Source: Fodinisporobacter ferrooxydans | GTDB lineage: Bacteria; Bacillota; Bacilli; Tumebacillales; MYW30-H2 | NCBI RefSeq assembly: GCF_022818495.1 | Contig: NZ_CP089291.1 | Coordinates: forward strand, 4,233,501 to 4,297,500 | Direction of reading: 5' to 3' | DNA length: 64,000 bases | In this document: positions 1 through 64,000 of the stretch, in pieces | Layout: each line of letters opens with the position of its first letter | Numbering within the stretch: the first letter of the stretch is position 1 | Translations under genes and position numbers: made by a program | The notes under the pieces: generated by a model | What the model saw: only the letters and a program-made list of their open reading frames with translations | Told to the model about the DNA's origin: nothing | Database searches by the model: none

Positions 1-922
1 ACCACTCAATCACTTGAACAGGACGGACAGGGAATTGCAAATACACATTTAATACTTGCAGCTCTTCGTTGGATAATTTCCTCACTTCTTTATAACGATC
101 CACAATTCCCAGCACCACATCTTCATCCCATTCGCATCTGGGCATATAACGGTGCAACAGAGCTGCCAAATCCTGAATAACCGGACCATAATGGCAATGA
201 TCAAAATCGACGAAATACATCCGTTCGTCATCTGCCAATATATTCTGTCTGCTGATGCTTCCATGACAAATCTGTTGCGCCGCACGAGCATTTGCGATCA
301 ATTCCGGGTATGGACTATGGTGTAGTTGAAATAATGCGTCTTCAATCATTTCCGTTATATAATCCCAGTTTTCCAAAAACAATCGGTCAAACTCATCCGG
401 CGTGTGCTTTTGCAAGATTGCTTGCCGATAGGATTGTAGTTTGGCCAGATACCTGCGCCATTGGGAACTGACATCATCCTTGCTTTCAAACAGCGGTTCA
501 CTGGACTGATAGCCTGCAGCCGCTTTATGAAACCGGGCCAGATTCTCGGCCATCTGTTCCAATTGCTGCGGTTTGCGAAGTTCCAATTCACGTCCGGGAA
601 GCCAATCGGTCATATAATACTGACCGGAATGATCCAACACATAGGCATCGCCAAACTTGTTCCGGATAAATCGCGGCACATATGGATATCCATTGTGATA
701 CACATGCTCCACCACACCATGAACAAACGCCAGACGCGTATCGGAATACGCCACTTTCTTAAACATTCGGTCTCCATTTGCGCCGCGCAACCGCAACACA
801 TTGCGCACCATTTTTACACGAAGCGGTGAAAAATCATACTCGCTGATCACATCCGGATCTGCACCGTACGCGATCACAATATCCGCCCAATCTTCTGTCT
901 CCCATCTGGATTTCGATGTCAT
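1..922 (-). CDS. CotS-family spore coat protein with kinase-like fold (partial)
   Basis: The frame starts at ATG 922, behind GGAGGGAACAC, and stays open for 307 codons to the window edge, so the C-terminus is missing. Late in the protein it shows HGSISRQN and then VDFDH, the positions of the catalytic loop and metal-binding Asp of aminoglycoside-phosphotransferase-like folds. CotS/YutH/YsxE spore coat proteins share this fold. It follows a second member of the family by 21 bp, in the same direction, in the spoVID-ysxE locus. Role in the spore coat is inferred from family and context. The substrate, if it has kinase activity, cannot be read. Confidence 0.75.
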   Translation of the reverse strand, partial: MTSKSRWETEDWADIVIAYGADPDVISEYDFSPLRVKMVRNVLRLRGANGDRMFKKVAYSDTRLAFVHGVVEHVYHNGYPYVPRFIRNKFGDAYVLDHSGQYYMTDWLPGRELELRKPQQLEQMAENLARFHKAAAGYQSSEPLFESKDDVSSQWRRYLAKLQSYRQAILQKHTPDEFDRLFLENWDYITEMIEDALFQLHHSPYPELIANARAAQQICHGSISRQNILADDERMYFVDFDHCHYGPVIQDLAALLHRYMPRCEWDEDVVLGIVDRYKEVRKLSNEELQVLNVYLQFPVRPVQVIEW

Positions 923-943
923 GTGTTCCCTCCTTTCCGATTC

Positions 944-1942
944 CTATCTTTCTTGCAGGAGGCGATTTCGGTACGGCGCAAACTGTTGGTCCCGCTGTCG
1001 GTATTGATCCAATGTCTGACGAAACAAACCATGAAGCTGTTCCATGCTTGCCCGTCTGCGCCGATATAGATAAAACAATTTCCAAAGCCCATGTGGAAAG
1101 GAGGCGTATGTGGCGATTTGCCGCAATTCCATTTCTGATAGTTCACGAATTTTCTCGTATTCCTGTATCAAATCAGCAATCGCATCGGAGTGACCTTGCT
1201 CGACTGCATACAAACAGCACCTTGCCAAATCAAATACAGGCGTATCTTCGATCGGCTTTGGCACTTGCCGAAAATATACTTTTCCACTTGGACTCATCCA
1301 TTGTTGGTCAAAGGGCGCTCCGCCAACACAGCGATCCAATGGATCGATTGTCATGTTCTCGCTGCCAAATGCGCTGGACACATGCCGAATTTGGTTTTGC
1401 AAAAGTTCCGATTGCTCCAGGAAGCGTGTTTGTATCAAATCTTTTTGTGCTATTTTTTTCCATTCTAGCAAGGCAGATTCCATATCCGATATGGATGCCC
1501 GCATAATTTCCGCCCATTGCAGCTGCGGTTTGGAAAGCCCATCCTCCATGTATTCAAAGTATTCAAAGCCGCGCAACGCCTGATGTACCGCCGCCAGATT
1601 GCGGATCGCCGGCAGTACATCTTCCGGCGAAAACCGCAGCTTGCGGCCATCAATCCAATCGGTCAAAACGAACCATTTGTCATGTACGTGAACATATGGA
1701 TCCCCGTATAACGTTCGAATCATCCGGGGAATCCGTCTGTATCCGTGACGCGCCAAATATTCGGCAACGTCAAAATCCTGCCAAAGCATTTGCACATCCT
1801 CGTACGCATCCAGTATTTTTTTCCCTTTGTCCGTATCTGCATACCATCTGTCAGCCCGTATTTCGTCCGGTACGAGATCGAGTACCCGGATGCCATATTG
1901 AGGGAAAATAGTTTTGGGCCACTGATCGATTTCTGCCTGCAT
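944..1942 (-). CDS. ysxE: YsxE-like spore coat protein, CotS family
   Basis: This 332-residue protein starts at ATG 1942 with the site AAAGGAGGGG about 7 bp upstream. It resembles the CotS/YsxE kinase-like family in overall length and in the DxF-type segment near residue 240 (PVFDLARCCLY), but the canonical HGD catalytic loop is poorly kept, so it may be a non-catalytic coat component. It lies directly downstream of spoVID, the position of ysxE in B. subtilis, where the product assembles with the coat. The next gene downstream is a paralogue, so the locus carries a tandem pair. Confidence 0.75.
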   Translation of the reverse strand: MQAEIDQWPKTIFPQYGIRVLDLVPDEIRADRWYADTDKGKKILDAYEDVQMLWQDFDVAEYLARHGYRRIPRMIRTLYGDPYVHVHDKWFVLTDWIDGRKLRFSPEDVLPAIRNLAAVHQALRGFEYFEYMEDGLSKPQLQWAEIMRASISDMESALLEWKKIAQKDLIQTRFLEQSELLQNQIRHVSSAFGSENMTIDPLDRCVGGAPFDQQWMSPSGKVYFRQVPKPIEDTPVFDLARCCLYAVEQGHSDAIADLIQEYEKIRELSEMELRQIATYASFPHGLWKLFYLYRRRRASMEQLHGLFRQTLDQYRQRDQQFAPYRNRLLQER

Positions 1943-1994
1943 GTTGTACCCCTCCTTTCCAAAACCGGCGGAAAGTACAGCAAAGGGACTGTGC

Positions 1995-3767
1995 TTAGCG
2001 TTTGCGTTCCGGAATATAAAGAAGTTGCCCGATATCGATTTGTTCCGTTGTCAACTGGTTGACTCGCATGACTTCCGATGGAAGGACACGATAATTTTCC
2101 GCAATTCGGTCGATCGTATCGGTTTCTTGAACAATGCGGAACTTCATCGTCTGGAATGTCTCTTCCAGGTACGGATACATTTCCGTCCATAAGTAGACGC
2201 GGTCTTCCTCGGGGCGGTATTTTTTATCTTCAGCGATTGTAATAGACGCTTGCGGCAGTTCGGCAACGCTTAAATCGACAACGGTTTTCGATTCCGCTTG
2301 TTCAACAGCTTCCGTCTCCTGCAAGTTCACAGATTGCTGCAACACGGTCGGCGCAACCGGAGTCGATACAGCCGCTACTTGTTCAACAACAGGTATGACA
2401 GATACTTCCTCAACGACAGGTGTTTCCACGACTCCTGAAGTAACCGGAACTGCGACACCCGGTCTCGATTCCGAATTGCTTTCTCGAAAGATGGATTGGC
2501 TTGCAGGCTTAGCGGCATCCATCAGCTTTGACATCGCATCAAATGTAGAAGATTCTTTTTCTTTCTTTGATTGAATCTTCAGTTGGAACTGCGGATCTTT
2601 TTGAACCGTACTTGACTCCGCCAGTTCTTCGAAATGATACGTCTGTGCAGCCGCACTTGCACTTGCACTTGCAGAGGCATGGACATGCCCGATTTCGAAA
2701 ACTGTTGCAGATTCCGCTTGTGCCTCTGTTTGCAGTTCTTGCGTTTTCGCTGCAGTTTCCAACGCTTGCATGAAGGATTCTTCCCGGCGCTCGGTTTGGC
2801 TTTCGACTCCTCTCGCATATTCCAACTCTTGTGCTTCTGTTGCATGTATCTGTTCTACTTGTGCCTGCACTTGTTCTGCCTGTATCTGTTCTATCGGTTG
2901 TATCTGTTCTGCTCGTGTCTGTTCCGAACGGCTGTCGGCAACGGCAGAATCGTTCGCTGCTTGCATTTGCAACTTTGACGACGACGCATCGGATGGCAAC
3001 GAGTGACTTCGGACATCTTCCGCATACCGGAATGCTTCGACACCAGATTGTGCAGCAGGCTGATACTCCTCGTGGGGGGTTCCCGAATTTGCAAAAGCAC
3101 TTATGGAACCTGAAGGAATTCCGGTAAAACCTGAGGGGGGAATTCCGATCGTCGATGAACCTGCATCATTTCGGTACGCCGATTGCGACCACGGACGATC
3201 CCAAGTCAGCGGTTGGGAAGGTGTGGCATATGGCGATAGATAAGGAACGGATGGCGGTTGCTCCAAAGCTCCTTGCTCCACATTTGCAAATCCTTCTTCC
3301 TGTGTACCGCAGCGAAACCGGTAACCCTCTGCCCCAGTCAATCCATTGACGATCAATTCTGCACGGACATGCACCCATTTGGGACCAAGCACATGCAAGT
3401 TCCATGTACCGACCCTTGCTGTTACGTTAATATACTCGGTTCTTTGGGCAGCTACCGGGACTTCTAATGTAAACGGCATCCGGCAATGAATCTGCTGGAC
3501 TGTTACATCATCTTCCGCAACTGCGGAAGCAATGTCTCCCATCAAATCTTCTGCCGTAATTTCCCGATCCTCCTCATCCATTTGTCGGACGTAACCGGTA
3601 AATACCAACGCACCATCCAGCACGTAATATTCATTGGATCGATCAAATCCAACCACTTCCGTAACCACAGTAGCGTCTTCAATTTCTTCTGCGCCGGCAA
3701 TTGCATCGATAAACACTTGTTGGTCAATATGAATCCGGACCGCTGCATTGCGATCTGTTTCGCTCAC
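1995..3767 (-). CDS. spoVID: Stage VI sporulation protein D (coat encasement), LysM C-terminus
   Basis: SpoVID is the mother-cell protein that drives coat encasement around the forespore. The start chosen is GTG 3767, eight bases after GAGGAGGG. The upstream in-frame ATGs have no ribosome site and would run into the promoter. The N-terminal ~150 residues match the SpoVID beta-rich domain (IHIDQQVFID, YYVLDGALVFTGYV). The middle is a long low-complexity Glu/Gln/Ala/Ser-rich linker including an alternating Ala-Ser run. The last ~50 residues form a LysM module (VQETDTIDRIAENYRV, IDIGQLLYIPERKR). At 590 aa it is close to the family length. Position between hemL and ysxE matches B. subtilis. Confidence 0.88.
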   Translation of the reverse strand: MSETDRNAAVRIHIDQQVFIDAIAGAEEIEDATVVTEVVGFDRSNEYYVLDGALVFTGYVRQMDEEDREITAEDLMGDIASAVAEDDVTVQQIHCRMPFTLEVPVAAQRTEYINVTARVGTWNLHVLGPKWVHVRAELIVNGLTGAEGYRFRCGTQEEGFANVEQGALEQPPSVPYLSPYATPSQPLTWDRPWSQSAYRNDAGSSTIGIPPSGFTGIPSGSISAFANSGTPHEEYQPAAQSGVEAFRYAEDVRSHSLPSDASSSKLQMQAANDSAVADSRSEQTRAEQIQPIEQIQAEQVQAQVEQIHATEAQELEYARGVESQTERREESFMQALETAAKTQELQTEAQAESATVFEIGHVHASASASASAAAQTYHFEELAESSTVQKDPQFQLKIQSKKEKESSTFDAMSKLMDAAKPASQSIFRESNSESRPGVAVPVTSGVVETPVVEEVSVIPVVEQVAAVSTPVAPTVLQQSVNLQETEAVEQAESKTVVDLSVAELPQASITIAEDKKYRPEEDRVYLWTEMYPYLEETFQTMKFRIVQETDTIDRIAENYRVLPSEVMRVNQLTTEQIDIGQLLYIPERKR

Positions 3768-3807
3768 TGCCAATCCCTCCTCACGCACATGTACTACGCC
3801 CATACCA

Positions 3808-3837
3808 TCCATATGTCCAAATCCGTCCGAATATGAC
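3808..3837 (-). promoter_or_regulatory. Candidate sigma-E promoter of spoVID
   Basis: On the minus strand GTCATATT (3837-3830) matches the sigma-E -35 consensus exactly. It is followed after 14 bp by CATATGGA (3815-3808), a partial match to CATACANT. It lies ~40 bp upstream of the GTG start. spoVID is a known sigma-E gene in B. subtilis, so site and gene agree. Confidence 0.55.
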
Positions 3838-3868
3838 AAAAGGTGCGTGACCGAATGATCACACACCT
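3838..3868 (-). terminator. Possible terminator after hemL
   Basis: AGGTGTGTGA and TCACGCACCT form a 10-bp stem with one mismatch and an 8-base loop. In the minus-strand transcript it is followed by only a short T run (TTTGTC). It would end the hem operon just before the spoVID promoter. The weak T tract makes this tentative. Confidence 0.4.
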
Positions 3869-3935
3869 CAAAATCAACAGGGTTCCTTGCCGCATTTTAT
3901 TTATTCTATGCGGCATTGTCTTGGATCTATGCCAA

Positions 3936-5216
3936 TTACACCCGTTTCAACACAGTCCGCGCCGCTTCTAATGTCATATGAATATCCGCATCGGAATGAG
4001 CCAATGACAAGAAACCGGCTTCCAACTGGGAGGGAGCAAAATACACGCCTGTTTCCAACATGCCGTGAAAATATTTCGCATACAAATCAAAATCACAAGT
4101 CTTTGCACTTGTATAATCTGTGACCGATTCTTCGGTAAAAAACACGCCAAACATGCCGCCAATCGAATGCGTAAAAATGGGAATCCCCCGTTCTTCGCCA
4201 ATTTCCCGGAAGCCGTCTGTCAGCAATTTTCCCATCTGTTCCAGGCGTTCATATGTACCGGCTTGCTCCAAACGGCAAAGGGTGGTATATCCGGCAATCA
4301 TCGCCAACGGATTGCCGGACAATGTACCTGCCTGGTATACAGGCCCTGTTGGAGCAATCATTTCTAGTATTTCCCTTTTACCGCCGTATGCGCCAACCGG
4401 CATGCCGCCGCCAATCACTTTTCCAAGTGTCGTAAGATCCGGGTCGATGCCAAACTTCTCCTGTGCACCGCCCAATGCCACACGAAAGCCAGTCATCACT
4501 TCGTCAAAAATCAAGAGAGCGCCAAATTGTTTGGTGATCTCCCGAACCGCCTGCAGATATCCCGGCTTCGGCAGTACACAGCCCATGTTGCCGGCGACCG
4601 GCTCGATGATCACAGCGGCAATTTCTTCACCGAATTGGGAAAAAACCAACTGCAAACTCTCGATGTCATTGTATGGTACAGTAATGGTATTTGTCGCCAC
4701 ACTCTCCGGCACGCCCGGACTATCCGGAAGTCCGAACGTAGCGACACCAGAACCCGCTTTGATCAAAAAACTGTCTGCATGGCCATGGTAGCAGCCTTCA
4801 AATTTCACGATTTTGGCGCGTTTCGTATAGCCGCGAGCCAATCGCAGCGCACTCATCGTCGCTTCTGTACCGGAGTTCACCATGCGCACCGATTCGACAG
4901 ACGGCACCAGCTCACAAACTTTTTTTGCCATCTCCGTCTCCAGCGTTGTCGGAGCGCCAAAACTCGTGCCCCGCTCCGCATATGCCTTGACTTGCCCGAT
5001 CACTTCCGGATCTGCATGCCCGAGGATCATCGGTCCCCAGGAAAGCACATAGTCTATATAGGAATTCCCATCCACGTCATATAAGCGGCTGCCTGCTGCT
5101 TTTTCGATAAACAGTGGATTGCCGCCGACTGCACGGAACGCGCGAACCGGACTGTTAACGCCGCCTGGGATAAATTGTCTGGCTTCTGCAAATGCCTGTT
5201 CTGACTTTGGATACAC
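3936..5216 (-). CDS. hemL: Glutamate-1-semialdehyde 2,1-aminomutase
   Basis: HemL converts glutamate-1-semialdehyde to 5-aminolevulinate, the second step of the C5 pathway, with PLP. The PLP-binding lysine lies in [15 protein letters not shown], and the class-III aminotransferase signature around [12 protein letters not shown] is intact. GTG 5216 is chosen as start because AAGGAG sits 8 bases upstream. The GTG three codons earlier would overlap the ribosome site. The protein is 426 aa, the usual length. It is the last gene of the hem operon, 25 bp after hemB. Confidence 0.95.
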
Positions 5217-5241
5217 GGTGCACACTCCTTATTCGAACGTT

Positions 5242-6225
5242 CTAGAACTTTCCTTGTTTCATCCAGTTGGCAACATCTTTGGCGGAATATGTTAAAATAA
5301 TGTCTGCGCCCGCTCGCTTGATACCAGTGAGCGTCTCTGTCACAATCGCCTGTTCATCGATCCAGCCGCGCTCTGCCGCCGCTTTGATCATCGCATATTC
5401 CCCGCTGACGTTGTATGCGGCAATGGGCACATCATACCGATCCCGCAGTGTACGCACTACATCCAGGTATGCCATCGCCGGTTTGACCATCAACATATCA
5501 GCGCCTTCCGCCAGATCGGAAGCCGCTTCCCGCAGAGCTTCACGATAATTGGCGGGATCCATTTGATATGTTTTCCGATCGCCAAAAGCAGGCGCCGAAT
5601 GGGCGGCTTCCCGGAAAGGTCCATAAAATGCAGAAGCGTATTTTACAGCATACGACAAAAGAATCGTATCCTGATATCCTTTGGCGTCAAGAGTCTCACG
5701 AATTTTTGCAATTCGTCCGTCCATCATATCGGAGGGTGCGACGATATCCGCACCCGCTTGCGCATGGGACAGTGCGGTCTTGGCAATCAATTCAAGGCTG
5801 GAATCGTTCTCGATGATGCCATCATGAACAATCCCGCAGTGTCCGGCCGGGTTGTACTGGCACAAGCAAACGTCTGTTGCGATCACCAAATCCGGATTTT
5901 CTTCCCGCGCCGCGCGAACCGCTTGCTGCACGATCCCTGCTTCCGCATATGCTTCACTGCTCTGATCATCTTTGTGTGCCGGAATCCCAAATAAAATGAT
6001 GGATCGAATCCCCAGCTCACTGATTTCCTGGATTTCCCGCCGATATTCGTCAATCGACAAGTGATAAACGCCAGGCATGGAACGAATCTCTTCCCGCACA
6101 TTTTGACCATGCTGCACATACAAAGGATACATCAGATCTTCCACACGCAAATGGGTTTCACGGATCATATCGCGAATCGCAGCCGTTTTGCGCAAGCGGC
6201 GATGACGATCGAATGAATTTGACAT
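5242..6225 (-). CDS. hemB: Porphobilinogen synthase (delta-aminolevulinate dehydratase)
   Basis: HemB condenses two 5-aminolevulinate molecules to porphobilinogen. The two Schiff-base lysines are visible in [10 protein letters not shown] and [10 protein letters not shown]. The metal-site segment [15 protein letters not shown] keeps three cysteines, so a zinc-dependent enzyme is expected. The protein is 327 aa, full length, starting at ATG 6225 behind GAGGTG. It lies between cobA-hemD and hemL in the operon. Confidence 0.95.
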
Positions 6226-6292
6226 TGGAACACACCTCTATTCGAAAGTTAAAGTGAAACTTGAACCTGCCGGAGGTTCGGATCAGCTGCGC

Positions 6293-7900
6293 TTACACGC
6301 CCTTACTTCCTTCATTATGTAAAATCGCTTCCGTTAATCCTTCAATTGTATACGTTTCTGCCTGAATTTGCACAGACAGCCCCATAGATCTTGCCGTATC
6401 CGCTGTGATGGGCCCAATGCAGGCAATTTTCACATGTGCAAGCAATTCTTGCACGCGTTTCGCTGCAGCATCCTCGGTTGAAAATTCCGGGAGCTCCCCA
6501 TGGCATTGTTCATCTCGCACTGTATTTTGGAGGGTTTCCTGCAAACCGATGACAAAATTGCGAACGGTCGAGGAGCTTGTAAATGTGATCAGATGCACAG
6601 CACCTGTTTGCAGCAGCTCAAGCAGTTCTTCCATCCCATCTGTAACCTTTTTTGTCGAATACGCATCCACTTCCACCACTTCACAGCCATGCTGTCGAAG
6701 CAGAGTCGGCAGCGTCTTCCTTGCCAGATCCGCTCGCGGCAAAAGAATGCGATCCGTTGGCTGTACAACTTTCAACAACGCATCCGCCAATGCTTCCGCC
6801 ACGTATTCTTGCGGTACAAGCTCCGGCACGATCCCTCTTTGCTGCAGCGCTTCGGCTGTTTTCTCACCGATGGCGGCAATTTTGACCGCAGCTAACGAAC
6901 GGACATCGACCTGTTGTCGGCGCATCATGGAAAAAAAGCTGTCGACACCATTTGCACTGGTAAACACGACCCACTGAAACGTACGGATGTTTTGCAATGC
7001 TTCCCGCATGGGCTTTTCATCTGCCGGCGGACAAATGGCAATCACCGGGCATTCATACGCCTCTCCGCCCATGTCTTCAATCCATGCGGACAGTTGGCTT
7101 GCCTGTTGGCGGGCACGAGTGACAACCATCCGTTTGCCAAACAAAGGTTTTTTTTCAAACCATGCAAGCTGTTCCCGCAAACGCACCACATCGCCGATGA
7201 CAATGATGGCAGGCCCTTTAAAGCGCTGCTGTTCCACCATATCCGCAATCATGCCCAATGTACCTGTCAATGTGCGCTGCTCTACCCGTGTACCCCACCG
7301 TATGAGCGCTACCGGCGTCTGCTCGCTGCGTCCGAAATGAAGCAATTGCTCGGTAATATGGCGGATCTGCCCTACACCCATCAAAAAAATGGCCGTGTTA
7401 TCCGACTCGGCAATCTGCTGCCATTGGATACCCGAATGTTCTTTATCGGGATGTTCATGTCCGGTGACGACTGTAAACGATGTTGTATAATCGCGATGTG
7501 TGACCGGGATGCCGGCGTATGCCGGGACGGCAATCGCCGACGTAATGCCCGGCACGATTTCAAAGGGAACGCCATGCCGCGCCAGCATTTCCGCTTCTTC
7601 TCCGCCTCTGCCAAAGACAAAAGGGTCGCCGCCTTTCAGACGTGTGACGATTTTTCCCTGCAACGCATAATCCACCAATAATTGGTTGATCTCTTCTTGC
7701 GGACGAACATGACGATCCGGCAATTTTCCCACAAATACTTTCTCGACGCCGGCAGGAATCCGATTGAGCAAACTCGGACTGACCAATCGATCGTATAAAA
7801 TTACATCAGCCCGTTCGATACATTGTTTCCCTTTGACCGTAATGAGATTCGGATCTCCTGGTCCGGCACCAACCAAATATACCTTTCCGATTCGATTCAA
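6293..7900 (-). CDS. cobA-hemD: Fused uroporphyrinogen-III C-methyltransferase / uroporphyrinogen-III synthase
   Basis: Residues ~5-245 are a SAM-dependent CobA methyltransferase ([16 protein letters not shown] near the N-terminus, [16 protein letters not shown], and a [11 protein letters not shown] segment). Residues ~255-530 are a HemD uroporphyrinogen-III synthase ([39 protein letters not shown]). One polypeptide thus makes uroporphyrinogen III and also commits part of it to precorrin-2 for siroheme. Such fusions are known in several Firmicutes, while B. subtilis has them separate. The ATG overlaps the hemC stop by 4 nt, which implies translational coupling. Confidence 0.93.
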
Positions 7901-8841
7901 GAACGATTCAACTCCTCTCGTACAGATGCCAAAATCTCCTTGGCACCTTGTGCAAACAACTGATCCGCAACCGTGTGCCCCAATTGCACCGGGTCGGTTC
8001 CCGTCGCCTTTGCACGCAAAATTCGCGCACCCGTTGTATCACCGACGATCGCAATCATTTCCAACAGTCCGTCTTCCCCCGGCACAAAGCTGGCATGTGC
8101 GCCAATCGGGATTTGGCAGCCGCCGTTTAGCCGGCCCAAAAATGTCCGTTCTGCCTGTACCGCTTTTTCTGTAGGCGCATCGTTTAACGCCAAGAGAATC
8201 TCTCTCGTCGCCCTGTCATCACTGCGGCATTGAATCGCCAATGCCCCTTGTCCGGCAGCCGGGATACACAGATCGACAGGAATCCGCTCTGTAATTTGTT
8301 CCGCCCAGCCCATTCGTTCGAGCCCCGCCGCCGCCAGAACGATGGCATCCAATCCTTCCTGCCCATCCCGCAGCTTGCGCAGACGAGTATCGATATTGCC
8401 GCGCAAAGGCACAATTCTCAGATCCGGACGGGCAGCCTTCAATTGAATGCTTCTGCGCAGACTGCTTGTTCCGACAACCGCACCGAACGGAAGATCCTGA
8501 AACTTGCACCCGTCTTTCGCAATCACTACATCGCGCACGTCTTCACGGACCGGAACCGCTCCAATCATCAGACCTTCCGGCATTTCCGCAGGCATATCTT
8601 TCATGCTGTGAACGGCAAAGTCTACCGTACCATCCAGCAATGCCTGTTCGATCTCTTTGATAAACAAACCTTTGCCGCCAACTTTGGATAATGCCACATC
8701 GAGAATCCGGTCGCCTTTTGTGACGATTTTGACAGTCTCAATGGTAACGTCATTGTGTATGTGTTGGATCTGTTGACAAACCCAGTTGGTCTGTGTCAAT
8801 GCCAACTGGCTTTGACGAGTTCCGACACGCAGTGCGTTCAT
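7897..8841 (-). CDS. hemC: Hydroxymethylbilane synthase (porphobilinogen deaminase)
   Basis: HemC polymerises four porphobilinogens into hydroxymethylbilane. The N-terminal VGTRQSQLALTQTNWV and GGKGLFIKEIEQALLD motifs are typical, and the dipyrromethane-cofactor cysteine is in RLNGGCQIPIGAHA. Length is 314 aa. The ATG at 8841 is the family start and has AAAGGAG upstream, although that puts the first 92 bases inside the preceding dehydrogenase gene. It overlaps cobA-hemD by 4 nt downstream. Confidence 0.95.
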   Translation of the reverse strand: MNALRVGTRQSQLALTQTNWVCQQIQHIHNDVTIETVKIVTKGDRILDVALSKVGGKGLFIKEIEQALLDGTVDFAVHSMKDMPAEMPEGLMIGAVPVREDVRDVVIAKDGCKFQDLPFGAVVGTSSLRRSIQLKAARPDLRIVPLRGNIDTRLRKLRDGQEGLDAIVLAAAGLERMGWAEQITERIPVDLCIPAAGQGALAIQCRSDDRATREILLALNDAPTEKAVQAERTFLGRLNGGCQIPIGAHASFVPGEDGLLEMIAIVGDTTGARILRAKATGTDPVQLGHTVADQLFAQGAKEILASVREELNRS

Positions 8842-9472
8842 GTGCTTCCCACTCCTTTATCTTCGTTGCAAACGTCTGCCAGGCAAACGACAGATCCTGA
8901 TGTGCCAAATCTTTCAATATATCCGATTGTAGCAAATTTCGATAAAATTCTGTACGCTCGTCCGGATCGGCAATCTTGTTTTTTATTTCGTTCCGCACTT
9001 GCCGCATCATGGTCAAAAACAGCGCAAACTCCTCGCCAAACGCCTCTTCCAGAGATAAACGAATCGCTTTGGCCAACGACGGATTGGCTCCATTTGTCGA
9101 GATTGCCAGTGTCAGGTCGCCGCGGCAAATCGTTGCAGGCACATAAAACGAACACAAATCCGGCTGATCTGCAACATTCACCCAGATGCCGCGAGCATGG
9201 CAATCTTCATAAACGGATGTATTCACTGCCAAGTCATCCGTTGCTGCAAACACAAGACTGTAAGACGCGACATCGCCCCTTTGATAGGGACGATTGATAT
9301 GATGGAATTTTCCTTCCGCTTTCCAAGCTTCCAGCGACTTCGAGAGCACAGGGCTGATAATGGTAAGATTCGCCCCTGAAACAAGTAATGCGGACGCTTT
9401 GCGTTCCGCTACACGTCCGCCGCCGACAATCATGCATCGTACTCCAGATACGTTTAAAAATACCCCATACAT
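8750..9472 (-). CDS. Precorrin-2 dehydrogenase / sirohydrochlorin ferrochelatase-type (siroheme synthase N-domain)
   Basis: This protein belongs to the CysG-N/Met8/YlnF family, which oxidises precorrin-2 to sirohydrochlorin with NAD. The Rossmann motif VGGGRVAERKASALL lies near the N-terminus and NTSVYEDCHARGIWVNVAD in the middle. ATG 9472 is chosen because family proteins start MY-x-VFLN and a GGGG site lies 8 bases upstream. In-frame ATGs at 9508 and 9499 would overlap hemX. Together with the CobA half of the fusion it completes most of siroheme synthesis in the operon. Its last ~30 codons overlap hemC in another frame. Confidence 0.87.
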   Translation of the reverse strand: MYGVFLNVSGVRCMIVGGGRVAERKASALLVSGANLTIISPVLSKSLEAWKAEGKFHHINRPYQRGDVASYSLVFAATDDLAVNTSVYEDCHARGIWVNVADQPDLCSFYVPATICRGDLTLAISTNGANPSLAKAIRLSLEEAFGEEFALFLTMMRQVRNEIKNKIADPDERTEFYRNLLQSDILKDLAHQDLSFAWQTFATKIKEWEAHERTACRNSSKPVGIDTDQLGLSTDPTHTQ

Positions 9473-9498
9473 GCACGTAACCCCATTCGCATCCTGCA

Positions 9499-10320
9499 TT
9501 AACCCCATTTATGAAAATTCGACATGAATTTCCCGACCAATACGTAATTGACAATGACGATACAAAAGCCCAACACGTTTAACCAAGCGAGCCTGCGTCC
9601 GGCCCAGCCCAAAACGACCCGCAGATACAAGTACACCCCATATACGATTAACAAAAGCAAGGAAACAAGAGGCTTTGCATCCAGCCAAAGAAAATGTCCG
9701 AAGACCACCCGATACCAGATAGCACCCAAAATCATGGCGATCAATAAGGTGGGAAACCCCAGCTTCACCATTTGAAAAGACAAGTTGTCCAACCGCTCCA
9801 GCGCAGGGAGGCGCCGGAAAAAAGGCGTCCATTTCTTTAACTTTAACATATAGTGCTGGAATAAATACATAATCGAAACGATGCAGGCCAAAGAAAATGC
9901 GGCATAACTGATCAATGCCATACTTACATGGATCACCAGCAAGTCGCCTTGCATCGGCGCGGAAAGCTGTGTCGCGCCTTTGCGTGCAAAGATGTCGAAT
10001 GCCACAAATGCAAACCCGATAATATTCACAAGAAACGTGAACAATTCCATTTTGTACAGATAGTTGATAATCAACGCAAATGTATTGAGCAGCCAGGCAA
10101 AAAAAATCGTCGCCTCAAACGTAGTAAAGACGGGCACATAATTCAGTGCCCGCATCCGTTCAATAAAAAATATGGTTTGCAGTCCCCAAACGACAGCAAG
10201 TGTCCAAAACGCATACCGATTTGCCCGCCGGCTTGGCTGTATGAAATCAATAAAGTACAAAAATACACTGACTGCATAAAAAAACGTAATCCAATCATAA
10301 AGACGAAGACTATCGATCAC
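9499..10320 (-). CDS. hemX: HemX/CcsA-family integral membrane protein
   Basis: The 273-residue protein has about eight hydrophobic segments (for example WITFFYAVSVFLYFIDFI and ALISYAAFSLACIVSIMYLF). It matches the cytochrome c assembly CcsA/HemX family, including an HVSMALISYA segment typical of the family. It sits between hemA and the siroheme gene as hemX does in B. subtilis, where it lowers HemA abundance. That regulatory role is known from B. subtilis and only inferred here. Confidence 0.88.
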   Translation of the reverse strand: MIDSLRLYDWITFFYAVSVFLYFIDFIQPSRRANRYAFWTLAVVWGLQTIFFIERMRALNYVPVFTTFEATIFFAWLLNTFALIINYLYKMELFTFLVNIIGFAFVAFDIFARKGATQLSAPMQGDLLVIHVSMALISYAAFSLACIVSIMYLFQHYMLKLKKWTPFFRRLPALERLDNLSFQMVKLGFPTLLIAMILGAIWYRVVFGHFLWLDAKPLVSLLLLIVYGVYLYLRVVLGWAGRRLAWLNVLGFCIVIVNYVLVGKFMSNFHKWG

Positions 10321-10336
10321 TTCTATTCCCTCCGTC

Positions 10337-11755
10337 CTACGGCGATAACGTCGTCACCGGGCAAGCTTCCCCGAACAAAGATGACAGTCGCCCCAATTCG
10401 AACGACGAACGATCTTTAGCCGATTGCAGTTTTTCCTGTGTTTGTGCCGCTGCCCGTTCATCCGATTCCGACGCTTTGGCGGTTTCCCCATCCGGCTGAA
10501 TCCCGAACAGACGGCACGCCATATCCATATTCTTTGCCGCATCCGCTTCTGTCGCCATTTGTTTCAACTGTACGATCGGATCCCGCAACAATTGGTTGAC
10601 AATGCTCATCGTGTGCTTTTGCAAGATTTTCTGCTCCCGCTCCGATAAACCGGGCAATTTGTTCAACAAACTATCCATAACCGACTCCTGAATGGCGATG
10701 CCCTTGCCGCGCATGGCAGTAATCAAAGGAATCACTTCCTGCTCATTCATCCACTGCCGGAAAGCGACCAGTTCCTCTGCAATGATCACGCCGATTTTCT
10801 CCGCTTCCCTTGCCCGCTCCTCAAGATTTGCCGCGATCACATGTTCCAAATCGTCAATATCATAGAGATAGACATTGTCCAATTTGTTCAAGTCCGGATC
10901 CAGATCCCGCGGAACGGCAATATCGATAAAAAACAGCGGGCGGTTCCGGCGTTTTTTCATAATGGCAGACACTTGCCCCCGTTCGACGACATACCCTTGC
11001 GAGCCGGTGGAACTGATGACGATATCCGCTTCTTGCAACGCCATATCCAAACGGCCCAAATCGAGAGCTTGGCCAAAAAAGCGGTCGGCCAGCTCTTGCG
11101 CCCGCTCATACGTACGATTGGCGACAAGAACTTTCGTTGCTCCGTTCGCATTTAAATGTTTGGCCGTCAATTCACTCATTTTGCCCGCTCCGATAATCAA
11201 CATCGTTTTGCCGCTCAATTCAGAAAAAATCTTCTTCGCCAACTCGACGGCAGCATAGCTGACCGATACGGCGTTTTGGCCGATCTGCGTCTCTGTATGT
11301 GCGCGTTTGCCGACTTCGACAGCCTTGCGAAACAGTGTATGAAAAATCGATCCAATACAGCCAAGTTCATGCGCCAGCTGATAGCTGTTGCGAACCTGTC
11401 CGAGTATCTGGGTTTCCCCCAAAACCATCGAATCAAGACCGGCACTGACGCGAAACAGATGGCGAACGGCATCCGAACCCGTATATATATAGGAATGGGA
11501 TGTGAAGGAATCACGATCCACACCCGCAAGCCGTGCGAGGAACCATTGGAAAAATTCCGTTCCTGCATGCAATGATGTTACCAATGCGTAAATCTCCGTC
11601 CGATTGCAGGTGGAGACGATGACACTTTCCAAAATCGAACGAGTCCCATGCAAATATGTCAAAGCTTCTCGCTGTGCTGTTTCTGACAGACTGAATTTTT
11701 CCCGCAATTCTACAGGCGCTGTACGATAATTCAGGCCGATGACCATGATATGCAT
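10337..11755 (-). CDS. hemA: Glutamyl-tRNA reductase
   Basis: HemA reduces glutamyl-tRNA(Glu) to glutamate-1-semialdehyde and is the entry step and usual control point of the C5 pathway. The catalytic cysteine is in VIVSTCNRTEIYAL and the NADPH-binding motif is LIIGAGKMSELTAKHL. The C-terminal dimerisation helix follows residue ~330. ATG 11755 begins the family-typical MHIMVIGLNYRTAPVE. AGGAG lies 11 bases upstream, and the extended frame to 11800 has no ribosome site. First gene of the hem operon. Confidence 0.94.
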   Translation of the reverse strand: MHIMVIGLNYRTAPVELREKFSLSETAQREALTYLHGTRSILESVIVSTCNRTEIYALVTSLHAGTEFFQWFLARLAGVDRDSFTSHSYIYTGSDAVRHLFRVSAGLDSMVLGETQILGQVRNSYQLAHELGCIGSIFHTLFRKAVEVGKRAHTETQIGQNAVSVSYAAVELAKKIFSELSGKTMLIIGAGKMSELTAKHLNANGATKVLVANRTYERAQELADRFFGQALDLGRLDMALQEADIVISSTGSQGYVVERGQVSAIMKKRRNRPLFFIDIAVPRDLDPDLNKLDNVYLYDIDDLEHVIAANLEERAREAEKIGVIIAEELVAFRQWMNEQEVIPLITAMRGKGIAIQESVMDSLLNKLPGLSEREQKILQKHTMSIVNQLLRDPIVQLKQMATEADAAKNMDMACRLFGIQPDGETAKASESDERAAAQTQEKLQSAKDRSSFELGRLSSLFGEACPVTTLSP

Positions 11756-11815
11756 CTGGCATTCAGCTCCTAACTCAATTAAATAATAATATTCGTCCAA
11801 AACTATAACACCGCT

Positions 11816-11834
11816 ATTATAGCATGGCTGTCAA
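11816..11834 (-). promoter_or_regulatory. Possible hem operon promoter region
   Basis: A perfect minus-strand TATAAT lies at 11821-11816, about 60 bp before hemA. No good -35 is 17 bp upstream of it. A perfect TTGACA (11834-11829) lies only 7 bp away and could instead pair with TGTTAT 18 bp downstream. Both readings place the start of transcription within 60 bp of hemA. Confidence 0.35.
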
Positions 11835-11971
11835 ATTCATCACATAATACAAAAAGACTATATTTTGAAATTATTTTGTACAAAGAATAAATATTGCAAA
11901 CATTATCAATAAAATTCTTGACTCTCTTTCGTCTCCCGAAGAAAATAAGATGCATGGGAGGGATTGATAGA

Positions 11972-12895
11972 ATGAAGTGGCGGTACTCCGGCATATTTGC
12001 CGACAGCATGTTGCTGCTTGTCACGCTTTTTTGGGGAGCAACCTTTGTATTGGTGCAAGATGCCATACATAAAGTTCCCGTATTCACGTTTCTGGCCATC
12101 CGTTTTTTCATGGCAGGCCTCTTGTTGTGGATCATCCAAATAGCCATGAACCGGGGCAAACCATCCACTTTCGACCGCAAAACAATCGGCAGCGGGATCA
12201 TGCTCGGCATTTGGCTGTTTGCAGGTTATGCGTTTCAAACATTTGGATTGCTTTATACAACTCCGGCCAAAGCCGGATTTATCACTGGCTTGTCAGTGGT
12301 TTTGGTGCCGATATTGTCGTTTTGGATTTTACGGCAGCCGATTCATCGCTACATGGTGACCGGGATCATCCTTGCCACAATCGGATTGGGAATGCTAAGT
12401 TTTCACTCGGATTTCTCCATGAATATCGGGGACGTATTGGTATTTTTCTGTGCAATCGCATTTGCCATGCAAATTACACTGACCGGAAAATATGCCGGTA
12501 CGGGAAACTCCATGAATTTGGCGATTCTGCAAATCCTGACAGTCGCTGTTCTGAGCGGAATCGCTGCCGCCGCATTTGAACCATGGCGCAATACACTGCG
12601 GCCTACCGTACTATTCCAGACAGAAGTCTGGGTTGCGTTTGTCATCTGTGCCGTTTTTGCTACCGCTTTTGCGTTTTTTGCCCAGACGTATTTTCAGCAA
12701 TACACGACAACTTCCCACACGGCCTTGATATTCACCTGTGAACCGGTGTTCGCAGCTTTGACTTCCTGGATTTGGATTCATGAACAATTTACCTGGAAGA
12801 CGCTCAGCGGCTGTCTGTTCATTTTGTTCGGCATGTTCGTATCGGAAGGATACACGATTTGGCTGCAAAAACAACCCGCAGACTCAGAAACGTAA
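11972..12895 (+). CDS. EamA/DMT-family transporter
   Basis: The 307-residue protein has about ten hydrophobic helices in two EamA repeats (first from SMLLLVTLFWGATFVLVQ, second from GDVLVFFCAIAFAMQI), typical of drug/metabolite exporters. ATG 11972 is chosen over an upstream frame because GGGAGGG sits 9 bases before it. It is transcribed divergently from hemA and convergently with engB, and takes the place that ysxD has in B. subtilis. The substrate cannot be deduced. Confidence 0.82.
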   Translation: MKWRYSGIFADSMLLLVTLFWGATFVLVQDAIHKVPVFTFLAIRFFMAGLLLWIIQIAMNRGKPSTFDRKTIGSGIMLGIWLFAGYAFQTFGLLYTTPAKAGFITGLSVVLVPILSFWILRQPIHRYMVTGIILATIGLGMLSFHSDFSMNIGDVLVFFCAIAFAMQITLTGKYAGTGNSMNLAILQILTVAVLSGIAAAAFEPWRNTLRPTVLFQTEVWVAFVICAVFATAFAFFAQTYFQQYTTTSHTALIFTCEPVFAALTSWIWIHEQFTWKTLSGCLFILFGMFVSEGYTIWLQKQPADSET

Positions 12896-12962
12896 TGAGT
12901 CGCGGGCTGTCATTGTACATGTTTCCCTACATTATTCACCGATTTTGCCGCTATTTGCCGTT

Positions 12963-13607
12963 TTATCCCTCTATCGTCTCCACCGCTGAAGCATGTGCGT
13001 CTACGTCTGCAACTGTCCCTGCACCAAACAGAAATTGTTCAAACATCTGCCATGCCTCATCTTTACCAACGCCTGTTTCGGAAGAAAACACTTGCACTTG
13101 TGCATGTTTTTCCATTCCCAAAGTTTGTTTGATGATTTTCACGTGCTTTTGCCATTGTCCCTTCGAGATCTTGTCCGCTTTTGTGGCAATGACAGCTGTC
13201 GGCACATGAAAATGGGAAAGCCACTGGTACATCTGCACATCCTCTTTGGAAGGAGCATGACGGATATCGACCAATTGAATCACCGCGCGCAGCGGTCCCC
13301 GTTTGCTCAAATAGCGCTCAATCATTTTTCCCCATTGCTCTTTTTGCGATTTGGATACTTTTGCATATCCGTATCCGGGCAAATCCACCAGATGGAATTG
13401 CTGATTGATAAGGAAAAAGTTGATCGTTTGCGTTTTTCCCGGCTTGCTGGAGACACGGGCGACATTGCGACGATTTAACATTTTATTGATCAAAGAGGAT
13501 TTCCCGACATTGGAGCGGCCAACCAGCGCAATTTCCGGCATGGATACATCTGGATACTGCTCGGGCTTGACCGCACTTATGATAAATTCAACCGATTTAA
13601 TGATCAT
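12963..13607 (-). CDS. engB: Ribosome biogenesis GTPase EngB/YsxC
   Basis: EngB is an essential GTPase for late 50S assembly. G motifs are in order: [12 protein letters not shown] (G1), [11 protein letters not shown] (G2), DLPGYGYA (G3), ATKADK (G4). ATG 13607 begins [19 protein letters not shown] as in homologues. An imperfect copy of the same start (MKSVEFT) lies seven codons upstream at 13628 and could be an alternative start. Length is 214 aa. Downstream of lon, as in Bacillus. Confidence 0.92.
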
Positions 13608-13687
13608 TGTAAATTCCACACTTTTCATAATTTCATTCTGGTACGAAGAACCGCGCAACAACCGTCTGTTTGTTCAAACAGATGCAG

Positions 13688-13737
13688 GGATTTAAAGCTT
13701 CTCCATCAAAAATTTTTGACAGAGAAGCCCAAATCCC
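13688..13737. repeat. 50-bp inverted repeat between lon and engB
   Basis: Arms GGGATTT..GCTTCTC and GAGAAGC..AAATCCC flank a self-complementary centre (TCAAAAATTTTTGA), so almost the whole 50 bp can fold as a hairpin or cruciform. There is no T run on either side, so it does not look like a simple terminator. It could be an mRNA processing or stability element between lon and engB. Confidence 0.6.
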
Positions 13738-13801
13738 GTAGCTGTCGTTGAAAAATCAATCTCAGTTATGTTGATAAAATAGTTGACAAAATACCTATTT
13801 G

Positions 13802-16201
13802 TCAATTCAGATGCGTCGGATGTTGGATATGGTGGTCTGCTTCTTCCGGCGGTACCAAAGAAAGAGAGGAATCTGCCGGTACCAACGCTTCTTCCAACAC
13901 TTGATCCATATGTTCCACCGGTACGAAAGTCAGCGCCCGCCGTACGGAATCCGGGATTTCCGGCAAGTCCTTCTCGTTTTCTTTCGGTATGATGATTTTT
14001 TTCACACCTGCGCGATGGGCACCCAGACATTTTTCCTTTAAGCCGCCAATGGCAAGTACCCGGCCACGCAGCGTAATTTCTCCTGTCATGGCAACATCCC
14101 GATGTACAGGCCGGCTGGATAAGGCAGAAGCCAACGCTGTCGCCATCGTGATGCCCGCAGACGGGCCGTCCTTGGGAATGGCTCCTTCCGGAAAATGAAT
14201 ATGGATATCTTTCGTTTCCGTAAAATCCGGTTTAATCCCTAACTCATGCGCCCGGGAACGGATATAACTGAGTGCTGCCTGTGCAGATTCCTTCATGACA
14301 TCGCCAAGCTTACCTGTTAAAATCAGTTTGCCTTTCCCCGCAGTCACAGTCACTTCCACTTGCAGCGTGTCTCCGCCCACTTCTGTCCATGCCAGCCCGG
14401 TAACAATTCCAATCTGGTCTTCTTGCTCGATCATGCCGTAGTGAAAGCGGGCAGGGCCGAGAAACCCATCAAGATTTTTAGCGTTGACCGCTACTTTTTT
14501 CTTTTCACCTGTCACGATCATTTTTGCCGCTTTCCGGCATACAGTCGCCACTTGCCGCTCCAGGTTGCGCACACCGGCCTCGCGGGTGTATTCCCGAATC
14601 ATCCGCAGTATCGCTTCATCCGAGACCGTCAACTTATCCTTCCCGAGTCCATGTGCTTCCAATTGTTTGGGCAGCAAGTGGCGGGTGATGATTTTTTGTT
14701 TCTCCAACTCCGTGTATCCAGGGATTGTGATCAATTCCATCCGGTCCAAAAGCGGGCGGGGTATATATTGAACCACATTGGCAGTCGTTATGAACATGAC
14801 GTTTGACAAATCATACGGGACTTCAATGTAATGATCGCTAAACGTATGGTTTTGTTCCGGATCCAATACTTCCAACAATGCAGAAGCCGGATCCCCGCGG
14901 AAATCCTGGCTCATCTTGTCGATTTCATCCAACAAAATGACCGGATTTGTCACACCGGCGGTTTTCATCGCATGGATGATACGCCCCGGCAGCGCTCCTA
15001 CATATGTGCGCCGATGTCCGCGAATCTCCGCCTCATCGCGAACGCCGCCAAGAGAGATCCGGACAAATTTGCGATTTAGGGATTTGGCGATGGATTTGCC
15101 CAAGGATGTTTTCCCAACGCCTGGAGGACCGGCAAGACAGAGAATCGGTCCGCGCAGCTGATTGACCAATTTTTGCACCGCCAAATACTCTACGATCCGT
15201 TCTTTTACTTTTTCCAACCCGTAATGTTCTTCATCCAAAATCAATTGGGTACGTTCCAGGTCGATCCCGATGGAATCTTCTTTCTCCCATGGCAATCCGA
15301 GCAGCCAATCGATATATGTCCGGATCACCGATCCTTCTGCAGAAGTCGCCGGCATTTTTTCAAGCCGGTCGATTTCTTTTGCAACTTTTTGTTTGACTTC
15401 ATCCGGCATATTCATTTGTTCCAGCTTTGTTCTCAATTCCTCGACTTCGCCGGCCCTTCCTTCTTTATCACCCAACTCTTTTTGAATCGCTTTGAGCTGC
15501 TCCCGCAAGTAATATTCTTTCTGTGTTTTTTCCATCTGTTTGCGAACACGCTGACTGATTTTACGTTCCAATTCCAAAATCTCGCGTTCGTCAGATAAAA
15601 ACTTCAGCAATATTTGCAAACGTTTTTTAATATCCGATGACTCCAGAATCGCCTGTTTATCTTTGATTTTTAATGATAAATGGGAAGCGATCGCATCCGC
15701 AAGCCTTCCCGGATCTTCCAAATCCTGTACGGATGCCAGTATTTCTTGCGTAATCTTTTTGGACAGCTTGATATATTGCTCAAACTGTTGCAAAACCGTC
15801 CGCATCAACGCTTCTACTTCCGGATCCTGGACGTTTGTTTCCTGCAACAAGTCTGTTTCCACGATATAACATTCTGCTGTTTCTAAAAAATGAACGATCT
15901 TTGCCCGTTGCAGTCCCTCGACAAGCACCCGTATTGTTCCATTGGGCAGCTTCAGCATTTGCTTGATTTTTGCAATCGTGCCGATTGGATAAATATCATC
16001 CGTACCTGGCTCATCTATATTTGTTTCAATTTGTGAAGATAACAGAATCATTCCTTCATCTACCATTGCGCGTTCCAACGCTTTGACCGATTTTTCCCGG
16101 CCAACATCCAAATGCAAGACCATTGACGGATAGACCAAAAGCCCACGTAAAGGCAAGAGCGGCAAAGTGCGTCTGAGTTCGTCATGATTTGTATCAGTCA
16201 T
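13802..16201 (-). CDS. lon: ATP-dependent protease Lon (LonA)
   Basis: Lon degrades misfolded and regulatory proteins in the cytoplasm. The N-terminal substrate domain ([15 protein letters not shown]) is followed by a coiled-coil region. Walker A is [13 protein letters not shown] and the protease domain has [15 protein letters not shown] with the catalytic serine and [13 protein letters not shown] with the lysine. ATG 16201 starts [11 protein letters not shown] behind GGGTGG, giving 799 aa. The open frame extends upstream but crosses the promoter and terminator. Confidence 0.95.
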
Positions 16202-16268
16202 AGATCCACCCCCAAGAAAAACGAAATCAAACAAATAACCAAACCTTTTCCATACGAATATGAACTTT

Positions 16269-16298
16269 ATTGTACTAAATATTTCTTTGATTTGTCTA
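16269..16298 (-). promoter_or_regulatory. Sigma-A promoter of lon
   Basis: On the minus strand TAGACA (16298-16293), 18 bp spacer, TACAAT (16274-16269). The site lies between the lonB terminator and the lon start, ~70 bp upstream of the ATG. No CtsR-like tandem heptamer is seen near it. Confidence 0.65.
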
Positions 16299-16339
16299 AT
16301 CATATGCGAAAGATTCCATTCTGGAATCCATGGTTTACG

Positions 16340-16369
16340 TACAAAAGGAAAGGCACCTTCACAGGTGCC
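16340..16369 (-). terminator. Intrinsic terminator after lonB
   Basis: GGCACCT and AGGTGCC form a perfect 7-bp stem with a 4-base loop, followed in the minus transcript by TTTCCTTTTG. It separates lonB from the lon promoter. Confidence 0.8.
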
Positions 16370-16418
16370 CGCGATAAAGTATGACAGGCGTTCTCGCAAA
16401 ACCGTTCATTTTTCCCTT

Positions 16419-18119
16419 TTACAACGGCTTGACGTTCATCACAGGTGATGCGGTCAATCGTTCCGCCGTCGGCAATAATCCTGTACTTACTTCCTGTTGT
16501 TCCTCATATACAAATACTTGGGAAATGACTTCATCGATATGATCAACCGGGATAATTTGAATATCCTTGATGGATGCAAACATCGCCTGCCAATTTTCTC
16601 TGGGAATAATCACGCGAGTCGCTCCTGCCAATCGAGCCGCTTCAATTTTGGCGATGACACCGCCGATCGGTCTTACAAAACCACGGATACTTATCTCCCC
16701 AGTCATCGCAACCCGATTATCGACGGGGATGTTCCGGATTGCGGAATAAATTGCAGTCGCCATGGTAATTCCGGCAGATGGGCCGTCGACTGGTATGCCG
16801 CCCGGAAAATTGACATGCAAATCAAAATCTCTTGGATTGATGTCTGCCGTTCGATTCAATACAGTCAACACATTTTCAATGCTGTTTTTCGCCATGCTTT
16901 TCCGCCGCATCGTTCGTTGCCCGCCACCGAGCTGTTCCTCCTCCACAACGCCTGTGATGCTGATTTTTCCTTCACCGAGTTTGGCCGCTTGCGTCGCCGT
17001 CACTTCCACTTCCAGCAACATGCCAACATTCGGACCGGAAACTGCCAATCCATTGACGACACCCACTTGCGGATAGTCGGGAACTTTTTTCTCCGGCCGA
17101 GGAGAAATCTGGCTATTGTGAACCACCCATTCCATATCGCCGGCTGTTATTTCCGAGCGGTTTTCTGATAAGACTACGCCTGCTGCAATTTGCACCGTAT
17201 TGACCGCTTCCCGTCCGTTGGTGGCATATCGTTGCACAACGTTAACAGCATCCTCAGTAATCGGCATATGTATTTTGCTTGCGGCATTGCGTACAATCGT
17301 TCCGATTTCAGCCATCGTCAGTGGCCGGAAAAAAATTTCTACGCAACGGGAACGAATCGCCGGCGGGATCTCCTCCGGTGTCCGGGTTGTTGCACCAACC
17401 AGTCGAAAATCTGCCGGCAAACCGTTTTGGAAAATATCGTGAATATGTGTTGGTATCGCATTGTCTTCCGAATTGTAATAGGCGCTATCGAGAAAGACTC
17501 TCCGGTCTTCCAAAACTTTCAAAAGTTTATTCATCTGTATCGGATGCAATTCGCCAATCTCGTCGATAAACAGGATTCCGCCATGCGCCTTTGTTACAGC
17601 ACCCGGTTTTGGCTGTGGTATGCCAGCCACTCCCATGGCGCCGGCACCTTGATAAATCGGATCATGCACACTTCCGATCAGAGGATCTGCGATTCCGCGT
17701 TCATCAAAACGCGCCGTAGTTGCATCGATTTCATGAAATTTCGCATCGCTGCGAAAAGGGGAAGCAGGATTTTTCTTTGCTTCCTCCAAAACAAGACGTG
17801 CAACAGCTGTCTTGCCGACCCCCGGCGGTCCATATACGATTACGTGCTGGGGGTTGGAACCGCACAAGGCCGCACGCAACGCTTTCAGTCCGTCTGTTTG
17901 ACCGACAATTTCCTCAAATGTTGCCGGACGTGTTTTCTCCGCTAACGGTTCTGTCAACGAAATGGTACGTAATTTTCGTAATTTATCCAACTCTTTTTTC
18001 GATTCCCGTTCTACCGCTGAGCGATTGTTCTGTTGTGATTTTAAAAGATTCCAAAAATACAGCCCGATCACGACAGCGAAGAATACCTGAATCAAGTTTA
18101 CTATTGCTCCTAAACTCAT
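16419..18119 (-). CDS. lonB: Lon-like protease LonB
   Basis: LonB is a Lon-family protease of endospore formers, linked to forespore sigma-factor control in B. subtilis. A single N-terminal membrane helix (VNLIQVFFAVVIGLYFWNLL) anchors it. It lacks the Lon N-domain. Walker A is [13 protein letters not shown] and the catalytic serine is in [17 protein letters not shown] 18119 has GGAGGG 7 bases upstream. A GTG one codon earlier is possible. Length is 566 aa. Between clpX and lon as in Bacillus. Confidence 0.93.
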   Translation of the reverse strand: MSLGAIVNLIQVFFAVVIGLYFWNLLKSQQNNRSAVERESKKELDKLRKLRTISLTEPLAEKTRPATFEEIVGQTDGLKALRAALCGSNPQHVIVYGPPGVGKTAVARLVLEEAKKNPASPFRSDAKFHEIDATTARFDERGIADPLIGSVHDPIYQGAGAMGVAGIPQPKPGAVTKAHGGILFIDEIGELHPIQMNKLLKVLEDRRVFLDSAYYNSEDNAIPTHIHDIFQNGLPADFRLVGATTRTPEEIPPAIRSRCVEIFFRPLTMAEIGTIVRNAASKIHMPITEDAVNVVQRYATNGREAVNTVQIAAGVVLSENRSEITAGDMEWVVHNSQISPRPEKKVPDYPQVGVVNGLAVSGPNVGMLLEVEVTATQAAKLGEGKISITGVVEEEQLGGGQRTMRRKSMAKNSIENVLTVLNRTADINPRDFDLHVNFPGGIPVDGPSAGITMATAIYSAIRNIPVDNRVAMTGEISIRGFVRPIGGVIAKIEAARLAGATRVIIPRENWQAMFASIKDIQIIPVDHIDEVISQVFVYEEQQEVSTGLLPTAERLTASPVMNVKPL

Positions 18120-18174
18120 CACGGCACCCTCCTCACCTATGCATTCACTGTCTTTAGTATGTCCGACTGTACAT

Positions 18175-18216
18175 AAAATAAAACACCTACATTCATTCTC
18201 TGGATGAATGTAGGTG
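18175..18216 (-). terminator. Intrinsic terminator after clpX
   Basis: CACCTACATTCAT and ATGAATGTAGGTG form a perfect 13-bp stem, followed in the minus transcript by TTTTATTTTA. Strong rho-independent terminator between clpX and lonB. Confidence 0.88.
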
Positions 18217-18248
18217 CGAACCCGCCATCGATAGGATGTGAACGAGTA

Positions 18249-19511
18249 TTATGCAGTTTCTTCTTTTTTCTTTTTCCGGCCGTCCGCTGTCCACAGAACA
18301 GGCGCTTCTTTGCTGACTACTGTCTCTCTCGTGATCACACATTTTTGAACATCCTCACGAGATGGCAGTTCATACATGACATCCAGCATGATGCCTTCAA
18401 TAATGGCACGCAGACCGCGAGCGCCCGTATTGCGCTTGATCGCTTCTTTGGCGATCTCTGTCAGCGCATCATCGGTAAATTCCAATGTTACATCGTCCAT
18501 TTCCAAAAGCTTTTGATATTGTTTGACAAGTGCGTTCTTCGGCTCTTGTAAAATCCGCTTCAACGCAATTTCGTCCAACGCTTCCAATGTCGTCACAACT
18601 GGCAAACGACCGATGAATTCAGGAATTAATCCATATTTCAGGAGATCTTCCGGCAGGACTTTTGTAAGCAGTTCACTTGGTTTCAAGTCTTTTTGCGCTT
18701 CTGCATCCGTACCGAAACCAATCACTTTTTTGCCCAGCCGGCGCTTGATAATCATATCGATGCCGTCAAACGCACCGCCGCAAATGAACAGAATATTCGT
18801 CGTATCAATTTGTATAAACTCCTGGTGCGGGTGTTTCCGTCCGCCTTGCGGAGGAACACTTGCAACAGTGCCTTCAAGAATCTTCAACAATGCCTGCTGG
18901 ACGCCTTCGCCTGATACATCGCGGGTAATCGACGGATTTTCCGATTTGCGGGCGATTTTATCGATTTCATCGATATAGATAATGCCCTTTTCCGCCTTTT
19001 CCACATCGTAATCGGCTGCCTGGATCAACTTCAACAAAATATTTTCCACGTCTTCACCGACATAACCTGCTTCCGTCAATGAAGTCGCATCGGCAATTGC
19101 AAAAGGCACATTCAAAATTCTGGCAAGTGTTTGCGCCAATAGTGTCTTGCCGCTTCCCGTTGGACCAATCAACAAAATATTGCTTTTGGACAATTCTACA
19201 TCTTCCGTCTTTTGGTTGCCATTGATCCGTTTATAATGGTTGTACACGGCAACTGCCAAAGACTTTTTGGCCGTATCCTGTCCAATCACGTATTGATCGA
19301 GAATGGAGCGGATTTCCGTAGGCTTCGGAATATCTTTTAATTCAAATTCTTCTTCTTCACCCAACTCTTCTTCCACGATTTCATTGCAGAGTTCGATACA
19401 CTCATCACAAATATATACGCCAGGCCCTGCCACCAATTTACGTACTTGATCCTGTGTCTTGCCGCAAAATGAGCATTTGAGTTGGCCTTTATCATCTGTA
19501 AATTTAAACAT
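18249..19511 (-). CDS. clpX: ATP-dependent Clp protease ATP-binding subunit ClpX
   Basis: ClpX unfolds substrates for ClpP. The N-terminal zinc-binding domain has two CxxC pairs ([14 protein letters not shown]). Walker A is [12 protein letters not shown] and the ClpP-docking loop IGF is in [10 protein letters not shown]. Length is 420 aa, normal. It follows clpP by 12 bp, so the two subunits of the protease are probably co-transcribed here, unlike in B. subtilis. Confidence 0.95.
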
Positions 19512-19523
19512 CAGGCACCCTCC

Positions 19524-20111
19524 TTACTTTCCGTCTACTCTATCGATCACCCGATCGATCAATCCATACGCCCGTGCTTCTTCGGCAGTCATCCAATTGT
19601 CACGGTCTACATCTTTTGCAATGCGCTCGAGAGGTTGCCCTGTCCGTTCTGCATAGATCCGGTTTAATTTTTCGCGAGTTTTGATAATCCATTCTGCGTG
19701 AATTTTAATATCTGCCGCTTGCCCGCTAATACCGCCAAGTGGTTGATGAATCATGATTTCACTATTCGGCAATGCGTAACGCTTACCTTGCTCGCCAGCC
19801 ATCAAAAGAAAGGAGCCCATACTGGCTGCAAGACCGACACATATTGTAGAAACAGCAGGCTTTATAAATTGCATTGTATCATAAATTGCCATGCCAGCGG
19901 TAACCGAACCACCAGGACTATTGATATACAAGCTGATATCCTTTTCCGGGTCTTCCGCAGCCAAGAATAACAATTGTGCGACAACCGCATTCGCTACATC
20001 ATCGTCAATCTCGGTGCCAAGCAGAATAATTCGGTCTTTCAATAATCGGGAATAAATATCGTACGCCCTTTCGCCGCGATTCGTCTGTTCGATTACATAT
20101 GGAACAAACAT
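19524..20111 (-). CDS. clpP: ATP-dependent Clp protease proteolytic subunit ClpP
   Basis: Serine protease subunit of ClpXP. The catalytic triad is visible: Ser in [14 protein letters not shown], His in [11 protein letters not shown], Asp in [13 protein letters not shown]. Length is 195 aa. AAAGGAG lies 11 bases before ATG 20111. It lies between tig and clpX, and no CtsR tandem heptamer is seen upstream. Confidence 0.95.
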
Positions 20112-20200
20112 GATTCAGTCAACTCCTTTCACTCCACGGTGCAGCCACACGTGACATTCCGTCGTTCCATCGGGAATCTTGTCGAAAATCCCATATTGCC

Positions 20201-20232
20201 AAAACAAGGCACTATATAATCAGTGCCTTGTC
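20201..20232 (-). terminator. Intrinsic terminator after tig
   Basis: ACAAGGCACT and AGTGCCTTGT form a perfect 10-bp stem with an 8-base loop, then a short TTTT in the minus transcript. It separates tig from clpP. Confidence 0.7.
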
Positions 20233-20274
20233 CCTTTTCACTATTTCCAGATGGTGAACTTAATATAACATATA

Positions 20275-21567
20275 TTATCCAACTTTTCTATTTTCCACTA
20301 AGAAATCAATCGTCTTGCGCATGACAATATCTTGTCTGATTGCAGATAAAGACGGATCATTGGATTGCAATATCATGCGCACGCGCTCAACTTCCATATT
20401 TGCGGACTTCGCAATTTCTTCCAGTTGCTTTTGGATCTCTTCGTCGCTTGCTTCGAGGGATTCCGCTTTTGCAATCGCCTCAAGCACCAACGATGTGCGT
20501 ACACGGTTTTCCGCACTGTCTTTAAACTCGCTACGCAAAGATTCTTTGGTTGCACCTGTAAATTCCAGGTACATTTCCAATGGAATTCCTTGGGACTTCA
20601 AGCGGTTTTCGAATTGAACGACTTCCTGGTCGATTTCCGCTTCAATCATGGCGTTTGGAATTTCAACGCTTGCATGTTTGACGGCAAGTTCAACCACAGA
20701 GTCTTCGATATAATGCTTTTTGCCATGTTCCGCTTGTTCTTCCAAACGTTTCCGGGTATCTGCTTCCAACTCTGCCAATGTTTCGAAATCACTGATATCT
20801 TTCGCAAATTCGTCATCCAATTCAGGAAGATTTTTACGCTTGATATCATGCAATTTCACTTGGAATTTCGCCGGTTGGCCAGCCAAATGCTTGACATGGT
20901 ACTCTTCCGGGAACGTAACGCCGATCTCTTTTTCTTCGTCTTTTTTCATTCCGATCAATTGATCTTCAAATCCGGGAATGAATGTGCCTGAACCGATTTC
21001 CAATTGATAATTTTCCGCTTCGCCGCCTTCGAATTCTTCACCGTCGACAAAACCCTTGAAATCGATGATTACAGTATCGCCACTTGCAACAACGCCATCT
21101 TCCACCGGCACGATTTCCGCATGGCTTGCACGGATGCGCTGCATTTCTTCCTGCAAGTCTTCATCTGTTACAGCAAAGTCTTTTTCTTCGATTTCCAAAT
21201 TTTTATACTCGCCGAGTTCGACTTCCGGCTTAACCGTTACTTTTGCTTTAAACAAAAGTGGCTTTCCGGCTTCAAATTGAACGACATCCACTTCCGGACG
21301 ATCGACCGGTTGAATTTCCGCTTCTACCACCGCTTGTGTATACGCAGTCGGCAGAATGATGTCCAATGCATCATTATACAATGATTCAACACCAAAACGA
21401 GATTCAAATATTTTACGAGGTACTTTTCCTTTACGGAACCCCGGAACAGTTACAGTTTTCACTACTTTTTTAAACGCACGATCCAGTGCTTTGCTTACTT
21501 CATCTGCCTCTACTTCTACTTCGAGAATCCCGATGTTTTTCTCGATCTTTTCCCATTTTGCACTCAT
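20275..21567 (-). CDS. tig: Trigger factor (ribosome-associated chaperone and prolyl isomerase)
   Basis: Trigger factor binds nascent chains at the ribosome. The ribosome-binding signature GFRKGKVPRKIFESRFG lies near residue 50, a FKBP-type domain (VIIDFKGFVDGEEFEGGEA) around 160-240 and the helical C-domain after that. ATG 21567 starts MSAKWEKI with GGGAGG 11 bases upstream. Eleven extra in-frame codons upstream have no ribosome site. Length is 430 aa. Confidence 0.95.
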   Translation of the reverse strand: MSAKWEKIEKNIGILEVEVEADEVSKALDRAFKKVVKTVTVPGFRKGKVPRKIFESRFGVESLYNDALDIILPTAYTQAVVEAEIQPVDRPEVDVVQFEAGKPLLFKAKVTVKPEVELGEYKNLEIEEKDFAVTDEDLQEEMQRIRASHAEIVPVEDGVVASGDTVIIDFKGFVDGEEFEGGEAENYQLEIGSGTFIPGFEDQLIGMKKDEEKEIGVTFPEEYHVKHLAGQPAKFQVKLHDIKRKNLPELDDEFAKDISDFETLAELEADTRKRLEEQAEHGKKHYIEDSVVELAVKHASVEIPNAMIEAEIDQEVVQFENRLKSQGIPLEMYLEFTGATKESLRSEFKDSAENRVRTSLVLEAIAKAESLEASDEEIQKQLEEIAKSANMEVERVRMILQSNDPSLSAIRQDIVMRKTIDFLVENRKVG

Positions 21568-21640
21568 TATGAACGTTTCCTCCCTCAAAATATGGCACAT
21601 GGGTTATCAATATAGTATTCACGGCCATAAAAACCATTTC

Positions 21641-21669
21641 ATTATAGCATGTTGCCGGATTCGTTTCAA
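21641..21669 (-). promoter_or_regulatory. Sigma-A promoter of tig
   Basis: Minus strand TTGAAA (21669-21664), 17-bp spacer, perfect TATAAT (21646-21641). About 75 bp upstream of the tig ATG, in the 258-bp gap between the divergent tig and rluA-type genes. Confidence 0.75.
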
Positions 21670-21825
21670 ACCTTTTACATTGACTTTTCATCTGACTGCT
21701 CTTCACACATCCGACATGGCGTATTGCTTTTGCAAATCTTCCGCATTTTCATTACAATCTTGTACAGTGAATACTCTGGTGCAACTGATACTCCCCATAA
21801 TAAATACGAATGGAAGTGAGCCCAA

Positions 21826-22764
21826 GTGGTTACATATACGATCACGAAACATGAGGCAGGCAAAAAATTGCACCGTTTTGTCAGGACGGCACTGCCTGGT
21901 TTGCCGTTGAGCGGTGTACATAAATTAATCCGCGTAGGCCGAGTGAAAGTCAATGGCAGAAAAGGCAAAACAGACACATTGCTGGAAGATGGCGACACGA
22001 TCATCTTTTATATGTCACAAGACGAGTTTGACTCATTGAAAAAGCAGACAAAAAAATTCTCTGGAATTTCGACTGAAATCGATATAATCTACGAAGACGA
22101 ACATTTGCTGCTTGTGAATAAACCGATTGGCATGCTGACACATCCGGATCAGCAAGAACACAAACACACATTGATCAATCAGGTGCTGGCATATCTGCAC
22201 GAACAGGAACAACTGGATCAACGGTTATTTACGCCATCCACCGTCAATCGTCTGGATCGGAATACGAGCGGAATTGTAATTATAGGAAAAGATGCGGCAA
22301 CAATCCGCGAATTAAATGAAGAAATCAAACACAGGAAATTGGGGAAATGGTATTTGACTGTCGTGCACGGACAGGTACGTTCCGATGGGGAAATTACGGC
22401 TGACCTGGTTCGGGAGGAAGCATCCAATCGTACACGAATCGCCAAGCCAAACCGCTCATCCAATTCCAACAAAGACATCAAATCCGCACATACGGTTTAT
22501 AAGGTTTTGGATTCCAATCCGAAGTACTCACTGTTGGAGATTGAATTGATCAGCGGCCGCACACATCAAATCCGCGCACATATGCAGAGCATCGGGCACC
22601 CTTTGGCGGGAGATGTAAAATACGGCGGCAAAATTGTACATGGCCTGCATCATCAAATGCTGCACGCCTATCGTGTACAATTGGCTGACGGAAGGGAATT
22701 CCAGGCACCATTGCCGGCAGAATTTGCATCTTTTTTAAAAGCGGCACATGTAAAACCGCTTTAG
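21826..22764 (+). CDS. RluA-family pseudouridine synthase
   Basis: The enzyme isomerises uridine to pseudouridine in rRNA or tRNA. An N-terminal S4-like region (LPLSGVHKLIRVGRVKVNGRK) precedes the catalytic domain. The catalytic aspartate is in VNRLDRNTSGIVI, and SGRTHQIRAHMQSIGHPLAGD is typical of RluA/RluC/RluD. The start is GTG 21826 with GGAAGTGAG upstream. The exact target uridine cannot be assigned. Divergent from tig and convergent with the glycosyltransferase gene. Confidence 0.88.
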   Translation: MVTYTITKHEAGKKLHRFVRTALPGLPLSGVHKLIRVGRVKVNGRKGKTDTLLEDGDTIIFYMSQDEFDSLKKQTKKFSGISTEIDIIYEDEHLLLVNKPIGMLTHPDQQEHKHTLINQVLAYLHEQEQLDQRLFTPSTVNRLDRNTSGIVIIGKDAATIRELNEEIKHRKLGKWYLTVVHGQVRSDGEITADLVREEASNRTRIAKPNRSSNSNKDIKSAHTVYKVLDSNPKYSLLEIELISGRTHQIRAHMQSIGHPLAGDVKYGGKIVHGLHHQMLHAYRVQLADGREFQAPLPAEFASFLKAAHVKPL

Positions 22765-22796
22765 AATCCTTCCCTCAGTTTCCTCTCATCATTGCC

Positions 22797-22851
22797 CTTA
22801 CAGCATAACTCCCAATCTCCCCTTGCATTGGATTGGGAGTTATGCTGTAAG
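22797..22851. terminator. Bidirectional terminator shared by two convergent genes
   Basis: A perfect 21-bp inverted repeat (22797-22817 and 22831-22851) with a 13-base loop. The right arm contains the stop codon and last codons of the convergent glycosyltransferase, so one hairpin can serve both transcripts. The plus-strand transcript has GAAGCTGTTTT after it. Confidence 0.78.
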
Positions 22852-23991
22852 AAGCTGTTTTAACCGCTGCATTCTTGACTCCCACGACATTCCGCCGACA
22901 AGCCGCAATTGTCTGATGGTTCTTTCTTCCGTACCGGCAAGTGCTTGCTCGATTCCTGTGACAAATTGATCTGTATCCTGACCAATCCAGACGACTTCAG
23001 AAAATCTGCGAACACTGGGATGGGCGGTTGACACGACCGGTTTTCCTGTAACCATATATTCATAGAGTTTCAGCGGGTCACACGCCAGGGAATGGGGGTC
23101 GTACGTACGCGGCAACAACAGCACATCCGCCCCATGCAGATAATCAGGTACACGTTCATACGGTTTCGGCCCAAGAAAATGAACATTGGGCAGTTGTTGC
23201 AATGCAGCGAGTGACGATGTCATTTCAAATACAGGACCGATCATGACGAGTTGTTGATGGGAATTGCGCTCCGCCACTTGCTTTAGCAAATCTGTATCAA
23301 TCCAACTGGTAACGGCGCCGACAAACATCAAGCGAGGACGAGGAATCGCCTGCAAATCCACCGGCTCCATCATTTGTTGTTTAGGAGAAAAATGTTTTAC
23401 ATCTACGCCATTTGGCAGATACTCGACTTTCTTCCCTGTCAATTGTTCTGTTTGTTGAACCAAATATTCAGAAACCGCTGTAATTACTTCCGCTTGTCTG
23501 GCAAGTTCCAGAAATTTTTTTTGTAATGCTTTTTGCTTCTTTTCAGAAATCCCAGGAAAGCCTAGATTATCATCAAGTATGTCAAACACAAGACGCTTCG
23601 GCTGCAATTTTGTTGCATATTCATATGACTGCTCCAGTGTTGACGCCGTGACATAAACGATCGTGCGATCCCGCCAATCGGCTCCCAATCGTTTTGAAAT
23701 GTGTGCAGCCAATAACTGAGACGATAAGAAATCCCGGAAATTCGCACCACCGAAGCGGGTTGGCACGATATTAAAAGGAGGGTCCCAAATTTCCGGAAAT
23801 CCTTGTTTTTGACGAACCCTCCAGGTCCATGCCAGAGAGCGCTGATCTGCCTGCGGGTTTATATATATGTATTGATCATTGGGCATTGTCTGCACCATCG
23901 AACGAACGGAATCGCTTAATTGTGAATAATTCCAGGGAAGCATGCCAAGAATTAAAAATTCAGGCAACGCCCTTTCTGTTTCCTGTTTCAT
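22840..23991 (-). CDS. Glycosyltransferase, GT4-like
   Basis: The 383-residue protein has a C-terminal GT-B domain with LPNGVDVKHFSPKQ, VDLQAIPRPRLMFVGAV and the donor-site segment SLACDPLKLYEYMVTGKPVVST (E-x7-E type). The N-terminal domain is atypical, with aromatic-rich WRVRQKQGFPEIWDPP. ATG 23991 has GAGGAG 7 bases upstream. It stands alone between two terminators, so the pathway is unknown. Cell-surface glycan transfer is plausible. Confidence 0.8.
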   Translation of the reverse strand: MKQETERALPEFLILGMLPWNYSQLSDSVRSMVQTMPNDQYIYINPQADQRSLAWTWRVRQKQGFPEIWDPPFNIVPTRFGGANFRDFLSSQLLAAHISKRLGADWRDRTIVYVTASTLEQSYEYATKLQPKRLVFDILDDNLGFPGISEKKQKALQKKFLELARQAEVITAVSEYLVQQTEQLTGKKVEYLPNGVDVKHFSPKQQMMEPVDLQAIPRPRLMFVGAVTSWIDTDLLKQVAERNSHQQLVMIGPVFEMTSSLAALQQLPNVHFLGPKPYERVPDYLHGADVLLLPRTYDPHSLACDPLKLYEYMVTGKPVVSTAHPSVRRFSEVVWIGQDTDQFVTGIEQALAGTEERTIRQLRLVGGMSWESRMQRLKQLLTA

Positions 23992-24111
23992 GAATACTCT
24001 CCTCATAGATGTCGTAAAGAAATCATACCTGCTTTTAAAAGTATAGAAGACAGTGTAGCCGAACAATGTAAACTCTATGTAAATAAAACATTAAAAATGT
24101 GTAAAGACATG

Positions 24112-24153
24112 TAAAAACTTCACCCTGCATTTTATTCCCTGCAAGGTGAAGTT
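24112..24153 (-). terminator. Intrinsic terminator after the YhcN-like gene
   Basis: AACTTCACC-TGCA and TGCA-GGTGAAGTT form a ~14-bp stem with one wobble, then TTTTTACATG in the minus transcript. Confidence 0.8.
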
Positions 24154-24163
24154 GCGTATCAGA

Positions 24164-24952
24164 TCATCGAACATTCGGAAAAAACTGACGTATGATCGCA
24201 TTAAAATCTTCGGAAGTGCTTCGCAGCGAACCTGTGGAGTATCCTCTAAAATGCGATAAAAGCGCCGGATCATTGGATACATAGACATTCGTGATGGCAG
24301 GATCTGTACGGCGGATTTCCGATACGACCCGCTGCCGCAATTCCGGTGTGATGACAGGTCTTGCCGCCGGGTTGCCGCCACCGCCGTTCATGCCGCCTGT
24401 GATCGGCGCACCGTAAGGCCCACCTCCGATCGTTGTTCCGCCAGGATTTCCTCCTATAGCTCCACCCGTATATCCTCCAATCGAGCCGCCCGGAGTGACA
24501 CCGTTATAATTGGGTGACGGAATCCTCCCCGTAATTGTCCCTCCTGGAACATTGCCAGGTACAGTTGGCCCGCCAGCATAATTGCCAGTGACTCCATTTG
24601 GCGGATAGTTCCCAGCCGCACCTCCTGCTCCACCGCCCGGTACAATTCGATTCGGATTTGCATATGTGATTACGCCATTATTGATTGCCACATATGCATT
24701 GTTTCCCCGTACAAATACGGAAGCCATCCGCACACCTGGTATTTGTGTCCGCAGATGATCTGCCAAATCCGGTCGAAATACGATGGCAGACGTATTCCGA
24801 TTGGGGTTATTGCTGCGCACATCTCCCGTCATGGACGGATTGTTTACATTTCCAACATACCCGGCTTCATTTTTGGCGGCCGGTGTACATCCATACATGG
24901 GCAGCAATAAAAAAGTTGCTGCTGCAAGGCCGATTATTTGCCCTTTTTTCAT
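24164..24952 (-). CDS. YhcN/YlaJ-type sporulation lipoprotein
   Basis: The start ATG 24952 (GAGGTG upstream) gives a lipoprotein signal peptide ending at the lipobox PMYGC near residue 22. The mature protein has a YhcN/YlaJ-like fold split by a Gly/Pro/Thr-rich linker of ~100 residues (GGTIGG-type motifs). The last ~70 residues hold a second conserved part (RVVSEIRRTDPAITNVYVSND). Family members are forespore-expressed inner-membrane lipoproteins linked to germination. Length is 262 aa. The long glycine linker is unusual. Confidence 0.72.
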   Translation of the reverse strand: MKKGQIIGLAAATFLLLPMYGCTPAAKNEAGYVGNVNNPSMTGDVRSNNPNRNTSAIVFRPDLADHLRTQIPGVRMASVFVRGNNAYVAINNGVITYANPNRIVPGGGAGGAAGNYPPNGVTGNYAGGPTVPGNVPGGTITGRIPSPNYNGVTPGGSIGGYTGGAIGGNPGGTTIGGGPYGAPITGGMNGGGGNPAARPVITPELRQRVVSEIRRTDPAITNVYVSNDPALLSHFRGYSTGSLRSTSEDFNAIIRQFFPNVR

Positions 24953-25054
24953 GCCACACACCTCATCCCAAACCTGATTTTGACTCAAAGATCGAGCAAC
25001 TATAGTGTGTGCAAACCTCATACGGCAAATGTGTGTCAGTATTCGTTTCAGGAT

Positions 25055-25921
25055 TTAACCATTGACAATCATGCCACCATTTACATGCAAAATTTGGCCC
25101 GACATATAACGGGAATCATCAGAAGCCAAATATACATACGCCGGCGCCAATTCAAAAGGTTGGCCCGCCCGTTTCATCGGCGTATCCGAACCAAACATGG
25201 CTACCTGAAATTCCGTAAAAGTGGAAGGAATTAAAGGTGTCCAAATCGGTCCGGGAGCTACACCGTTGACACGAATCCCTTGTTTCAGCAAGGAAAGGGA
25301 TAACGAGCGGGTAAATGTCACAATAGCACCTTTGGTAGCCGAATAATCCAACAATTGCTCATGGCCTTTATAAGCGGTTATGGATGCAGTATTAATAATG
25401 CAACTGCCAGGCGAGAGCATCGGCAATACAGCTTTTGTCATATAGAAGAAAGAGAAGACATTTGTTCGAAATGTACGTTCCAATTGAGACTGTGTGATAT
25501 TTGTCAATTGTTCCTGCGGATGTTGCTCAGCCGCATTATTCACCAAAATATCAATCCCTTGAAATGTCTGTTTGACTTGTCCCACTGCTGTTTGGCAGAA
25601 TGTCTCATCGCCAATGTCCCCCGGAATCAACAGGCACCTGCGGCCTTTTTGTTCAATGGCTCGCTTCGTTTCTTCCGCATCTTCCTGCTCGTTGAAATAA
25701 AGAATGGCAAGATCGGCGCCTTCTTTGGCAAAAGCGACAGCAACTGCCCTGCCAATGCCACTGTCACCGCCAGTAATGACTGCGATTTTCCCTTGTAATT
25801 TTCCACTTCCCTGATAATTGGGATCATCAAATTCTGGTCTGGGCTGCATGATCGACTCGATCCCCGGCCGTTGGTTTTGATGTTGGGGCGGAAAATTTTG
25901 AACTGGCGTTTGTTTCGTCAA
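25055..25921 (-). CDS. Short-chain dehydrogenase/reductase (YhdF/Gsp39-like)
   Basis: NAD(P)-dependent SDR: the cofactor motif is VITGGDSGIGRAVAVAF, with NNAAEQ in the middle and the Tyr-x3-Lys active site in LLDYSATKGAIVTF. The N-terminal extension rich in Gln/Pro (FPPQHQNQRPG) is typical of the general-stress-protein-39 subfamily. The start is TTG 25921 because GGAGGG lies 7 bases before it. The longer frame would translate a hexamer repeat. Length is 288 aa. Substrate unknown. Confidence 0.85.
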   Translation of the reverse strand: MTKQTPVQNFPPQHQNQRPGIESIMQPRPEFDDPNYQGSGKLQGKIAVITGGDSGIGRAVAVAFAKEGADLAILYFNEQEDAEETKRAIEQKGRRCLLIPGDIGDETFCQTAVGQVKQTFQGIDILVNNAAEQHPQEQLTNITQSQLERTFRTNVFSFFYMTKAVLPMLSPGSCIINTASITAYKGHEQLLDYSATKGAIVTFTRSLSLSLLKQGIRVNGVAPGPIWTPLIPSTFTEFQVAMFGSDTPMKRAGQPFELAPAYVYLASDDSRYMSGQILHVNGGMIVNG

Positions 25922-25933
25922 GCCGCTTCCCTC

Positions 25934-25963
25934 CAATTTCAATTTCAATTTCAATTTCAATTT
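25934..25963. repeat. Five tandem copies of a CAATTT hexamer
   Basis: Five perfect head-to-tail CAATTT units lie immediately upstream of the SD sequence of the SDR gene, so they are in its 5' leader. Copy-number change by slippage could alter leader length or expression. The reverse reading (AAATTG) is the transcribed form. Confidence 0.9.
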
Positions 25964-26126
25964 TATTTGCCTTATTATTTAAGAGGTTGTTCAGAAACTT
26001 AACGGCCCATTCATTGCAGGTTTCCCGTTTGGAGTTTTTAAAAATACACAAAAAAAAATACACCTGTGACTTCGGTGTATATTGCACACTCCATTTGCAT
26101 TCGAAACATATGAATTTGAAAGGAAA

Positions 26127-26240
26127 TTAGAAAATATCCACATACTCGCCGGTAATAAACATGAGAAATAGCACGGGAAGCGCCGGAAAGATCCATACGG
26201 ATAACAATAATCCTTTGACGAACGCTTTTGTGGCGCTCAT
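26127..26240 (-). CDS. Small membrane protein, 37 aa
   Basis: ATG 26240 is preceded by GGGAGGTGG. The 37 codons end at TAA 26129-26127. The product begins MSATKAFVKGLLLS and has one hydrophobic segment (LLLSVWIFPALPVLFLMFI), followed by a short acidic tail. A strong ribosome site and the single membrane helix support a real gene. No family is recognised. Confidence 0.6.
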   Translation of the reverse strand: MSATKAFVKGLLLSVWIFPALPVLFLMFITGEYVDIF

Positions 26241-26378
26241 GGCAAACCACCTCCCACGTTTCGTTTTCAGAATCATGAGGATTCAGGATCATGAGGATAT
26301 TGAATATATACGATTGCTTTTTCAATATATGTCAAAAATCGTTCATTTTTTTTCACGATTGGGTTGAATATTTCCAAG

Positions 26379-26657
26379 TTACTGTTTTCCCCGCAAATAA
26401 TCTTTTAATTCTTTTGAAATCCGCTCAATTTTATTACAATTTTTACATCGTATCATGCTGCCGAAAATCACCTGAATTTCCTGTTCCTTTTCAATTTTCG
26501 TAGGCCAGGCACAATCGCCGCAAAAAATTAACAAATTTGTATCCAAACGTTCTTTATCTGGAGAAAGCTCACTGATGCAAGTTAAGCAAAAGGGTTGACC
26601 AGACCTACTCAGGATGACGCCTTCCCGCTCCTGACACAACACACATTTTCCATACAT
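26379..26657 (-). CDS. Small zinc-ribbon-like protein, 92 aa
   Basis: Four CxxC pairs are visible (CVLC, CLTC, CGDC, CKNC), suggesting two zinc sites. The tail (KIERISKELKDYLRGK) is basic. The start ATG 26657 follows GAGGGG. It is probably a cytoplasmic metal-binding or nucleic-acid-binding protein. No specific family assigned. It is transcribed divergently from the HDO-type gene. Confidence 0.65.
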   Translation of the reverse strand: MYGKCVLCQEREGVILSRSGQPFCLTCISELSPDKERLDTNLLIFCGDCAWPTKIEKEQEIQVIFGSMIRCKNCNKIERISKELKDYLRGKQ

Positions 26658-26804
26658 GTCCGCATCCCCTCGCCATAGCAGTCGGCTATGCTCTTTATAA
26701 AAAGAATATTCAAGTGGAATGCAACCTGTTAGCTCAACTTTCCCCTATTCCCCAAGGACTTGATGTATAATACGTAAGAAAACTTTGAAGATAAGGTGAT
26801 AGGT

Positions 26805-27557
26805 ATGAATGGCTTCTATTTACATGATGCAGAAAAAATACAGAATGCGGAAACATTGCAGGATGTAGAAAAACAAATGCGAATACTGGTAAACCAGTAT
26901 TTTCACAATGCTCCTTTTTTCACCCATTTGCGTCAAGGGTTGTACAATTATGAACAAATCCGTTACTTTGCAATCCAATATTTTCACTATAGCAAAAACT
27001 TCCCGCGCATATTGGGCGCTGCCATCTCGGCTATGTCTCCCGTTGATGAATGGTGGATTCCGTTGGCAGACAACCTGTGGGATGAAGCCGGACGAGGTAT
27101 AGCCGGACGTTCTCATGCTGAATTATATAAAACATTTTTGTTTAGTGTAGATCCTGCGGTTCCATTAAACGAATTCGGTTTGCCGGTGAATCCGCCCGTA
27201 TCCACAGCCGTTACAAATGCAATCGATACTTTCATAACCTTTTTCCGACAGGCGACTCCTTTACAGGCGATGTCTGCTGTAGGATTTGGTTCGGAATTCT
27301 TCGCCGGAGAAGTCATGGGCGCAATCGGACAAGGTCTGCGGCATCCAAACTATACAAGCTCAAAGCCTTTCGACATTACGTTTTGGAACGTCCATGCAGA
27401 TGACCACGAGCCCCACCATTACCAACTTTGCAAAAATATCCTTGACACGTTTACCGACAAAGAAGAACTTGAGGAAATGCTGAAAACAGGTGTAATGATC
27501 GCCAAATCAGAAGCAAGAATGTACAATCAATTACATAAAGAAATGCTGGAAATATAG
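26805..27557 (+). CDS. Heme-oxygenase-like iron-containing redox enzyme (CADD/PqqC/TenA superfamily)
   Basis: The 250-residue all-helical protein has DEAGRGIAGRSHAEL in the first half and FWNVHADDHEPHHY in the second, which fit the Glu/His and Asp/His metal ligands of heme-oxygenase-like diiron enzymes. ATG 26805 is chosen with AAGGTGATAGG upstream. A GTG three codons earlier overlaps that site. The family includes CADD-type self-sacrificing pAB synthases and UndA-type oxidases, so the reaction cannot be named from sequence. It stands alone. Confidence 0.75.
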   Translation: MNGFYLHDAEKIQNAETLQDVEKQMRILVNQYFHNAPFFTHLRQGLYNYEQIRYFAIQYFHYSKNFPRILGAAISAMSPVDEWWIPLADNLWDEAGRGIAGRSHAELYKTFLFSVDPAVPLNEFGLPVNPPVSTAVTNAIDTFITFFRQATPLQAMSAVGFGSEFFAGEVMGAIGQGLRHPNYTSSKPFDITFWNVHADDHEPHHYQLCKNILDTFTDKEELEEMLKTGVMIAKSEARMYNQLHKEMLEI

Positions 27558-27671
27558 CATCATCTACCCCACGATTCAAGAATTGATGAAATTTATCCTA
27601 TTTGTCTGTCCATTTCAAGCAGAATAACCTTTACATAAAATACAACAAACATTGCAAAGGAGGGATTCTGT

Positions 27672-27812
27672 ATGTGTGGATGCCAAAAACACAAATGCAA
27701 ATGTCATCACTGTCCCAAAAAACGTTTTGAATGCCATGTAGTCCGTGTCATAAAAGTTTTTAAATGCCGTCCTAAACGCCGTCGTCATCACCATTGCAAA
27801 TGCGATTTTTAA
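27672..27812 (+). CDS. Cys/His-rich basic micro-protein, 46 aa
   Basis: ATG 27672 is preceded by a strong AAAGGAGGG seven bases upstream. The 46 residues contain nine cysteines (2, 4, 9, 11, 14, 21, 32, 42, 44), six histidines and about fourteen Lys/Arg, starting MCGCQKHKCKCHHC and ending HHHCKCDF. A terminator follows. The composition fits metal binding or a cross-linked spore coat protein. Both are guesses. No family is recognised. Confidence 0.65.
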   Translation: MCGCQKHKCKCHHCPKKRFECHVVRVIKVFKCRPKRRRHHHCKCDF

Positions 27813-27865
27813 AACAACATTTTTATATAAAAGCTAGTTCATGATTCGATAGCATTCTTAAATAT

Positions 27866-27890
27866 GCCGGTAATTCACCGGCTATTTTTT
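27866..27890 (+). terminator. Intrinsic terminator after the Cys/His-rich ORF
   Basis: GCCGGT and ACCGGC form a 6-bp stem with a 5-base loop, followed by TATTTTTTTA. It closes the small transcription unit that starts upstream of 27672. Confidence 0.75.
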
Positions 27891-27896
27891 TACAAA

Positions 27897-27941
27897 AATA
27901 AAACCTTGCTGCAAATCGGCCGAAACCGCATTGCAACAAGG
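27897..27941 (-). terminator. Original terminator of the tRNA operon, now displaced
   Basis: CCTTGTTGCAA and TTGCAGCAAGG form an 11-bp stem (one wobble) with an inner CGG/CCG stem, then TTTTATTTTTG in the minus transcript. It sits directly after the left copy of the tRNA-Arg 3' end. The genuine tRNA genes are now 11.75 kb away, so island insertion appears to have separated them from this terminator. Confidence 0.7.
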
Positions 27942-27999
27942 TACTCTCTGGCGTCCCAGGAGGGATTCGAACCCCCGACCCACAGCTTAGAAGGCTGTT
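27937..27999 (-). repeat. Left attachment repeat: partial tRNA-Arg 3' end
   Basis: These 63 bp are identical to 39691-39753. They include the 3' half of tRNA-Arg from the anticodon arm to the CCA end plus 12 bp of trailer, but not the 5' half. This is the typical att duplication left by an integrase that uses a tRNA 3' end. Confidence 0.92.
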
Positions 28000-28089
28000 A
28001 GGATCATTTTTAGTACATTTGATAAGAGTTTTTCCATAAGTATTTTTAGGCTCTATTATAATGCGATATTTGAATAGATTTTATTAAAA

Positions 28090-28111
28090 TTTGTTACTCA
28101 TTTGTTACTCA
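28090..28111 (+). repeat. Left arm-type direct repeat pair
   Basis: Two contiguous copies of TTTGTTACTCA lie 91 bp inside the left att repeat. A matching pair differing by one base per unit lies inside the right end. Confidence 0.7.
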
Positions 28112-28383
28112 TACACCCAACACAATAAAAAAGCGGGCTCTTCGCCGTTTGATATGGCTATAAGCTGTCAATCCCGATTAGCAGATACTAAAAGCGACCT
28201 TATTTCTACTTGTATAGAGTTAAGAAGAATGACTTCCTTTGGTCGTCCTTCTTTGTGTTTCAAGTAACCCGTCTGCGTGCTTGTCAAGGACTTTCGCGGC
28301 ATATCCTCGCGTGAAACACGACGCTCCGGTATTCCACGTTTCCTTGACAAAAGAAGGTTGCTCATATTCAGGAGGTTTCGTCA
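28112..28383. other. Island left end, no intact gene
   Basis: After the arm repeats this stretch has only short frames with no convincing ribosome site or family match. It leads into the upstream region of a degraded ISL3-type transposase. Nothing else is supported here. Confidence 0.5.
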
Positions 28384-28550
28384 TGCAGGATCCAACCCTT
28401 TCTTTATTTCATGCTTCGCTTGGTCTCATGAACCATGGCAAGTGACACAGATTCAATTTGATCCCGAAGGGAAACGGATATTACCATTTTGCACGGAAGC
28501 TTCCTCCCTATCATGTTTGGTGCAGGTGCGGGCACTTATTTTTCCTGTAC
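28384..28550 (+). pseudogene. Fragment of ISL3-family transposase (N-terminus, frameshifted)
   Basis: ATG 28384 follows CAGGAGG. It reads MQDPTLSLFHASLGLMN and then stops, while the next frame continues PWQVTQIQFDPEGKRI. Together they resemble the N-terminus of ISL3-type transposases (LFxAALGL..PWxV..FDPE..R). The remaining ~90% of the gene is absent. It marks an old insertion at the island edge. Confidence 0.5.
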
Positions 28551-29342
28551 CTACCAGTCGTTGTCTTTTTCATAACCTGTTTCAATTAAGATATGACCTG
28601 CAGTTTTTTTAAACACCTGTTTTATATCTTCATCAAATTCGTTCTTCCAGTCGCCAATCTTGCCACTGCGGAATGTAAAGGATCGTTTGGGATCGATATT
28701 TGCTTCCATTCTTTCTACCATTTCATCGATAGATAGAGGAGGTTTCAAATCTCTCCAAAGGTATTCGGCAATTTTGTGTATAACTTGTCGTCTGGATTCC
28801 TCGGAAAGCCCAATATCCTCAAATGAAATAGAAAAGGTGTCAGGATCATTGATCCATCTATAGAAGGGCCGAATCCAGTCCGCGATGCCGGGATACTGAA
28901 AACTTTCCGTATCAACACCTTTAATCATTGCAATATAGCGGTCTTTTTGGGTCGGCAATTGCACCAAATATTCATACATGGGATGATACGGGTATTTGTC
29001 TATGACGAAATACGTAAAAGACACTACAACATCACGCAGATCCCTGTATAAGAAAATATGCTTCATATTTAACCGTTTCAGCATGCGGGAAAACTCCGGA
29101 CTATAATACACATGCCCTGCCCCGAATGCATTAGAAGGGATATGCCCTAATCTATAAAATAAATTTTTAAACTCTGGAAGATAAAAATAATCCACGTAAT
29201 ATTCATGCTCTAGAGGTGAATGGGTAACATTGGGCATTCCCAACAGGATTTGTTTTAAATAATTCGTGCCGCTTTTTGGCACGGTGCTCATAAAAAAACT
29301 CGGCAAGTCATCAGTCTTCTGAATTTTCGTAAAAATCCCCAT
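28551..29342 (-). CDS. PAPS-dependent sulfotransferase
   Basis: The 263-residue protein has the two PAPS-binding motifs of cytosolic sulfotransferases: FMSTVPKSGTNYLKQIL (5'-phosphosulfate loop, residues ~17-33) and FLYRDLRDVVVSFTYFV (3'-phosphate site). It also has the C-terminal FRSGKIGDWKNEF element. ATG 29342 is chosen with AGGTGGGGAG upstream. Family members sulfate glycans, phenols or peptides. It lies head-to-head with three glycosyltransferase genes, so a sulfated surface glycan is a reasonable inference. Confidence 0.85.
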   Translation of the reverse strand: MGIFTKIQKTDDLPSFFMSTVPKSGTNYLKQILLGMPNVTHSPLEHEYYVDYFYLPEFKNLFYRLGHIPSNAFGAGHVYYSPEFSRMLKRLNMKHIFLYRDLRDVVVSFTYFVIDKYPYHPMYEYLVQLPTQKDRYIAMIKGVDTESFQYPGIADWIRPFYRWINDPDTFSISFEDIGLSEESRRQVIHKIAEYLWRDLKPPLSIDEMVERMEANIDPKRSFTFRSGKIGDWKNEFDEDIKQVFKKTAGHILIETGYEKDNDW

Positions 29343-29517
29343 GGAACTCCCCACCTAAAAAATTATTCTATTTTTATACAATATGCCTTCTTCCTTTTCA
29401 TGGTTTGTTCGACTACCTATAGAATCCAGTAAAAAGTTTTTTTGTGCAGGCATACGCGGACACGCTTAGGTAAATCAATCCATATACTAACTAGTGAATT
29501 TCAAGGAGGGAATCGTC

Positions 29518-30543
29518 ATGAAAGTCGTTATTCCGGTGGGAGATTTGCACATCGGCGGCGGATGCAAGGTATTGGTGCAAATTGCAAATACTCTGTATTC
29601 CAAAGGTCATGATACCGAAGTCGTCATACCCAAGTCAGGCACCATCAAGTATGACATTCAAGGCAGACTTACTGTTGTTCCTGTTTTGTCAAAGGAATAT
29701 ATACCATATGGAGATATCATTCTTCCAAACTTCTATACAACATTTTCTCCAGCATTTGCAGCTTGGCCAAAGCAATGTGTACGACTCAGTTTAGGATTCG
29801 AACCTTTATGGGTACCAAATCCTCAAGACGCACTGTCTACTTACGTAAACCAAGTCCCAATCATCTCTATTTCTAAGTGGCTAGACGAACAAATTCAGCA
29901 AAATACGCAACTGCGAAGTACAGTGGTGAACCTGGGGGTGGATCCGAATACCTTCTATTATATACCGATTTCAACTAAGTACCGCTTAGATGCGAGTCGT
30001 CCGAAAGTAATTCTTTATATAGCGCGCGATCCAAAAGCCGGCTATCGGTTTAAAGGCTATGAAGAATTTGTGGAATGTATGAAAATGGTGAATCATTGGT
30101 ACCCAGGCCAATTTGTCGTACACATGATCTGCCCGGCAAATGAACTTACATTGCCAGACATACCTTGTAAGACTTTCTTCCCAAGAAGCGATCAGGAAAT
30201 GGCAGGTTTATATCGTTCCGCAGATTTATTTGTTTCTACTTCTTGGTTTGAGGCATTCGCACTTCCTCCACTCGAAGCGATGGCTTGCGGCACGCCGGTT
30301 GTAGCGACAAACTCGGGTGGGATAATGGACTATGCTGTAGAAGGCGAGAATGCAATCATAGTACCGCCAAAAGATCCGAAATCCCTTGCCACAGCAATCG
30401 TTGCCCTGCTGTCAAATCCAGAATTGGCAAAAACACTGTCTCATGGCGGTCTAAAGCAGGCACGGCGCTTTACTTTGGCTCGCTTTCAGCGAAAAATGAC
30501 GGAAACGCTGGAGAACCTTTATATAGAAAGGAGAAATCAATAG
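29518..30543 (+). CDS. Glycosyltransferase family 4
   Basis: GT-B enzyme: the N-terminal VVIPVGDLHIGGGCKVLVQIA is the acceptor-domain glycine-rich start. SWFEAFALPPLEAMACGTPVVAT is the donor-binding E-x7-E region, near residue 245. ATG 29518 has AAGGAGGG upstream. Length is 341 aa. First gene of a three-gene overlapping operon. It resembles the third gene of the operon (31253-32284), suggesting duplication. Confidence 0.87.
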   Translation: MKVVIPVGDLHIGGGCKVLVQIANTLYSKGHDTEVVIPKSGTIKYDIQGRLTVVPVLSKEYIPYGDIILPNFYTTFSPAFAAWPKQCVRLSLGFEPLWVPNPQDALSTYVNQVPIISISKWLDEQIQQNTQLRSTVVNLGVDPNTFYYIPISTKYRLDASRPKVILYIARDPKAGYRFKGYEEFVECMKMVNHWYPGQFVVHMICPANELTLPDIPCKTFFPRSDQEMAGLYRSADLFVSTSWFEAFALPPLEAMACGTPVVATNSGGIMDYAVEGENAIIVPPKDPKSLATAIVALLSNPELAKTLSHGGLKQARRFTLARFQRKMTETLENLYIERRNQ

Positions 30544-31256
30544 TGGAGAAAGTGTCCATTATTATTCCTACTTATAACTGTCAGTACGTAGACCAGGCAA
30601 TTGAGAGTGCGTTAGGCCAAACCTATCCCAATGTAGAAGTTGTCGTTGTAAACGATAACTCCACCCTATACAACGAAAAAATTTCACCCTACTATAATGT
30701 CATTCGCTATATCGAAAAAGGCCACACTGGTACAGCGGGAACATTAAATATGGGATATCGGGCTGCAACAGGCGACTACCTGACATGGTTAAGTGCGGAT
30801 GATCTTTATCTTCCTGAGAAAACAGAGAAACAGTTGAAATTTATGCTGCATCACAATGCAGACGTCTGTTATTCAAACTATCACCTCATCAATGAACATG
30901 GTGAAATCACACATCAGTCAGTCGGGAGCGGCTTCAGTTCCAGATTGGAACTCTGCCAAAGAATGTTGATTGGCTGCACGATCAATGGCTGCACGGTCAT
31001 GATGAAACGTAATGTTTTCCGTCATCTTGGACCGTTCGATGAACAATTACAGTATACACATGACTATGATTTATGGTTGCGGATCATAAAGCATTACAAT
31101 CTTCTTTATTTCCCTGAACCATATGTCATGTACCGTGTGCATGAAAATATGACCACGAAAAAAGAAGAAAAGAAGATTCCTGCGGAAATCAGGCAAGTTA
31201 TCAACCGTCACAAACTATCTCTAAAAATGCTTATAAGGAAGGAGATGAATTCATGA
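30543..31256 (+). CDS. Glycosyltransferase family 2
   Basis: GT-A enzyme with VSIIIPTYNCQYVDQAIES at the N-terminus, VVVNDNS, and the metal-binding DxD-type LSADD near residue 85. The late HDYDLWLRI motif is typical of the family. The start is GTG 30543, sharing one base with the preceding TAG and placed 9 bases after AAGGAG. Length is 237 aa. Overlaps the next gene by 4 nt. Confidence 0.87.
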   Translation: MEKVSIIIPTYNCQYVDQAIESALGQTYPNVEVVVVNDNSTLYNEKISPYYNVIRYIEKGHTGTAGTLNMGYRAATGDYLTWLSADDLYLPEKTEKQLKFMLHHNADVCYSNYHLINEHGEITHQSVGSGFSSRLELCQRMLIGCTINGCTVMMKRNVFRHLGPFDEQLQYTHDYDLWLRIIKHYNLLYFPEPYVMYRVHENMTTKKEEKKIPAEIRQVINRHKLSLKMLIRKEMNS

Positions 31257-32284
31257 AATTCACGTTTCCCATTCTTACACTGTGTTTGGGCGGCGCACAA
31301 CGAATGCTTGCAGAAATAACAAACGGTCTTTTAGACCGGGGACATCAGGTTACGATTCTAATGCCGCCACAGGGAGCTGTTGAATATGAAGTAAAAGCCC
31401 CCATTATACGAACAAAGCAAAACTATCAAATAGCAGAGAGTGATTATCCGGCAGCGGATGTTATTGTCTCGAATTTTTACACAACCGTTCCTGAAGCACA
31501 CGCCGCCAGTTTAAACGGCAAAGGTATACACATTCGCTTAAGCTTATGTTATGAGCCGGTGTTTTTGCCTGACAACCATTATTCCTTCCCTACGTATCAC
31601 TTGACACCTCATGTGCTTGTACTTTCCGAATGGCAGAGAGACATAATCCGGCTCAATCATGGCATGCAAGGATACATTGTACCTGTTGGCGTGAATCCGA
31701 CATTTAAGAATTTGAACATTCGAAGTTCCGGAAAACCGGCACGGATTGTTGCGATTGTAAGAAAACCGGAAGGCGGATTTTCTTGGCATCGGGAGCAGGC
31801 TTATCTGCTGAATCACTTAGATATTGTGAAAGATAGATACCCTAACATCCAAATCACTTTATTTTGCCCGCCAAATGAGCTTGCCAGTTCGCCAAGCTTA
31901 TTGAAATTAAAAAAGCAGAACCGCTACCTGTTTTATACTCCCGGAAATGATATAGAGCTTTGCTACCATCTAAACCAGGCGGATCTCTATATCAGTGCTT
32001 CTACCTATGATTCCGCATCATTGCCTGGTTTAGAAGCCATGCGCTGCGGTACTGCATTGATCACTACGTATGCTGGCGGAAACTCCGACTATTGCAGACA
32101 TGAGCAGAACTGCCTGATGTCGTACCGTTTTGAAAACCGTCTCTTCGAAGATATCATTCGCTTAATAGAGGATGATGTGTTACGCAAGCAGCTCATGAAA
32201 GAAGGCGAAAAAGAAGCGGCAAAGTGGACATGGGAACGAAGTGTGGATGCGTTTGAAGCTGCCATTTCAAAGATATTGGGGTGA
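31253..32284 (+). CDS. Glycosyltransferase family 4 (paralogue)
   Basis: GT-B enzyme starting MKFTFPILTLCLGGAQRMLAE, with STYDSASLPGLEAMRCGTALITT as the donor-site E-x7-E region. Overlaps the GT2 stop by 4 nt (ATGA), so translation is coupled. Length is 343 aa. It shares architecture and several motifs with 29518-30543 (NFYTT, PPxGxxxYxV). Confidence 0.85.
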   Translation: MKFTFPILTLCLGGAQRMLAEITNGLLDRGHQVTILMPPQGAVEYEVKAPIIRTKQNYQIAESDYPAADVIVSNFYTTVPEAHAASLNGKGIHIRLSLCYEPVFLPDNHYSFPTYHLTPHVLVLSEWQRDIIRLNHGMQGYIVPVGVNPTFKNLNIRSSGKPARIVAIVRKPEGGFSWHREQAYLLNHLDIVKDRYPNIQITLFCPPNELASSPSLLKLKKQNRYLFYTPGNDIELCYHLNQADLYISASTYDSASLPGLEAMRCGTALITTYAGGNSDYCRHEQNCLMSYRFENRLFEDIIRLIEDDVLRKQLMKEGEKEAAKWTWERSVDAFEAAISKILG

Positions 32285-32289
32285 GAATC

Positions 32290-32580
32290 TTGACGTATAT
32301 CATTACGGACTTGACCCATGTTCCGCATGACTGGAAAACGCCCGTTGAATTATTGGCACAGCTTAAAAAAATTCGTTCAATGGGTAGTGTGGGAAGGCAG
32401 TTTGTGCATGTGGTCAATCGTGAATCAGAAAAGACTGCTGTTCTTGTTGCTCGAATCTTCCTCTGCCGATTATCTTATTATAGGTCCGGAACGTAAAGAA
32501 GATATGGATTGGTGCAAGTATTTTTATGAAAACAGGAGCCGCTCCGATCATTTGGAAAACAGAATTTTTGCGAAGAACAC
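32290..32580 (+). pseudogene. Frameshifted remnant of a further glycan gene
   Basis: TTG 32290 has GGGGTGA upstream. The frame reads MTYIITDLTHVPHDWKTPVE for ~68 codons and then stops. The +1 frame continues with SSADYLIIGPERKEDMDWCKY until the IS1182-type element begins at ~32588. It looks like one gene broken by a frameshift near 32455 and cut by the IS. The original function is not recognised, but the position in the glycosyltransferase operon suggests a glycan enzyme. Confidence 0.5.
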
Positions 32581-32624
32581 TAGAAGAGCCTGTTCAAAAA
32601 GCCCTGAAAATTGGTTAAAAAACA

Positions 32625-32700
32625 AAAATGCACCTATGCGAAAAATGGTAAAATGGAAGTAACAACTCAACCAAAATTACCAATTTGCGAGGTGCATTTT
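32625..32700. promoter_or_regulatory. Inverted repeat sequestering the transposase ribosome site
   Basis: AAAATGCACCT (32625-32635) is exactly complementary to AGGTGCATTTT (32690-32700). The right arm contains the AGGTG ribosome site and abuts the ATG at 32702. Such hairpins are known to limit translation of IS transposases from transcripts entering from outside. Confidence 0.6.
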
Positions 32701-32701
32701 C

Positions 32702-34018
32702 ATGGATTTGCAGCTAGAACTGCTACCCTACCACTACTATAACACACTCGGCTTTGACGCGGAACTTATTGATTATATTGATCATGTTGACGACATGATT
32801 GTCTTACAAAAGATAGCTCCACTGTATAAGGATGGCGGACGGCCTCCAATTGATCCAAGAGTCTGCTTCCGGATGCACTACTTGTACTTTACACGTCCGG
32901 AGATCTTCTCATTCCGTGAACTTGTGAGGCAGTTAAAAGACCCCAAAAATCAAGCATGGCGAAATTTTATCGGTGTACCTACTATCGAAAAAGTGCCGGT
33001 TCACAGCTCTCTTAGTCATTTTCGTACGAAAGTCAGTGCAGAATTGTTTTACGCCATCTTGTTTGACCTGATTGCGCAAGCCTTAAAACTCAAAGACTTC
33101 CTACAGCCGATGCTGACAGGTATCGATTCAAGACCGATTTGGGCCAACGTCAACGGGTACAAGAAAAAACGCTGTGACTGCCCCGACCAGAGCACATGTA
33201 CGTGCGAGAAGACATATTCCGATCCGGATGCAACCTGCGGTGTACAACGAACAAAAGCCAACCAGAACAAGTTTTTCATTGGTTATCGCAAGCATTCGAT
33301 CGTCTGCCCAAGCCCGAAAGGGCCAATTGTATTATTTTCTATCATTCTGCCCAATGATACAGCGGATGTCAAAGTCATGCTTCCACTTATCGAAATGATG
33401 AAGAAAGTCGAAGGATTGAAGGTCGAGTATTTGGTGGCCGACTTAGGCTATTTTGATGCAGACGATCAGCAAGAAGCGCTGCTGAAGCATGATGTAGCAG
33501 TTGTAACAGAAATCAAAAAGAATACTGTCATTCCTGAACACTGCTCCTCTGAAGGTAAGCCGGAATGCCAGGAAGGTCACGCTCTTGTGTTTGATGGATT
33601 CGATACAGATACCTACACCGCTTGGTTCCGTGGAGACGATAACAAATGCTCCGCCTGCCCGTTGCAAGGTCTCTGTGCGATGCAGTTCGGCTATTCCTTC
33701 ACGGAAAATCCTTTCTTCTATGGCCCTGTACCGCAGGGTAGCATGTTGCAAGAGCATATGCTGAATTTTCGCAAACAGGTTGAACTCGCGTTTGCTCAGG
33801 AATCGAATCAGCTGACATCCGTTATGAAACACAAGAAGGTACCAGTTCGTGAAACCAAACGCGTCGAAAAATGGTTCATTCTGCGGGATGCGTTTCGATT
33901 GATTGAACGGATGATTCAACACGTACGAGCAACCGTTCTGCCTCCGAATCATGTAGAAACGATCAAAAAATTACAAGAGTTTCAAGTAGAGCAGCTATCG
34001 CTGCAAATAGCTGCGTAG
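32702..34018 (+). CDS. IS1182-family transposase
   Basis: The 438-residue DDE transposase begins MDLQLELLPYHYYNTLGFD, with the DUF772-type N-domain (GGRPPIDPRVCFRMHYLYF) and a central RNase H-like core (LTGIDSRPIWAN, VEYLVADLGYFDADD). A Cys-rich loop is typical of IS1182 (CDCPDQSTCTC, CSACPLQGLC). No internal stop, so it may be active. Confidence 0.85.
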   Translation: MDLQLELLPYHYYNTLGFDAELIDYIDHVDDMIVLQKIAPLYKDGGRPPIDPRVCFRMHYLYFTRPEIFSFRELVRQLKDPKNQAWRNFIGVPTIEKVPVHSSLSHFRTKVSAELFYAILFDLIAQALKLKDFLQPMLTGIDSRPIWANVNGYKKKRCDCPDQSTCTCEKTYSDPDATCGVQRTKANQNKFFIGYRKHSIVCPSPKGPIVLFSIILPNDTADVKVMLPLIEMMKKVEGLKVEYLVADLGYFDADDQQEALLKHDVAVVTEIKKNTVIPEHCSSEGKPECQEGHALVFDGFDTDTYTAWFRGDDNKCSACPLQGLCAMQFGYSFTENPFFYGPVPQGSMLQEHMLNFRKQVELAFAQESNQLTSVMKHKKVPVRETKRVEKWFILRDAFRLIERMIQHVRATVLPPNHVETIKKLQEFQVEQLSLQIAA

Positions 34019-34147
34019 CACACTCTTACAAGATAATTTTTAAAAAGGCGATGCCAACAACGGGATACGTATGCCCAAAAACAGGGTAACTCTTTATAAG
34101 ATTGAGAAAGTCTAGTGCGTAATGGCGTAAGTAACGCGTTATAATAA

Positions 34148-34903
34148 TTACATTTTCAGAAGCTTACCAGCATAAGTCCAACGAAAGGGTTTGGCCAAAT
34201 GTTCGTTATAGTAATCAATAAATGCGGCAATACGCTGCTCTAAATCTTCGACTGACACAAAGCTGGCGCGTTTATTCAGAAGACGGCGTGAGAGTATGCT
34301 AAACCAACATTCAATTTGGTTGAGCCAAGAAGAATGTTTAGGCGTGTAGATCACGCGAATACGATGGCTAGGATCGGTAAGAAACGCGGCGCGGGATTCC
34401 ATCGTTTTCAGAACGCCGGACTTGCCCTTTTCACCAAGTGCTTCTTCCGGTATGCCGCACTCCGCAGCTACGAAACGAACCAGAGACTCGGACTTATGCG
34501 TGTTCAATTGATCCATCACGAGCAGGTAAGGTGCTGTTGGATCATGGCGGACCACTTGGCGGATATGCTCCACAAAGTCGGCTTCATTACGTGTCGCCTG
34601 AATCATCGGAGCGATCAACTGGCCCGTGACGACATCGCGTGAAGCGGTAAGACTGGTCGTGCCATGCCGGATGTATTCCTGCTCGACGCGCTCCACTTGC
34701 CCCGGTTTCATCGGTTTCGTGGCCTGTGCGCGTTCTAACGCCTGAATACCCGTTTTTTCATCCGTGCATAAAACGTGTACTCCTTGTTCAGCGAGTTCCG
34801 ATGCCTCATGATAAGCGTCACACACCTGTTTCACTTGTTGATGGTACAACTCGGGATCATCGATCTTCGGATTGAGCCATCCTTTCACTTGATGGGGTTT
34901 CAA
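34148..34903 (-). CDS. IS630 transposase, C-terminal (DDE) part
   Basis: Contains the catalytic core: HVLCTDEKTGIQ (first Asp), LLVMDQLNTHKSESL (second Asp) and YTPKHSSWLNQIECWFSI (Glu). It is out of frame with the N-terminal part by +1. Removal of one A from a TTTTTTAAAA tract near 34915 would join GRFL to EADLKPHQVKGWLNP. It is therefore either made by frameshifting or inactivated. Confidence 0.75.
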   Translation of the reverse strand: MKPHQVKGWLNPKIDDPELYHQQVKQVCDAYHEASELAEQGVHVLCTDEKTGIQALERAQATKPMKPGQVERVEQEYIRHGTTSLTASRDVVTGQLIAPMIQATRNEADFVEHIRQVVRHDPTAPYLLVMDQLNTHKSESLVRFVAAECGIPEEALGEKGKSGVLKTMESRAAFLTDPSHRIRVIYTPKHSSWLNQIECWFSILSRRLLNKRASFVSVEDLEQRIAAFIDYYNEHLAKPFRWTYAGKLLKM

Positions 34904-35396
34904 GTCCGCTTCGTTTTAAAAAACGCCCGACCTGACGCGTCGAAATCGAGGAAACGATGCCACGTTTTACCGCTTCGCGGGCAAGCAATCCGGGTGTCCA
35001 ATGACTAAACGGCAGTTCCAAGCTTTCGGGTGTCTGGCAGGCTAAGGTCAGGATATGGGCGACTTCCTCGGCTGTAAACGCAGACGGTCTTCCCGATCGT
35101 TGTTCGTCGGTTAAGGCCGCTTCAATTTTCGCTTTCAGCGCATGAGGGCGATGGGTTTCGACTTGTTCCAGTTCCACCGCAAAAGTTGACCAGCGCTTCC
35201 TCCACCGCTTTACGGTATCGACACTGAGGCTGAGACGTCGAGCCAGTTCGCAATTGTTGACCTCTTGTGCCGAAAGTAAAATGATCTTGGCTCGCTCGAT
35301 GAAATGCAGCGGTGTGTGGGTTCCTTTGGCCATCTTCTCCAGCACTTTTCGTTGCCGTTCGCTCAGTACGATTTTAATTGCGGTTTGTTTATGCAA
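34857..35396 (-). CDS. IS630 transposase, N-terminal (helix-turn-helix) part
   Basis: The 179-residue product has a homeodomain-like HTH region (CELARRLSLSVDTVKRWRKRW), a second HTH segment and the linker to the catalytic domain (STRQVGRFLKRSGL). It overlaps the C-terminal frame by 47 nt. Starts at ATG 35396. Confidence 0.72.
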   Translation of the reverse strand: MHKQTAIKIVLSERQRKVLEKMAKGTHTPLHFIERAKIILLSAQEVNNCELARRLSLSVDTVKRWRKRWSTFAVELEQVETHRPHALKAKIEAALTDEQRSGRPSAFTAEEVAHILTLACQTPESLELPFSHWTPGLLAREAVKRGIVSSISTRQVGRFLKRSGLETPSSERMAQSEDR

Positions 35397-35589
35397 AATA
35401 TATCCGTCCCATTCTATGAATCTTTTGCTTCACAGTATATCATAGATTCATAGTCATTGGATAATTCAGCCATTTTACACTAGTTATTTTCAAAAACAAA
35501 TAATTCATAGGTTTCTATACATGTCAATCCCTTACGTGAATGCGTATGCTGTAATTATCACTATCCAGAATTGGTAGGGGTTGATACGT

Positions 35590-36579
35590 TTGAATATAGC
35601 TGGAAAGAAGGTTCTAGTAACAGGAGGAGCGGGATTTATCGGCAGTCATCTTGTCCAATTGTTGATACGGAATGGAGCCCATGTACGTGTACTTGTTCAC
35701 TATAATTCATTCAATACGAAAGGCTATATTGATCATCTTTCAATAGAAGAACAGCAAGCAATAGAAGTGATCCAAGGGGATTTAAAAGAATACCAAACCA
35801 TAAATCAGGCCTGCCAGAATGCGGAAATCGTGTTTCATTTAGGGGCACTCATTGCAATTCCCTATTCCTATCAACAGCCCTTGGATGTTATGCATACAAA
35901 TATTCAGGGTACATTGCATGTTGCACAAGCTGTAAAGGATTGGGAAATCCCGCTTTTGGTACACACATCTACTAGCGAAGTCTATGGTACAGCACGCTAT
36001 GTGCCAATGGATGAAAATCATATATTACAGGCCCAATCCCCATACTCTGCCAGCAAGATTGCTGCAGACAAGATTATTGAAAGTTTTCACTGTTCTTATC
36101 ATCTACCTGTAGTTACCGTTCGTCCCTTTAATGCATATGGACCGCGGCAATCGCTGCGTGCCGTGATTCCTACGATCATCAGTCAGGCTTTGTTTCAATC
36201 GGAAATCATTTTAGGAAATCTATCTGCCACCCGTGATTTCACGTTTGTAGAAGATACTGCACGCGCCTTTCTCGCGGCTGCAAGTTCAACCCATGCGATT
36301 GGCCAAGTATTTAATGCGGGTTCCGAATTCGAAGTATCGATAGGTGATCTGGCCAAAAAAGTAACGCAAATTATCGGCAGGGATTTGCCGATCCGTATTG
36401 ATCCAGAAAGACTACGTCCAGACACCAGTGAAGTAGATCGTCTGTTTTCCAATAGTTCAAAAGCAAAGCAAGTGCTGGGTTGGGCCCCGCAAATCTCGTT
36501 AGAGGAAGGGCTTGAGAAAACGATCCATTGGATTTCAAAGCATAAAAATACTTATCAAACAAAGCAGTATGTGATTTAA
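35590..36579 (+). CDS. LegB-like NAD-dependent nucleotide-sugar 4,6-dehydratase
   Basis: Extended SDR: VLVTGGAGFIGSHLVQLL at the N-terminus, HYNSFNTKGYIDHL, LIAIPYSYQQPLDVMHTN, active-site SPYSASKIAADKII and RPFNAYGPRQSLRAVIPTII. These match the LegB subgroup (legionaminic acid pathway; NDP-GlcNAc 4,6-dehydratase) better than UDP-galactose epimerases. The start is TTG 35590, eight bases after GGGG. Length is 329 aa. First gene of a four-gene nucleotide-sugar operon. Confidence 0.8.
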   Translation: MNIAGKKVLVTGGAGFIGSHLVQLLIRNGAHVRVLVHYNSFNTKGYIDHLSIEEQQAIEVIQGDLKEYQTINQACQNAEIVFHLGALIAIPYSYQQPLDVMHTNIQGTLHVAQAVKDWEIPLLVHTSTSEVYGTARYVPMDENHILQAQSPYSASKIAADKIIESFHCSYHLPVVTVRPFNAYGPRQSLRAVIPTIISQALFQSEIILGNLSATRDFTFVEDTARAFLAAASSTHAIGQVFNAGSEFEVSIGDLAKKVTQIIGRDLPIRIDPERLRPDTSEVDRLFSNSSKAKQVLGWAPQISLEEGLEKTIHWISKHKNTYQTKQYVI

Positions 36580-36595
36580 ACAGGAGGGAATTACT

Positions 36596-37306
36596 TTGAA
36601 TGTCGTAATCATGACGGGAGGTAAAGGTACTCGATTAGCTCCTTACACACAGGTATTGCCTAAGGGTCTCCTCCCGATTGGAGGGCAGCCAATTCTAGAA
36701 ATCATAATCAAGCAGCTCGCCCATTATGGATTTAAATCAATTACTATGGCCTGCGGGTACTTGGCACCCTTAATTCAAACGTATTTCGGCGATGGTTCCA
36801 AATGGAATGTTTCGATTGCCTACTACGTTGAAGATCAACCTTCGGGTACATTTGGCGCTTTGAAGCATATGAAACATATGTTTCAACAACCATTTCTTCT
36901 GATTAACTGTGATATATTAACAACTTTGAATTTCCGGCAATTTTACGATTTTCACTGTTCAAAAAGCAGTATGATCACAATTGCCAGTCAAATTAAAAGG
37001 ATTCCAATTGACCTTGGTGTGATTGAAACTGATGGAGATAAAGTGACAAAATTTATTGAAAAGCCAAACAACACTGTGCATGTGAATATGGGAATCTATA
37101 TGATAAACCCAAAAGTTTACGATTATTTACCAGAAGAAAATGTACTGGATACAACGGATGTCATCAAAAATCTGCTAGATCGTAATCACGATATCAGACA
37201 TTATCAAAATGATGCGTTTTGGCTGGACATTGGCAAACCGGCAGATTATAAGCAAGCAAACAATGTGTTTAAAGAGATGGCGGAAATTCTGCTGCCAAAG
37301 GGATGA
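36596..37306 (+). CDS. Sugar-1-phosphate nucleotidyltransferase
   Basis: The N-terminal nucleotide-binding signature MTGGKGTRLAPYTQVLPKGLLP is intact, as are LLINCDILTTL (metal Asp) and FWLDIGKPADYKQAN at the end. The 236-residue length and GTFGALKHM segment fit the NTP-transferases that activate sugars in legionaminic/pseudaminic-type loci. The start is TTG 36596 with CAGGAGGG upstream. The nucleotide is not determinable. Confidence 0.82.
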   Translation: MNVVIMTGGKGTRLAPYTQVLPKGLLPIGGQPILEIIIKQLAHYGFKSITMACGYLAPLIQTYFGDGSKWNVSIAYYVEDQPSGTFGALKHMKHMFQQPFLLINCDILTTLNFRQFYDFHCSKSSMITIASQIKRIPIDLGVIETDGDKVTKFIEKPNNTVHVNMGIYMINPKVYDYLPEENVLDTTDVIKNLLDRNHDIRHYQNDAFWLDIGKPADYKQANNVFKEMAEILLPKG

Positions 37307-37311
37307 AGAGC

Positions 37312-38289
37312 TTGACAACGCGAGTATTGATCACTGGAGTCAATGGATTTGTCGGAACCCATATGTGCAACTATCTCTTAAACAAAAATATTCAAGTCCT
37401 TGGAACAGGCAGAAGTGACAGCTGTAAAATAAAACATAAAAATCTGCAATACGTCAAATGCGACCTATTGGATAGTTCCTCTGTGAAACTATTGGTTGAA
37501 ATGAATTCTTTTGAATCGATCATCCATGCAGCAGGTGAAAATAATGCATCCCAGTCTTGGAATGATCCGCAAATGACTGTAAAAACGAATGCTATTGGAA
37601 CTTTACATTTATTAGACGCGCTGCGAAAAAAACCTAAGGCACATTTGAAAAATATAGTTGTTGTAAGTTCTTCTCATGAATACGGGAAAATGGAAACTAC
37701 CGACAAGATTTCTGAAACGTTTCTAACTGTACCGGCTAGCCCTTATGGCTGGAGCAAATACCTGCAAACCTCGATTGCAGAAATGTATGCAAAATCTTAT
37801 GGCTTCCCAATTGTGATTGCCAGAACATTCAACTTAATTGGTCCAGGCAGCCAAGGAGTATGCGCACAGTTCGCAAGACAAGTGGCGCAAATAGAAAATG
37901 GGCTGCAATCCCCACTGCTTATGGTCGGCAATACAACCGTTAGCAGAGACTTCTTGGATGTTCGGGACGCTGTTGAAGCATATTGGAAACTCTTGAACAT
38001 GCACCTGCCTGCACCAGGCGAAGTTTTTAATATTTGCCGCGGAACTTCTTATCAAATTTCCGAAATCGCCAATAAATTCCATAAAATCTCACAAACGCCT
38101 TTTGCAGTTATGGTTGATCCGAAACTATACAGCAACAATGAACCCCTTACAATAACGGGGAACAATGAAAAGCTATGCAATATGATAGATTGGATTCCAA
38201 AAATTGAATTGGAAGTATCCATTCGAGATATGCTGCTGGAATGGAGAAGCTTGACGAATGCTTCAAGGAAAGCAGGTGAGAAAAATTGA
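37312..38289 (+). CDS. NAD(P)-dependent epimerase/reductase (GDP-4-keto-6-deoxymannose reductase-like)
   Basis: Extended SDR with VLITGVNGFVGTHMCNYL, HAAGENNASQSW, active-site SPYGWSKYLQTSIAEMYA and RTFNLIGPGSQG. Layout is like Rmd-type reductases that act on the product of a 4,6-dehydratase. TTG 37312 is preferred, with AAAGGG upstream. ATG 37303 would have no spacing to that site but overlaps the preceding stop. Length is 325 aa. Confidence 0.75.
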   Translation: MTTRVLITGVNGFVGTHMCNYLLNKNIQVLGTGRSDSCKIKHKNLQYVKCDLLDSSSVKLLVEMNSFESIIHAAGENNASQSWNDPQMTVKTNAIGTLHLLDALRKKPKAHLKNIVVVSSSHEYGKMETTDKISETFLTVPASPYGWSKYLQTSIAEMYAKSYGFPIVIARTFNLIGPGSQGVCAQFARQVAQIENGLQSPLLMVGNTTVSRDFLDVRDAVEAYWKLLNMHLPAPGEVFNICRGTSYQISEIANKFHKISQTPFAVMVDPKLYSNNEPLTITGNNEKLCNMIDWIPKIELEVSIRDMLLEWRSLTNASRKAGEKN

Positions 38290-38555
38290 AAATAATGACC
38301 ATCCTTGGCACAAGTCCAGAGATTATTCGCCTAAGCCTAATTATTAAAAAATTGGATCAATTCTCCCAAAAGCACTTATTGGTCCATACCAGACAAAACT
38401 ACACTACATCCTTAAGTGATGTCTTTTTTGACCAATTGCGCATTCGAAAACCAGACTATACGTTCATGTCTGGGTTCCACACGATCGGTAAACAGTTAGG
38501 GCAGATGTTTTCTGAAGTAGAAAGCATTGTGAATTTGCAAATTATTTCGGCGTAG
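38286..38555 (+). pseudogene. Truncated UDP-N-acetylglucosamine 2-epimerase (WecB-type)
   Basis: The ~80 N-terminal residues (MKIMTILGTSPEIIRLSLI, HLLVHTRQNYTTSLSDVFF) match WecB/MnaA, but the family GTRPE and HTGQNYD motifs carry substitutions and the remaining three quarters is absent. It overlaps the preceding gene by 4 nt, so it was the operon's fourth gene. The break coincides with the first copy of a TTTCGGC repeat, the apparent end of a transposon. Confidence 0.75.
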
Positions 38556-38659
38556 GATTCGCAAAATTTAGCAGCAGAAATCAAATGATTTTTCGGCTGT
38601 TTTTCATATTATTTCGGCTTAATCGGTATCGGATTTTCACATAATCACGGTATTTCGGC
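38545..38659. repeat. Four spaced TTTCGGC repeats (transposon end)
   Basis: TTTCGGC occurs at 38545, 38591, 38612 and 38653. Multiple short repeats at an end are typical of Tn7/Tn5053-like elements that use a TniA transposase with a TniB-type ATPase. A TniB-like remnant lies 230 bp away, and the wecB gene stops at the first copy. Confidence 0.55.
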
Positions 38660-38748
38660 AGTGGGTTTTTTCCAAAAATAAGCAACCAGGGTTCTCCTGA
38701 CTGCTTAGGGGGGGCTTGTCCACGAGACAAGTTCAAGGTATACTCCAT

Positions 38749-38892
38749 CTATCGCACCCGAATCCAGCAACTCACTTTCGGATGCAGGCGGAACCTGGTA
38801 TTGCGAAAGTACACCACCCATTCAGAATCCATTTCGATTCGGCAGGGCAGAAAGTCATCCCCGACCTTCTCGACTTTTTTCGTCATCGTCAT
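38749..38892 (-). CDS. Small ORF of the transposon remnant, 47 aa
   Basis: ATG 38892 overlaps the stop of the ATPase remnant (ATGA-like overlap). The 47-residue product begins MTMTKKVEKVGDDFLPCRIE and ends with a WVVYF..RLHP segment. The coupling suggests a third transposon gene. Function unknown. Confidence 0.45.
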   Translation of the reverse strand: MTMTKKVEKVGDDFLPCRIEMDSEWVVYFRNTRFRLHPKVSCWIRVR

Positions 38893-39401
38893 CACATTCC
38901 GTACTCTTGTGCCGCAATGCGGATCAGATCGGCATTAATCTGCTCTACCTTCCGCTGAAAGCCGTGCAAGAGCGCGCGGACGGCCAGTTTGTTCACCAGT
39001 CGCGGATACCCCTTGGTTCATACGGCGAGCGCCTCCATGGCGTCATCCATGAAAATCGGGTGTTTGGCACCCGCGAGGCTCATATGATGATCAACGTACC
39101 CTTTCACTTCGTCCTTGGTCAGCGGCTCTACCTGGTGGGACAGCAGGAGTCGCTGTGCCAGCGGGCGATTGTGGTGGTTCAGGGTGAGCCGGTCCCGCAG
39201 GTAGGGAAGACCGCAGAGCAGAAGCATGAATGGATTCGAAGAGTCCATTTGGAAATTAAATAGCAGATTCAAATCGCTAAGGAATACATCCTTGGCCATT
39301 TGCATTTCATCGAGAATAAAGACCGGCGTTACCTTACGTTCGTGAAACGAAGTGGTGACGGCGTACTGAATTTGGCGAAACAGATCCACCTTGCGGGTTT
39401 T
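38892..39401 (-). pseudogene. TniB/ExeA-like AAA ATPase remnant
   Basis: Reads VFILDEMQMAKD (Walker B) and LLCGLPYLRDRL, typical of transposition ATPases. It continues after a frameshift near 39020 with GYPRLVNKLAVRALLHGF to a TGA at 38894. The N-terminus with Walker A is missing beyond 39401, as is the partner transposase. Decayed remnant. Confidence 0.65.
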
Positions 39402-39425
39402 TCGAGTGTCTGAAATGGGGAGCTC

Positions 39426-39608
39426 CCTATTTCAGACATACTCATGCAACATTATTACTTGAAAGTCAAGTACCTTTAAAAGTAGTTAGTGAAAGATTGG
39501 GTCACTCTTCTATAACCCTAACAGCCAACACGTATTCACATGTAACAGAAAACATACAAAAAAACAGCCGTAGAACGATTAGAAGTTATACTATCTCAGA
39601 GGAATTGA
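39426..39608 (+). pseudogene. C-terminal remnant of the island's tyrosine integrase
   Basis: Reads FRHTHATLLLESQVPLKVV, then LGHSSITLTANTYSHVTENI. It keeps the second Arg with its His, the GHSS motif and the catalytic Tyr of tyrosine recombinases, but lacks everything before. An A7 run near 39560 shifts the frame. Without it the end would read QKTAVERLEVILSQRN. It lies next to the att site, the usual place for the integrase. Confidence 0.8.
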
Positions 39609-39613
39609 AAAAA

Positions 39614-39635
39614 TTTGTTACTTATTTGTTACTTA
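39614..39635 (+). repeat. Right arm-type direct repeat pair
   Basis: Two contiguous TTTGTTACTTA units lie ~55 bp inside the right att repeat and mirror the TTTGTTACTCA pair near the left end. Confidence 0.7.
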
Positions 39636-39690
39636 GGATCAAATGAACAAAATTAAACCTCACCACAACACGGCATAAACCGCGTCACGG

Positions 39691-39753
39691 CAAGGTACTC
39701 TCTGGCGTCCCAGGAGGGATTCGAACCCCCGACCCACAGCTTAGAAGGCTGTT
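39691..39753 (-). repeat. Right attachment repeat within tRNA-Arg
   Basis: Identical to 27937-27999. It covers the 3' half of the intact tRNA-Arg gene and 12 bp of trailer, so the element regenerated a complete tRNA on this side. Confidence 0.92.
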
Positions 39754-39779
39754 GCTCTATCCAGCTGAGCTACTGGAAC
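39703..39779 (-). tRNA. tRNA-Arg (TCT anticodon)
   Basis: 77 nt with encoded CCA. The acceptor stem GTTCCAG/CTGGGAC has one G-U pair. The D-arm GCTCAGCTGGATAGAGC, the anticodon loop CTTCTAA and the T-arm GGGGGTTCGAATCCC are all present. The second gene of a two-tRNA transcript, and the integration target of the island. Confidence 0.95.
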
Positions 39780-39802
39780 ATATTTGAAAATGAAATCCTA
39801 TC

Positions 39803-39876
39803 TGGAGCGGGTGATGGGAATCGAACCCACGCTATCAGCTTGGAAGGCTGGAGTTCTGCCATTGAACTACACCCGC
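39803..39876 (-). tRNA. tRNA-Gly (TCC anticodon)
   Basis: 74 nt with encoded CCA. Acceptor GCGGGTG/CACCCGC, D-arm GTTCAATGGCAGAAC, anticodon loop CTTCCAA, T-arm GTGGGTTCGATTCCCA. First gene of the tRNA transcript, 23 bp before tRNA-Arg. Confidence 0.95.
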
Positions 39877-39906
39877 AACACCGTTCGGTTAATCAAGACA
39901 AAATAT

Positions 39907-39936
39907 AGTATATCGAAATCAAACAGATGTTGTCAA
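39907..39936 (-). promoter_or_regulatory. Sigma-A promoter of the tRNA genes
   Basis: Minus strand TTGACA (39936-39931), 18-bp spacer, TATACT (39912-39907), ~30 bp before tRNA-Gly. Strong consensus, as expected for stable RNA genes. Confidence 0.8.
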
Positions 39937-39955
39937 TAGAACATTTCTACAGCTT

Positions 39956-40540
39956 TCAATCCCAACGAAATTGATGTTTGTGAGTATCCCAATGTACAGT
40001 GGCGGATAAATCGTCACAAAGTGTCCCATCGCTCACCCGTAAAAATCGTATCGACAACGCATGTTCCGCGGAAGAAGTATTTTGCAAGCCAACCGTGTCC
40101 AAATCATCGATCACCACATACGTTGGTGTCCGATACCCTCTTGGAAGACTTACACTGCCCGGGTTTACGAAAAGCCGGCCTTGTTCCACAAAGACTGTCG
40201 GCACATGTGTATGTCCGAATACAGCGACGTTTGCCTGGATTTCTTCTGCTTTATAGAAAAGGTTTAAATAATTTTCTTTTACACGGTATCGATGTCCATG
40301 TGAAAGAAAGACACGAAAGCATCCAATATCCAAGATTTTTTCCAATTCGGCCACTCCCGGCAAATCGCAATTTCCGGCAACGGACATCACTCGCCTGCCA
40401 CTTTTGTGTTTCGTATCAAAAGATTGCATGTCTGCTGCGTGGTCACCCGCATGCAAAACAAGATCTGGCTGCTCCCGTTGGAGAATTGTCGCGATTGCTT
40501 GACGATTCCCGTGACTGTCACTGATCAGGCAGATTCTCAT
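39956..40540 (-). CDS. ysnB: YfcE/MJ0936-type metallophosphoesterase
   Basis: Calcineurin-like phosphoesterase: MRICLISDSHGNR with the first Asp/His pair, LVLHAGDHAADM, VMSVAGNCDLPG, FLSHGHRYRV and VAVFGHTHVP are the five metal-ligand motifs. ATG 40540 has GAGGTG upstream. Length is 194 aa. Follows rdgB as ysnB follows ysnA in B. subtilis. Physiological substrate unknown. Confidence 0.87.
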   Translation of the reverse strand: MRICLISDSHGNRQAIATILQREQPDLVLHAGDHAADMQSFDTKHKSGRRVMSVAGNCDLPGVAELEKILDIGCFRVFLSHGHRYRVKENYLNLFYKAEEIQANVAVFGHTHVPTVFVEQGRLFVNPGSVSLPRGYRTPTYVVIDDLDTVGLQNTSSAEHALSIRFLRVSDGTLCDDLSATVHWDTHKHQFRWD

Positions 40541-40553
40541 GGAAAGCACCTCT

Positions 40554-41165
40554 TTATTCGTGTTCTGTTCGGATCAAGTCGATCATATGACGAATCGCTT
40601 CTCCACGATGCGAGATTCTGTGTTTTTCTTCAATCGTCATTTCCGCTATGGTCTTTCCGAGCTCGGGAATGAACAGCAAAGGATCGTAGCCAAATCCGTT
40701 CTTTCCTCTTGGAATATCCACAATTCTGCCGGCACATGTGCCCCTGACGATCAAAGGCTGCGCAACCTGGGACTTACGAGTACAATCTACAAATGCCAGT
40801 GCACAGACAAACCGCGCGGAACGCTCTTGCTCAGGAATATGGCGAAGAGCTTGCAGCAGTTTTTGGTTGTTTTGCTCATCTGTCGCATGTTCCCCCGCAT
40901 ACCGGGCGGAAAATACGCCAGGCGCTCCATTCAGTGCGTCCACTTCCAGGCCGGAATCGTCACTCAGCGCAGGCAATCCGCAAAAGAAAGCTGCTGATCG
41001 GGCTTTTTTGCTCGCATTTTCCTCAAATGTCAGTCCATCCTCGATAACTTCTGGAGCATCCTCCGGAAGAGGAACGATTTCCCAGCCAATCTCCCCAAAT
41101 CGTTCATTAAACTCCAACACTTTCCCTTTATTCCTGGTTGCAAGAACAACTTTTTTCTTACTCAT
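40554..41165 (-). CDS. rdgB: dITP/XTP pyrophosphatase (HAM1/RdgB)
   Basis: Removes non-canonical purine nucleotides from the pool. Motifs: VVLATRNKGKVLEF at the N-terminus, LTFEENASKKA, ALSDDSGLEVDALNGAPGVF, GFGYDPLLFIPE and ISHRGEAIR. Length is 203 aa. Separated by 3 bp from rph and 13 bp from ysnB, so translated as one unit. Confidence 0.94.
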   Translation of the reverse strand: MSKKKVVLATRNKGKVLEFNERFGEIGWEIVPLPEDAPEVIEDGLTFEENASKKARSAAFFCGLPALSDDSGLEVDALNGAPGVFSARYAGEHATDEQNNQKLLQALRHIPEQERSARFVCALAFVDCTRKSQVAQPLIVRGTCAGRIVDIPRGKNGFGYDPLLFIPELGKTIAEMTIEEKHRISHRGEAIRHMIDLIRTEHE

Positions 41166-41168
41166 TCC

Positions 41169-41906
41169 CTATTCTCCAATCAATTTTGCAACGTCTCCCA
41201 ATATTTCACGCTGAATCCCGTGCAATTGTTCGTTGCCTTTGCGTCCCAGTTCCAGCAAAGCTTCCAATTCTTCCTTGGAAAACGGAAATTCTTCGCCTGT
41301 ACCTTGGATTTCCACGTACTTGCCTTGCCCTGTCATCACGATGTTCATATCTACTTGTGCTTTCGAATCTTCGATGTAATTTAAATCCAACATCGGTTTG
41401 CCATCGATAATTCCGACACTCGTCGCAGATAGAAAATCCCGTAATGGAATTTTCTTCAAAGAGCCTTTCTCCAACATCTTGTGTGTCGCTTCCGCCAAAG
41501 CGACAAATGCTCCGGTAATGGACGCAGTACGTGTTCCACCATCCGCCTGGATAACGTCACAGTCCAGCCAGATCGTCCGTTCACCCATCGCATGCAAATC
41601 CACGACGGAACGCAATGCACGTCCGATCAAACGCTGAATCTCCATCGTACGACCGCCCAATTTCCCTTTCGTTGCTTCCCTTTGGGTCCTTTGTTGTGTC
41701 GCCCGCGGCAGCATCGAATATTCTGCAGTAATCCATCCTTGTCCACTGTTGCGCAAAAATGGCGGTACTTTATCTTCAATGGTAGCAGTACAAATCACTT
41801 TCGTATTGCCGACGGTAATCAATACAGACCCTTCCGCATGCTTTATGTAATGTTTCTCAATCGATACTGATCGTAATTGATCAAAATTTCTGCCATCGCT
41901 TCGCAC
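41169..41906 (-). CDS. rph: Ribonuclease PH
   Basis: Phosphorolytic 3' exoribonuclease that trims tRNA precursors. Motifs: [47 protein letters not shown] and [19 protein letters not shown]. The start is GTG 41906, eight bases after GGGGG, giving the family N-terminus [16 protein letters not shown] two codons earlier overlaps the ribosome site. Length is 245 aa. Confidence 0.93.
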
Positions 41907-41968
41907 AAGCACATCCCCCTATCGACCTCTAGAACCATATAGTACCACAATCAACTCTGGAAAATCCA

Positions 41969-41997
41969 ACAGCCCAGCGCAAATCACGCGGGCTGCT
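41969..41997 (-). terminator. Possible terminator after gerM
   Basis: CAGCCC-GCG and CGC-GGGCTG form a 9-bp stem with a bulged A and a 7-base loop. In the minus transcript it is followed by TTGGATTTTCC, a weak T tract. May only partly separate gerM from rph. Confidence 0.5.
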
Positions 41998-42035
41998 CTG
42001 TCCAAGTCTATACGAGTTTGAATGACTCTATGATT

Positions 42036-43082
42036 TTATAAATCCTTATTGATATAGGTCGGGCGCATCACCGGCTTGCTCAAGTCAAAATTTTTCGCCA
42101 TATCTACAGGCGCTTTTCCGTTGACAGTGATTTGCACTTTTTGCGCATTTGGCACGTTTTCTGTCAAGGACAATAAAAGACTCCGCAACGTTAGATCTGC
42201 AGATGCATCATTTTTTGCGACAATCGGTTCAGAAAAATCGACATGTGCCGTATCTCCGCTAACTGAATCATTTTTCACTTGGACTGTTGGCGCCAATACA
42301 GGCAAAAGACTCGCACTCATCGGTCCTGTTTGCAATTGTGCAATTGTTTCTTTTACCATATCAGCACCTGCTGATTTCGGAATCATGCGTGTCACAGGTA
42401 CTAAATACTGAAAGCTTCCTGATTTATTTTCACTCGGGAAATATAACGTGATACTTGTACTATCCGTAGGCGACGTCACCGCGTTTGACAGTTGCAAATT
42501 GATGCCATTTGTCCGGTTCAACGGTTCACCGATTGGCTGTCCGCTGACTGGCAACGTATCGAGTTTACTCCCACCAAAGGTAAACTGTACGTTCTTAATC
42601 GTCGGAAAGGACGTCAATTCCCATACTACCGCATCCACAAACTGTTGAGCGCTTTGGGCCGTTTTAAAATCATTCAGCGTATTCTTGCTGACATCGATGG
42701 TAGCAAGACCATTCTGGATGTTTAACGAAAACTTGGAATCTTTCGGTATAATCGCATGCAATCCTGTACCATTCAGTGTTGCTTCACCTTTGCCGCCTTG
42801 CTGCATGTAATCTAACGCTTCTGTTGCCGGGGCATTATTTTTAGGAATATTCATTTGCACCGGCACGACAAAACCTTTTTCGTCCGAAAAATAAAGTGTT
42901 TGCGCAACCTCTTGATCCGATGGTGCTTGACTCGCAGCTGCTTTGTTCGGTCCTGGCACACCTGTTGCGGTTGGTTCAACCGGGGACGATGTTTTCGCGG
43001 GACCGACCAACCCACAGCCTGACGCTGTCAGAACTGTTGCTGCGAGGACGCCTGTCATTACCAATTTAGATTTTTTTTGCAT
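42036..43082 (-). CDS. gerM: GerM spore germination/cortex lipoprotein
   Basis: Lipoprotein: signal peptide LVMTGVLAATVLTASGCG with the lipobox cysteine near residue 23, a short Pro/Ala linker, then two GerMN (sporulation) domains of ~130 residues each (YFSDEKGFVVPVQMNIP, SITLYFPSENKSGSFQYLVPV). GerM in B. subtilis helps hold the SpoIIIA-SpoIIQ channel and affects cortex. Length is 348 aa. Gene order murI-gerM-rph matches Bacillus. Confidence 0.92.
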   Translation of the reverse strand: MQKKSKLVMTGVLAATVLTASGCGLVGPAKTSSPVEPTATGVPGPNKAAASQAPSDQEVAQTLYFSDEKGFVVPVQMNIPKNNAPATEALDYMQQGGKGEATLNGTGLHAIIPKDSKFSLNIQNGLATIDVSKNTLNDFKTAQSAQQFVDAVVWELTSFPTIKNVQFTFGGSKLDTLPVSGQPIGEPLNRTNGINLQLSNAVTSPTDSTSITLYFPSENKSGSFQYLVPVTRMIPKSAGADMVKETIAQLQTGPMSASLLPVLAPTVQVKNDSVSGDTAHVDFSEPIVAKNDASADLTLRSLLLSLTENVPNAQKVQITVNGKAPVDMAKNFDLSKPVMRPTYINKDL

Positions 43083-43104
43083 TGTGGGTCCTCCTCATTT
43101 GGGA

Positions 43105-43135
43105 TTCTCATTTTATGTATACGAGCCCTCTGAGG
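43105..43135 (-). promoter_or_regulatory. Candidate sigma-E-type promoter of gerM
   Basis: Minus strand AGCATATC followed after ~15 bp by TATACATA, each a partial (6 of 8) match to sigma-E -35 and -10 elements, about 25 bp before the GAGGAGG site of gerM. Mother-cell expression of gerM is known in B. subtilis. The match is only moderate. Confidence 0.35.
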
Positions 43136-43187
43136 AGATATGCTTGTGACTTGTCAACTTTGTCCCGAAAATTTGCTGTTTTATTTT

Positions 43188-44021
43188 TCAAATGACGCGA
43201 AAGGTCCGCGGTTGGTTCGAATTGAATAAATCAACCAATTCAACATCCAGCTTTCTTCCAAGCCAACGTTCCCCAATCATTCGGAACGTATCTACATTTG
43301 CGCTCACAAAAAATTTATGCCTTTTTTCCGAGCGGCGTTCATTTAACAAGTTTTTAATGGAGAGAATGGTGCTTGCTTCGCGTGCCGTCTCTTCTGCAGA
43401 ATTGATCAATTGTACACGAGATCCCATCACATCTTGAATCACATGTTTTAATAATGGATAATGGGTGCATCCGAGTATGAGTGTGTCGATGTTTTCAGTA
43501 GAAATCGATGCCAGATCCCGTGCCACGATCCTCTTGCTCGCTTCTGTCTCGATCCGATCATTTTCCACGATCGGAACAAACTCCGGACACGCTTGGCTTA
43601 CTACATACAATTTTGGATTCAAACGGTGTATTTCCTTGGCATACGCATCGCTTGCCACAGTTACACGTGTGCCAATCACGCCGACACGCATGGTCTTGGA
43701 CATGGAGATCGCAGCTCGGCTCCCCGGACTAATTACACCGATAACCGGTATATCATAGCGTTGCTGCAATATCGACAGACTCGTTGCAGTTGCCGTATTA
43801 CAGGCAATAATCAACAACTTCACGCCACGATTCACCAAAAAATCGCCAATTTCAGTGGAAAAACGAATAATTTCATTTTTATCCCGATCCCCGTACGGGC
43901 ACCTCAATGTGTCTCCAAAATACAGGATCTCTTCTTGTGGCAACTGTCGAAACACTTCCTGTACAACTGTTAAGCCACCGATCCCTGAATCAAATAACCC
44001 GATCGGAGCATTTGACATCAT
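43188..44021 (-). CDS. murI: Glutamate racemase
   Basis: Makes D-glutamate for peptidoglycan. The two catalytic cysteines are in LIIACNTATATSL and LILGCTHYPLLKH. The N-terminal signature is PIGLFDSGIGGLTVVQEV. ATG 44021 (or the adjacent ATG 44018) gives the family start. AGAAGGG lies 12 bases upstream, a rather wide spacing. Length is 277 aa. Equivalent to racE of B. subtilis by position. Confidence 0.93.
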   Translation of the reverse strand: MMSNAPIGLFDSGIGGLTVVQEVFRQLPQEEILYFGDTLRCPYGDRDKNEIIRFSTEIGDFLVNRGVKLLIIACNTATATSLSILQQRYDIPVIGVISPGSRAAISMSKTMRVGVIGTRVTVASDAYAKEIHRLNPKLYVVSQACPEFVPIVENDRIETEASKRIVARDLASISTENIDTLILGCTHYPLLKHVIQDVMGSRVQLINSAEETAREASTILSIKNLLNERRSEKRHKFFVSANVDTFRMIGERWLGRKLDVELVDLFNSNQPRTFRVI

Positions 44022-44244
44022 GACTTGTCGCTTCCCTTCTCTGCTGCAAAACAAAAGTGACTTACACTTCATCGCCGATTCCAGTTATATGTATCATACT
44101 CGGCAAACAGTAGAAAAGCGCCTATTGGCAAAATGAAAATACTGCCAAAAGACGCATGTATCGCAACCGGCTTTTTCCTTTTTCATTTAAAAATAAAGCA
44201 ATACATATCATTCATGTATCACGAATGACCTATCGTATGTTGCA

Positions 44245-44691
44245 TCAATCCGATATATTGGTATGGAGTTTTTCCAAACAATCGATAATACGTTCTCTTT
44301 CATTTGTATCCATTTGATCTAAAACATTTGCCAGATAGGTTCTTCTTGCAATTAACACTTTTTCAATGAGCTCAGACCCTTTTTGCATCATGCGCAAACG
44401 AACCACGCGGCGATCGTTTTGATCCCGAATCCGCTCTACCAGCTGATTGCGTTCCATTCGATCCACCAAGTCTGTTGTCGTGCTATAGGCCAAATACATT
44501 TTATTGCTCAATTCGCCAATTGTGAGATCTCCATGCTCGTTCAAAAAAAGCAATGCATCAAATTGTGGAGGTGTAATACAAAAATCAGAAAGTATCTCCC
44601 TGCCCTTTCTGCGTATTACAGTACTGATATGCCGCAATAACGCTTCAATCGAAGTGACTTGTCCATCTACAATCGGCAACAATCGAGACAT
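44245..44691 (-). CDS. MarR-family transcriptional regulator
   Basis: Winged-helix regulator: recognition region LTIGELSNKMYLAYSTTTDL and wing RIRDQNDRRVVRLRM. ATG 44691 has GGAGG 7 bases upstream. The longer frame lacks a site. Length is 148 aa. Occupies the place of ysmB beside murI. Target genes unknown. Confidence 0.85.
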   Translation of the reverse strand: MSRLLPIVDGQVTSIEALLRHISTVIRRKGREILSDFCITPPQFDALLFLNEHGDLTIGELSNKMYLAYSTTTDLVDRMERNQLVERIRDQNDRRVVRLRMMQKGSELIEKVLIARRTYLANVLDQMDTNERERIIDCLEKLHTNISD

Positions 44692-44823
44692 GCTATATCC
44701 TCCAAACAAATTGATACAACCATTGTACCATTCATAAAAAATCACAGTCAATGAAATATGAAATGTTTGCGCAAAATTCATAGATATTTACTACAATTTT
44801 GAATGGCTTAGGACGATTCGGGA

Positions 44824-44943
44824 TTATGCTCCAGTCCTTGATTCCGATCCTTTGCGTTTTGCATTCATGAAAACCAGACCGTACAACATTGCCAATCGTT
44901 GTTCTTTTGTCAACATCCGCCATGCTTTGACTTGTATAGTCAT
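44824..44943 (-). CDS. Small basic ORF, 39 aa
   Basis: ATG 44943 follows GAGGTG by 6 bases. The 39 codons encode MTIQVKAWRMLTKEQRLAML followed by YGLVFMNAKRKGSES and a short tail. A good ribosome site and helix-forming composition support it moderately. No family recognised. Confidence 0.45.
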   Translation of the reverse strand: MTIQVKAWRMLTKEQRLAMLYGLVFMNAKRKGSESRTGA

Positions 44944-45214
44944 GTATACCACCTCTGTCGGTATTCATTCGACATTTATACTGAAGTACCATTTATTAAA
45001 CAACAAATACGGCCATAAGTAAATAGCGAATATTGTAAATTGTTGTCTAATTTCGTCTTATTCATAAAATATTAATATTCAGAAAACAAATCAAAAACGC
45101 TGCGACCGCTAAAGGACGATCTCTGCGTTTGCCTATATCCCTGTTGCGCTTTCATTCTTTACACTACCGATTTGAAATTTACAGTAGAAATACTTTGCAT
45201 CAAATGTTTTAGGC
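44944..45214. other. Intergenic gap before the gerE 3' half
   Basis: AT-rich stretch with no supported gene on either strand. It ends at the gerE terminator. A promoter for the 39-aa ORF could lie here, but no clear consensus was found. Confidence 0.5.
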
Positions 45215-45245
45215 ATAAAAAATTCCCCGCCGGGAAGCAGGGAAT
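45215..45245 (-). terminator. Intrinsic terminator after gerE
   Basis: ATTCCC and GGGAAT arms close a 12-base loop and are followed by TTTTTTATG in the minus transcript. It lies 13 bp after the gerE stop codon, so it would terminate the reconstituted gene. Confidence 0.75.
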
Positions 45246-45258
45246 GTGTCAAACACCA

Positions 45259-45339
45259 CTATATTTGGATTTCTCCTAAACGGACGAGTTCAACAACCGC
45301 TTGGGAACGGCCTTTGACATTTAGTTTTTTCATCACATT
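45259..45339 (-). CDS. gerE: gerE, 3' segment of a split gene
   Basis: This frame encodes the C-terminal recognition helix and tail of GerE: ..NVMKKLNVKGRSQAVVEL then VRLGEIQI and TAG at 45261-45259. It has no start codon or ribosome site of its own. Its upstream neighbour is not gerE but the element end. The matching 5' part lies 6.6 kb away at 51956-52103, same strand and frame. It is preserved without stops or frameshifts, unlike a decaying pseudogene. Confidence 0.9.
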   Translation of the reverse strand, partial: NVMKKLNVKGRSQAVVELVRLGEIQI

Positions 45340-45360
45340 CGTGATGTGGTTTGAAACACA
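45331..45360 (-). other. Attachment site at the gerE 3' side (attR-like)
   Basis: Read on the minus strand, TTTCAAACCACAT (45356-45344) precedes CACG-AA-TGTGATG. The AA (45339-45338) sits at the centre expected for crossover. The 13-mer is the inverted copy of the one at the other end. The gerE side to the right codes for NVM. Confidence 0.75.
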
Positions 45361-45387
45361 CCGGATGAACGCATCTTAACATTTATT

Positions 45388-45416
45388 TTGCAAATAACAA
45401 TTATCTATGGTATATT
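45388..45416 (+). promoter_or_regulatory. Promoter of the cold-shock gene
   Basis: TTGCAA (45388-45393), 17-bp spacer, TATATT (45411-45416), inside the element ~50 bp from its end. It gives a leader of ~165 nt, the long 5' UTR typical of cold-shock mRNAs. Confidence 0.6.
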
Positions 45417-45587
45417 ATAAAAGCATTTGCAAGAAACGGCACTATGAATACTTTAAATACAGATTATCGATTATCTGCATATCATAACTTCCATGATTAA
45501 AGTTGGTTGATTGTATTATCTATTCATATTCTTTGCTTTGCAAATGAAAAAGCGAATCGACCAATTGGGTCAATGGAGGATATAATA

Positions 45588-45788
45588 ATGCAAAACGGAA
45601 CAGTAAAATGGTTTAATGCAGAAAAAGGGTTTGGCTTTATTCAAGTAGAAGGCGGCGAAGATGTATTTGTACATTTCACCGCAATTCAAACAAATGGTTT
45701 CAAAACCCTTGATGAAGGACAACGTGTAAGCTTTGAAACCGTTCGTGGTAATCGTGGTCCACAAGCTGCAAACGTAACAGTACTCTAA
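45588..45788 (+). CDS. Cold-shock protein, CspA family
   Basis: The 66-residue single-stranded nucleic acid-binding OB-fold protein has RNP1 (KGFGFI) and RNP2 (VFVHF) intact. It starts at ATG 45588 behind TGGAGG. It is the only element gene on the plus strand and has its own promoter and terminator. As cargo its role is unknown. It may be a host-type gene. Confidence 0.93.
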
Positions 45789-45790
45789 AT

Positions 45791-45838
45791 AACATATAAA
45801 AAACACTCTCTAAATTTAGAGAGTGTTTTTTATATGTT
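45791..45838. terminator. Perfect 48-bp palindrome, bidirectional terminator
   Basis: The 24-base arms are exactly complementary, with CACTCTCTAAA and TTTAGAGAGTG at the core flanked by A6 and T6 runs. It terminates csp and, from the other side, the minus-strand element genes. Confidence 0.88.
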
Positions 45839-45858
45839 AAAATTTTGAAAACAAGTGA

Positions 45859-46053
45859 TTATAACGTTTCAACTTCTGCCACCACATGCTGCCCATAATG
45901 TTCCAACTGTAATTCATCTGTCCTTATCCTCAGCTTCGATTCAGAAAATGTCACAATTGTACCAGGAACAACTGCATACGCAGCACCTATCTTGGTTACT
46001 ATGATAGGCTTATCTTTAAACAATTCCAGGCGTCCTATCATTTCAAGTCTCAT
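45859..46053 (-). CDS. Hypothetical protein, 64 aa
   Basis: ATG 46053 has AAGGAG 9 bases upstream. An ATG eight codons earlier lacks a site. The product (MRLEMIGRLELFKDKPIIV..) is beta-rich and ends in HVVAEVETL. No family recognised. Element cargo. Confidence 0.6.
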   Translation of the reverse strand: MRLEMIGRLELFKDKPIIVTKIGAAYAVVPGTIVTFSESKLRIRTDELQLEHYGQHVVAEVETL

Positions 46054-46411
46054 ATTGGATTTCTCCTTCTTTTTCACTACATCTATACGTTTAACAATTT
46101 TGAAACTTTATAGGGGGAATTTTTAAGCGTTGTTAAACATTATACCATTACATACTGAAAAAGATATTTCCAAAGTCCAACCGATCATGTCTTTATTAAG
46201 ACATTTACTTTTTATTGCATTACGAATCTCGGCTATTTATTCTGCTTAGAAAAAGAGGAAAAGGTTTAATTCGTAACCTTTAATGGTTCTCTTTCTGAGA
46301 GGAAGCACGTGTAGGCTAGCTAAAATTTCATGACCGTTTAAAGCGCATATTGGAATTTGCAGCGAATCGAAAACGGATGCAGGCTTATACCTTGATAAAT
46401 ATTGTGTAATT
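46054..46411. other. Intergenic gap inside the element
   Basis: 358 bp with no supported gene. A 72-codon minus frame overlapping the end of the next gene has no ribosome site. Possibly a 3' UTR and promoter for the 64-aa gene. Confidence 0.5.
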
Positions 46412-46915
46412 TTACAAGTTCGATTTTCGCGTTCGAATCCCATAATATCGATAATAGAGTCCAATCCAACAACTTTGAACGATCAAGTAAATGGGGAAAG
46501 AGTAAAAGATTTGGTACCCATTTCTGTAATGGAAAACTCCTGCAATGACAGCCAACCATTCGATTCCGACACTTATCAATGACCAAATGAGTATGTAAAC
46601 AGGTGCACGCGACGGTTTGAGTCGGAGGCGATTATAAATATAAAAGAACAAATAACTGACAGGCCCGTATGACCAGTACGAGACAAAATCCATAATCTGA
46701 AACTTGGATGTATCATTTACATCATAATAATTAACAGGCTGAACACTCAGGGTATGGTCAAAGAAAAAGCCGCTGAAAACACCGCACATGAAAAAAACGA
46801 TAGCAGTCTTTCTCGGAAAACATCTTGGCAAAAAAATCATTCCTGCAATTTCAATGCATAAACCAATAATAATAAACCATTCGTTTGTATTGAAACGATT
46901 ATCATACACGTTCAT
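46412..46915 (-). CDS. CBO0543-like membrane protein (second of pair)
   Basis: The 167-residue protein has four to five hydrophobic helices (EWFIIIGLCIEIAGMIFLP, TAIVFFMCGVFSGFFF, PVYILIWSLISVGIEWLAVI). ATG 46915 overlaps the upstream stop by 4 nt. Similar paired small membrane proteins are common in Bacillales and of unknown function. Confidence 0.72.
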   Translation of the reverse strand: MNVYDNRFNTNEWFIIIGLCIEIAGMIFLPRCFPRKTAIVFFMCGVFSGFFFDHTLSVQPVNYYDVNDTSKFQIMDFVSYWSYGPVSYLFFYIYNRLRLKPSRAPVYILIWSLISVGIEWLAVIAGVFHYRNGYQIFYSFPIYLIVQSCWIGLYYRYYGIRTRKSNL

Positions 46916-47382
46916 TTTACATTCACTTCTTTCGGATCTGCGCGAACAATCCACCACGCCATGAATCTTGAAAACGCCACATAACAAGCAAACATGACCA
47001 ATGTATAGAAAATGTTCCAGTGATGAAGAGTAACAATCCCCAGCCACTCGAATAGTTTTTGCAAAAAAATGAATGACAGAATCATCCCACCAACGATGAC
47101 CCATTTTGCGATCTTCCAAGAATATAACAAAACATTTGACGAAATGATGATTAGAAGAGGATTCATGATGATCCGCAACACCAGATCCGCAAATGACTTC
47201 TCTACACTGTCGCTGACATCGATCCATCTCAGATTCAAGTGAACAATCGTAAATATACTGAGTTCAAAGATCGTATTCACGAAATAAAGAAACACCATAT
47301 CAAGTTCGGATAACTTCTTTGGAATCAGCGAAAGGATGATAATGACTAACCATGTAATGAATACGCTGATCGCAAGCGCCAC
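46912..47382 (-). CDS. CBO0543-like membrane protein (first of pair)
   Basis: The 156-residue protein has four hydrophobic helices (ISVFITWLVIIILSLIP, VIVGGMILSFIFLQKLFEWL, and others). The start is GTG 47382, seven bases after GGAGG. It lies 64 bp after the recombinase, same strand, and is coupled to the next membrane gene. Role unknown. Confidence 0.72.
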   Translation of the reverse strand: MALAISVFITWLVIIILSLIPKKLSELDMVFLYFVNTIFELSIFTIVHLNLRWIDVSDSVEKSFADLVLRIIMNPLLIIISSNVLLYSWKIAKWVIVGGMILSFIFLQKLFEWLGIVTLHHWNIFYTLVMFACYVAFSRFMAWWIVRADPKEVNVK

Positions 47383-47446
47383 TGTCTTCCCTCCTAAACT
47401 TTAACGCCCGAAGGTCAGATTTCAGTATCGACGAAATACAGCGTTT

Positions 47447-49114
47447 TTATCCGGGTATCATTGGCGCATTGGGATGAGCGAATTGATTTCCTTCTCTGGC
47501 TTTTTGAAACGTGCCGTCCTCCTGCAGATGAATATCAAAAGTTGTTACAACATCGATTTTGCCGTTTTTATCAACTCGTATACTTGCAATCAACTTTTTT
47601 AAAGTAAAATGTAGTTCATCAAAATTCTCGCAATCCAAATCCAGCAACTCTTCCAATGAATCTTTCACATCTTCATATAACAGAGTCGAATCTTCTTTCT
47701 TTTGCAGTTTCCGCTGCAAATTTGCAAGCCGGTTCTCGAACGACTGGATTTCTTGTTCGAACATGATCTTTTCGTACTCGTACTGCTCGTTGTCTTTGAT
47801 TTTTCCGCTAAGTTTTTCTTTCCGCAATTCAAACAGGAATTTGCGATTATTTTCCATATGTCTTTCTAATTTCTTGATTTCCATCTCAATATCTGTCGTT
47901 TGAATTTGAATCATATCTTTAAAACGTTCCAGCAATTGACCGGCTGATGTGATGGTTCGAAGACAATATGACAACTCTTTCAGCAAATCATCACGAAACG
48001 GGTAATACGGCAGCCAAAAATTGTTCCCGCAACCGGCGTCACCCTGCCGTCTTCGCTTGGAGCAAACGAGATAGCGATATTCATGACCGTCTTTGGAAAT
48101 TTTCCCGTTCTTGCTTTTCATACTGACCATGGACGATCCACAGTGATGACACGTAATCATTCCAGCAAACACATTCACGCGGTTGCGGATCCCGCCCCGT
48201 TTGCCGCCGCCGCGTTCCAAACGCAATTGTTGCGCTTTTTGGAACGTTTCTTCATCAATGATGGCCGGATGTGTTTGTGGCTGATGCGCTCTTTGCCATT
48301 CGGACGAATCTTTTTGAACCAGTTTCTTTCTTCGTTCTGTTGTGTCTTGAAAATTCGTATACACCTTTATCAGCTCATGTTTTCCAAACGTATTTCTGCC
48401 GACGTACGCTTCGTTTTGCAAAATCCTCTGGATACTCGTTATGCCCCATTTCCCGCCCTTCGGCGCCGGGATTTGTTGTTCGTTCAAATACTCGACAATC
48501 GCCTTTTCACCCATTTTATTCGCAATGTAAAGCTGGAAAATTTTTTGCACGATATGTTTGGTTTCTTCGTCAGGCTCAAGTGTTTTACGGTCATTCCGCA
48601 TGATTTTTTTATAACCGAAAGGCGCCAATCGCCCCGTAAAATTTCCCTTCAATGCAGATTGCCGTTTCCCGCGTTTGGAACTGTAACTGATTTGTTCACT
48701 AAGCTTTTGATTCACAGCAGAGATAATCGTAAATTTCAGTTCATCTTTGTCAACACCAGAGTCGTAACCTTCGTCAATCGAAATCAAACGAATTCCAAGC
48801 GCATCCACGAGCTTGCGTTTTAAGTCAAGAGCATCTCCTGTATCACGGGCAAAACGGGAAAGGGAAGCAAAAATCACAATGTCAAACGCCCTTTTGCTCG
48901 CATCTTTCATCAATTGTTGAATAGCCGGGCGGTCGATAATTGTGGTTCCTGTATCGCGGTCTTCGTAGATCCGCTCTTCTTTGACGTCTAATTCCAATTG
49001 CTTTGCTTTATCTTTGCAAACACCGATTTGGTGTTCGGGACTGTCTTTTTGACTTGATTTTGTCGTGGAGACACGGACGTAGATAGCAGCGCGTTTGTCC
49101 TCATGAAATTTCAT
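47447..49114 (-). CDS. Large serine recombinase of the gerE element
   Basis: Site-specific DNA recombinase (SpoIVCA/SprA type), 555 aa. The resolvase catalytic domain starts AAIYVRVSTTKSSQ, with the nucleophilic serine at residue ~16, and has SLSRFARD with the conserved arginines. A recombinase domain follows (FGYKKIMRNDR, SIQRILQNEAYVGRN), then a zinc ribbon (CHHCGSSM and a later C..C pair) and a long coiled coil (~400-490). All catalytic elements are present with no frameshift. It most likely excises the element that splits gerE. Confidence 0.93.
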   Translation of the reverse strand: MKFHEDKRAAIYVRVSTTKSSQKDSPEHQIGVCKDKAKQLELDVKEERIYEDRDTGTTIIDRPAIQQLMKDASKRAFDIVIFASLSRFARDTGDALDLKRKLVDALGIRLISIDEGYDSGVDKDELKFTIISAVNQKLSEQISYSSKRGKRQSALKGNFTGRLAPFGYKKIMRNDRKTLEPDEETKHIVQKIFQLYIANKMGEKAIVEYLNEQQIPAPKGGKWGITSIQRILQNEAYVGRNTFGKHELIKVYTNFQDTTERRKKLVQKDSSEWQRAHQPQTHPAIIDEETFQKAQQLRLERGGGKRGGIRNRVNVFAGMITCHHCGSSMVSMKSKNGKISKDGHEYRYLVCSKRRRQGDAGCGNNFWLPYYPFRDDLLKELSYCLRTITSAGQLLERFKDMIQIQTTDIEMEIKKLERHMENNRKFLFELRKEKLSGKIKDNEQYEYEKIMFEQEIQSFENRLANLQRKLQKKEDSTLLYEDVKDSLEELLDLDCENFDELHFTLKKLIASIRVDKNGKIDVVTTFDIHLQEDGTFQKAREGNQFAHPNAPMIPG

Positions 49115-49320
49115 CGTTCATCCGCTATCGTACGGTTACCCGAATGAAATGTTTCTTTGCTGTCCATGTCTGTTGTGCTTGGAAAGCGTACATTCGAATG
49201 CAAACAATCTACATGTTTTTGAATCACATGTTTCGCTAAATCATAAATCATACTCTGCAACTGTTCTTTGCCGAAGTGCAAATGGATGGTATATGGTCTT
49301 TCCTCCTGTTTCCTACGCAT
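49111..49320 (-). CDS. Small protein coupled to the recombinase, 69 aa
   Basis: ATG 49320 lies 6 bases after GAGGG. The stop overlaps the recombinase start by 4 nt (ATGA). The product begins MRRKQEERPYTIHLHFGKEQ and is charged. No family recognised. By position it could be a directionality or accessory factor for the recombinase, but this is only a guess from coupling. Confidence 0.62.
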   Translation of the reverse strand: MRRKQEERPYTIHLHFGKEQLQSMIYDLAKHVIQKHVDCLHSNVRFPSTTDMDSKETFHSGNRTIADER

Positions 49321-49337
49321 ATGCATCCCTCACTCGT

Positions 49338-49388
49338 ATGTTGTCATTGTTATGTGTATGGCGCCTGCGACTTGTACAATGACAACAT
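49338..49388 (-). promoter_or_regulatory. Inverted repeat and candidate sigma-E promoter of the recombinase operon
   Basis: A perfect 13-bp inverted repeat (ATGTTGTCATTGT 49338-49350; ACAATGACAACAT 49376-49388) surrounds a minus-strand -35-like GTCATTGT, 15 bp, and CATACACA (49360-49353; 7 of 8 to CATACANT). The arms could be operator half-sites. It lies directly upstream of the 69-aa gene. Confidence 0.45.
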
Positions 49389-49534
49389 GCGGCGGGAAAA
49401 TGTACGGACAGCGTCAATTAAAAAGACTGTATAGAAAAGAATTCTACACAGTCCGGAAAATTTGCTTCATAAGAAGCTTCTTCTAGTTTGCCGGCAATTT
49501 TGCGGCGGTTTTCCCTAGATTCATAGATTTACGA

Positions 49535-49780
49535 TTACAGACATTTAACCGTAAGCCTTTCTCTATGACTTAATACGACCGTTCGAATGATGCGGCGAAC
49601 CGGACCACATGATACGAAGACCCGTCTGCCATTGCAAATGACAAGAATGGCCTGGCCGGGCTTTAAAGAGATCGTGCGAAACCGAATGGGCACAAGTACT
49701 GGCGGGCATACCAAACGTACGGATTGGCCTCTCGTCACAAACAAAGTTGCAATCGGTCTTGTAAAACTATAAGTTACCAT
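49535..49780 (-). CDS. Hypothetical protein, 81 aa
   Basis: ATG 49780 is preceded by AGGAGGGAGCAAA. The product (MVTYSFTRPIATLFVTRGQS..) is basic and beta-rich with three cysteines. No family recognised. Lies between recQ and the recombinase operon in the element. Confidence 0.62.
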   Translation of the reverse strand: MVTYSFTRPIATLFVTRGQSVRLVCPPVLVPIRFRTISLKPGQAILVICNGRRVFVSCGPVRRIIRTVVLSHRERLTVKCL

Positions 49781-49862
49781 TTTGCTCCCTCCTCTCACTA
49801 TCAATAAATGAGAGGAGAGGAAAATTTGCAGCGGCGCTTGATCAATGAAACTCAAAATATGC

Positions 49863-51659
49863 TTATCGTACGGGAGAAACGAAACTTTTTTGCAGCACAT
49901 GCTGCCGCAACAGATCCAAAAAGGGCTGCCCATATTTTTGCAGTTTTGCTTCCCCAACACCTTTGATTGCAAGCAGGGACGTCTCATCACTCGGGATGTA
50001 CTGCGCCATTTCCCGCAGCGTACTATCGGAAAAAATGATATACGGCGGCACCCCGTCCCGATCAGCCAGCTCTTTGCGCAACTGCCGAAGCTGTTCAAAC
50101 AGATGATTGCCGGCTTGTGCGGTCTGCTTCTTGCTGCGAACTTTCCGCGCGACCTGCGTCATCCCTTTCAGCACATCGACAGCTTTGGGCTTCAGCCTGA
50201 CAACGGGATATTGACCGCCACTCAGATCGAGATACCCTTCCGCAATCAATAAGTTGATCAAATCGGCTACCGCTTTTTCCGTATATTCCTGCATCACACC
50301 GTATGTGGATAGGCGGTCAAAACCAAATTCTGCAATCCGCTTATTTTTTGACCCCTTTAATACCTGGGCAATCAGTGTAATTCCAAAGCGTTCATTCATG
50401 CGCCGGATGCAGGAAAAGATTTTTTGCGCCTCGATCGTAATGTCTGTCAGATCGTACTCTTGATTGCAGTTGCCGCAATTTCCGCAGGACGGCAAATGAT
50501 CCTGTTCATCAAAATAATTCAGGATATATGCACGCAAACATTCCTGCGTGTGACAATAGTCCACCATCGATTGCAATTTTTTGTATTCATGCGCCTTACG
50601 GTCAGAAGCGGAAACCGACTGTTCAATCAAAAATTTTTGTGTTTGGATGTCTTGCGGACTGAATAACAGCACACATTCGGCAGGCTCGCCGTCTCGTCCG
50701 GCCCGGCCTGCCTCCTGATAATAGGCTTCCATATTTTTGGGCATGTTGTAATGAATGACATACCGGACATTGGATTTGTCAATTCCCATTCCGAACGCGT
50801 TTGTCGCTACCATGACGCGCATATCGTCGTATAAGAAAGCATCCTGGTTATGCTTGCGCTCTTCATCACCTAAACCTGCATGATATTTGGCTGCTGCTAT
50901 TCCGTTGTCACAAAGCAGTTTGCAGAGATCTTCCACATCTTTGCGGGTAGAAGCGTAAATGATGCCGGCCTGCTCGTTGTTATCCTTGACATACCGAAGC
51001 AGAAAATCTTTCTTATTGACACCGCGCAGCACCGAAAAGGACAGGTTTTCACGATTGAAGCCAGTCATGTATAATTCAGCGTTCTGAAGTGACAGCAGCC
51101 GCAAAATATCCTGCGTGACTCCACTCGTCGCAGTCGCTGTAAATGCTGCAACAGCCGGCCTAGGATTGATGCGTTCGACAAAGGAAGCGATCGACAAATA
51201 GCTTGTCCGGAAATCATTCCCCCATTGGGAAACGCAATGTGCTTCATCGACAGCCACAAGCGGGATATTGAAAGCAGAAAGGAACGACTGAAATTGTTCC
51301 GACTCCAGTCGTTCCGGAGCGATGTAGAGAAGTTTGTACTCTCCTCTAGCCGCACTTTGCATGCGCTGTTCCGTTTCCGTCTGTGTCAAGGAACTGTTTA
51401 TATAAGCTGCCGGAATTCCCAGACCTGCGAGCGCATCGACCTGATCTTTCATCAGCGAAATCAGCGGCGATATCACAATCGTCGTGCCTGGAAACACAAG
51501 TGCCGGAATCTGATAACAAATCGACTTGCCGCCACCTGTAGGCATGATCCCAAGAGTATCACGTTTCTGCAAAATGCTGTTGATAATCTTCTCCTGGCCC
51601 TCCCGGAATGTGGAATAGCCATAAACTTTGCGAAGGATTTCTTGCGCAGCGTTCAGCAT
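49863..51659 (-). CDS. recQ: ATP-dependent DNA helicase RecQ
   Basis: 3'-5' DNA helicase. Walker A is GIMPTGGGKSICYQIPAL, the box is DEAHCVSQWGNDFR, motif VI QEAGRAGRDGEPAEC. The RQC zinc cysteines are in CLRAYILNYF and CGNCGNC, and the HRDC domain ends the protein (LLAIKGVGEAKLQKYG). ATG 51659 is 6 bases after GAGG. The ATG just before it is possible. Length is 598 aa. It lies wholly inside the gerE element. Confidence 0.93.
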   Translation of the reverse strand: MLNAAQEILRKVYGYSTFREGQEKIINSILQKRDTLGIMPTGGGKSICYQIPALVFPGTTIVISPLISLMKDQVDALAGLGIPAAYINSSLTQTETEQRMQSAARGEYKLLYIAPERLESEQFQSFLSAFNIPLVAVDEAHCVSQWGNDFRTSYLSIASFVERINPRPAVAAFTATATSGVTQDILRLLSLQNAELYMTGFNRENLSFSVLRGVNKKDFLLRYVKDNNEQAGIIYASTRKDVEDLCKLLCDNGIAAAKYHAGLGDEERKHNQDAFLYDDMRVMVATNAFGMGIDKSNVRYVIHYNMPKNMEAYYQEAGRAGRDGEPAECVLLFSPQDIQTQKFLIEQSVSASDRKAHEYKKLQSMVDYCHTQECLRAYILNYFDEQDHLPSCGNCGNCNQEYDLTDITIEAQKIFSCIRRMNERFGITLIAQVLKGSKNKRIAEFGFDRLSTYGVMQEYTEKAVADLINLLIAEGYLDLSGGQYPVVRLKPKAVDVLKGMTQVARKVRSKKQTAQAGNHLFEQLRQLRKELADRDGVPPYIIFSDSTLREMAQYIPSDETSLLAIKGVGEAKLQKYGQPFLDLLRQHVLQKSFVSPVR

Positions 51660-51762
51660 CATGCACCTCATTCTAATGCGTATTTGCAAGTACGGCAGGA
51701 AAGCCGTTGTTACATGTATCTGCTATGATAGATTTGAAAAACTTGAAGGAATGGATGTTTCC

Positions 51763-51771
51763 ATTATATCA
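51763..51771 (-). promoter_or_regulatory. Extended -10 promoter of recQ
   Basis: Minus strand TGATATAAT, a perfect -10 with the TG extension, ~100 bp upstream of recQ. No good -35 is seen 17 bp upstream. Confidence 0.45.
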
Positions 51772-51835
51772 TATTGCATTTTCGAATCGTTTTCTCATGC
51801 CATTTGACTGTAAACGCAAAGATTCTATCTCCAAA

Positions 51836-51876
51836 AAGAAAAACACCCCCGATCATCCAAAACGACAATCGGAGGT
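51836..51876 (-). terminator. Terminator just inside the element after the gerE 5' half
   Basis: ACC-CCGAT and ATCGG-GGT arms (one mismatch) are followed by GTTTTTCTTTTT in the minus transcript. It lies ~80 bp inside the element, so transcripts from the gerE promoter would stop here before recQ unless the element is excised. Confidence 0.7.
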
Positions 51877-51908
51877 ATTTATAATCATCCACCGGAAACC
51901 CCGCTATA

Positions 51909-52103
51909 TCAAGATTCCTTTGCTTTAATTTTCTGTATTTCAAACCACATTGCATTACTGATGTGATTCCGTACCGTTTTTTCGCTGATGAATAACTGTT
52001 CAGCTATATCTCTAGTGGTTTTATCTTGGACGAGAAGTTCAAACACTTCTCGTTCCCGGTTGGTGAGCAGGGATTTGTGCCGCATGTCTTTACCCGCTGT
52101 CAC
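51909..52103 (-). CDS. gerE: gerE, 5' segment of a split gene (runs into element)
   Basis: Start GTG 52103 is 9 bases after AAGGAGG. The first ~50 codons encode the GerE LuxR-type HTH: LLTNREREVFELLVQDKTT, IAEQLFISEKTVRNHISNA. Then the frame enters the element and ends MWFEIQKIKAKES. B. subtilis GerE is 74 residues. Joining at the AAT codon to 45338-45259 gives a complete 75-residue protein. GerE is the last mother-cell regulator of coat genes, made under sigma-K. The truncated product lacks the C-terminal helix and should not work. Confidence 0.92.
   Translation of the reverse strand: MTAGKDMRHKSLLTNREREVFELLVQDKTTRDIAEQLFISEKTVRNHISNAMWFEIQKIKAKES
51938..51960 (-). other. Attachment site at the gerE 5' side (attL-like)
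   Basis: Minus strand: gerE sequence CACATCAGT-AA, then TGCA and the 13-mer ATGTGGTTTGAAA (51950-51938). The presumed crossover AA is 51956-51955. The 13-mer is inverted relative to the other end, as expected for the two arms of an attP. Confidence 0.75.
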
Positions 52104-52159
52104 TTCCAGATCCCTCCTTGCTCGGGTCAAATTACACAAGGTCTGGGATACAGTCAATT

Positions 52160-52188
52160 TATAGTATGACCGCAATGGATAGGATGTG
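52160..52188 (-). promoter_or_regulatory. Sigma-K-type promoter of gerE
   Basis: Minus strand CACA, 16-bp spacer, CATACTATA (52168-52160). The latter matches the sigma-K -10 consensus CATA-N3-TA exactly, and the -35 carries the AC core. About 55 bp upstream of the GTG start. gerE is sigma-K-dependent in B. subtilis, and a sigma-E reading is also possible. Confidence 0.6.
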
Positions 52189-52246
52189 CAGTGTTACATA
52201 CGGGTATATGTACCAAATCCCATGGCTTTCCGTGCCTATTTTCTCT

Positions 52247-53011
52247 TTATTTTTTCAGCATATTGCTGATGGAATATGAATTGACTTGGCGATTCATGGC
52301 TGCAATCGAAGTTGTCAATGGGATTCCTTTCGGGCAAACTTGTACACAGTTTTGCGAGTTGCCGCACTCATGAATCCCGCCTTCGCCCATCAATGCTTCC
52401 AGGCGCTCTTCTTTGTGCATGGAACCGGTCGGATGTGTATTAAACAAACGGGCTTGTGAAATCGCGAATGCTCCGATGAACGATGTACGCTCGTTAACAT
52501 TTGGACATGCTTCCACACATGCGCCGCATGTAAAACATTTGGACAGTTCATATGCCCATTGGCGGTCTCTTTCCGCCATTCTTGGACCTGGTCCAAGATC
52601 ATATGTGCCATCGATCGGAATCCAGGCTTTTACCTTTTTCAATGCTTCAAACATCCGGCTGCGGTCGATGACCAAATCACGAACGACAGGGAACGTCCGA
52701 GCCGGCTGCAAACGGATCGGTTGTTCCAATTTATCGATCAACGCCGTGCAGGCCTGACGAGGTTTGCCGTTGATGACCATCATGCAAGCACCGCACACTT
52801 CTTCGAGGCAGTTGGATTCCCATGTCACGGGTGCTACCGATTTGCCGGATGCATTCACAGGATTCCGCTGAATCTCCATCAGACAGGCAATCACATTCAT
52901 GCCGGATCGATAGGGAATGGAAAATTCCTCTTGATATGGTTTCGAATTCGGTCCTTCCTGACGTTCAATGATCAGACGAATCGTCTTTTGCGCCGTGGTT
53001 TCAGTACTCAT
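52247..53011 (-). CDS. sdhB: Succinate dehydrogenase iron-sulfur subunit
   Basis: The 254-residue electron-transfer subunit of complex II. The [2Fe-2S] ligands lie around CLEEVCGACMMVING. The [4Fe-4S] and [3Fe-4S] ligands are in CFTCGACVEACPNVN and CGNSQNCVQVCPKGIPL. Starts at ATG 53011 behind AAGGAGG. Last gene of sdhCAB. Confidence 0.95.
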   Translation of the reverse strand: MSTETTAQKTIRLIIERQEGPNSKPYQEEFSIPYRSGMNVIACLMEIQRNPVNASGKSVAPVTWESNCLEEVCGACMMVINGKPRQACTALIDKLEQPIRLQPARTFPVVRDLVIDRSRMFEALKKVKAWIPIDGTYDLGPGPRMAERDRQWAYELSKCFTCGACVEACPNVNERTSFIGAFAISQARLFNTHPTGSMHKEERLEALMGEGGIHECGNSQNCVQVCPKGIPLTTSIAAMNRQVNSYSISNMLKK

Positions 53012-53041
53012 CGCATATTTCCCTCCTTATCCCAGAAGATT

Positions 53042-54778
53042 CTAGTATTTCCGTACGCGCGGTTTAATTAAAGACGTATCCACATCTTCATACTCCAATT
53101 CCGGACCGTTCGGAGAGAAGCGTGCTTTTGTCGTCTTCAGCCAATTCTCATCATCCCGCTCCGGGAATTCCGGCTTGTAATGGGCGCCGCGAGATTCATT
53201 GCGGTTCAATGCGCCAAGTGTAATGACGCGGGCGAGCTCCAACATGTTCTTCAACTGGCGTGTAAATGGCGCCATCTGATTTTCCCAGCGGGATGTATCC
53301 GACATGCCGATGCGATTCCAACGCTCCATCAGCTCTTGGATCTTGTCATCCGTCTGCTGCAATTGCTTGTTGTACCGGACAACCGTCACGTTGTCTGTCA
53401 TCCATTTGCCGAGTTCCCGATGCAATTGATACGGATTTTCATTGCCTTCCATTTTCAAAATGGATTCATACTGTTCTTCCCGTTTTTTGCGCTCCGCCTC
53501 AAATACTGTTGAAGATACGTCGCTGGAAGACTTTTTCAATCCACTCACATAATTGAGCGCAAACGGTCCTGTAATCATACCGCCATAGATCGCAGACAGC
53601 AACGAGTTTGCCCCTAAGCGATTGGCGCCATGGTATTGGTATTCACACTCCCCGCACGCGAACAGGCCGGGAATGTTGGTCATTTGATCGTCATTGCCAA
53701 CCCAAAGTCCACCCATCGAATAGTGAACAGCAGGGAAAATTTTCATCGGAACTTTCCGCGGATCATCACCGACAAACTTTTCATAAATTTCAAGAATCCC
53801 GCCGAGTTTCACGTTCAGAACATCGGCAGGAATATGTGAAACATCCAGATATACCTTATTTTCACCATCCAAGCCAAGCCCCTGGTTTACGCAGACATCA
53901 AAAATTTCACGGGTTGCGATGTCCCGTGGAACGAGATTTCCGTAGGCAGGGTATTTTTCTTCAAGGAAATACCATGGCTTTCCGTCTTTATACGTCCAGA
54001 CTCGTCCACCTTCACCACGCGCCGACTCGGACATCAACCGCAACTTGTCATCACCCGGGATCGCTGTCGGATGGATTTGGATAAATTCACCGTTGGCATA
54101 ATATACGCCTTGCTGATAAACAGCTGAAGCGGCTGTTCCGGTATTGATGATGGAATTCGTACTGCGTCCGAAAATCAATCCAGGACCGCCGGTTGCAAGA
54201 ATGACCGCATCTGCAACAAAGCTATGAATTTCCATGGTGCGCAACTCCTGTGAAACAACACCGCGGCAAATCCCTTCATCGTCTACAATAACACCTAAAA
54301 ACTCCCAACCTTCATGCTTCTGAACGAGACCGGCGGCTTCATGCCGGCGAACCTGCTCATCCAATGCATATAGCAATTGCTGGCCCGTAGTAGCACCGGC
54401 AAAGGCTGTACGGTGGTGTTTGGTACCGCCAAAACGGCGGAAGTCGAGCAATCCTTCGGGGGTACGGTTAAACATGACGCCCATGCGGTCCATTAAGTGG
54501 ATGACGCCGGGAGCCGCTTCGCACATTTTGAGTACCGGAGTCTGGTTTGCCAAAAAGTCTCCACCGTAAACCGTATCATCAAAGTGAATCCAGGGAGAGT
54601 CCCCTTCCCCTTTTGTATTGACAGCGCCATTGATGCCGCCTTGTGCGCAGGCGGAGTGTGAACGCTTCACTGGTACGAGCGAAAACAAATCCACCGGGAT
54701 TCCGTGTTCCGCTATTTTAATGGTGGCCATAAGCCCTGCGAGGCCTCCGCCAACTACGATGATCCGTTGTTTACTCAC
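53042..54778 (-). CDS. sdhA: Succinate dehydrogenase flavoprotein subunit
   Basis: FAD-containing catalytic subunit, 578 aa. FAD-binding VVGGGLAGLMATIKIAE at the N-terminus. The covalent-FAD histidine is in KRSHSACAQGGINGAVN. The active-site segment is GANRLGANSLLSAIYGG. Oxidises succinate to fumarate at the membrane. Between sdhC and sdhB. Confidence 0.95.
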   Translation of the reverse strand: MSKQRIIVVGGGLAGLMATIKIAEHGIPVDLFSLVPVKRSHSACAQGGINGAVNTKGEGDSPWIHFDDTVYGGDFLANQTPVLKMCEAAPGVIHLMDRMGVMFNRTPEGLLDFRRFGGTKHHRTAFAGATTGQQLLYALDEQVRRHEAAGLVQKHEGWEFLGVIVDDEGICRGVVSQELRTMEIHSFVADAVILATGGPGLIFGRSTNSIINTGTAASAVYQQGVYYANGEFIQIHPTAIPGDDKLRLMSESARGEGGRVWTYKDGKPWYFLEEKYPAYGNLVPRDIATREIFDVCVNQGLGLDGENKVYLDVSHIPADVLNVKLGGILEIYEKFVGDDPRKVPMKIFPAVHYSMGGLWVGNDDQMTNIPGLFACGECEYQYHGANRLGANSLLSAIYGGMITGPFALNYVSGLKKSSSDVSSTVFEAERKKREEQYESILKMEGNENPYQLHRELGKWMTDNVTVVRYNKQLQQTDDKIQELMERWNRIGMSDTSRWENQMAPFTRQLKNMLELARVITLGALNRNESRGAHYKPEFPERDDENWLKTTKARFSPNGPELEYEDVDTSLIKPRVRKY

Positions 54779-54791
54779 GACGATTCCCTCC

Positions 54792-55403
54792 TTACGCCTG
54801 GTGCGTGAACGCTACCAAAGCGGCTACTCCGACATATGACATGATAAGGAAGAACACCATCATCACGTACGCCGAGATTTTTTGTGCACGAGGTCCAACT
54901 GTCAAACCCCAGTGAACAAAGAACGACCATAATCCATTTGTAAAATGAAACGTAGCGGCAACAATGCCAATGATCATGAACCAGAATGCAAATGGGCTCG
55001 TTACGATATTTGCTACCATGTCAAAGCTTGGCGCATTGCCGCTAAAACGGGTCGTCCACAAATGATATACGATAAAAATAAACGTAATAACGCCTGTAAT
55101 CCTTTGTAAAACGAACATCCAGTTTCTGAACCAACCGAATTTCCCCGCATTGTATCCTGCCGTATAAGCGATATACAAACCGTATACACCGTGATACAAG
55201 ACAGGCAGAAAAATGAACAGAAATTCAATGGCCCCCAAATAAGGAAGATGCTGAAGCGTGCCTACCGCATCGTTAAACGCCTTTGGTCCTTTCGTAGCCA
55301 TCGAGTTGGTAAAAAAGTGTTCGATTAAAAAAAGTCCTACAGGTACTACCCCCGCCAATGAATGAATCCGGCGAGCTACAAAATCCCTTTTTTCACTTGC
55401 CAA
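54792..55403 (-). CDS. sdhC: Succinate dehydrogenase cytochrome b558 subunit
   Basis: Membrane anchor with five hydrophobic helices and heme-ligand histidines (RRIHSLAGVVPVGLFLIEHF, LPVLYHGVYGLYIAY, IFIVYHLWTTRF, FHFTNGLWSFFVHWGL). The start is TTG 55403, eight bases after GGGGGG, matching the B. subtilis N-terminus (..REFYFRRLHSL). The upstream open frame has no site. Length is 203 aa. Confidence 0.9.
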   Translation of the reverse strand: MASEKRDFVARRIHSLAGVVPVGLFLIEHFFTNSMATKGPKAFNDAVGTLQHLPYLGAIEFLFIFLPVLYHGVYGLYIAYTAGYNAGKFGWFRNWMFVLQRITGVITFIFIVYHLWTTRFSGNAPSFDMVANIVTSPFAFWFMIIGIVAATFHFTNGLWSFFVHWGLTVGPRAQKISAYVMMVFFLIMSYVGVAALVAFTHQA

Positions 55404-55643
55404 TGTGTGTGCCCCCCTTCTGACGATCCCCCGTCTTTCACGCGCAACCGTCAAAATTTTTTGCAAAAAAATGGCGCGTGCTGACACTCTTGCAGTAATC
55501 ACGCGTTACTAATGTGACATCGCTCAAACCGGAGCTCTTTTCCTGACCATTCGCATTTCGTATGTGTGGATCTTTCAGGCATGTACTGAAATCCACCAGT
55601 GTCAACACAACCGTATGTACATAAATGACTGAGAGAACCATAG
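55404..55643. other. sdh leader region
   Basis: Transcribed 5' leader of ~240 nt between the Rex-like operator and the sdhC start. No gene or clear riboswitch fold is seen. Confidence 0.5.
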
Positions 55644-55661
55644 TTGTGAACAATGTCACAT
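55644..55661 (-). promoter_or_regulatory. Rex-like operator of sdhCAB
   Basis: ATGTGAC-ATTG-TTCACAA on the minus strand matches the Rex consensus TTGTGAA-N4-TTCACAA at 12 of 14 fixed positions, with a perfect right half. It lies ~15 bp downstream of the -10, where a repressor would block transcription when NADH is high. Confidence 0.5.
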
Positions 55662-55675
55662 AATTGTCACCTAAA

Positions 55676-55704
55676 ATTGTACTTTCGAAGTATATAAGTG
55701 TCAA
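55676..55704 (-). promoter_or_regulatory. Sigma-A promoter of sdhCAB
   Basis: Minus strand perfect TTGACA (55704-55699), 17-bp spacer, TACAAT (55681-55676). Confidence 0.8.
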
Positions 55705-55824
55705 GAAAAGCAATCGGATGTTAATTGCGTCTCATTCCTTAAAATCAGCTTTCCCTGTTTGAAACTTGTTTACAACAATATTCACAAAAAACATTCGCAA
55801 GTTAGAAATTAAATAGCCAATTTT

Positions 55825-57069
55825 CTAAACAACTGCCGCTTCCTCGTGTTGTTGCACCGCATCTAACGCAAATGCAGTATGCAGGATTTGCATGGCTTGT
55901 TTCGCCAAGCCGCTCTCAATCACACAGGATACTTTAATTTCCGAAGTGCTTACCATTTTTATTTGAATATTATGGTCAATCAACGCTTGGAACATGTCTG
56001 CAGCAACGCCAGGATTGCTGATCATCCCCGCACCGACAATGGATACTTTGGCGAGATCTTCCTCAAACACATACGCTTGCGCCCCTATTTGGTCTTTCAA
56101 TTGTTCGAGAATCTCCATGGTACGTTTGCGGTCATCTTTTGTAATCGTAAATGAAATATCGCCCACATCGTTTTGTACAATACTTTGTACAATAATATCT
56201 ACGTTAATACTCTCCTTTGCCAAGGATTGAAATACGATTTTTAAATTTTCCACCCGATTCGGCACACCGACCAATCCTACTTTTGCAACATTCGTATCAT
56301 ATGCAATCCCGCGCACTACGAGCCCTTTTTCCATTTGTGCAACCTCCTTGACATACGTTCCTTCCACTTGTGAAAATGAAGACCGAACCATTAATGGCAC
56401 ATGATATTGTTTTGCGTATTCCACCGCCCGCGGATGCAGTACAGCTGCTCCAAGATGCGCCAATTCCAGCATCTCGTCATAGGAGATTTCCTGAATCTTT
56501 CTGGCAAATGGTACAATCCGCGGATCTGTGGAATAAACTCCATCTACATCCGTGTAAATTTCGCAAACATCCGCTTGAACCGCTGCAGCCAAGGCAACCG
56601 CCGTCGTATCGGATCCGCCCCTACCTAATGTAGTGATCTCGCGATCGATTGTCCATCCTTGAAAACCTGCAACAATCGCTACAGAGCCAGATGCAACAGT
56701 ATCAATCAAACGCCTTGGGTCTATATCCATAATCCGTGCTTTGCTGTGAACAGGCTCTGTCACAATGCCTGCTTGCCAACCGGTAAAGGAATAAGCGGAT
56801 ATACCTTTCTGCTGCAAAGCCATTGCCAGCAGGGCGATTGAAATTTGCTCCCCTGTCGTCAACAGCATATCCATTTCCCGTGCCTGCGGTTCCGGTGTAA
56901 TTTGCCTTGCCAAATCGATTAACTCATCTGTCGTGTGCCCCATTGCCGATACGACGACAATCACTTGGTTGCCTGCAGCAACTGTCTGAGCAACCCGATT
57001 TGCTACATTTTGTATGCGCTCAACCGACCCGACGGATGTACCGCCGAATTTTTGAACCATTCGTGCCAT
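55825..57069 (-). CDS. lysC: Aspartate kinase (lysine-regulated, ACT-domain)
   Basis: First step of the aspartate family pathway. Kinase domain motifs: VQKFGGTSVGSVERI, VVVSAMGHTTDELIDL, TTLGRGGSDTTAVALAAA and EIYTDVDGVYSTDPR. Two ACT domains occupy ~260-414 (IVQNDVGDISFTI, KVSIVGAGMISNPGV). ATG 57069 is preceded by GGAGG 9 bases upstream. Length is 414 aa. A lysine riboswitch controls it. Confidence 0.93.
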   Translation of the reverse strand: MARMVQKFGGTSVGSVERIQNVANRVAQTVAAGNQVIVVVSAMGHTTDELIDLARQITPEPQAREMDMLLTTGEQISIALLAMALQQKGISAYSFTGWQAGIVTEPVHSKARIMDIDPRRLIDTVASGSVAIVAGFQGWTIDREITTLGRGGSDTTAVALAAAVQADVCEIYTDVDGVYSTDPRIVPFARKIQEISYDEMLELAHLGAAVLHPRAVEYAKQYHVPLMVRSSFSQVEGTYVKEVAQMEKGLVVRGIAYDTNVAKVGLVGVPNRVENLKIVFQSLAKESINVDIIVQSIVQNDVGDISFTITKDDRKRTMEILEQLKDQIGAQAYVFEEDLAKVSIVGAGMISNPGVAADMFQALIDHNIQIKMVSTSEIKVSCVIESGLAKQAMQILHTAFALDAVQQHEEAAVV

Positions 57070-57099
57070 TGTATTTGTCCTCCGTTCTTCTGAAAACAA

Positions 57100-57141
57100 T
57101 AAAAAAACGGCCAAAGAAGAATAGACGATTCTCCTATGCCG
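57100..57141 (-). terminator. Riboswitch-controlled terminator before lysC
   Basis: CGGC..AGGAGAAT and ATTCTTCT..GCCG form a long stem, followed by TTTTTTT in the minus transcript. It is the expression platform of the lysine riboswitch. Confidence 0.8.
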
Positions 57142-57169
57142 CAATCGCGCCGATCGTCCCTCCCCCGTG

Positions 57170-57354
57170 TGAGATAGTACTCCATCACTTGCTGGGAACA
57201 AGTGATGACAGTCCTGCAGATCTTTTCTGCAGACCCAGCATGTATGCAGGCGACTCCATACACACTTCGGCGGTGACCCCTTTCGTACAAACACTCCACT
57301 TCGCCAATGGAATCTTGTGTTCCGACTACTATTGACCGACCGCGCCTCTACCTC
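57170..57354 (-). ncRNA. Lysine riboswitch (L box)
   Basis: P1 forms from TGAGGTAG and CTATCTCA at the two ends. Conserved L-box elements are in order: GAGGTAGAGGCGCGGTC, AGTAGTCGGAA, GGGGTCACCGCCGAAGTG, CTGGGTCTGCAG and ACTGTCATCACTTGTT. It precedes the terminator and aspartate kinase, so high lysine should end transcription early. Confidence 0.92.
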
Positions 57355-57391
57355 ACTCCATTCGAGTGAGGTCCCTTATTCAATTGATGAT

Positions 57392-57400
57392 TATTATATC
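57392..57400 (-). promoter_or_regulatory. Extended -10 promoter of the lysC riboswitch RNA
   Basis: Minus strand TGATATAAT, a perfect -10 with TG extension, ~40 bp upstream of the aptamer. No good -35. Confidence 0.55.
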
Positions 57401-57454
57401 ACAGCATGCTTGCGTCGGCTATACGCGAAAGCAAAAAACGGTTTACATGACGGT

Positions 57455-58207
57455 TTACATGTTTGGATACGAGTAATTGGCGAATCGTCTGGCAAAGTCC
57501 ACAAAACGGAATTTATCGGGCCGATGCCGAGATTCCGTATATTGAAACAGAGTGATATCTTCCAAGTAAACATGATTTTTTACAACCACTACATTCGGAA
57601 AACCTTCAAGATCCAAATACGTGCGGTCCATTTCCGTCGGTTCTTCAACCAAAATTTCTTTCTTTGCAAAGCCGATGGAAAGTTGCAACTCATTTTCTAT
57701 GTATTCATAAATCGAATCCTCACAAATCTCTTTCGTCAAAAATGTTATATACTGTTTATTAAAGTAATCAACGTCCAATATAATTTTTTCACCGTCGATC
57801 TCTCGTGTACGTACGACTTTCCAGATTTCTGCCGCAGTAGAAACATTTAACTCTGTTTGGATAAAGGCATCCGGTTTGATCAAGGATAGTTCCTGCAGAA
57901 TCGTTCGTGACGTACCGCCCATTGCTTTAGCAATTTGTTTGAAACTTACCAACTCTGTTATAGGAAAATTGTACTTTCTTCGAATATCAAGAACTACCGA
58001 TCCCTTCCCCTGAATTTTTTGTATATAACCATTCTGATACAACATCTGCAGCGCTTCGCGAATGGTTCCTCTGGCAACCTCATATTGTTGCATAAATTCA
58101 TGCTCGGTCGGTAATTTTGTATTTGGTTGATACGTTCCGTTTTGAATTTTTTCTACCAGTTCTTCATAAATCATGAAACTTTTTGTATGATTGCTTTTGC
58201 TCTTCAT
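57455..58207 (-). CDS. treR: Trehalose operon repressor, GntR family
   Basis: N-terminal winged HTH (LPTEHEFMQQYEVARGTIRE, GYIQKIQGKGSVVLD) and a C-terminal UTRA effector domain (IWKVVRTREIDGEKIILD). Length is 250 aa, as TreR of B. subtilis, which senses trehalose-6-phosphate. ATG 58207 has GGTGG upstream. Last gene of treP-treC-treR, so it probably represses its own operon. Confidence 0.9.
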   Translation of the reverse strand: MKSKSNHTKSFMIYEELVEKIQNGTYQPNTKLPTEHEFMQQYEVARGTIREALQMLYQNGYIQKIQGKGSVVLDIRRKYNFPITELVSFKQIAKAMGGTSRTILQELSLIKPDAFIQTELNVSTAAEIWKVVRTREIDGEKIILDVDYFNKQYITFLTKEICEDSIYEYIENELQLSIGFAKKEILVEEPTEMDRTYLDLEGFPNVVVVKNHVYLEDITLFQYTESRHRPDKFRFVDFARRFANYSYPNM

Positions 58208-58248
58208 ATTACACCACCCGATATTTGAAAGAAAAAAGATGTTTGAAA

Positions 58249-58277
58249 GAAAAAAGTTAGAAACAAAAGTTTCTAAC
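58249..58277 (-). terminator. Hairpin at the treC stop, partial terminator before treR
   Basis: GTTAGAAAC and GTTTCTAAC form a perfect 9-bp stem including the treC stop codon, followed by TTTTTTC in the minus transcript. It would lower treR expression relative to treC. Confidence 0.65.
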
Positions 58278-59958
58278 TTTTTTGAATAAGAAACGCTACA
58301 GACTCGTATGGCCGCAACGGCAGATGATGACACTGATTGGCAGTATCCGCATAATTGGAAATCAATATACAAGGCGTACCATCCAATTGTATATGTTCAG
58401 GAAGGGAAAACGTTGTTTCCGTTGCAAAGAAATTATTTACAACCAAAACAATATCGCCTTGATACTTTCGCAAATACGCAAAAATATAAGGGTCGTCTTC
58501 CAAAATCCATTCAAACGTTCCGCATGAAATCACATCATACTTTTTTCGCAACTGGATCAACTTCTTATAATGATAAAATACGGAATCCGAATCGGCAAGT
58601 GCTCGTTCTACATTTATGCGTTTGTAATTGGAAGACACAGAAATCCACGGAGTCCCGCCCGTAAATCCCGCATGCATTTGATCCGACCACTGCATCGGAG
58701 TGCGCGAGTTGTCACGGGATTTTTGCTTGAGGGCCGCCATGATTTCCGTTTCCGCTCTTCCTTGCTTTCCTAAAAGATGATACGCATTGATCGATTCAAC
58801 ATCCCGGTATTCCCCGATGGTTTCAAAGCAGGGATTTGTCATCCCGATTTCCTCGCCCTGATAAATATACGGTGTACCCTGCAAGAAATGCAGAGCTGTT
58901 GCAAGCATTTTGGCGGATTGCTTGTGATGCTCACGATCGTTGCCAAAACGGGATACGACCCGCGGTTGATCGTGGTTGCTCCAGAAGAGCGCATTCCAAC
59001 CGCCGCCTTGTTGCATTCCCGCTTGCCATTTGCTTAAAATTTGCTTTAATTTTAGAAAGTCAAAGGGAGCAGCCACCCACTTTTCACCATTGGGATAATC
59101 CACTTTCAAGTGGTGAAAGCTAAATGTCATATCAAGTTCGTTTTCAGCAGGATTCGTATATTTTATGCAATTGTCAATCGATGTGGAAGACATTTCGCCA
59201 ACGGTCATCAGGTTTGCTTTCTTTGCAAAAACGCGACGATGCATTTCCTTCAAAAATTCATGCACTCTTGGACCGTCCGTATAGTATTTTCGCCCGTCCG
59301 CTGTCGGCGTTTCCAGCGTGTCATTGGGGAATTGCTGATTCTTGGAAATCAAATTGATGACATCCAACCGGAATCCATCGACTCCTTTATCGATCCAAAA
59401 TTGCATCATGCGATATACTTGTTCTCGCAATTCAGGGTTTTCCCAATTTAAGTCCGCTTGTGTCACATCGAACAAATGTAAATAGTATTGACCGGTTGTC
59501 GCATCATATTGCCATGCGCTTCCCCCGAATTTTGACTGCCAATTATTCGGCGGTTCGTTGTTCTTGCCATCTTTCCAAATATAAAAGTTGCGGTACGGGC
59601 TATCTTTTGCAGATTTGGCTGCCTGAAACCATGGATGTTCCGTAGACGTATGATTTACGACAATGTCCATGATGATTTTGATTCCGCGCATATGTGCCTG
59701 TTCCAACAGTCGGTCAAATGTTTCCATGGTTCCATATTCAGGATTGATGGAAACATAATCGCGAATATCATATCCGTTGTCATGCTGCGGGGATTCATAA
59801 ATAGGAGTCAGCCAAACGACATCGATTCCAAGTCCTTGCAAATAGTCCAGTTTTTCAATGATACCTTGTATATCTCCGACTCCGTTTCCGGTTGTATCGT
59901 AAAAACTTTTTGGATATATCTGATACACAACCGCTTTTTTCCACCATGGTTGAGACAA
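58273..59958 (-). CDS. treC: Alpha,alpha-phosphotrehalase (trehalose-6-phosphate hydrolase)
   Basis: GH13 enzyme, 561 aa, cleaving trehalose-6-phosphate to glucose and glucose-6-phosphate. Motifs: WWKKAVVYQIYPKSFYDTTG, MDIVVNHTSTEHPWF, GFRLDVINLIS (nucleophile Asp), TVGEMSS (acid Glu) and FWSNHDQPR. The start is TTG 59958 with AAAGGTG 8 bases upstream. GTG 59967 would overlap that site. treA in B. subtilis nomenclature. Confidence 0.92.
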   Translation of the reverse strand: MSQPWWKKAVVYQIYPKSFYDTTGNGVGDIQGIIEKLDYLQGLGIDVVWLTPIYESPQHDNGYDIRDYVSINPEYGTMETFDRLLEQAHMRGIKIIMDIVVNHTSTEHPWFQAAKSAKDSPYRNFYIWKDGKNNEPPNNWQSKFGGSAWQYDATTGQYYLHLFDVTQADLNWENPELREQVYRMMQFWIDKGVDGFRLDVINLISKNQQFPNDTLETPTADGRKYYTDGPRVHEFLKEMHRRVFAKKANLMTVGEMSSTSIDNCIKYTNPAENELDMTFSFHHLKVDYPNGEKWVAAPFDFLKLKQILSKWQAGMQQGGGWNALFWSNHDQPRVVSRFGNDREHHKQSAKMLATALHFLQGTPYIYQGEEIGMTNPCFETIGEYRDVESINAYHLLGKQGRAETEIMAALKQKSRDNSRTPMQWSDQMHAGFTGGTPWISVSSNYKRINVERALADSDSVFYHYKKLIQLRKKYDVISCGTFEWILEDDPYIFAYLRKYQGDIVLVVNNFFATETTFSLPEHIQLDGTPCILISNYADTANQCHHLPLRPYESVAFLIQKS

Positions 59959-60068
59959 GGGGAACACACCTTTCTTTCATGAATCGAGCCAGCTTTCGCC
60001 GGCTGCTTTTCCATCCATTTGCTTCACAACTGCTCATCACAAACGCAACAAGAACGGTTCCGTGTTTT

Positions 60069-62015
60069 TTATAAATCAACTTTTTTCGCTTTTGCAGTTG
60101 CAAGTGTCAAGACAAATGGAACCACAAGCGCAATCGCCATGCCGATAAAGAACGGTCCCCACTGATTTGGAAAAATAGACAAGAATCCCGGGATTCCCCC
60201 CACACCGATGGATGTTGCGCGAACATGGTACAACGTAATGAAAAATCCGGCGATCGCGGAACCGATCATCGCGGAATAAAACGGGAAACGAAAACGAATG
60301 TTAACGCCAAACATCGCCGGTTCGGTAATGCCCAAATACGCGGAAATCGCAGACGTCAATGCCATCCCGCGCAGTTTTTCGTCGTGTTTGTTCGCAAACA
60401 TCATCGCAAGGGCTGCAGAACCTTGGGAAATGTTTGAAAGCGCCAAAATCGGCCACAAGAATGTGCTGCCGGTGCTTGCAATCAACTGCAGATCCACCGC
60501 GAGGAATGTGTGATGCATGCCCGTTATCACGAGAACGGAATAGAGCGCGCCATATACAAGGCCGCCAAGCCAGGCAAAATGATTGAAGACAAACATAAAC
60601 ACATCTGTAACGCCGCGGCCGATGGCGAAAGTAACCGGGCCGATAATAATAAATGACAAAAATCCGGTAATCAACAATGTAATGGGAGCGACAAGCAATA
60701 ATTTAAATCCGTCGGGTACCCGGTTTGCAATCCATCGTTCAATTTTTGCCAAAACGTAAGAGGAAACAAGAACCGGCAGCACTTGTCCTTGGTAGCCGAT
60801 TTTTTGAATTTGCAGACCAAAGAGATTCCAATGTGGAACCGCATGCTTGGCGACAGCTGCAGCATATCCCCACGCATTCAAAAGTTCCGGGTGTATCAGC
60901 ATAAGCCCCAGAACGATCCCCAAAAGTTCACTTCCGCCAAATCGTTTGACAGCCGACCATCCAATCAGGCCCGGCAAAAACGTGAACGACGTATTGGCGA
61001 TCAAGTTGATGATGTCCGCAAAATCTTTCCATGCCGGATGAACATCGATAAATGCAAGATCCGGATGACGATAAAAAATACCGGGGCCACTCAGTATGTT
61101 GTTAATCCCCATGAGCAGACCTGCTGTGATAATAGCGGGCAGAAGGGGAATAAAAATATCTCCCAATGTTTTGATGAAACGTTGAATGGGATTGAGTTTC
61201 TCTGCCGCAAGAGATTTCATTTCCTCTTTGGAAACTTGTCCTGCGCCTGTAATCTCAATGAATTCCGCATATGCTTTTTCGACAACTCCAGGGCCGATGA
61301 CGATCTGGAATTGCCCGTTTGCCGAAAATGTACCTTTCACAAGATCAATTGCCTCTAATTTGGTTTGATCGATTTTTCTTTCATCTTTGAGAGCCAAGCG
61401 CAGTCTCGTTACACAGTGTGTTGCTGCATTTACATTCTCTTTGCCGCCGATCGCTTCAACGATTTGTTCGACGGAGGATTTCTTCAGTTCCTGTGCAGAA
61501 TTGAGATTCGCTTTGATTTGTATGTTCAAAATTTCAGTTTTCCCTTGTTCCGCCTGTATATTAATGTTTTTTGCAAGACTTTCCACCACTTGACCATTCG
61601 TAATGACAATCGGGGTAATGATACTTGCAGCTTTTTCCTGAATGTATTCTAGATCAAATGTCAATAAAAGATCTCCAACTTTTACTAGATCCCCCTCTTT
61701 CACATGACTCGTAAAGCCTTCGCCATTTAATGCTACGGTCTCAAGTCCCACATGGATCAGGATCTCCAAGCCGGATTCGGATAAAATGCCGACTGCATGT
61801 TTTGTAGGAAAGACATGCAGGATCTTGCCGTTTACAGGAGAGACTACTTCTCCTTTGGATGGTTCAATGGCCATGCCTTCACCCATGATTTTGGACGCAA
61901 ACGTGGGATCAGGAACCTGTTCGATATCAAATACTCTTCCACTGAGCGGCGCATATAAAATTTCGCCATTCTTGCATACTTTGTTTTCATTGCGTTCCAA
62001 CACTGCACTCTCCAA
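60069..62015 (-). CDS. treP: PTS trehalose transporter, EIIA-EIIB-EIIC order
   Basis: Membrane PTS permease, 648 aa. Residues ~20-150 are a Glc-type EIIA (phosphorylatable His in ILIHVGLETVALNGEGF). Residues ~180-255 are EIIB with the phospho-cysteine in NAATHCVTRLRLAL. The rest is EIIC with about ten helices. B. subtilis TreP lacks EIIA, and fused EIIA is usually C-terminal, so this order is unusual. The start is TTG 62015 after AGGAGG. First gene of the tre operon. Confidence 0.88.
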   Translation of the reverse strand: MESAVLERNENKVCKNGEILYAPLSGRVFDIEQVPDPTFASKIMGEGMAIEPSKGEVVSPVNGKILHVFPTKHAVGILSESGLEILIHVGLETVALNGEGFTSHVKEGDLVKVGDLLLTFDLEYIQEKAASIITPIVITNGQVVESLAKNINIQAEQGKTEILNIQIKANLNSAQELKKSSVEQIVEAIGGKENVNAATHCVTRLRLALKDERKIDQTKLEAIDLVKGTFSANGQFQIVIGPGVVEKAYAEFIEITGAGQVSKEEMKSLAAEKLNPIQRFIKTLGDIFIPLLPAIITAGLLMGINNILSGPGIFYRHPDLAFIDVHPAWKDFADIINLIANTSFTFLPGLIGWSAVKRFGGSELLGIVLGLMLIHPELLNAWGYAAAVAKHAVPHWNLFGLQIQKIGYQGQVLPVLVSSYVLAKIERWIANRVPDGFKLLLVAPITLLITGFLSFIIIGPVTFAIGRGVTDVFMFVFNHFAWLGGLVYGALYSVLVITGMHHTFLAVDLQLIASTGSTFLWPILALSNISQGSAALAMMFANKHDEKLRGMALTSAISAYLGITEPAMFGVNIRFRFPFYSAMIGSAIAGFFITLYHVRATSIGVGGIPGFLSIFPNQWGPFFIGMAIALVVPFVLTLATAKAKKVDL

Positions 62016-62053
62016 CCATAACTCCTCCTTAAATCGCTTTCACATGTCGAATT

Positions 62054-62065
62054 TTGTCTATACAA
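62054..62065. promoter_or_regulatory. TreR operator, promoter-distal
   Basis: TTGTCTATACAA, a 12-bp near-palindrome. It is the exact reverse complement of a second copy 20 bp away and fits the TTGTATATACAA-type TreR operator of Bacillus. It lies downstream of the -10, near the start of transcription. Confidence 0.75.
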
Positions 62066-62076
62066 ATTTATAATTA

Positions 62077-62105
62077 AATCTATCTTGTATAGACAACTTT
62101 GTCAA
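62077..62105 (-). promoter_or_regulatory. Promoter of the tre operon with overlapping TreR operator
   Basis: Minus strand TTGACA (62105-62100), 17-bp spacer, TAGATT (62082-62077). The spacer contains the second operator TTGTATAGACAA (62085-62096), so bound TreR would cover the promoter. Confidence 0.72.
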
Positions 62106-62199
62106 TTTTAAATTTTTACAGGAAATAAATTGATGTTTATTGTCTGCCAATTTATACGACTGCATTCCATAGTGTTTTTGAAACGATCCAAATACGCGC

Positions 62200-62242
62200 A
62201 AAAAAAAACGCCGCCATCCGATTGCAATTGGCCGACGTTTTT
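62200..62242 (-). terminator. Intrinsic terminator after the chemotaxis gene
   Basis: CGTCG-GCC and GG-CGGCG arms (one wobble, one bulge) are followed by T9 in the minus transcript, with A7 before. May also act on the opposite strand. Confidence 0.75.
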
Positions 62243-62267
62243 TTCAAAGAATGCTTTCCAAATACCA

Positions 62268-63971
62268 CTATACTTTGAACGTATGTATCATAAGTTGTAA
62301 ATCTTCTGTCATTTTGGCGAGTCCGCTGGCAGCTGTCGCAATTTCCTCCATCGATGCCAGTTGTTCTTGCGTTGTCGCTGATATCGTTTGTGATGCGGAT
62401 GCAATTGACTCGGATCCTTCCGCAATATCATCGACTACACGCACAATTTCTTGCGCTCCGACCGACATTTGTTCCGTTGCGGCCGATACTTCTTGAATTT
62501 GCCGAAATACATCATCAACAGAAGCAGAAATCTTATCAAATGAATCTTTGGCAAGATTGACCACTTCGATTCCGGCATTTGCTTCTTTCGTACCTGCATC
62601 CATCGCAGCAACTGCTTTCGCAATGCCTTCCTGGATCGTATGAATGTAATTGGTGATTTGTTTCGCCGAGTTTGAAGATTGTTCGGCAAGTTTTCGAACT
62701 TCATCCGCCACAACCGCAAATCCCCGGCCGTGTTCTCCGGCTCTTGCCGCCTCAATCGCCGCATTTAAAGCAAGCAGGTTTGTTTGACTGGCAATTTCGG
62801 TTATAATTCCCACAATTTTGCCTATGTTTTGCGCGTGCGTCCCCAATTCTTTAATGAAATAGGAAGCATCCTGTACGGTTGTATGAATCGCGTTCATTTG
62901 ATTGATCGCTTTATCGATCGCTTGATTGCCTTCTACTGTTGCTTCTGATGCAAACGTGACTGTTAAGGAAACTGTTTCCGCGTTGCCCGCAATTTGTTGG
63001 ATGCCTGAAGCCATTTCATTTATGGTTTGCGCTGACTGTTCGATATTGGAAACCTGTTGCTGCGATCCTGCTGAAATCTCTTGAATGGAAGACGCAATAT
63101 GTTCGGTTGCTTTGCTTGTTTGTTCAGAGCTTGCCAATAATTCTTCAGAAGAAGCAACAACTTGTAACGCACTCCAATGTGCTTGCTGAATGACCTTGCG
63201 GAGATTCATTGACATTTCGTTAAATGCTTTCGCTAACATTCCGATTTCATCGCGATTCTTGACTTTCAATTCATTCCCCGTTAAATCCCCGGAAGCGATT
63301 CGTTCTGTCATTTTCACCATCTCTGTCATCGGTTTTGAAATGATCCTTGCCATAAAAAGAGCGATTCCGATTCCGAAAACAATGGCTATTGAACTTGCGG
63401 CGAGAATTGTAATCCATCCGTATGTATACAGCTGAACAGATGCAGATGTCGCTTGATCTGCTTGACTCGTGTTGTATTGAATATTTTTTTCAAGATCATT
63501 CAGCGTTTGTTTATAAATGGGCGCCACTTGTTTCAACAATTTCTGTTTGCTTTCCAGATCCGTTGTTTGACCATGATTGATGAGTGCGGAAAGTTGTGAA
63601 AAATAGTTGATTTTATCTTGCTTAAATCTTTGATATAAATTTCGTTCGGTGCTATCGGAGAGCATAGAATCTTCATATTGTTTTTGTTTTTGATTGAGAT
63701 CCTGAATCACCTGTTGTTGCTCTAAAATGACTTTATTTAATTCATTTCCGTCTGTTTCCAAAATGATTTGCAATACCAGCCGCTGGATATCAATGATGTC
63801 CCGTTGGGTATTATTGAGAATTTGAACGCTTGGCATCCATTCGTTTTGGATGTTGCGCGCTTCATTTCCCATTCGACTCATGCTCCAGATCGAAACAGTG
63901 CTTACAATAATTAAAAGAATGAGCACTCCTAAAAATCCCATCATTAATTTTTTCCCAATGCTAAGCTTCAT
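62268..63971 (-). CDS. Methyl-accepting chemotaxis protein
   Basis: The 567-residue receptor has an N-terminal membrane helix ([20 protein letters not shown]), a ~150-residue four-helix-bundle sensor, a second helix ([20 protein letters not shown]), a HAMP domain ([20 protein letters not shown]) and the signalling domain with the hairpin tip [23 protein letters not shown] 63971 follows GAGGG. It lacks a clear CheR-tethering pentapeptide. The ligand is unknown. Confidence 0.92.
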
Positions 63972-64000
63972 TCTGACCCTCTCGTTTCTTGTCAATACTG

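Follow-up and report, generated by a model that had tools for sequence, protein, structure and literature searches.

A 6.6-kb serine-recombinase element divides gerE in Fodinisporobacter ferrooxydans and probably belongs with the gin-type intervening elements

The best-matching described system is gin of Bacillus cereus ATCC10987, which splits the sporulation gene gerE and is excised during sporulation, as shown by PCR, by Southern blotting and by recombination in vitro (Abe et al. 2017, PMC5595907). According to that paper, gin excision is sporulation-specific and is not induced by mitomycin C. The element spans 28.6 kb and 31 genes, including recJ and three recombinase genes (girA, girB and girC), and its small recombination directionality factor (RDF), GirX, has 42 aa. 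Other sporulation genes are restored in related ways. In Bacillus subtilis, skin divides sigK, a mother-cell regulator that is rejoined by SpoIVCA with the small RDF Skr, whose gene lies upstream of the recombinase gene and overlaps it; skin is a defective prophage with its own att site (PMC6957869). SPbeta, a 134-kb active prophage, sits in spsM, which is restored by the serine recombinase YokA, also known as SprA, with SprB (PMC4191935; PDB 9dxh, 9dxd). A phage of about 41 kb, Xeni_IDv2, has been reported within gerE of Paenibacillus larvae with nine bases duplicated; sporulation excision is not described in the available text of that report (PMC12453123).

In the window (the whole 64-kb stretch of DNA analysed), gerE of F. 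ferrooxydans is divided by a 6,617-bp element, with both halves on the same strand (Table 1). Removing the element in silico fuses the halves at a common AAT codon into an in-frame GerE of 75 residues, as the initial annotation had proposed. The unjoined 5' part codes for a 64-residue product, made up of 50 GerE residues and 14 derived from the element. The absence of a second full-length gerE and the existence of uninterrupted alleles in relatives, both named as checks in that annotation, were also borne out: the seven other matches in the genome are LuxR-type domains only 33-48% identical, and in 13/13 other genomes of the order that were searched, all from other families, gerE is uninterrupted and 90-94% identical to the composite. 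Compared with four relatives, the 25 codons of the 3' part show 15-17 silent and no replacement changes, a figure that also covers the time preceding insertion.

Table 1. Features of the divided gerE locus, in window positions
Feature	Position	Strand	Basis or remark
sigma-K-like promoter of gerE	52160..52187	-	AC-N17-CATACTATA; 5 such matches in whole window, both strands; assigned on a consensus that we presume
gerE 5' part	51955..52103	-	GTG start at 52103, 50 codons to Asn, whose AA is 51956-51955; uninterrupted orthologues as reference
attR, gerE/element junction	51925..51985	-	AA at 51956-51955; element arm ATGTGGTTTGAAA
Terminator-like hairpin just within element, beyond truncated gerE frame	51841..51880	-	hairpin scan
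recQ, cargo	49863..51662	-	genome's sole match over full RecQ length
Small ORF, no family	49535..49783	-	family searches
Terminator-like hairpin separating recQ side from recombinase operon	49424..49454	-	hairpin scan
Inverted repeat, operator-like	49335..49391		16-nt arms, 94%; frames sigma-E-like promoter
sigma-E-like promoter	49353..49383	-	GTCATTGT-15-CATACACA; precedes small gene; consensus taken as our assumption
Small ORF, candidate RDF	49111..49326	-	upstream of and overlapping LSR gene
Large serine recombinase (LSR), 555 aa	47447..49114	-	domain and homology searches
Putative membrane protein, no family	46912..47382	-	family searches
CBO0543-like membrane protein	46412..46915	-	33.4 bits, under family cut-off of 35
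Small ORF, no family	45859..46077	-	family searches
Cold-shock protein gene (csp)	45588..45788	+	family searches
attL, element/gerE junction	45310..45370	-	AA at 45339-45338; element arm TTTCAAACCACAT
gerE 3' part including stop codon	45259..45339	-	starts from AA at 45339-45338, stop ends 45259
Terminator-like hairpin after gerE 3' part	45222..45245	-	hairpin scan

The hairpin scan behind three of these rows found 13 terminator-like hairpins, compared with 7.1 expected in shuffles. The insertion lies within the Ile47-Ser48-Asn49 codons with an AA crossover. As in gin, the same gene is split at the same Ile-Ser-Asn codons with the same predicted AA crossover, and an in-frame composite GerE results (PMC5595907). 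By contrast with skin, the insertion is in gerE, and a full-length sigK match above cut-off lies elsewhere in the genome. Half-sites of an attP consensus, taken from an att table of loci in which the window itself is one row, fall precisely on the two junctions, with scores of 18/18 and 16/18, and reach no more than 13/18 elsewhere in the 64 kb. The arms of the deduced attP match at 17/25 positions, which was reached by 0/20,000 shuffles.

Only one recombinase gene is present within the element, and the initial reading of it as a complete large serine recombinase stands: the frame is open over 555 aa and includes Resolvase, Recombinase and zinc-ribbon domains. Among solved structures, SPbeta YokA, related in fold, was matched (E 2.2e-20). 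The closest LSR is from Aneurinibacillus terranovensis, another lineage, and the element may therefore have arrived horizontally.

A small gene precedes the LSR gene in 23/24 loci, the position that skr occupies in skin (PMC6957869). A profile built without the window ORF recovers it at E 4.6e-8 (next match 0.51), while pairwise BLAST against its G041 counterpart gave no match; the family includes 41- and 42-aa members in Mesobacillus. The search made found no sequence relation between the small ORF and the SPbeta RDF, and no credible relative among solved structures (best E 0.18). The AlphaFold model was uninformative (a single helix spanning residues 21-42; mean pLDDT 71.0, pTM 0.34). Sigma-E-like promoters scoring at least 15 precede the small gene in 12/24 regions, including that of the window, versus 20/395 control ORFs, within a position range chosen after an unrestricted scan; the other 12 of the 24 regions hold none at that score. 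In the unrestricted scan, the window site alone was not significant (p 0.12), and the 24 regions pooled lay above 100/100 shuffle means.

Searches of Pfam, PHROGs and NCBIfam found no phage structural or conjugation genes among the element's eight tested ORFs. gin likewise is described as free of phage-related genes and as encoding a small accessory factor beside a serine recombinase, a likeness of arrangement drawn independently of the GirC and GirX sequences (PMC5595907). The window element differs in its 6.6-kb length, in its recQ and csp cargo and in having one recombinase where gin in the narrow sense has three. No plasmid record covered 80% of the element. Participation of recQ or other cargo in the mechanism is unsupported, as 0/6 cargo proteins match the other gerE-element stretches compared.

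A search by LSR alone returned 21 loci, with a gerE half present in 19/21. Genera with both LSR and gerE half are Paenibacillus, Aneurinibacillus, Cohnella, Peribacillus, Metabacillus and Mesobacillus, with inserts from 2.6 kb, and these insertions share a common site and recombinase clade. gerE genes ending at the same site were found in 33/295 Paenibacillaceae genomes (a sample) and in 38/268 gerE-matching genomes of a class-wide sample. On this evidence, gerE-splitting elements are common across spore-forming Bacilli. The initial annotation mentioned gerE-interrupting elements in other Bacillales, which gin exemplifies (PMC5595907), and considered the small version with recQ and csp distinct. 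The cargo does set it apart, but its small size does not, because six further gerE elements of 2.6-5.7 kb with related LSRs were measured in Paenibacillaceae. The kind was already known through gin; what is new on this evidence is its wide spread, the conserved small gene, the sigma-E-like promoters and the phage-linked attP.

Taken together, we consider it very probable that this is a gin-type gerE-intervening element, excised by the LSR and the small protein in sporulating mother cells. Sporulation-controlled gerE reconstitution, suggested at the outset, remains the best reading, with gin as a direct experimental precedent (PMC5595907). For F. ferrooxydans we infer that excision takes place, when it does so, what the small protein contributes and which sigma factors act. 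A circular element would once have been integrated by its own serine recombinase, via the palindromic attP, into the Ile-Ser-Asn codons. During vegetative growth gerE would remain split, with the N-terminal fragment as the only possible product. During sporulation, mother-cell transcription from the sigma-E-like promoter would yield the small protein and LSR from one operon. Both would then recombine attL and attR at the AA, so that the element leaves as a 6.6-kb circle; transcription of the restored gerE would start from its own sigma-K-like promoter. In the forespore the element would be retained.

Alternatively, this could be an ordinary mobile element at a gerE att site that excises randomly or under stress and rejoins gerE only incidentally, outside developmental control. 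Phages carry LSRs of the same clade: the integrase of the P. larvae phage Xenia is 47.7% identical to the window LSR, and the attP palindrome is also present behind its gene. Integration of Xeni_IDv2 into gerE, tied to Xenia by its similar name only (PMC12453123), and the position of the nearest LSR in another lineage point the same way. The lack of phage structural or conjugation genes, the sigma-E-like promoters in half of the regions and the response of gin to sporulation rather than mitomycin C nevertheless make this explanation very unlikely. It is very improbable that the element is stranded, leaving gerE permanently broken in the strain. Such decay is known among gerE elements, as the LSR of the Paenibacillus cisolokensis element (L087, L110) is scattered over several frames, and the single-contig genome shows no excised form; here, by contrast, the LSR and the small gene, each att site and each half of gerE remain open and conserved. 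Chance or misassembly is ruled out: the att arms, the LSR and the reading frames are consistent with one another, and the arrangement recurs in many relatives.

A broader reading extends the gin-type interpretation, and we give it, as a whole, an even chance. In Bacilli, gerE may be a permanent site for DNA-level introns, split in about 1/7-1/8 of gerE-bearing species, where phages of one att specificity recurrently arrive and inserts are independently pared in several lineages to minimal switch cassettes under mother-cell control. The minimal cassette of 2.6-6.6 kb would comprise a small RDF, a recombinase and two att sites, and the window element would be one such cassette, carrying the cell's only full-length recQ.

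These findings would extend gerE reconstitution from a few published cases to many Bacilli, including gerE genes that would otherwise appear missing or broken in annotation. The elements provide small natural cassettes of 2.6-6.6 kb, in which the att sites and a promoter accompany the recombinase and its candidate directionality factor. The attP that they share and the conserved small gene make it directly testable how integrase modules are brought in by phages and then fixed as developmental switches.

The gerE gene of Fodinisporobacter ferrooxydans is divided into two parts that lie 6,617 bp apart on the same strand, and joining them yields an in-frame GerE of 75 residues. This confirms the split reported in the initial annotation. 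The check that it proposed for a second gerE turned up none in the single 4.86-Mb contig, and the uninterrupted alleles that it had suggested seeking in relatives were found in each of 13 further genomes searched from the same order, all belonging to other families, at 90–94% identity to the composite. A sigma-K-like pattern (five matches across the window) begins 84 bases upstream of the gerE start codon. Terminator-like hairpins follow both the truncated gerE frame and the gerE 3' part, in a scan of the region that found 13 hairpins against 7.1 expected. Over the 25 codons past the junction, the window shows no replacement changes relative to four of 28 relatives (15 silent changes each against loci L009, L010 and L018, and 17 against L017), while the remaining 24 show 9–19 silent and 1–5 replacement changes. 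Silent-only change fits a working gene, over a span that includes the time before insertion.

Features of the gerE-splitting element and its junctions in the window
Feature	Position	Strand	Details
gerE 5' part	GTG at 52103 to 51956-51955	minus	ends with AA of Asn codon
gerE 3' part	45339-45338 to 45259	minus	starts from AA
Large serine recombinase (LSR) gene	47447-49114	minus	555 aa
Small gene	49111-49326	minus	upstream of LSR gene
Sigma-E-like pair	49383-49353		GTCATTGT-15-CATACACA; score 16
recQ	49863-51662

The same 13-bp arm (TTTCAAACCACAT) is found at either end of the element in opposite orientations, so the predicted excised circle would carry a palindrome around AA. The consensus for this deduced attP site was derived from 47 attR and 34 attL junction rows, which include several species twice and the window itself; gapped rows, one short row and the uninterrupted locus L122 were left out. 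Its half-sites match at 18/18 and 16/18 at the two junctions, and at no more than 13/18 anywhere else in the 64 kb. The AA belongs to a conserved Asn codon, and its constancy is no evidence, unlike the palindrome around it.

There is a suggestive link to phages. The window LSR shares 47.7% identity over 94% with integrases from phages of P. larvae, and phage Xenia has the attP palindrome 5 bases past its integrase gene, with AA at 38424-38425. PMC12453123 reports phage Xeni_IDv2 integrated in P. larvae gerE, with nine bases duplicated and its genome broken at base 38,418. The agreement between these positions, which come from two phages of similar name, is suggestive only. The att arm is also fused to gerE-like sequence in two IMG/VR contigs (L126, L132).

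A direct precedent at this site is gin, a 28.6-kb element in gerE of B. cereus ATCC10987. According to PMC5595907, its exchange falls inside CATCTCAAA, covering Ile47-Ser48-Asn49, with cleavage predicted at the last AA; rearrangement begins at T4 of sporulation, is not induced by mitomycin C, and requires GirC and the 42-residue GirX. The window element has identical target codons and an identical AA. Rejoining of gerE during sporulation, as the initial annotation proposed, is the likely mechanism.

A related ORF of 41–100 codons lies immediately upstream of the LSR in 23 of 24 loci, none being found at L080. A profile of 23 small-ORF sequences, without the window's own, recovered the window ORF at E 4.6e-8 (next 0.51; 1,471 frames), a value that includes some selection because the profile sequences were chosen by eye. 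In the sigK-intervening element skin, the directionality-factor gene skr holds the equivalent position, overlapping spoIVCA (PMC6957869); we therefore propose the small gene as a candidate directionality factor. A sigma-E-like pair 20–52 bases before the small gene scores at least 15 in 12 of 24 regions, compared with 20 of 395 regions ahead of other ORFs and with 64 of 2,400 positions drawn at random; the resulting p of 5e-10 is too good, because the position range was fixed after a first scan. In the window, the pair is framed by a 16-nt inverted repeat, and a hairpin separates it from the recQ side. This recQ is the sole match over the full RecQ length in its genome, and recQ occurs at other positions, 61–63% identical, in seven of the 13 order mates. 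Elsewhere in the genome, about 7 kb from intact sigK, a partial copy of the sigK 3' region (L159; G000:C1:2758359-2758520, minus strand) starts at ENEIL and has an internal gap, perhaps a trace left by an element that once interrupted sigK.

How widespread are such elements? An alignment of three LSRs (window, genome G041 and Xenia), searched against one genome per species, found 21 loci, with at least one gerE half in 19 and both in seven; the stretches of L084 and L085 held none. In the Mesobacillus, Metabacillus and Peribacillus loci, the 3' half alone falls inside the stretch. Where both halves share a stretch, the insert is 2,580 bp long in P. terrigena, 2,874 in P. nasutitermitis, 3,166 in P. 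phyllosphaerae, 3,348 in P. cisolokensis, 4,431 in P. ginsengihumi, 5,732 in genome G269 and 6,617 in the window. The remaining measured gerE inserts span 8,262 to 18,713 bp, within 20-kb stretches that longer inserts escape. In an LSR tree (65 rows; 10 duplicates dropped, and the P. cisolokensis LSR left out as spread over frames), small elements fall in separate branches, so reduction seems to have occurred repeatedly. Within a Paenibacillus-rich group, the window LSR pairs with its Aneurinibacillus terranovensis counterpart as sister (75–76% identity, support 100/97); given this and the uninterrupted order mates, horizontal arrival is the simplest reading.

Several loci are irregular. L082 (11581, 13212) and L107 (14552, 15591) have gerE 3' copies in tandem, spaced by 1.0–1.6 kb, with an att arm at every copy; these may be stacked elements or an element carrying its own 3' end. 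L094 has two LSR copies with equal match scores within one gerE insert (1509-3074, 4375-5940), and in L078 and L079 (Mesobacillus/Metabacillus) an additional partial LSR precedes the full one. The P. cisolokensis LSR (L087 6447-8015, equal to L110) is scattered across several reading frames, through decay or a sequencing fault. L043, at the end of G030:C1, stops precisely at the gerE crossover (AATG), as might be expected from mixed integrated and excised forms, among other possible causes.

With a cut-off of E 1e-16, gerE was matched in 276 of 295 Paenibacillaceae genomes. When 34 with weak best matches, chosen by eye, were re-searched, the match in all except G116 stopped at, or shortly past, the insertion codons. 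In the downstream stretches of these 33, a window-related LSR was found in 19 and a same-strand 3' half in 15; four more (G197, G214, G290, G321) had 3'-half-like matches farther away or on another contig. In the G116 locus (L122, near 11038), gerE is retained only from about codon 22 onward, and the frame ahead resembles an LSR C-terminus (22% match), perhaps another recombinase with a second site in gerE. Sixteen genomes of genus g42 lack a gerE match at E 1e-16, their gerE being lost or strongly diverged. In the class sample, 268 of 398 genomes matched at 1e-15, and 30 of 32 weak matches, re-searched, stop near the insertion codons (not G027, G054). An estimated 38 of 268 end at the site, including G000 (this genome), G030, G032, G041, G087, G111, G181 and G197; the denominator may count other LuxR-type proteins, and divergent matches of family f7 were taken without individual inspection. 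Since the G032 LSR falls outside the window clade, some split gerE may involve other recombinases.

PMC5595907 also mentions a prophage within gerE of B. glycinifermentans, and PMC10747680 and PMC6957869 mention gerE insertions, both citing PMC5595907. Among the open-licence matches listed (preprints and most subscription papers lie outside this scope), the portions available held no gerE insertions beyond these three sources and PMC12453123, and no statement on wide distribution or minimal gerE elements. Small remnants as such are already known, because inserts of 4–20 kb are reported in spsM of B. amyloliquefaciens (PMC6957869). This kind of element has been described before; its breadth and its minimal cassettes are new on present evidence.
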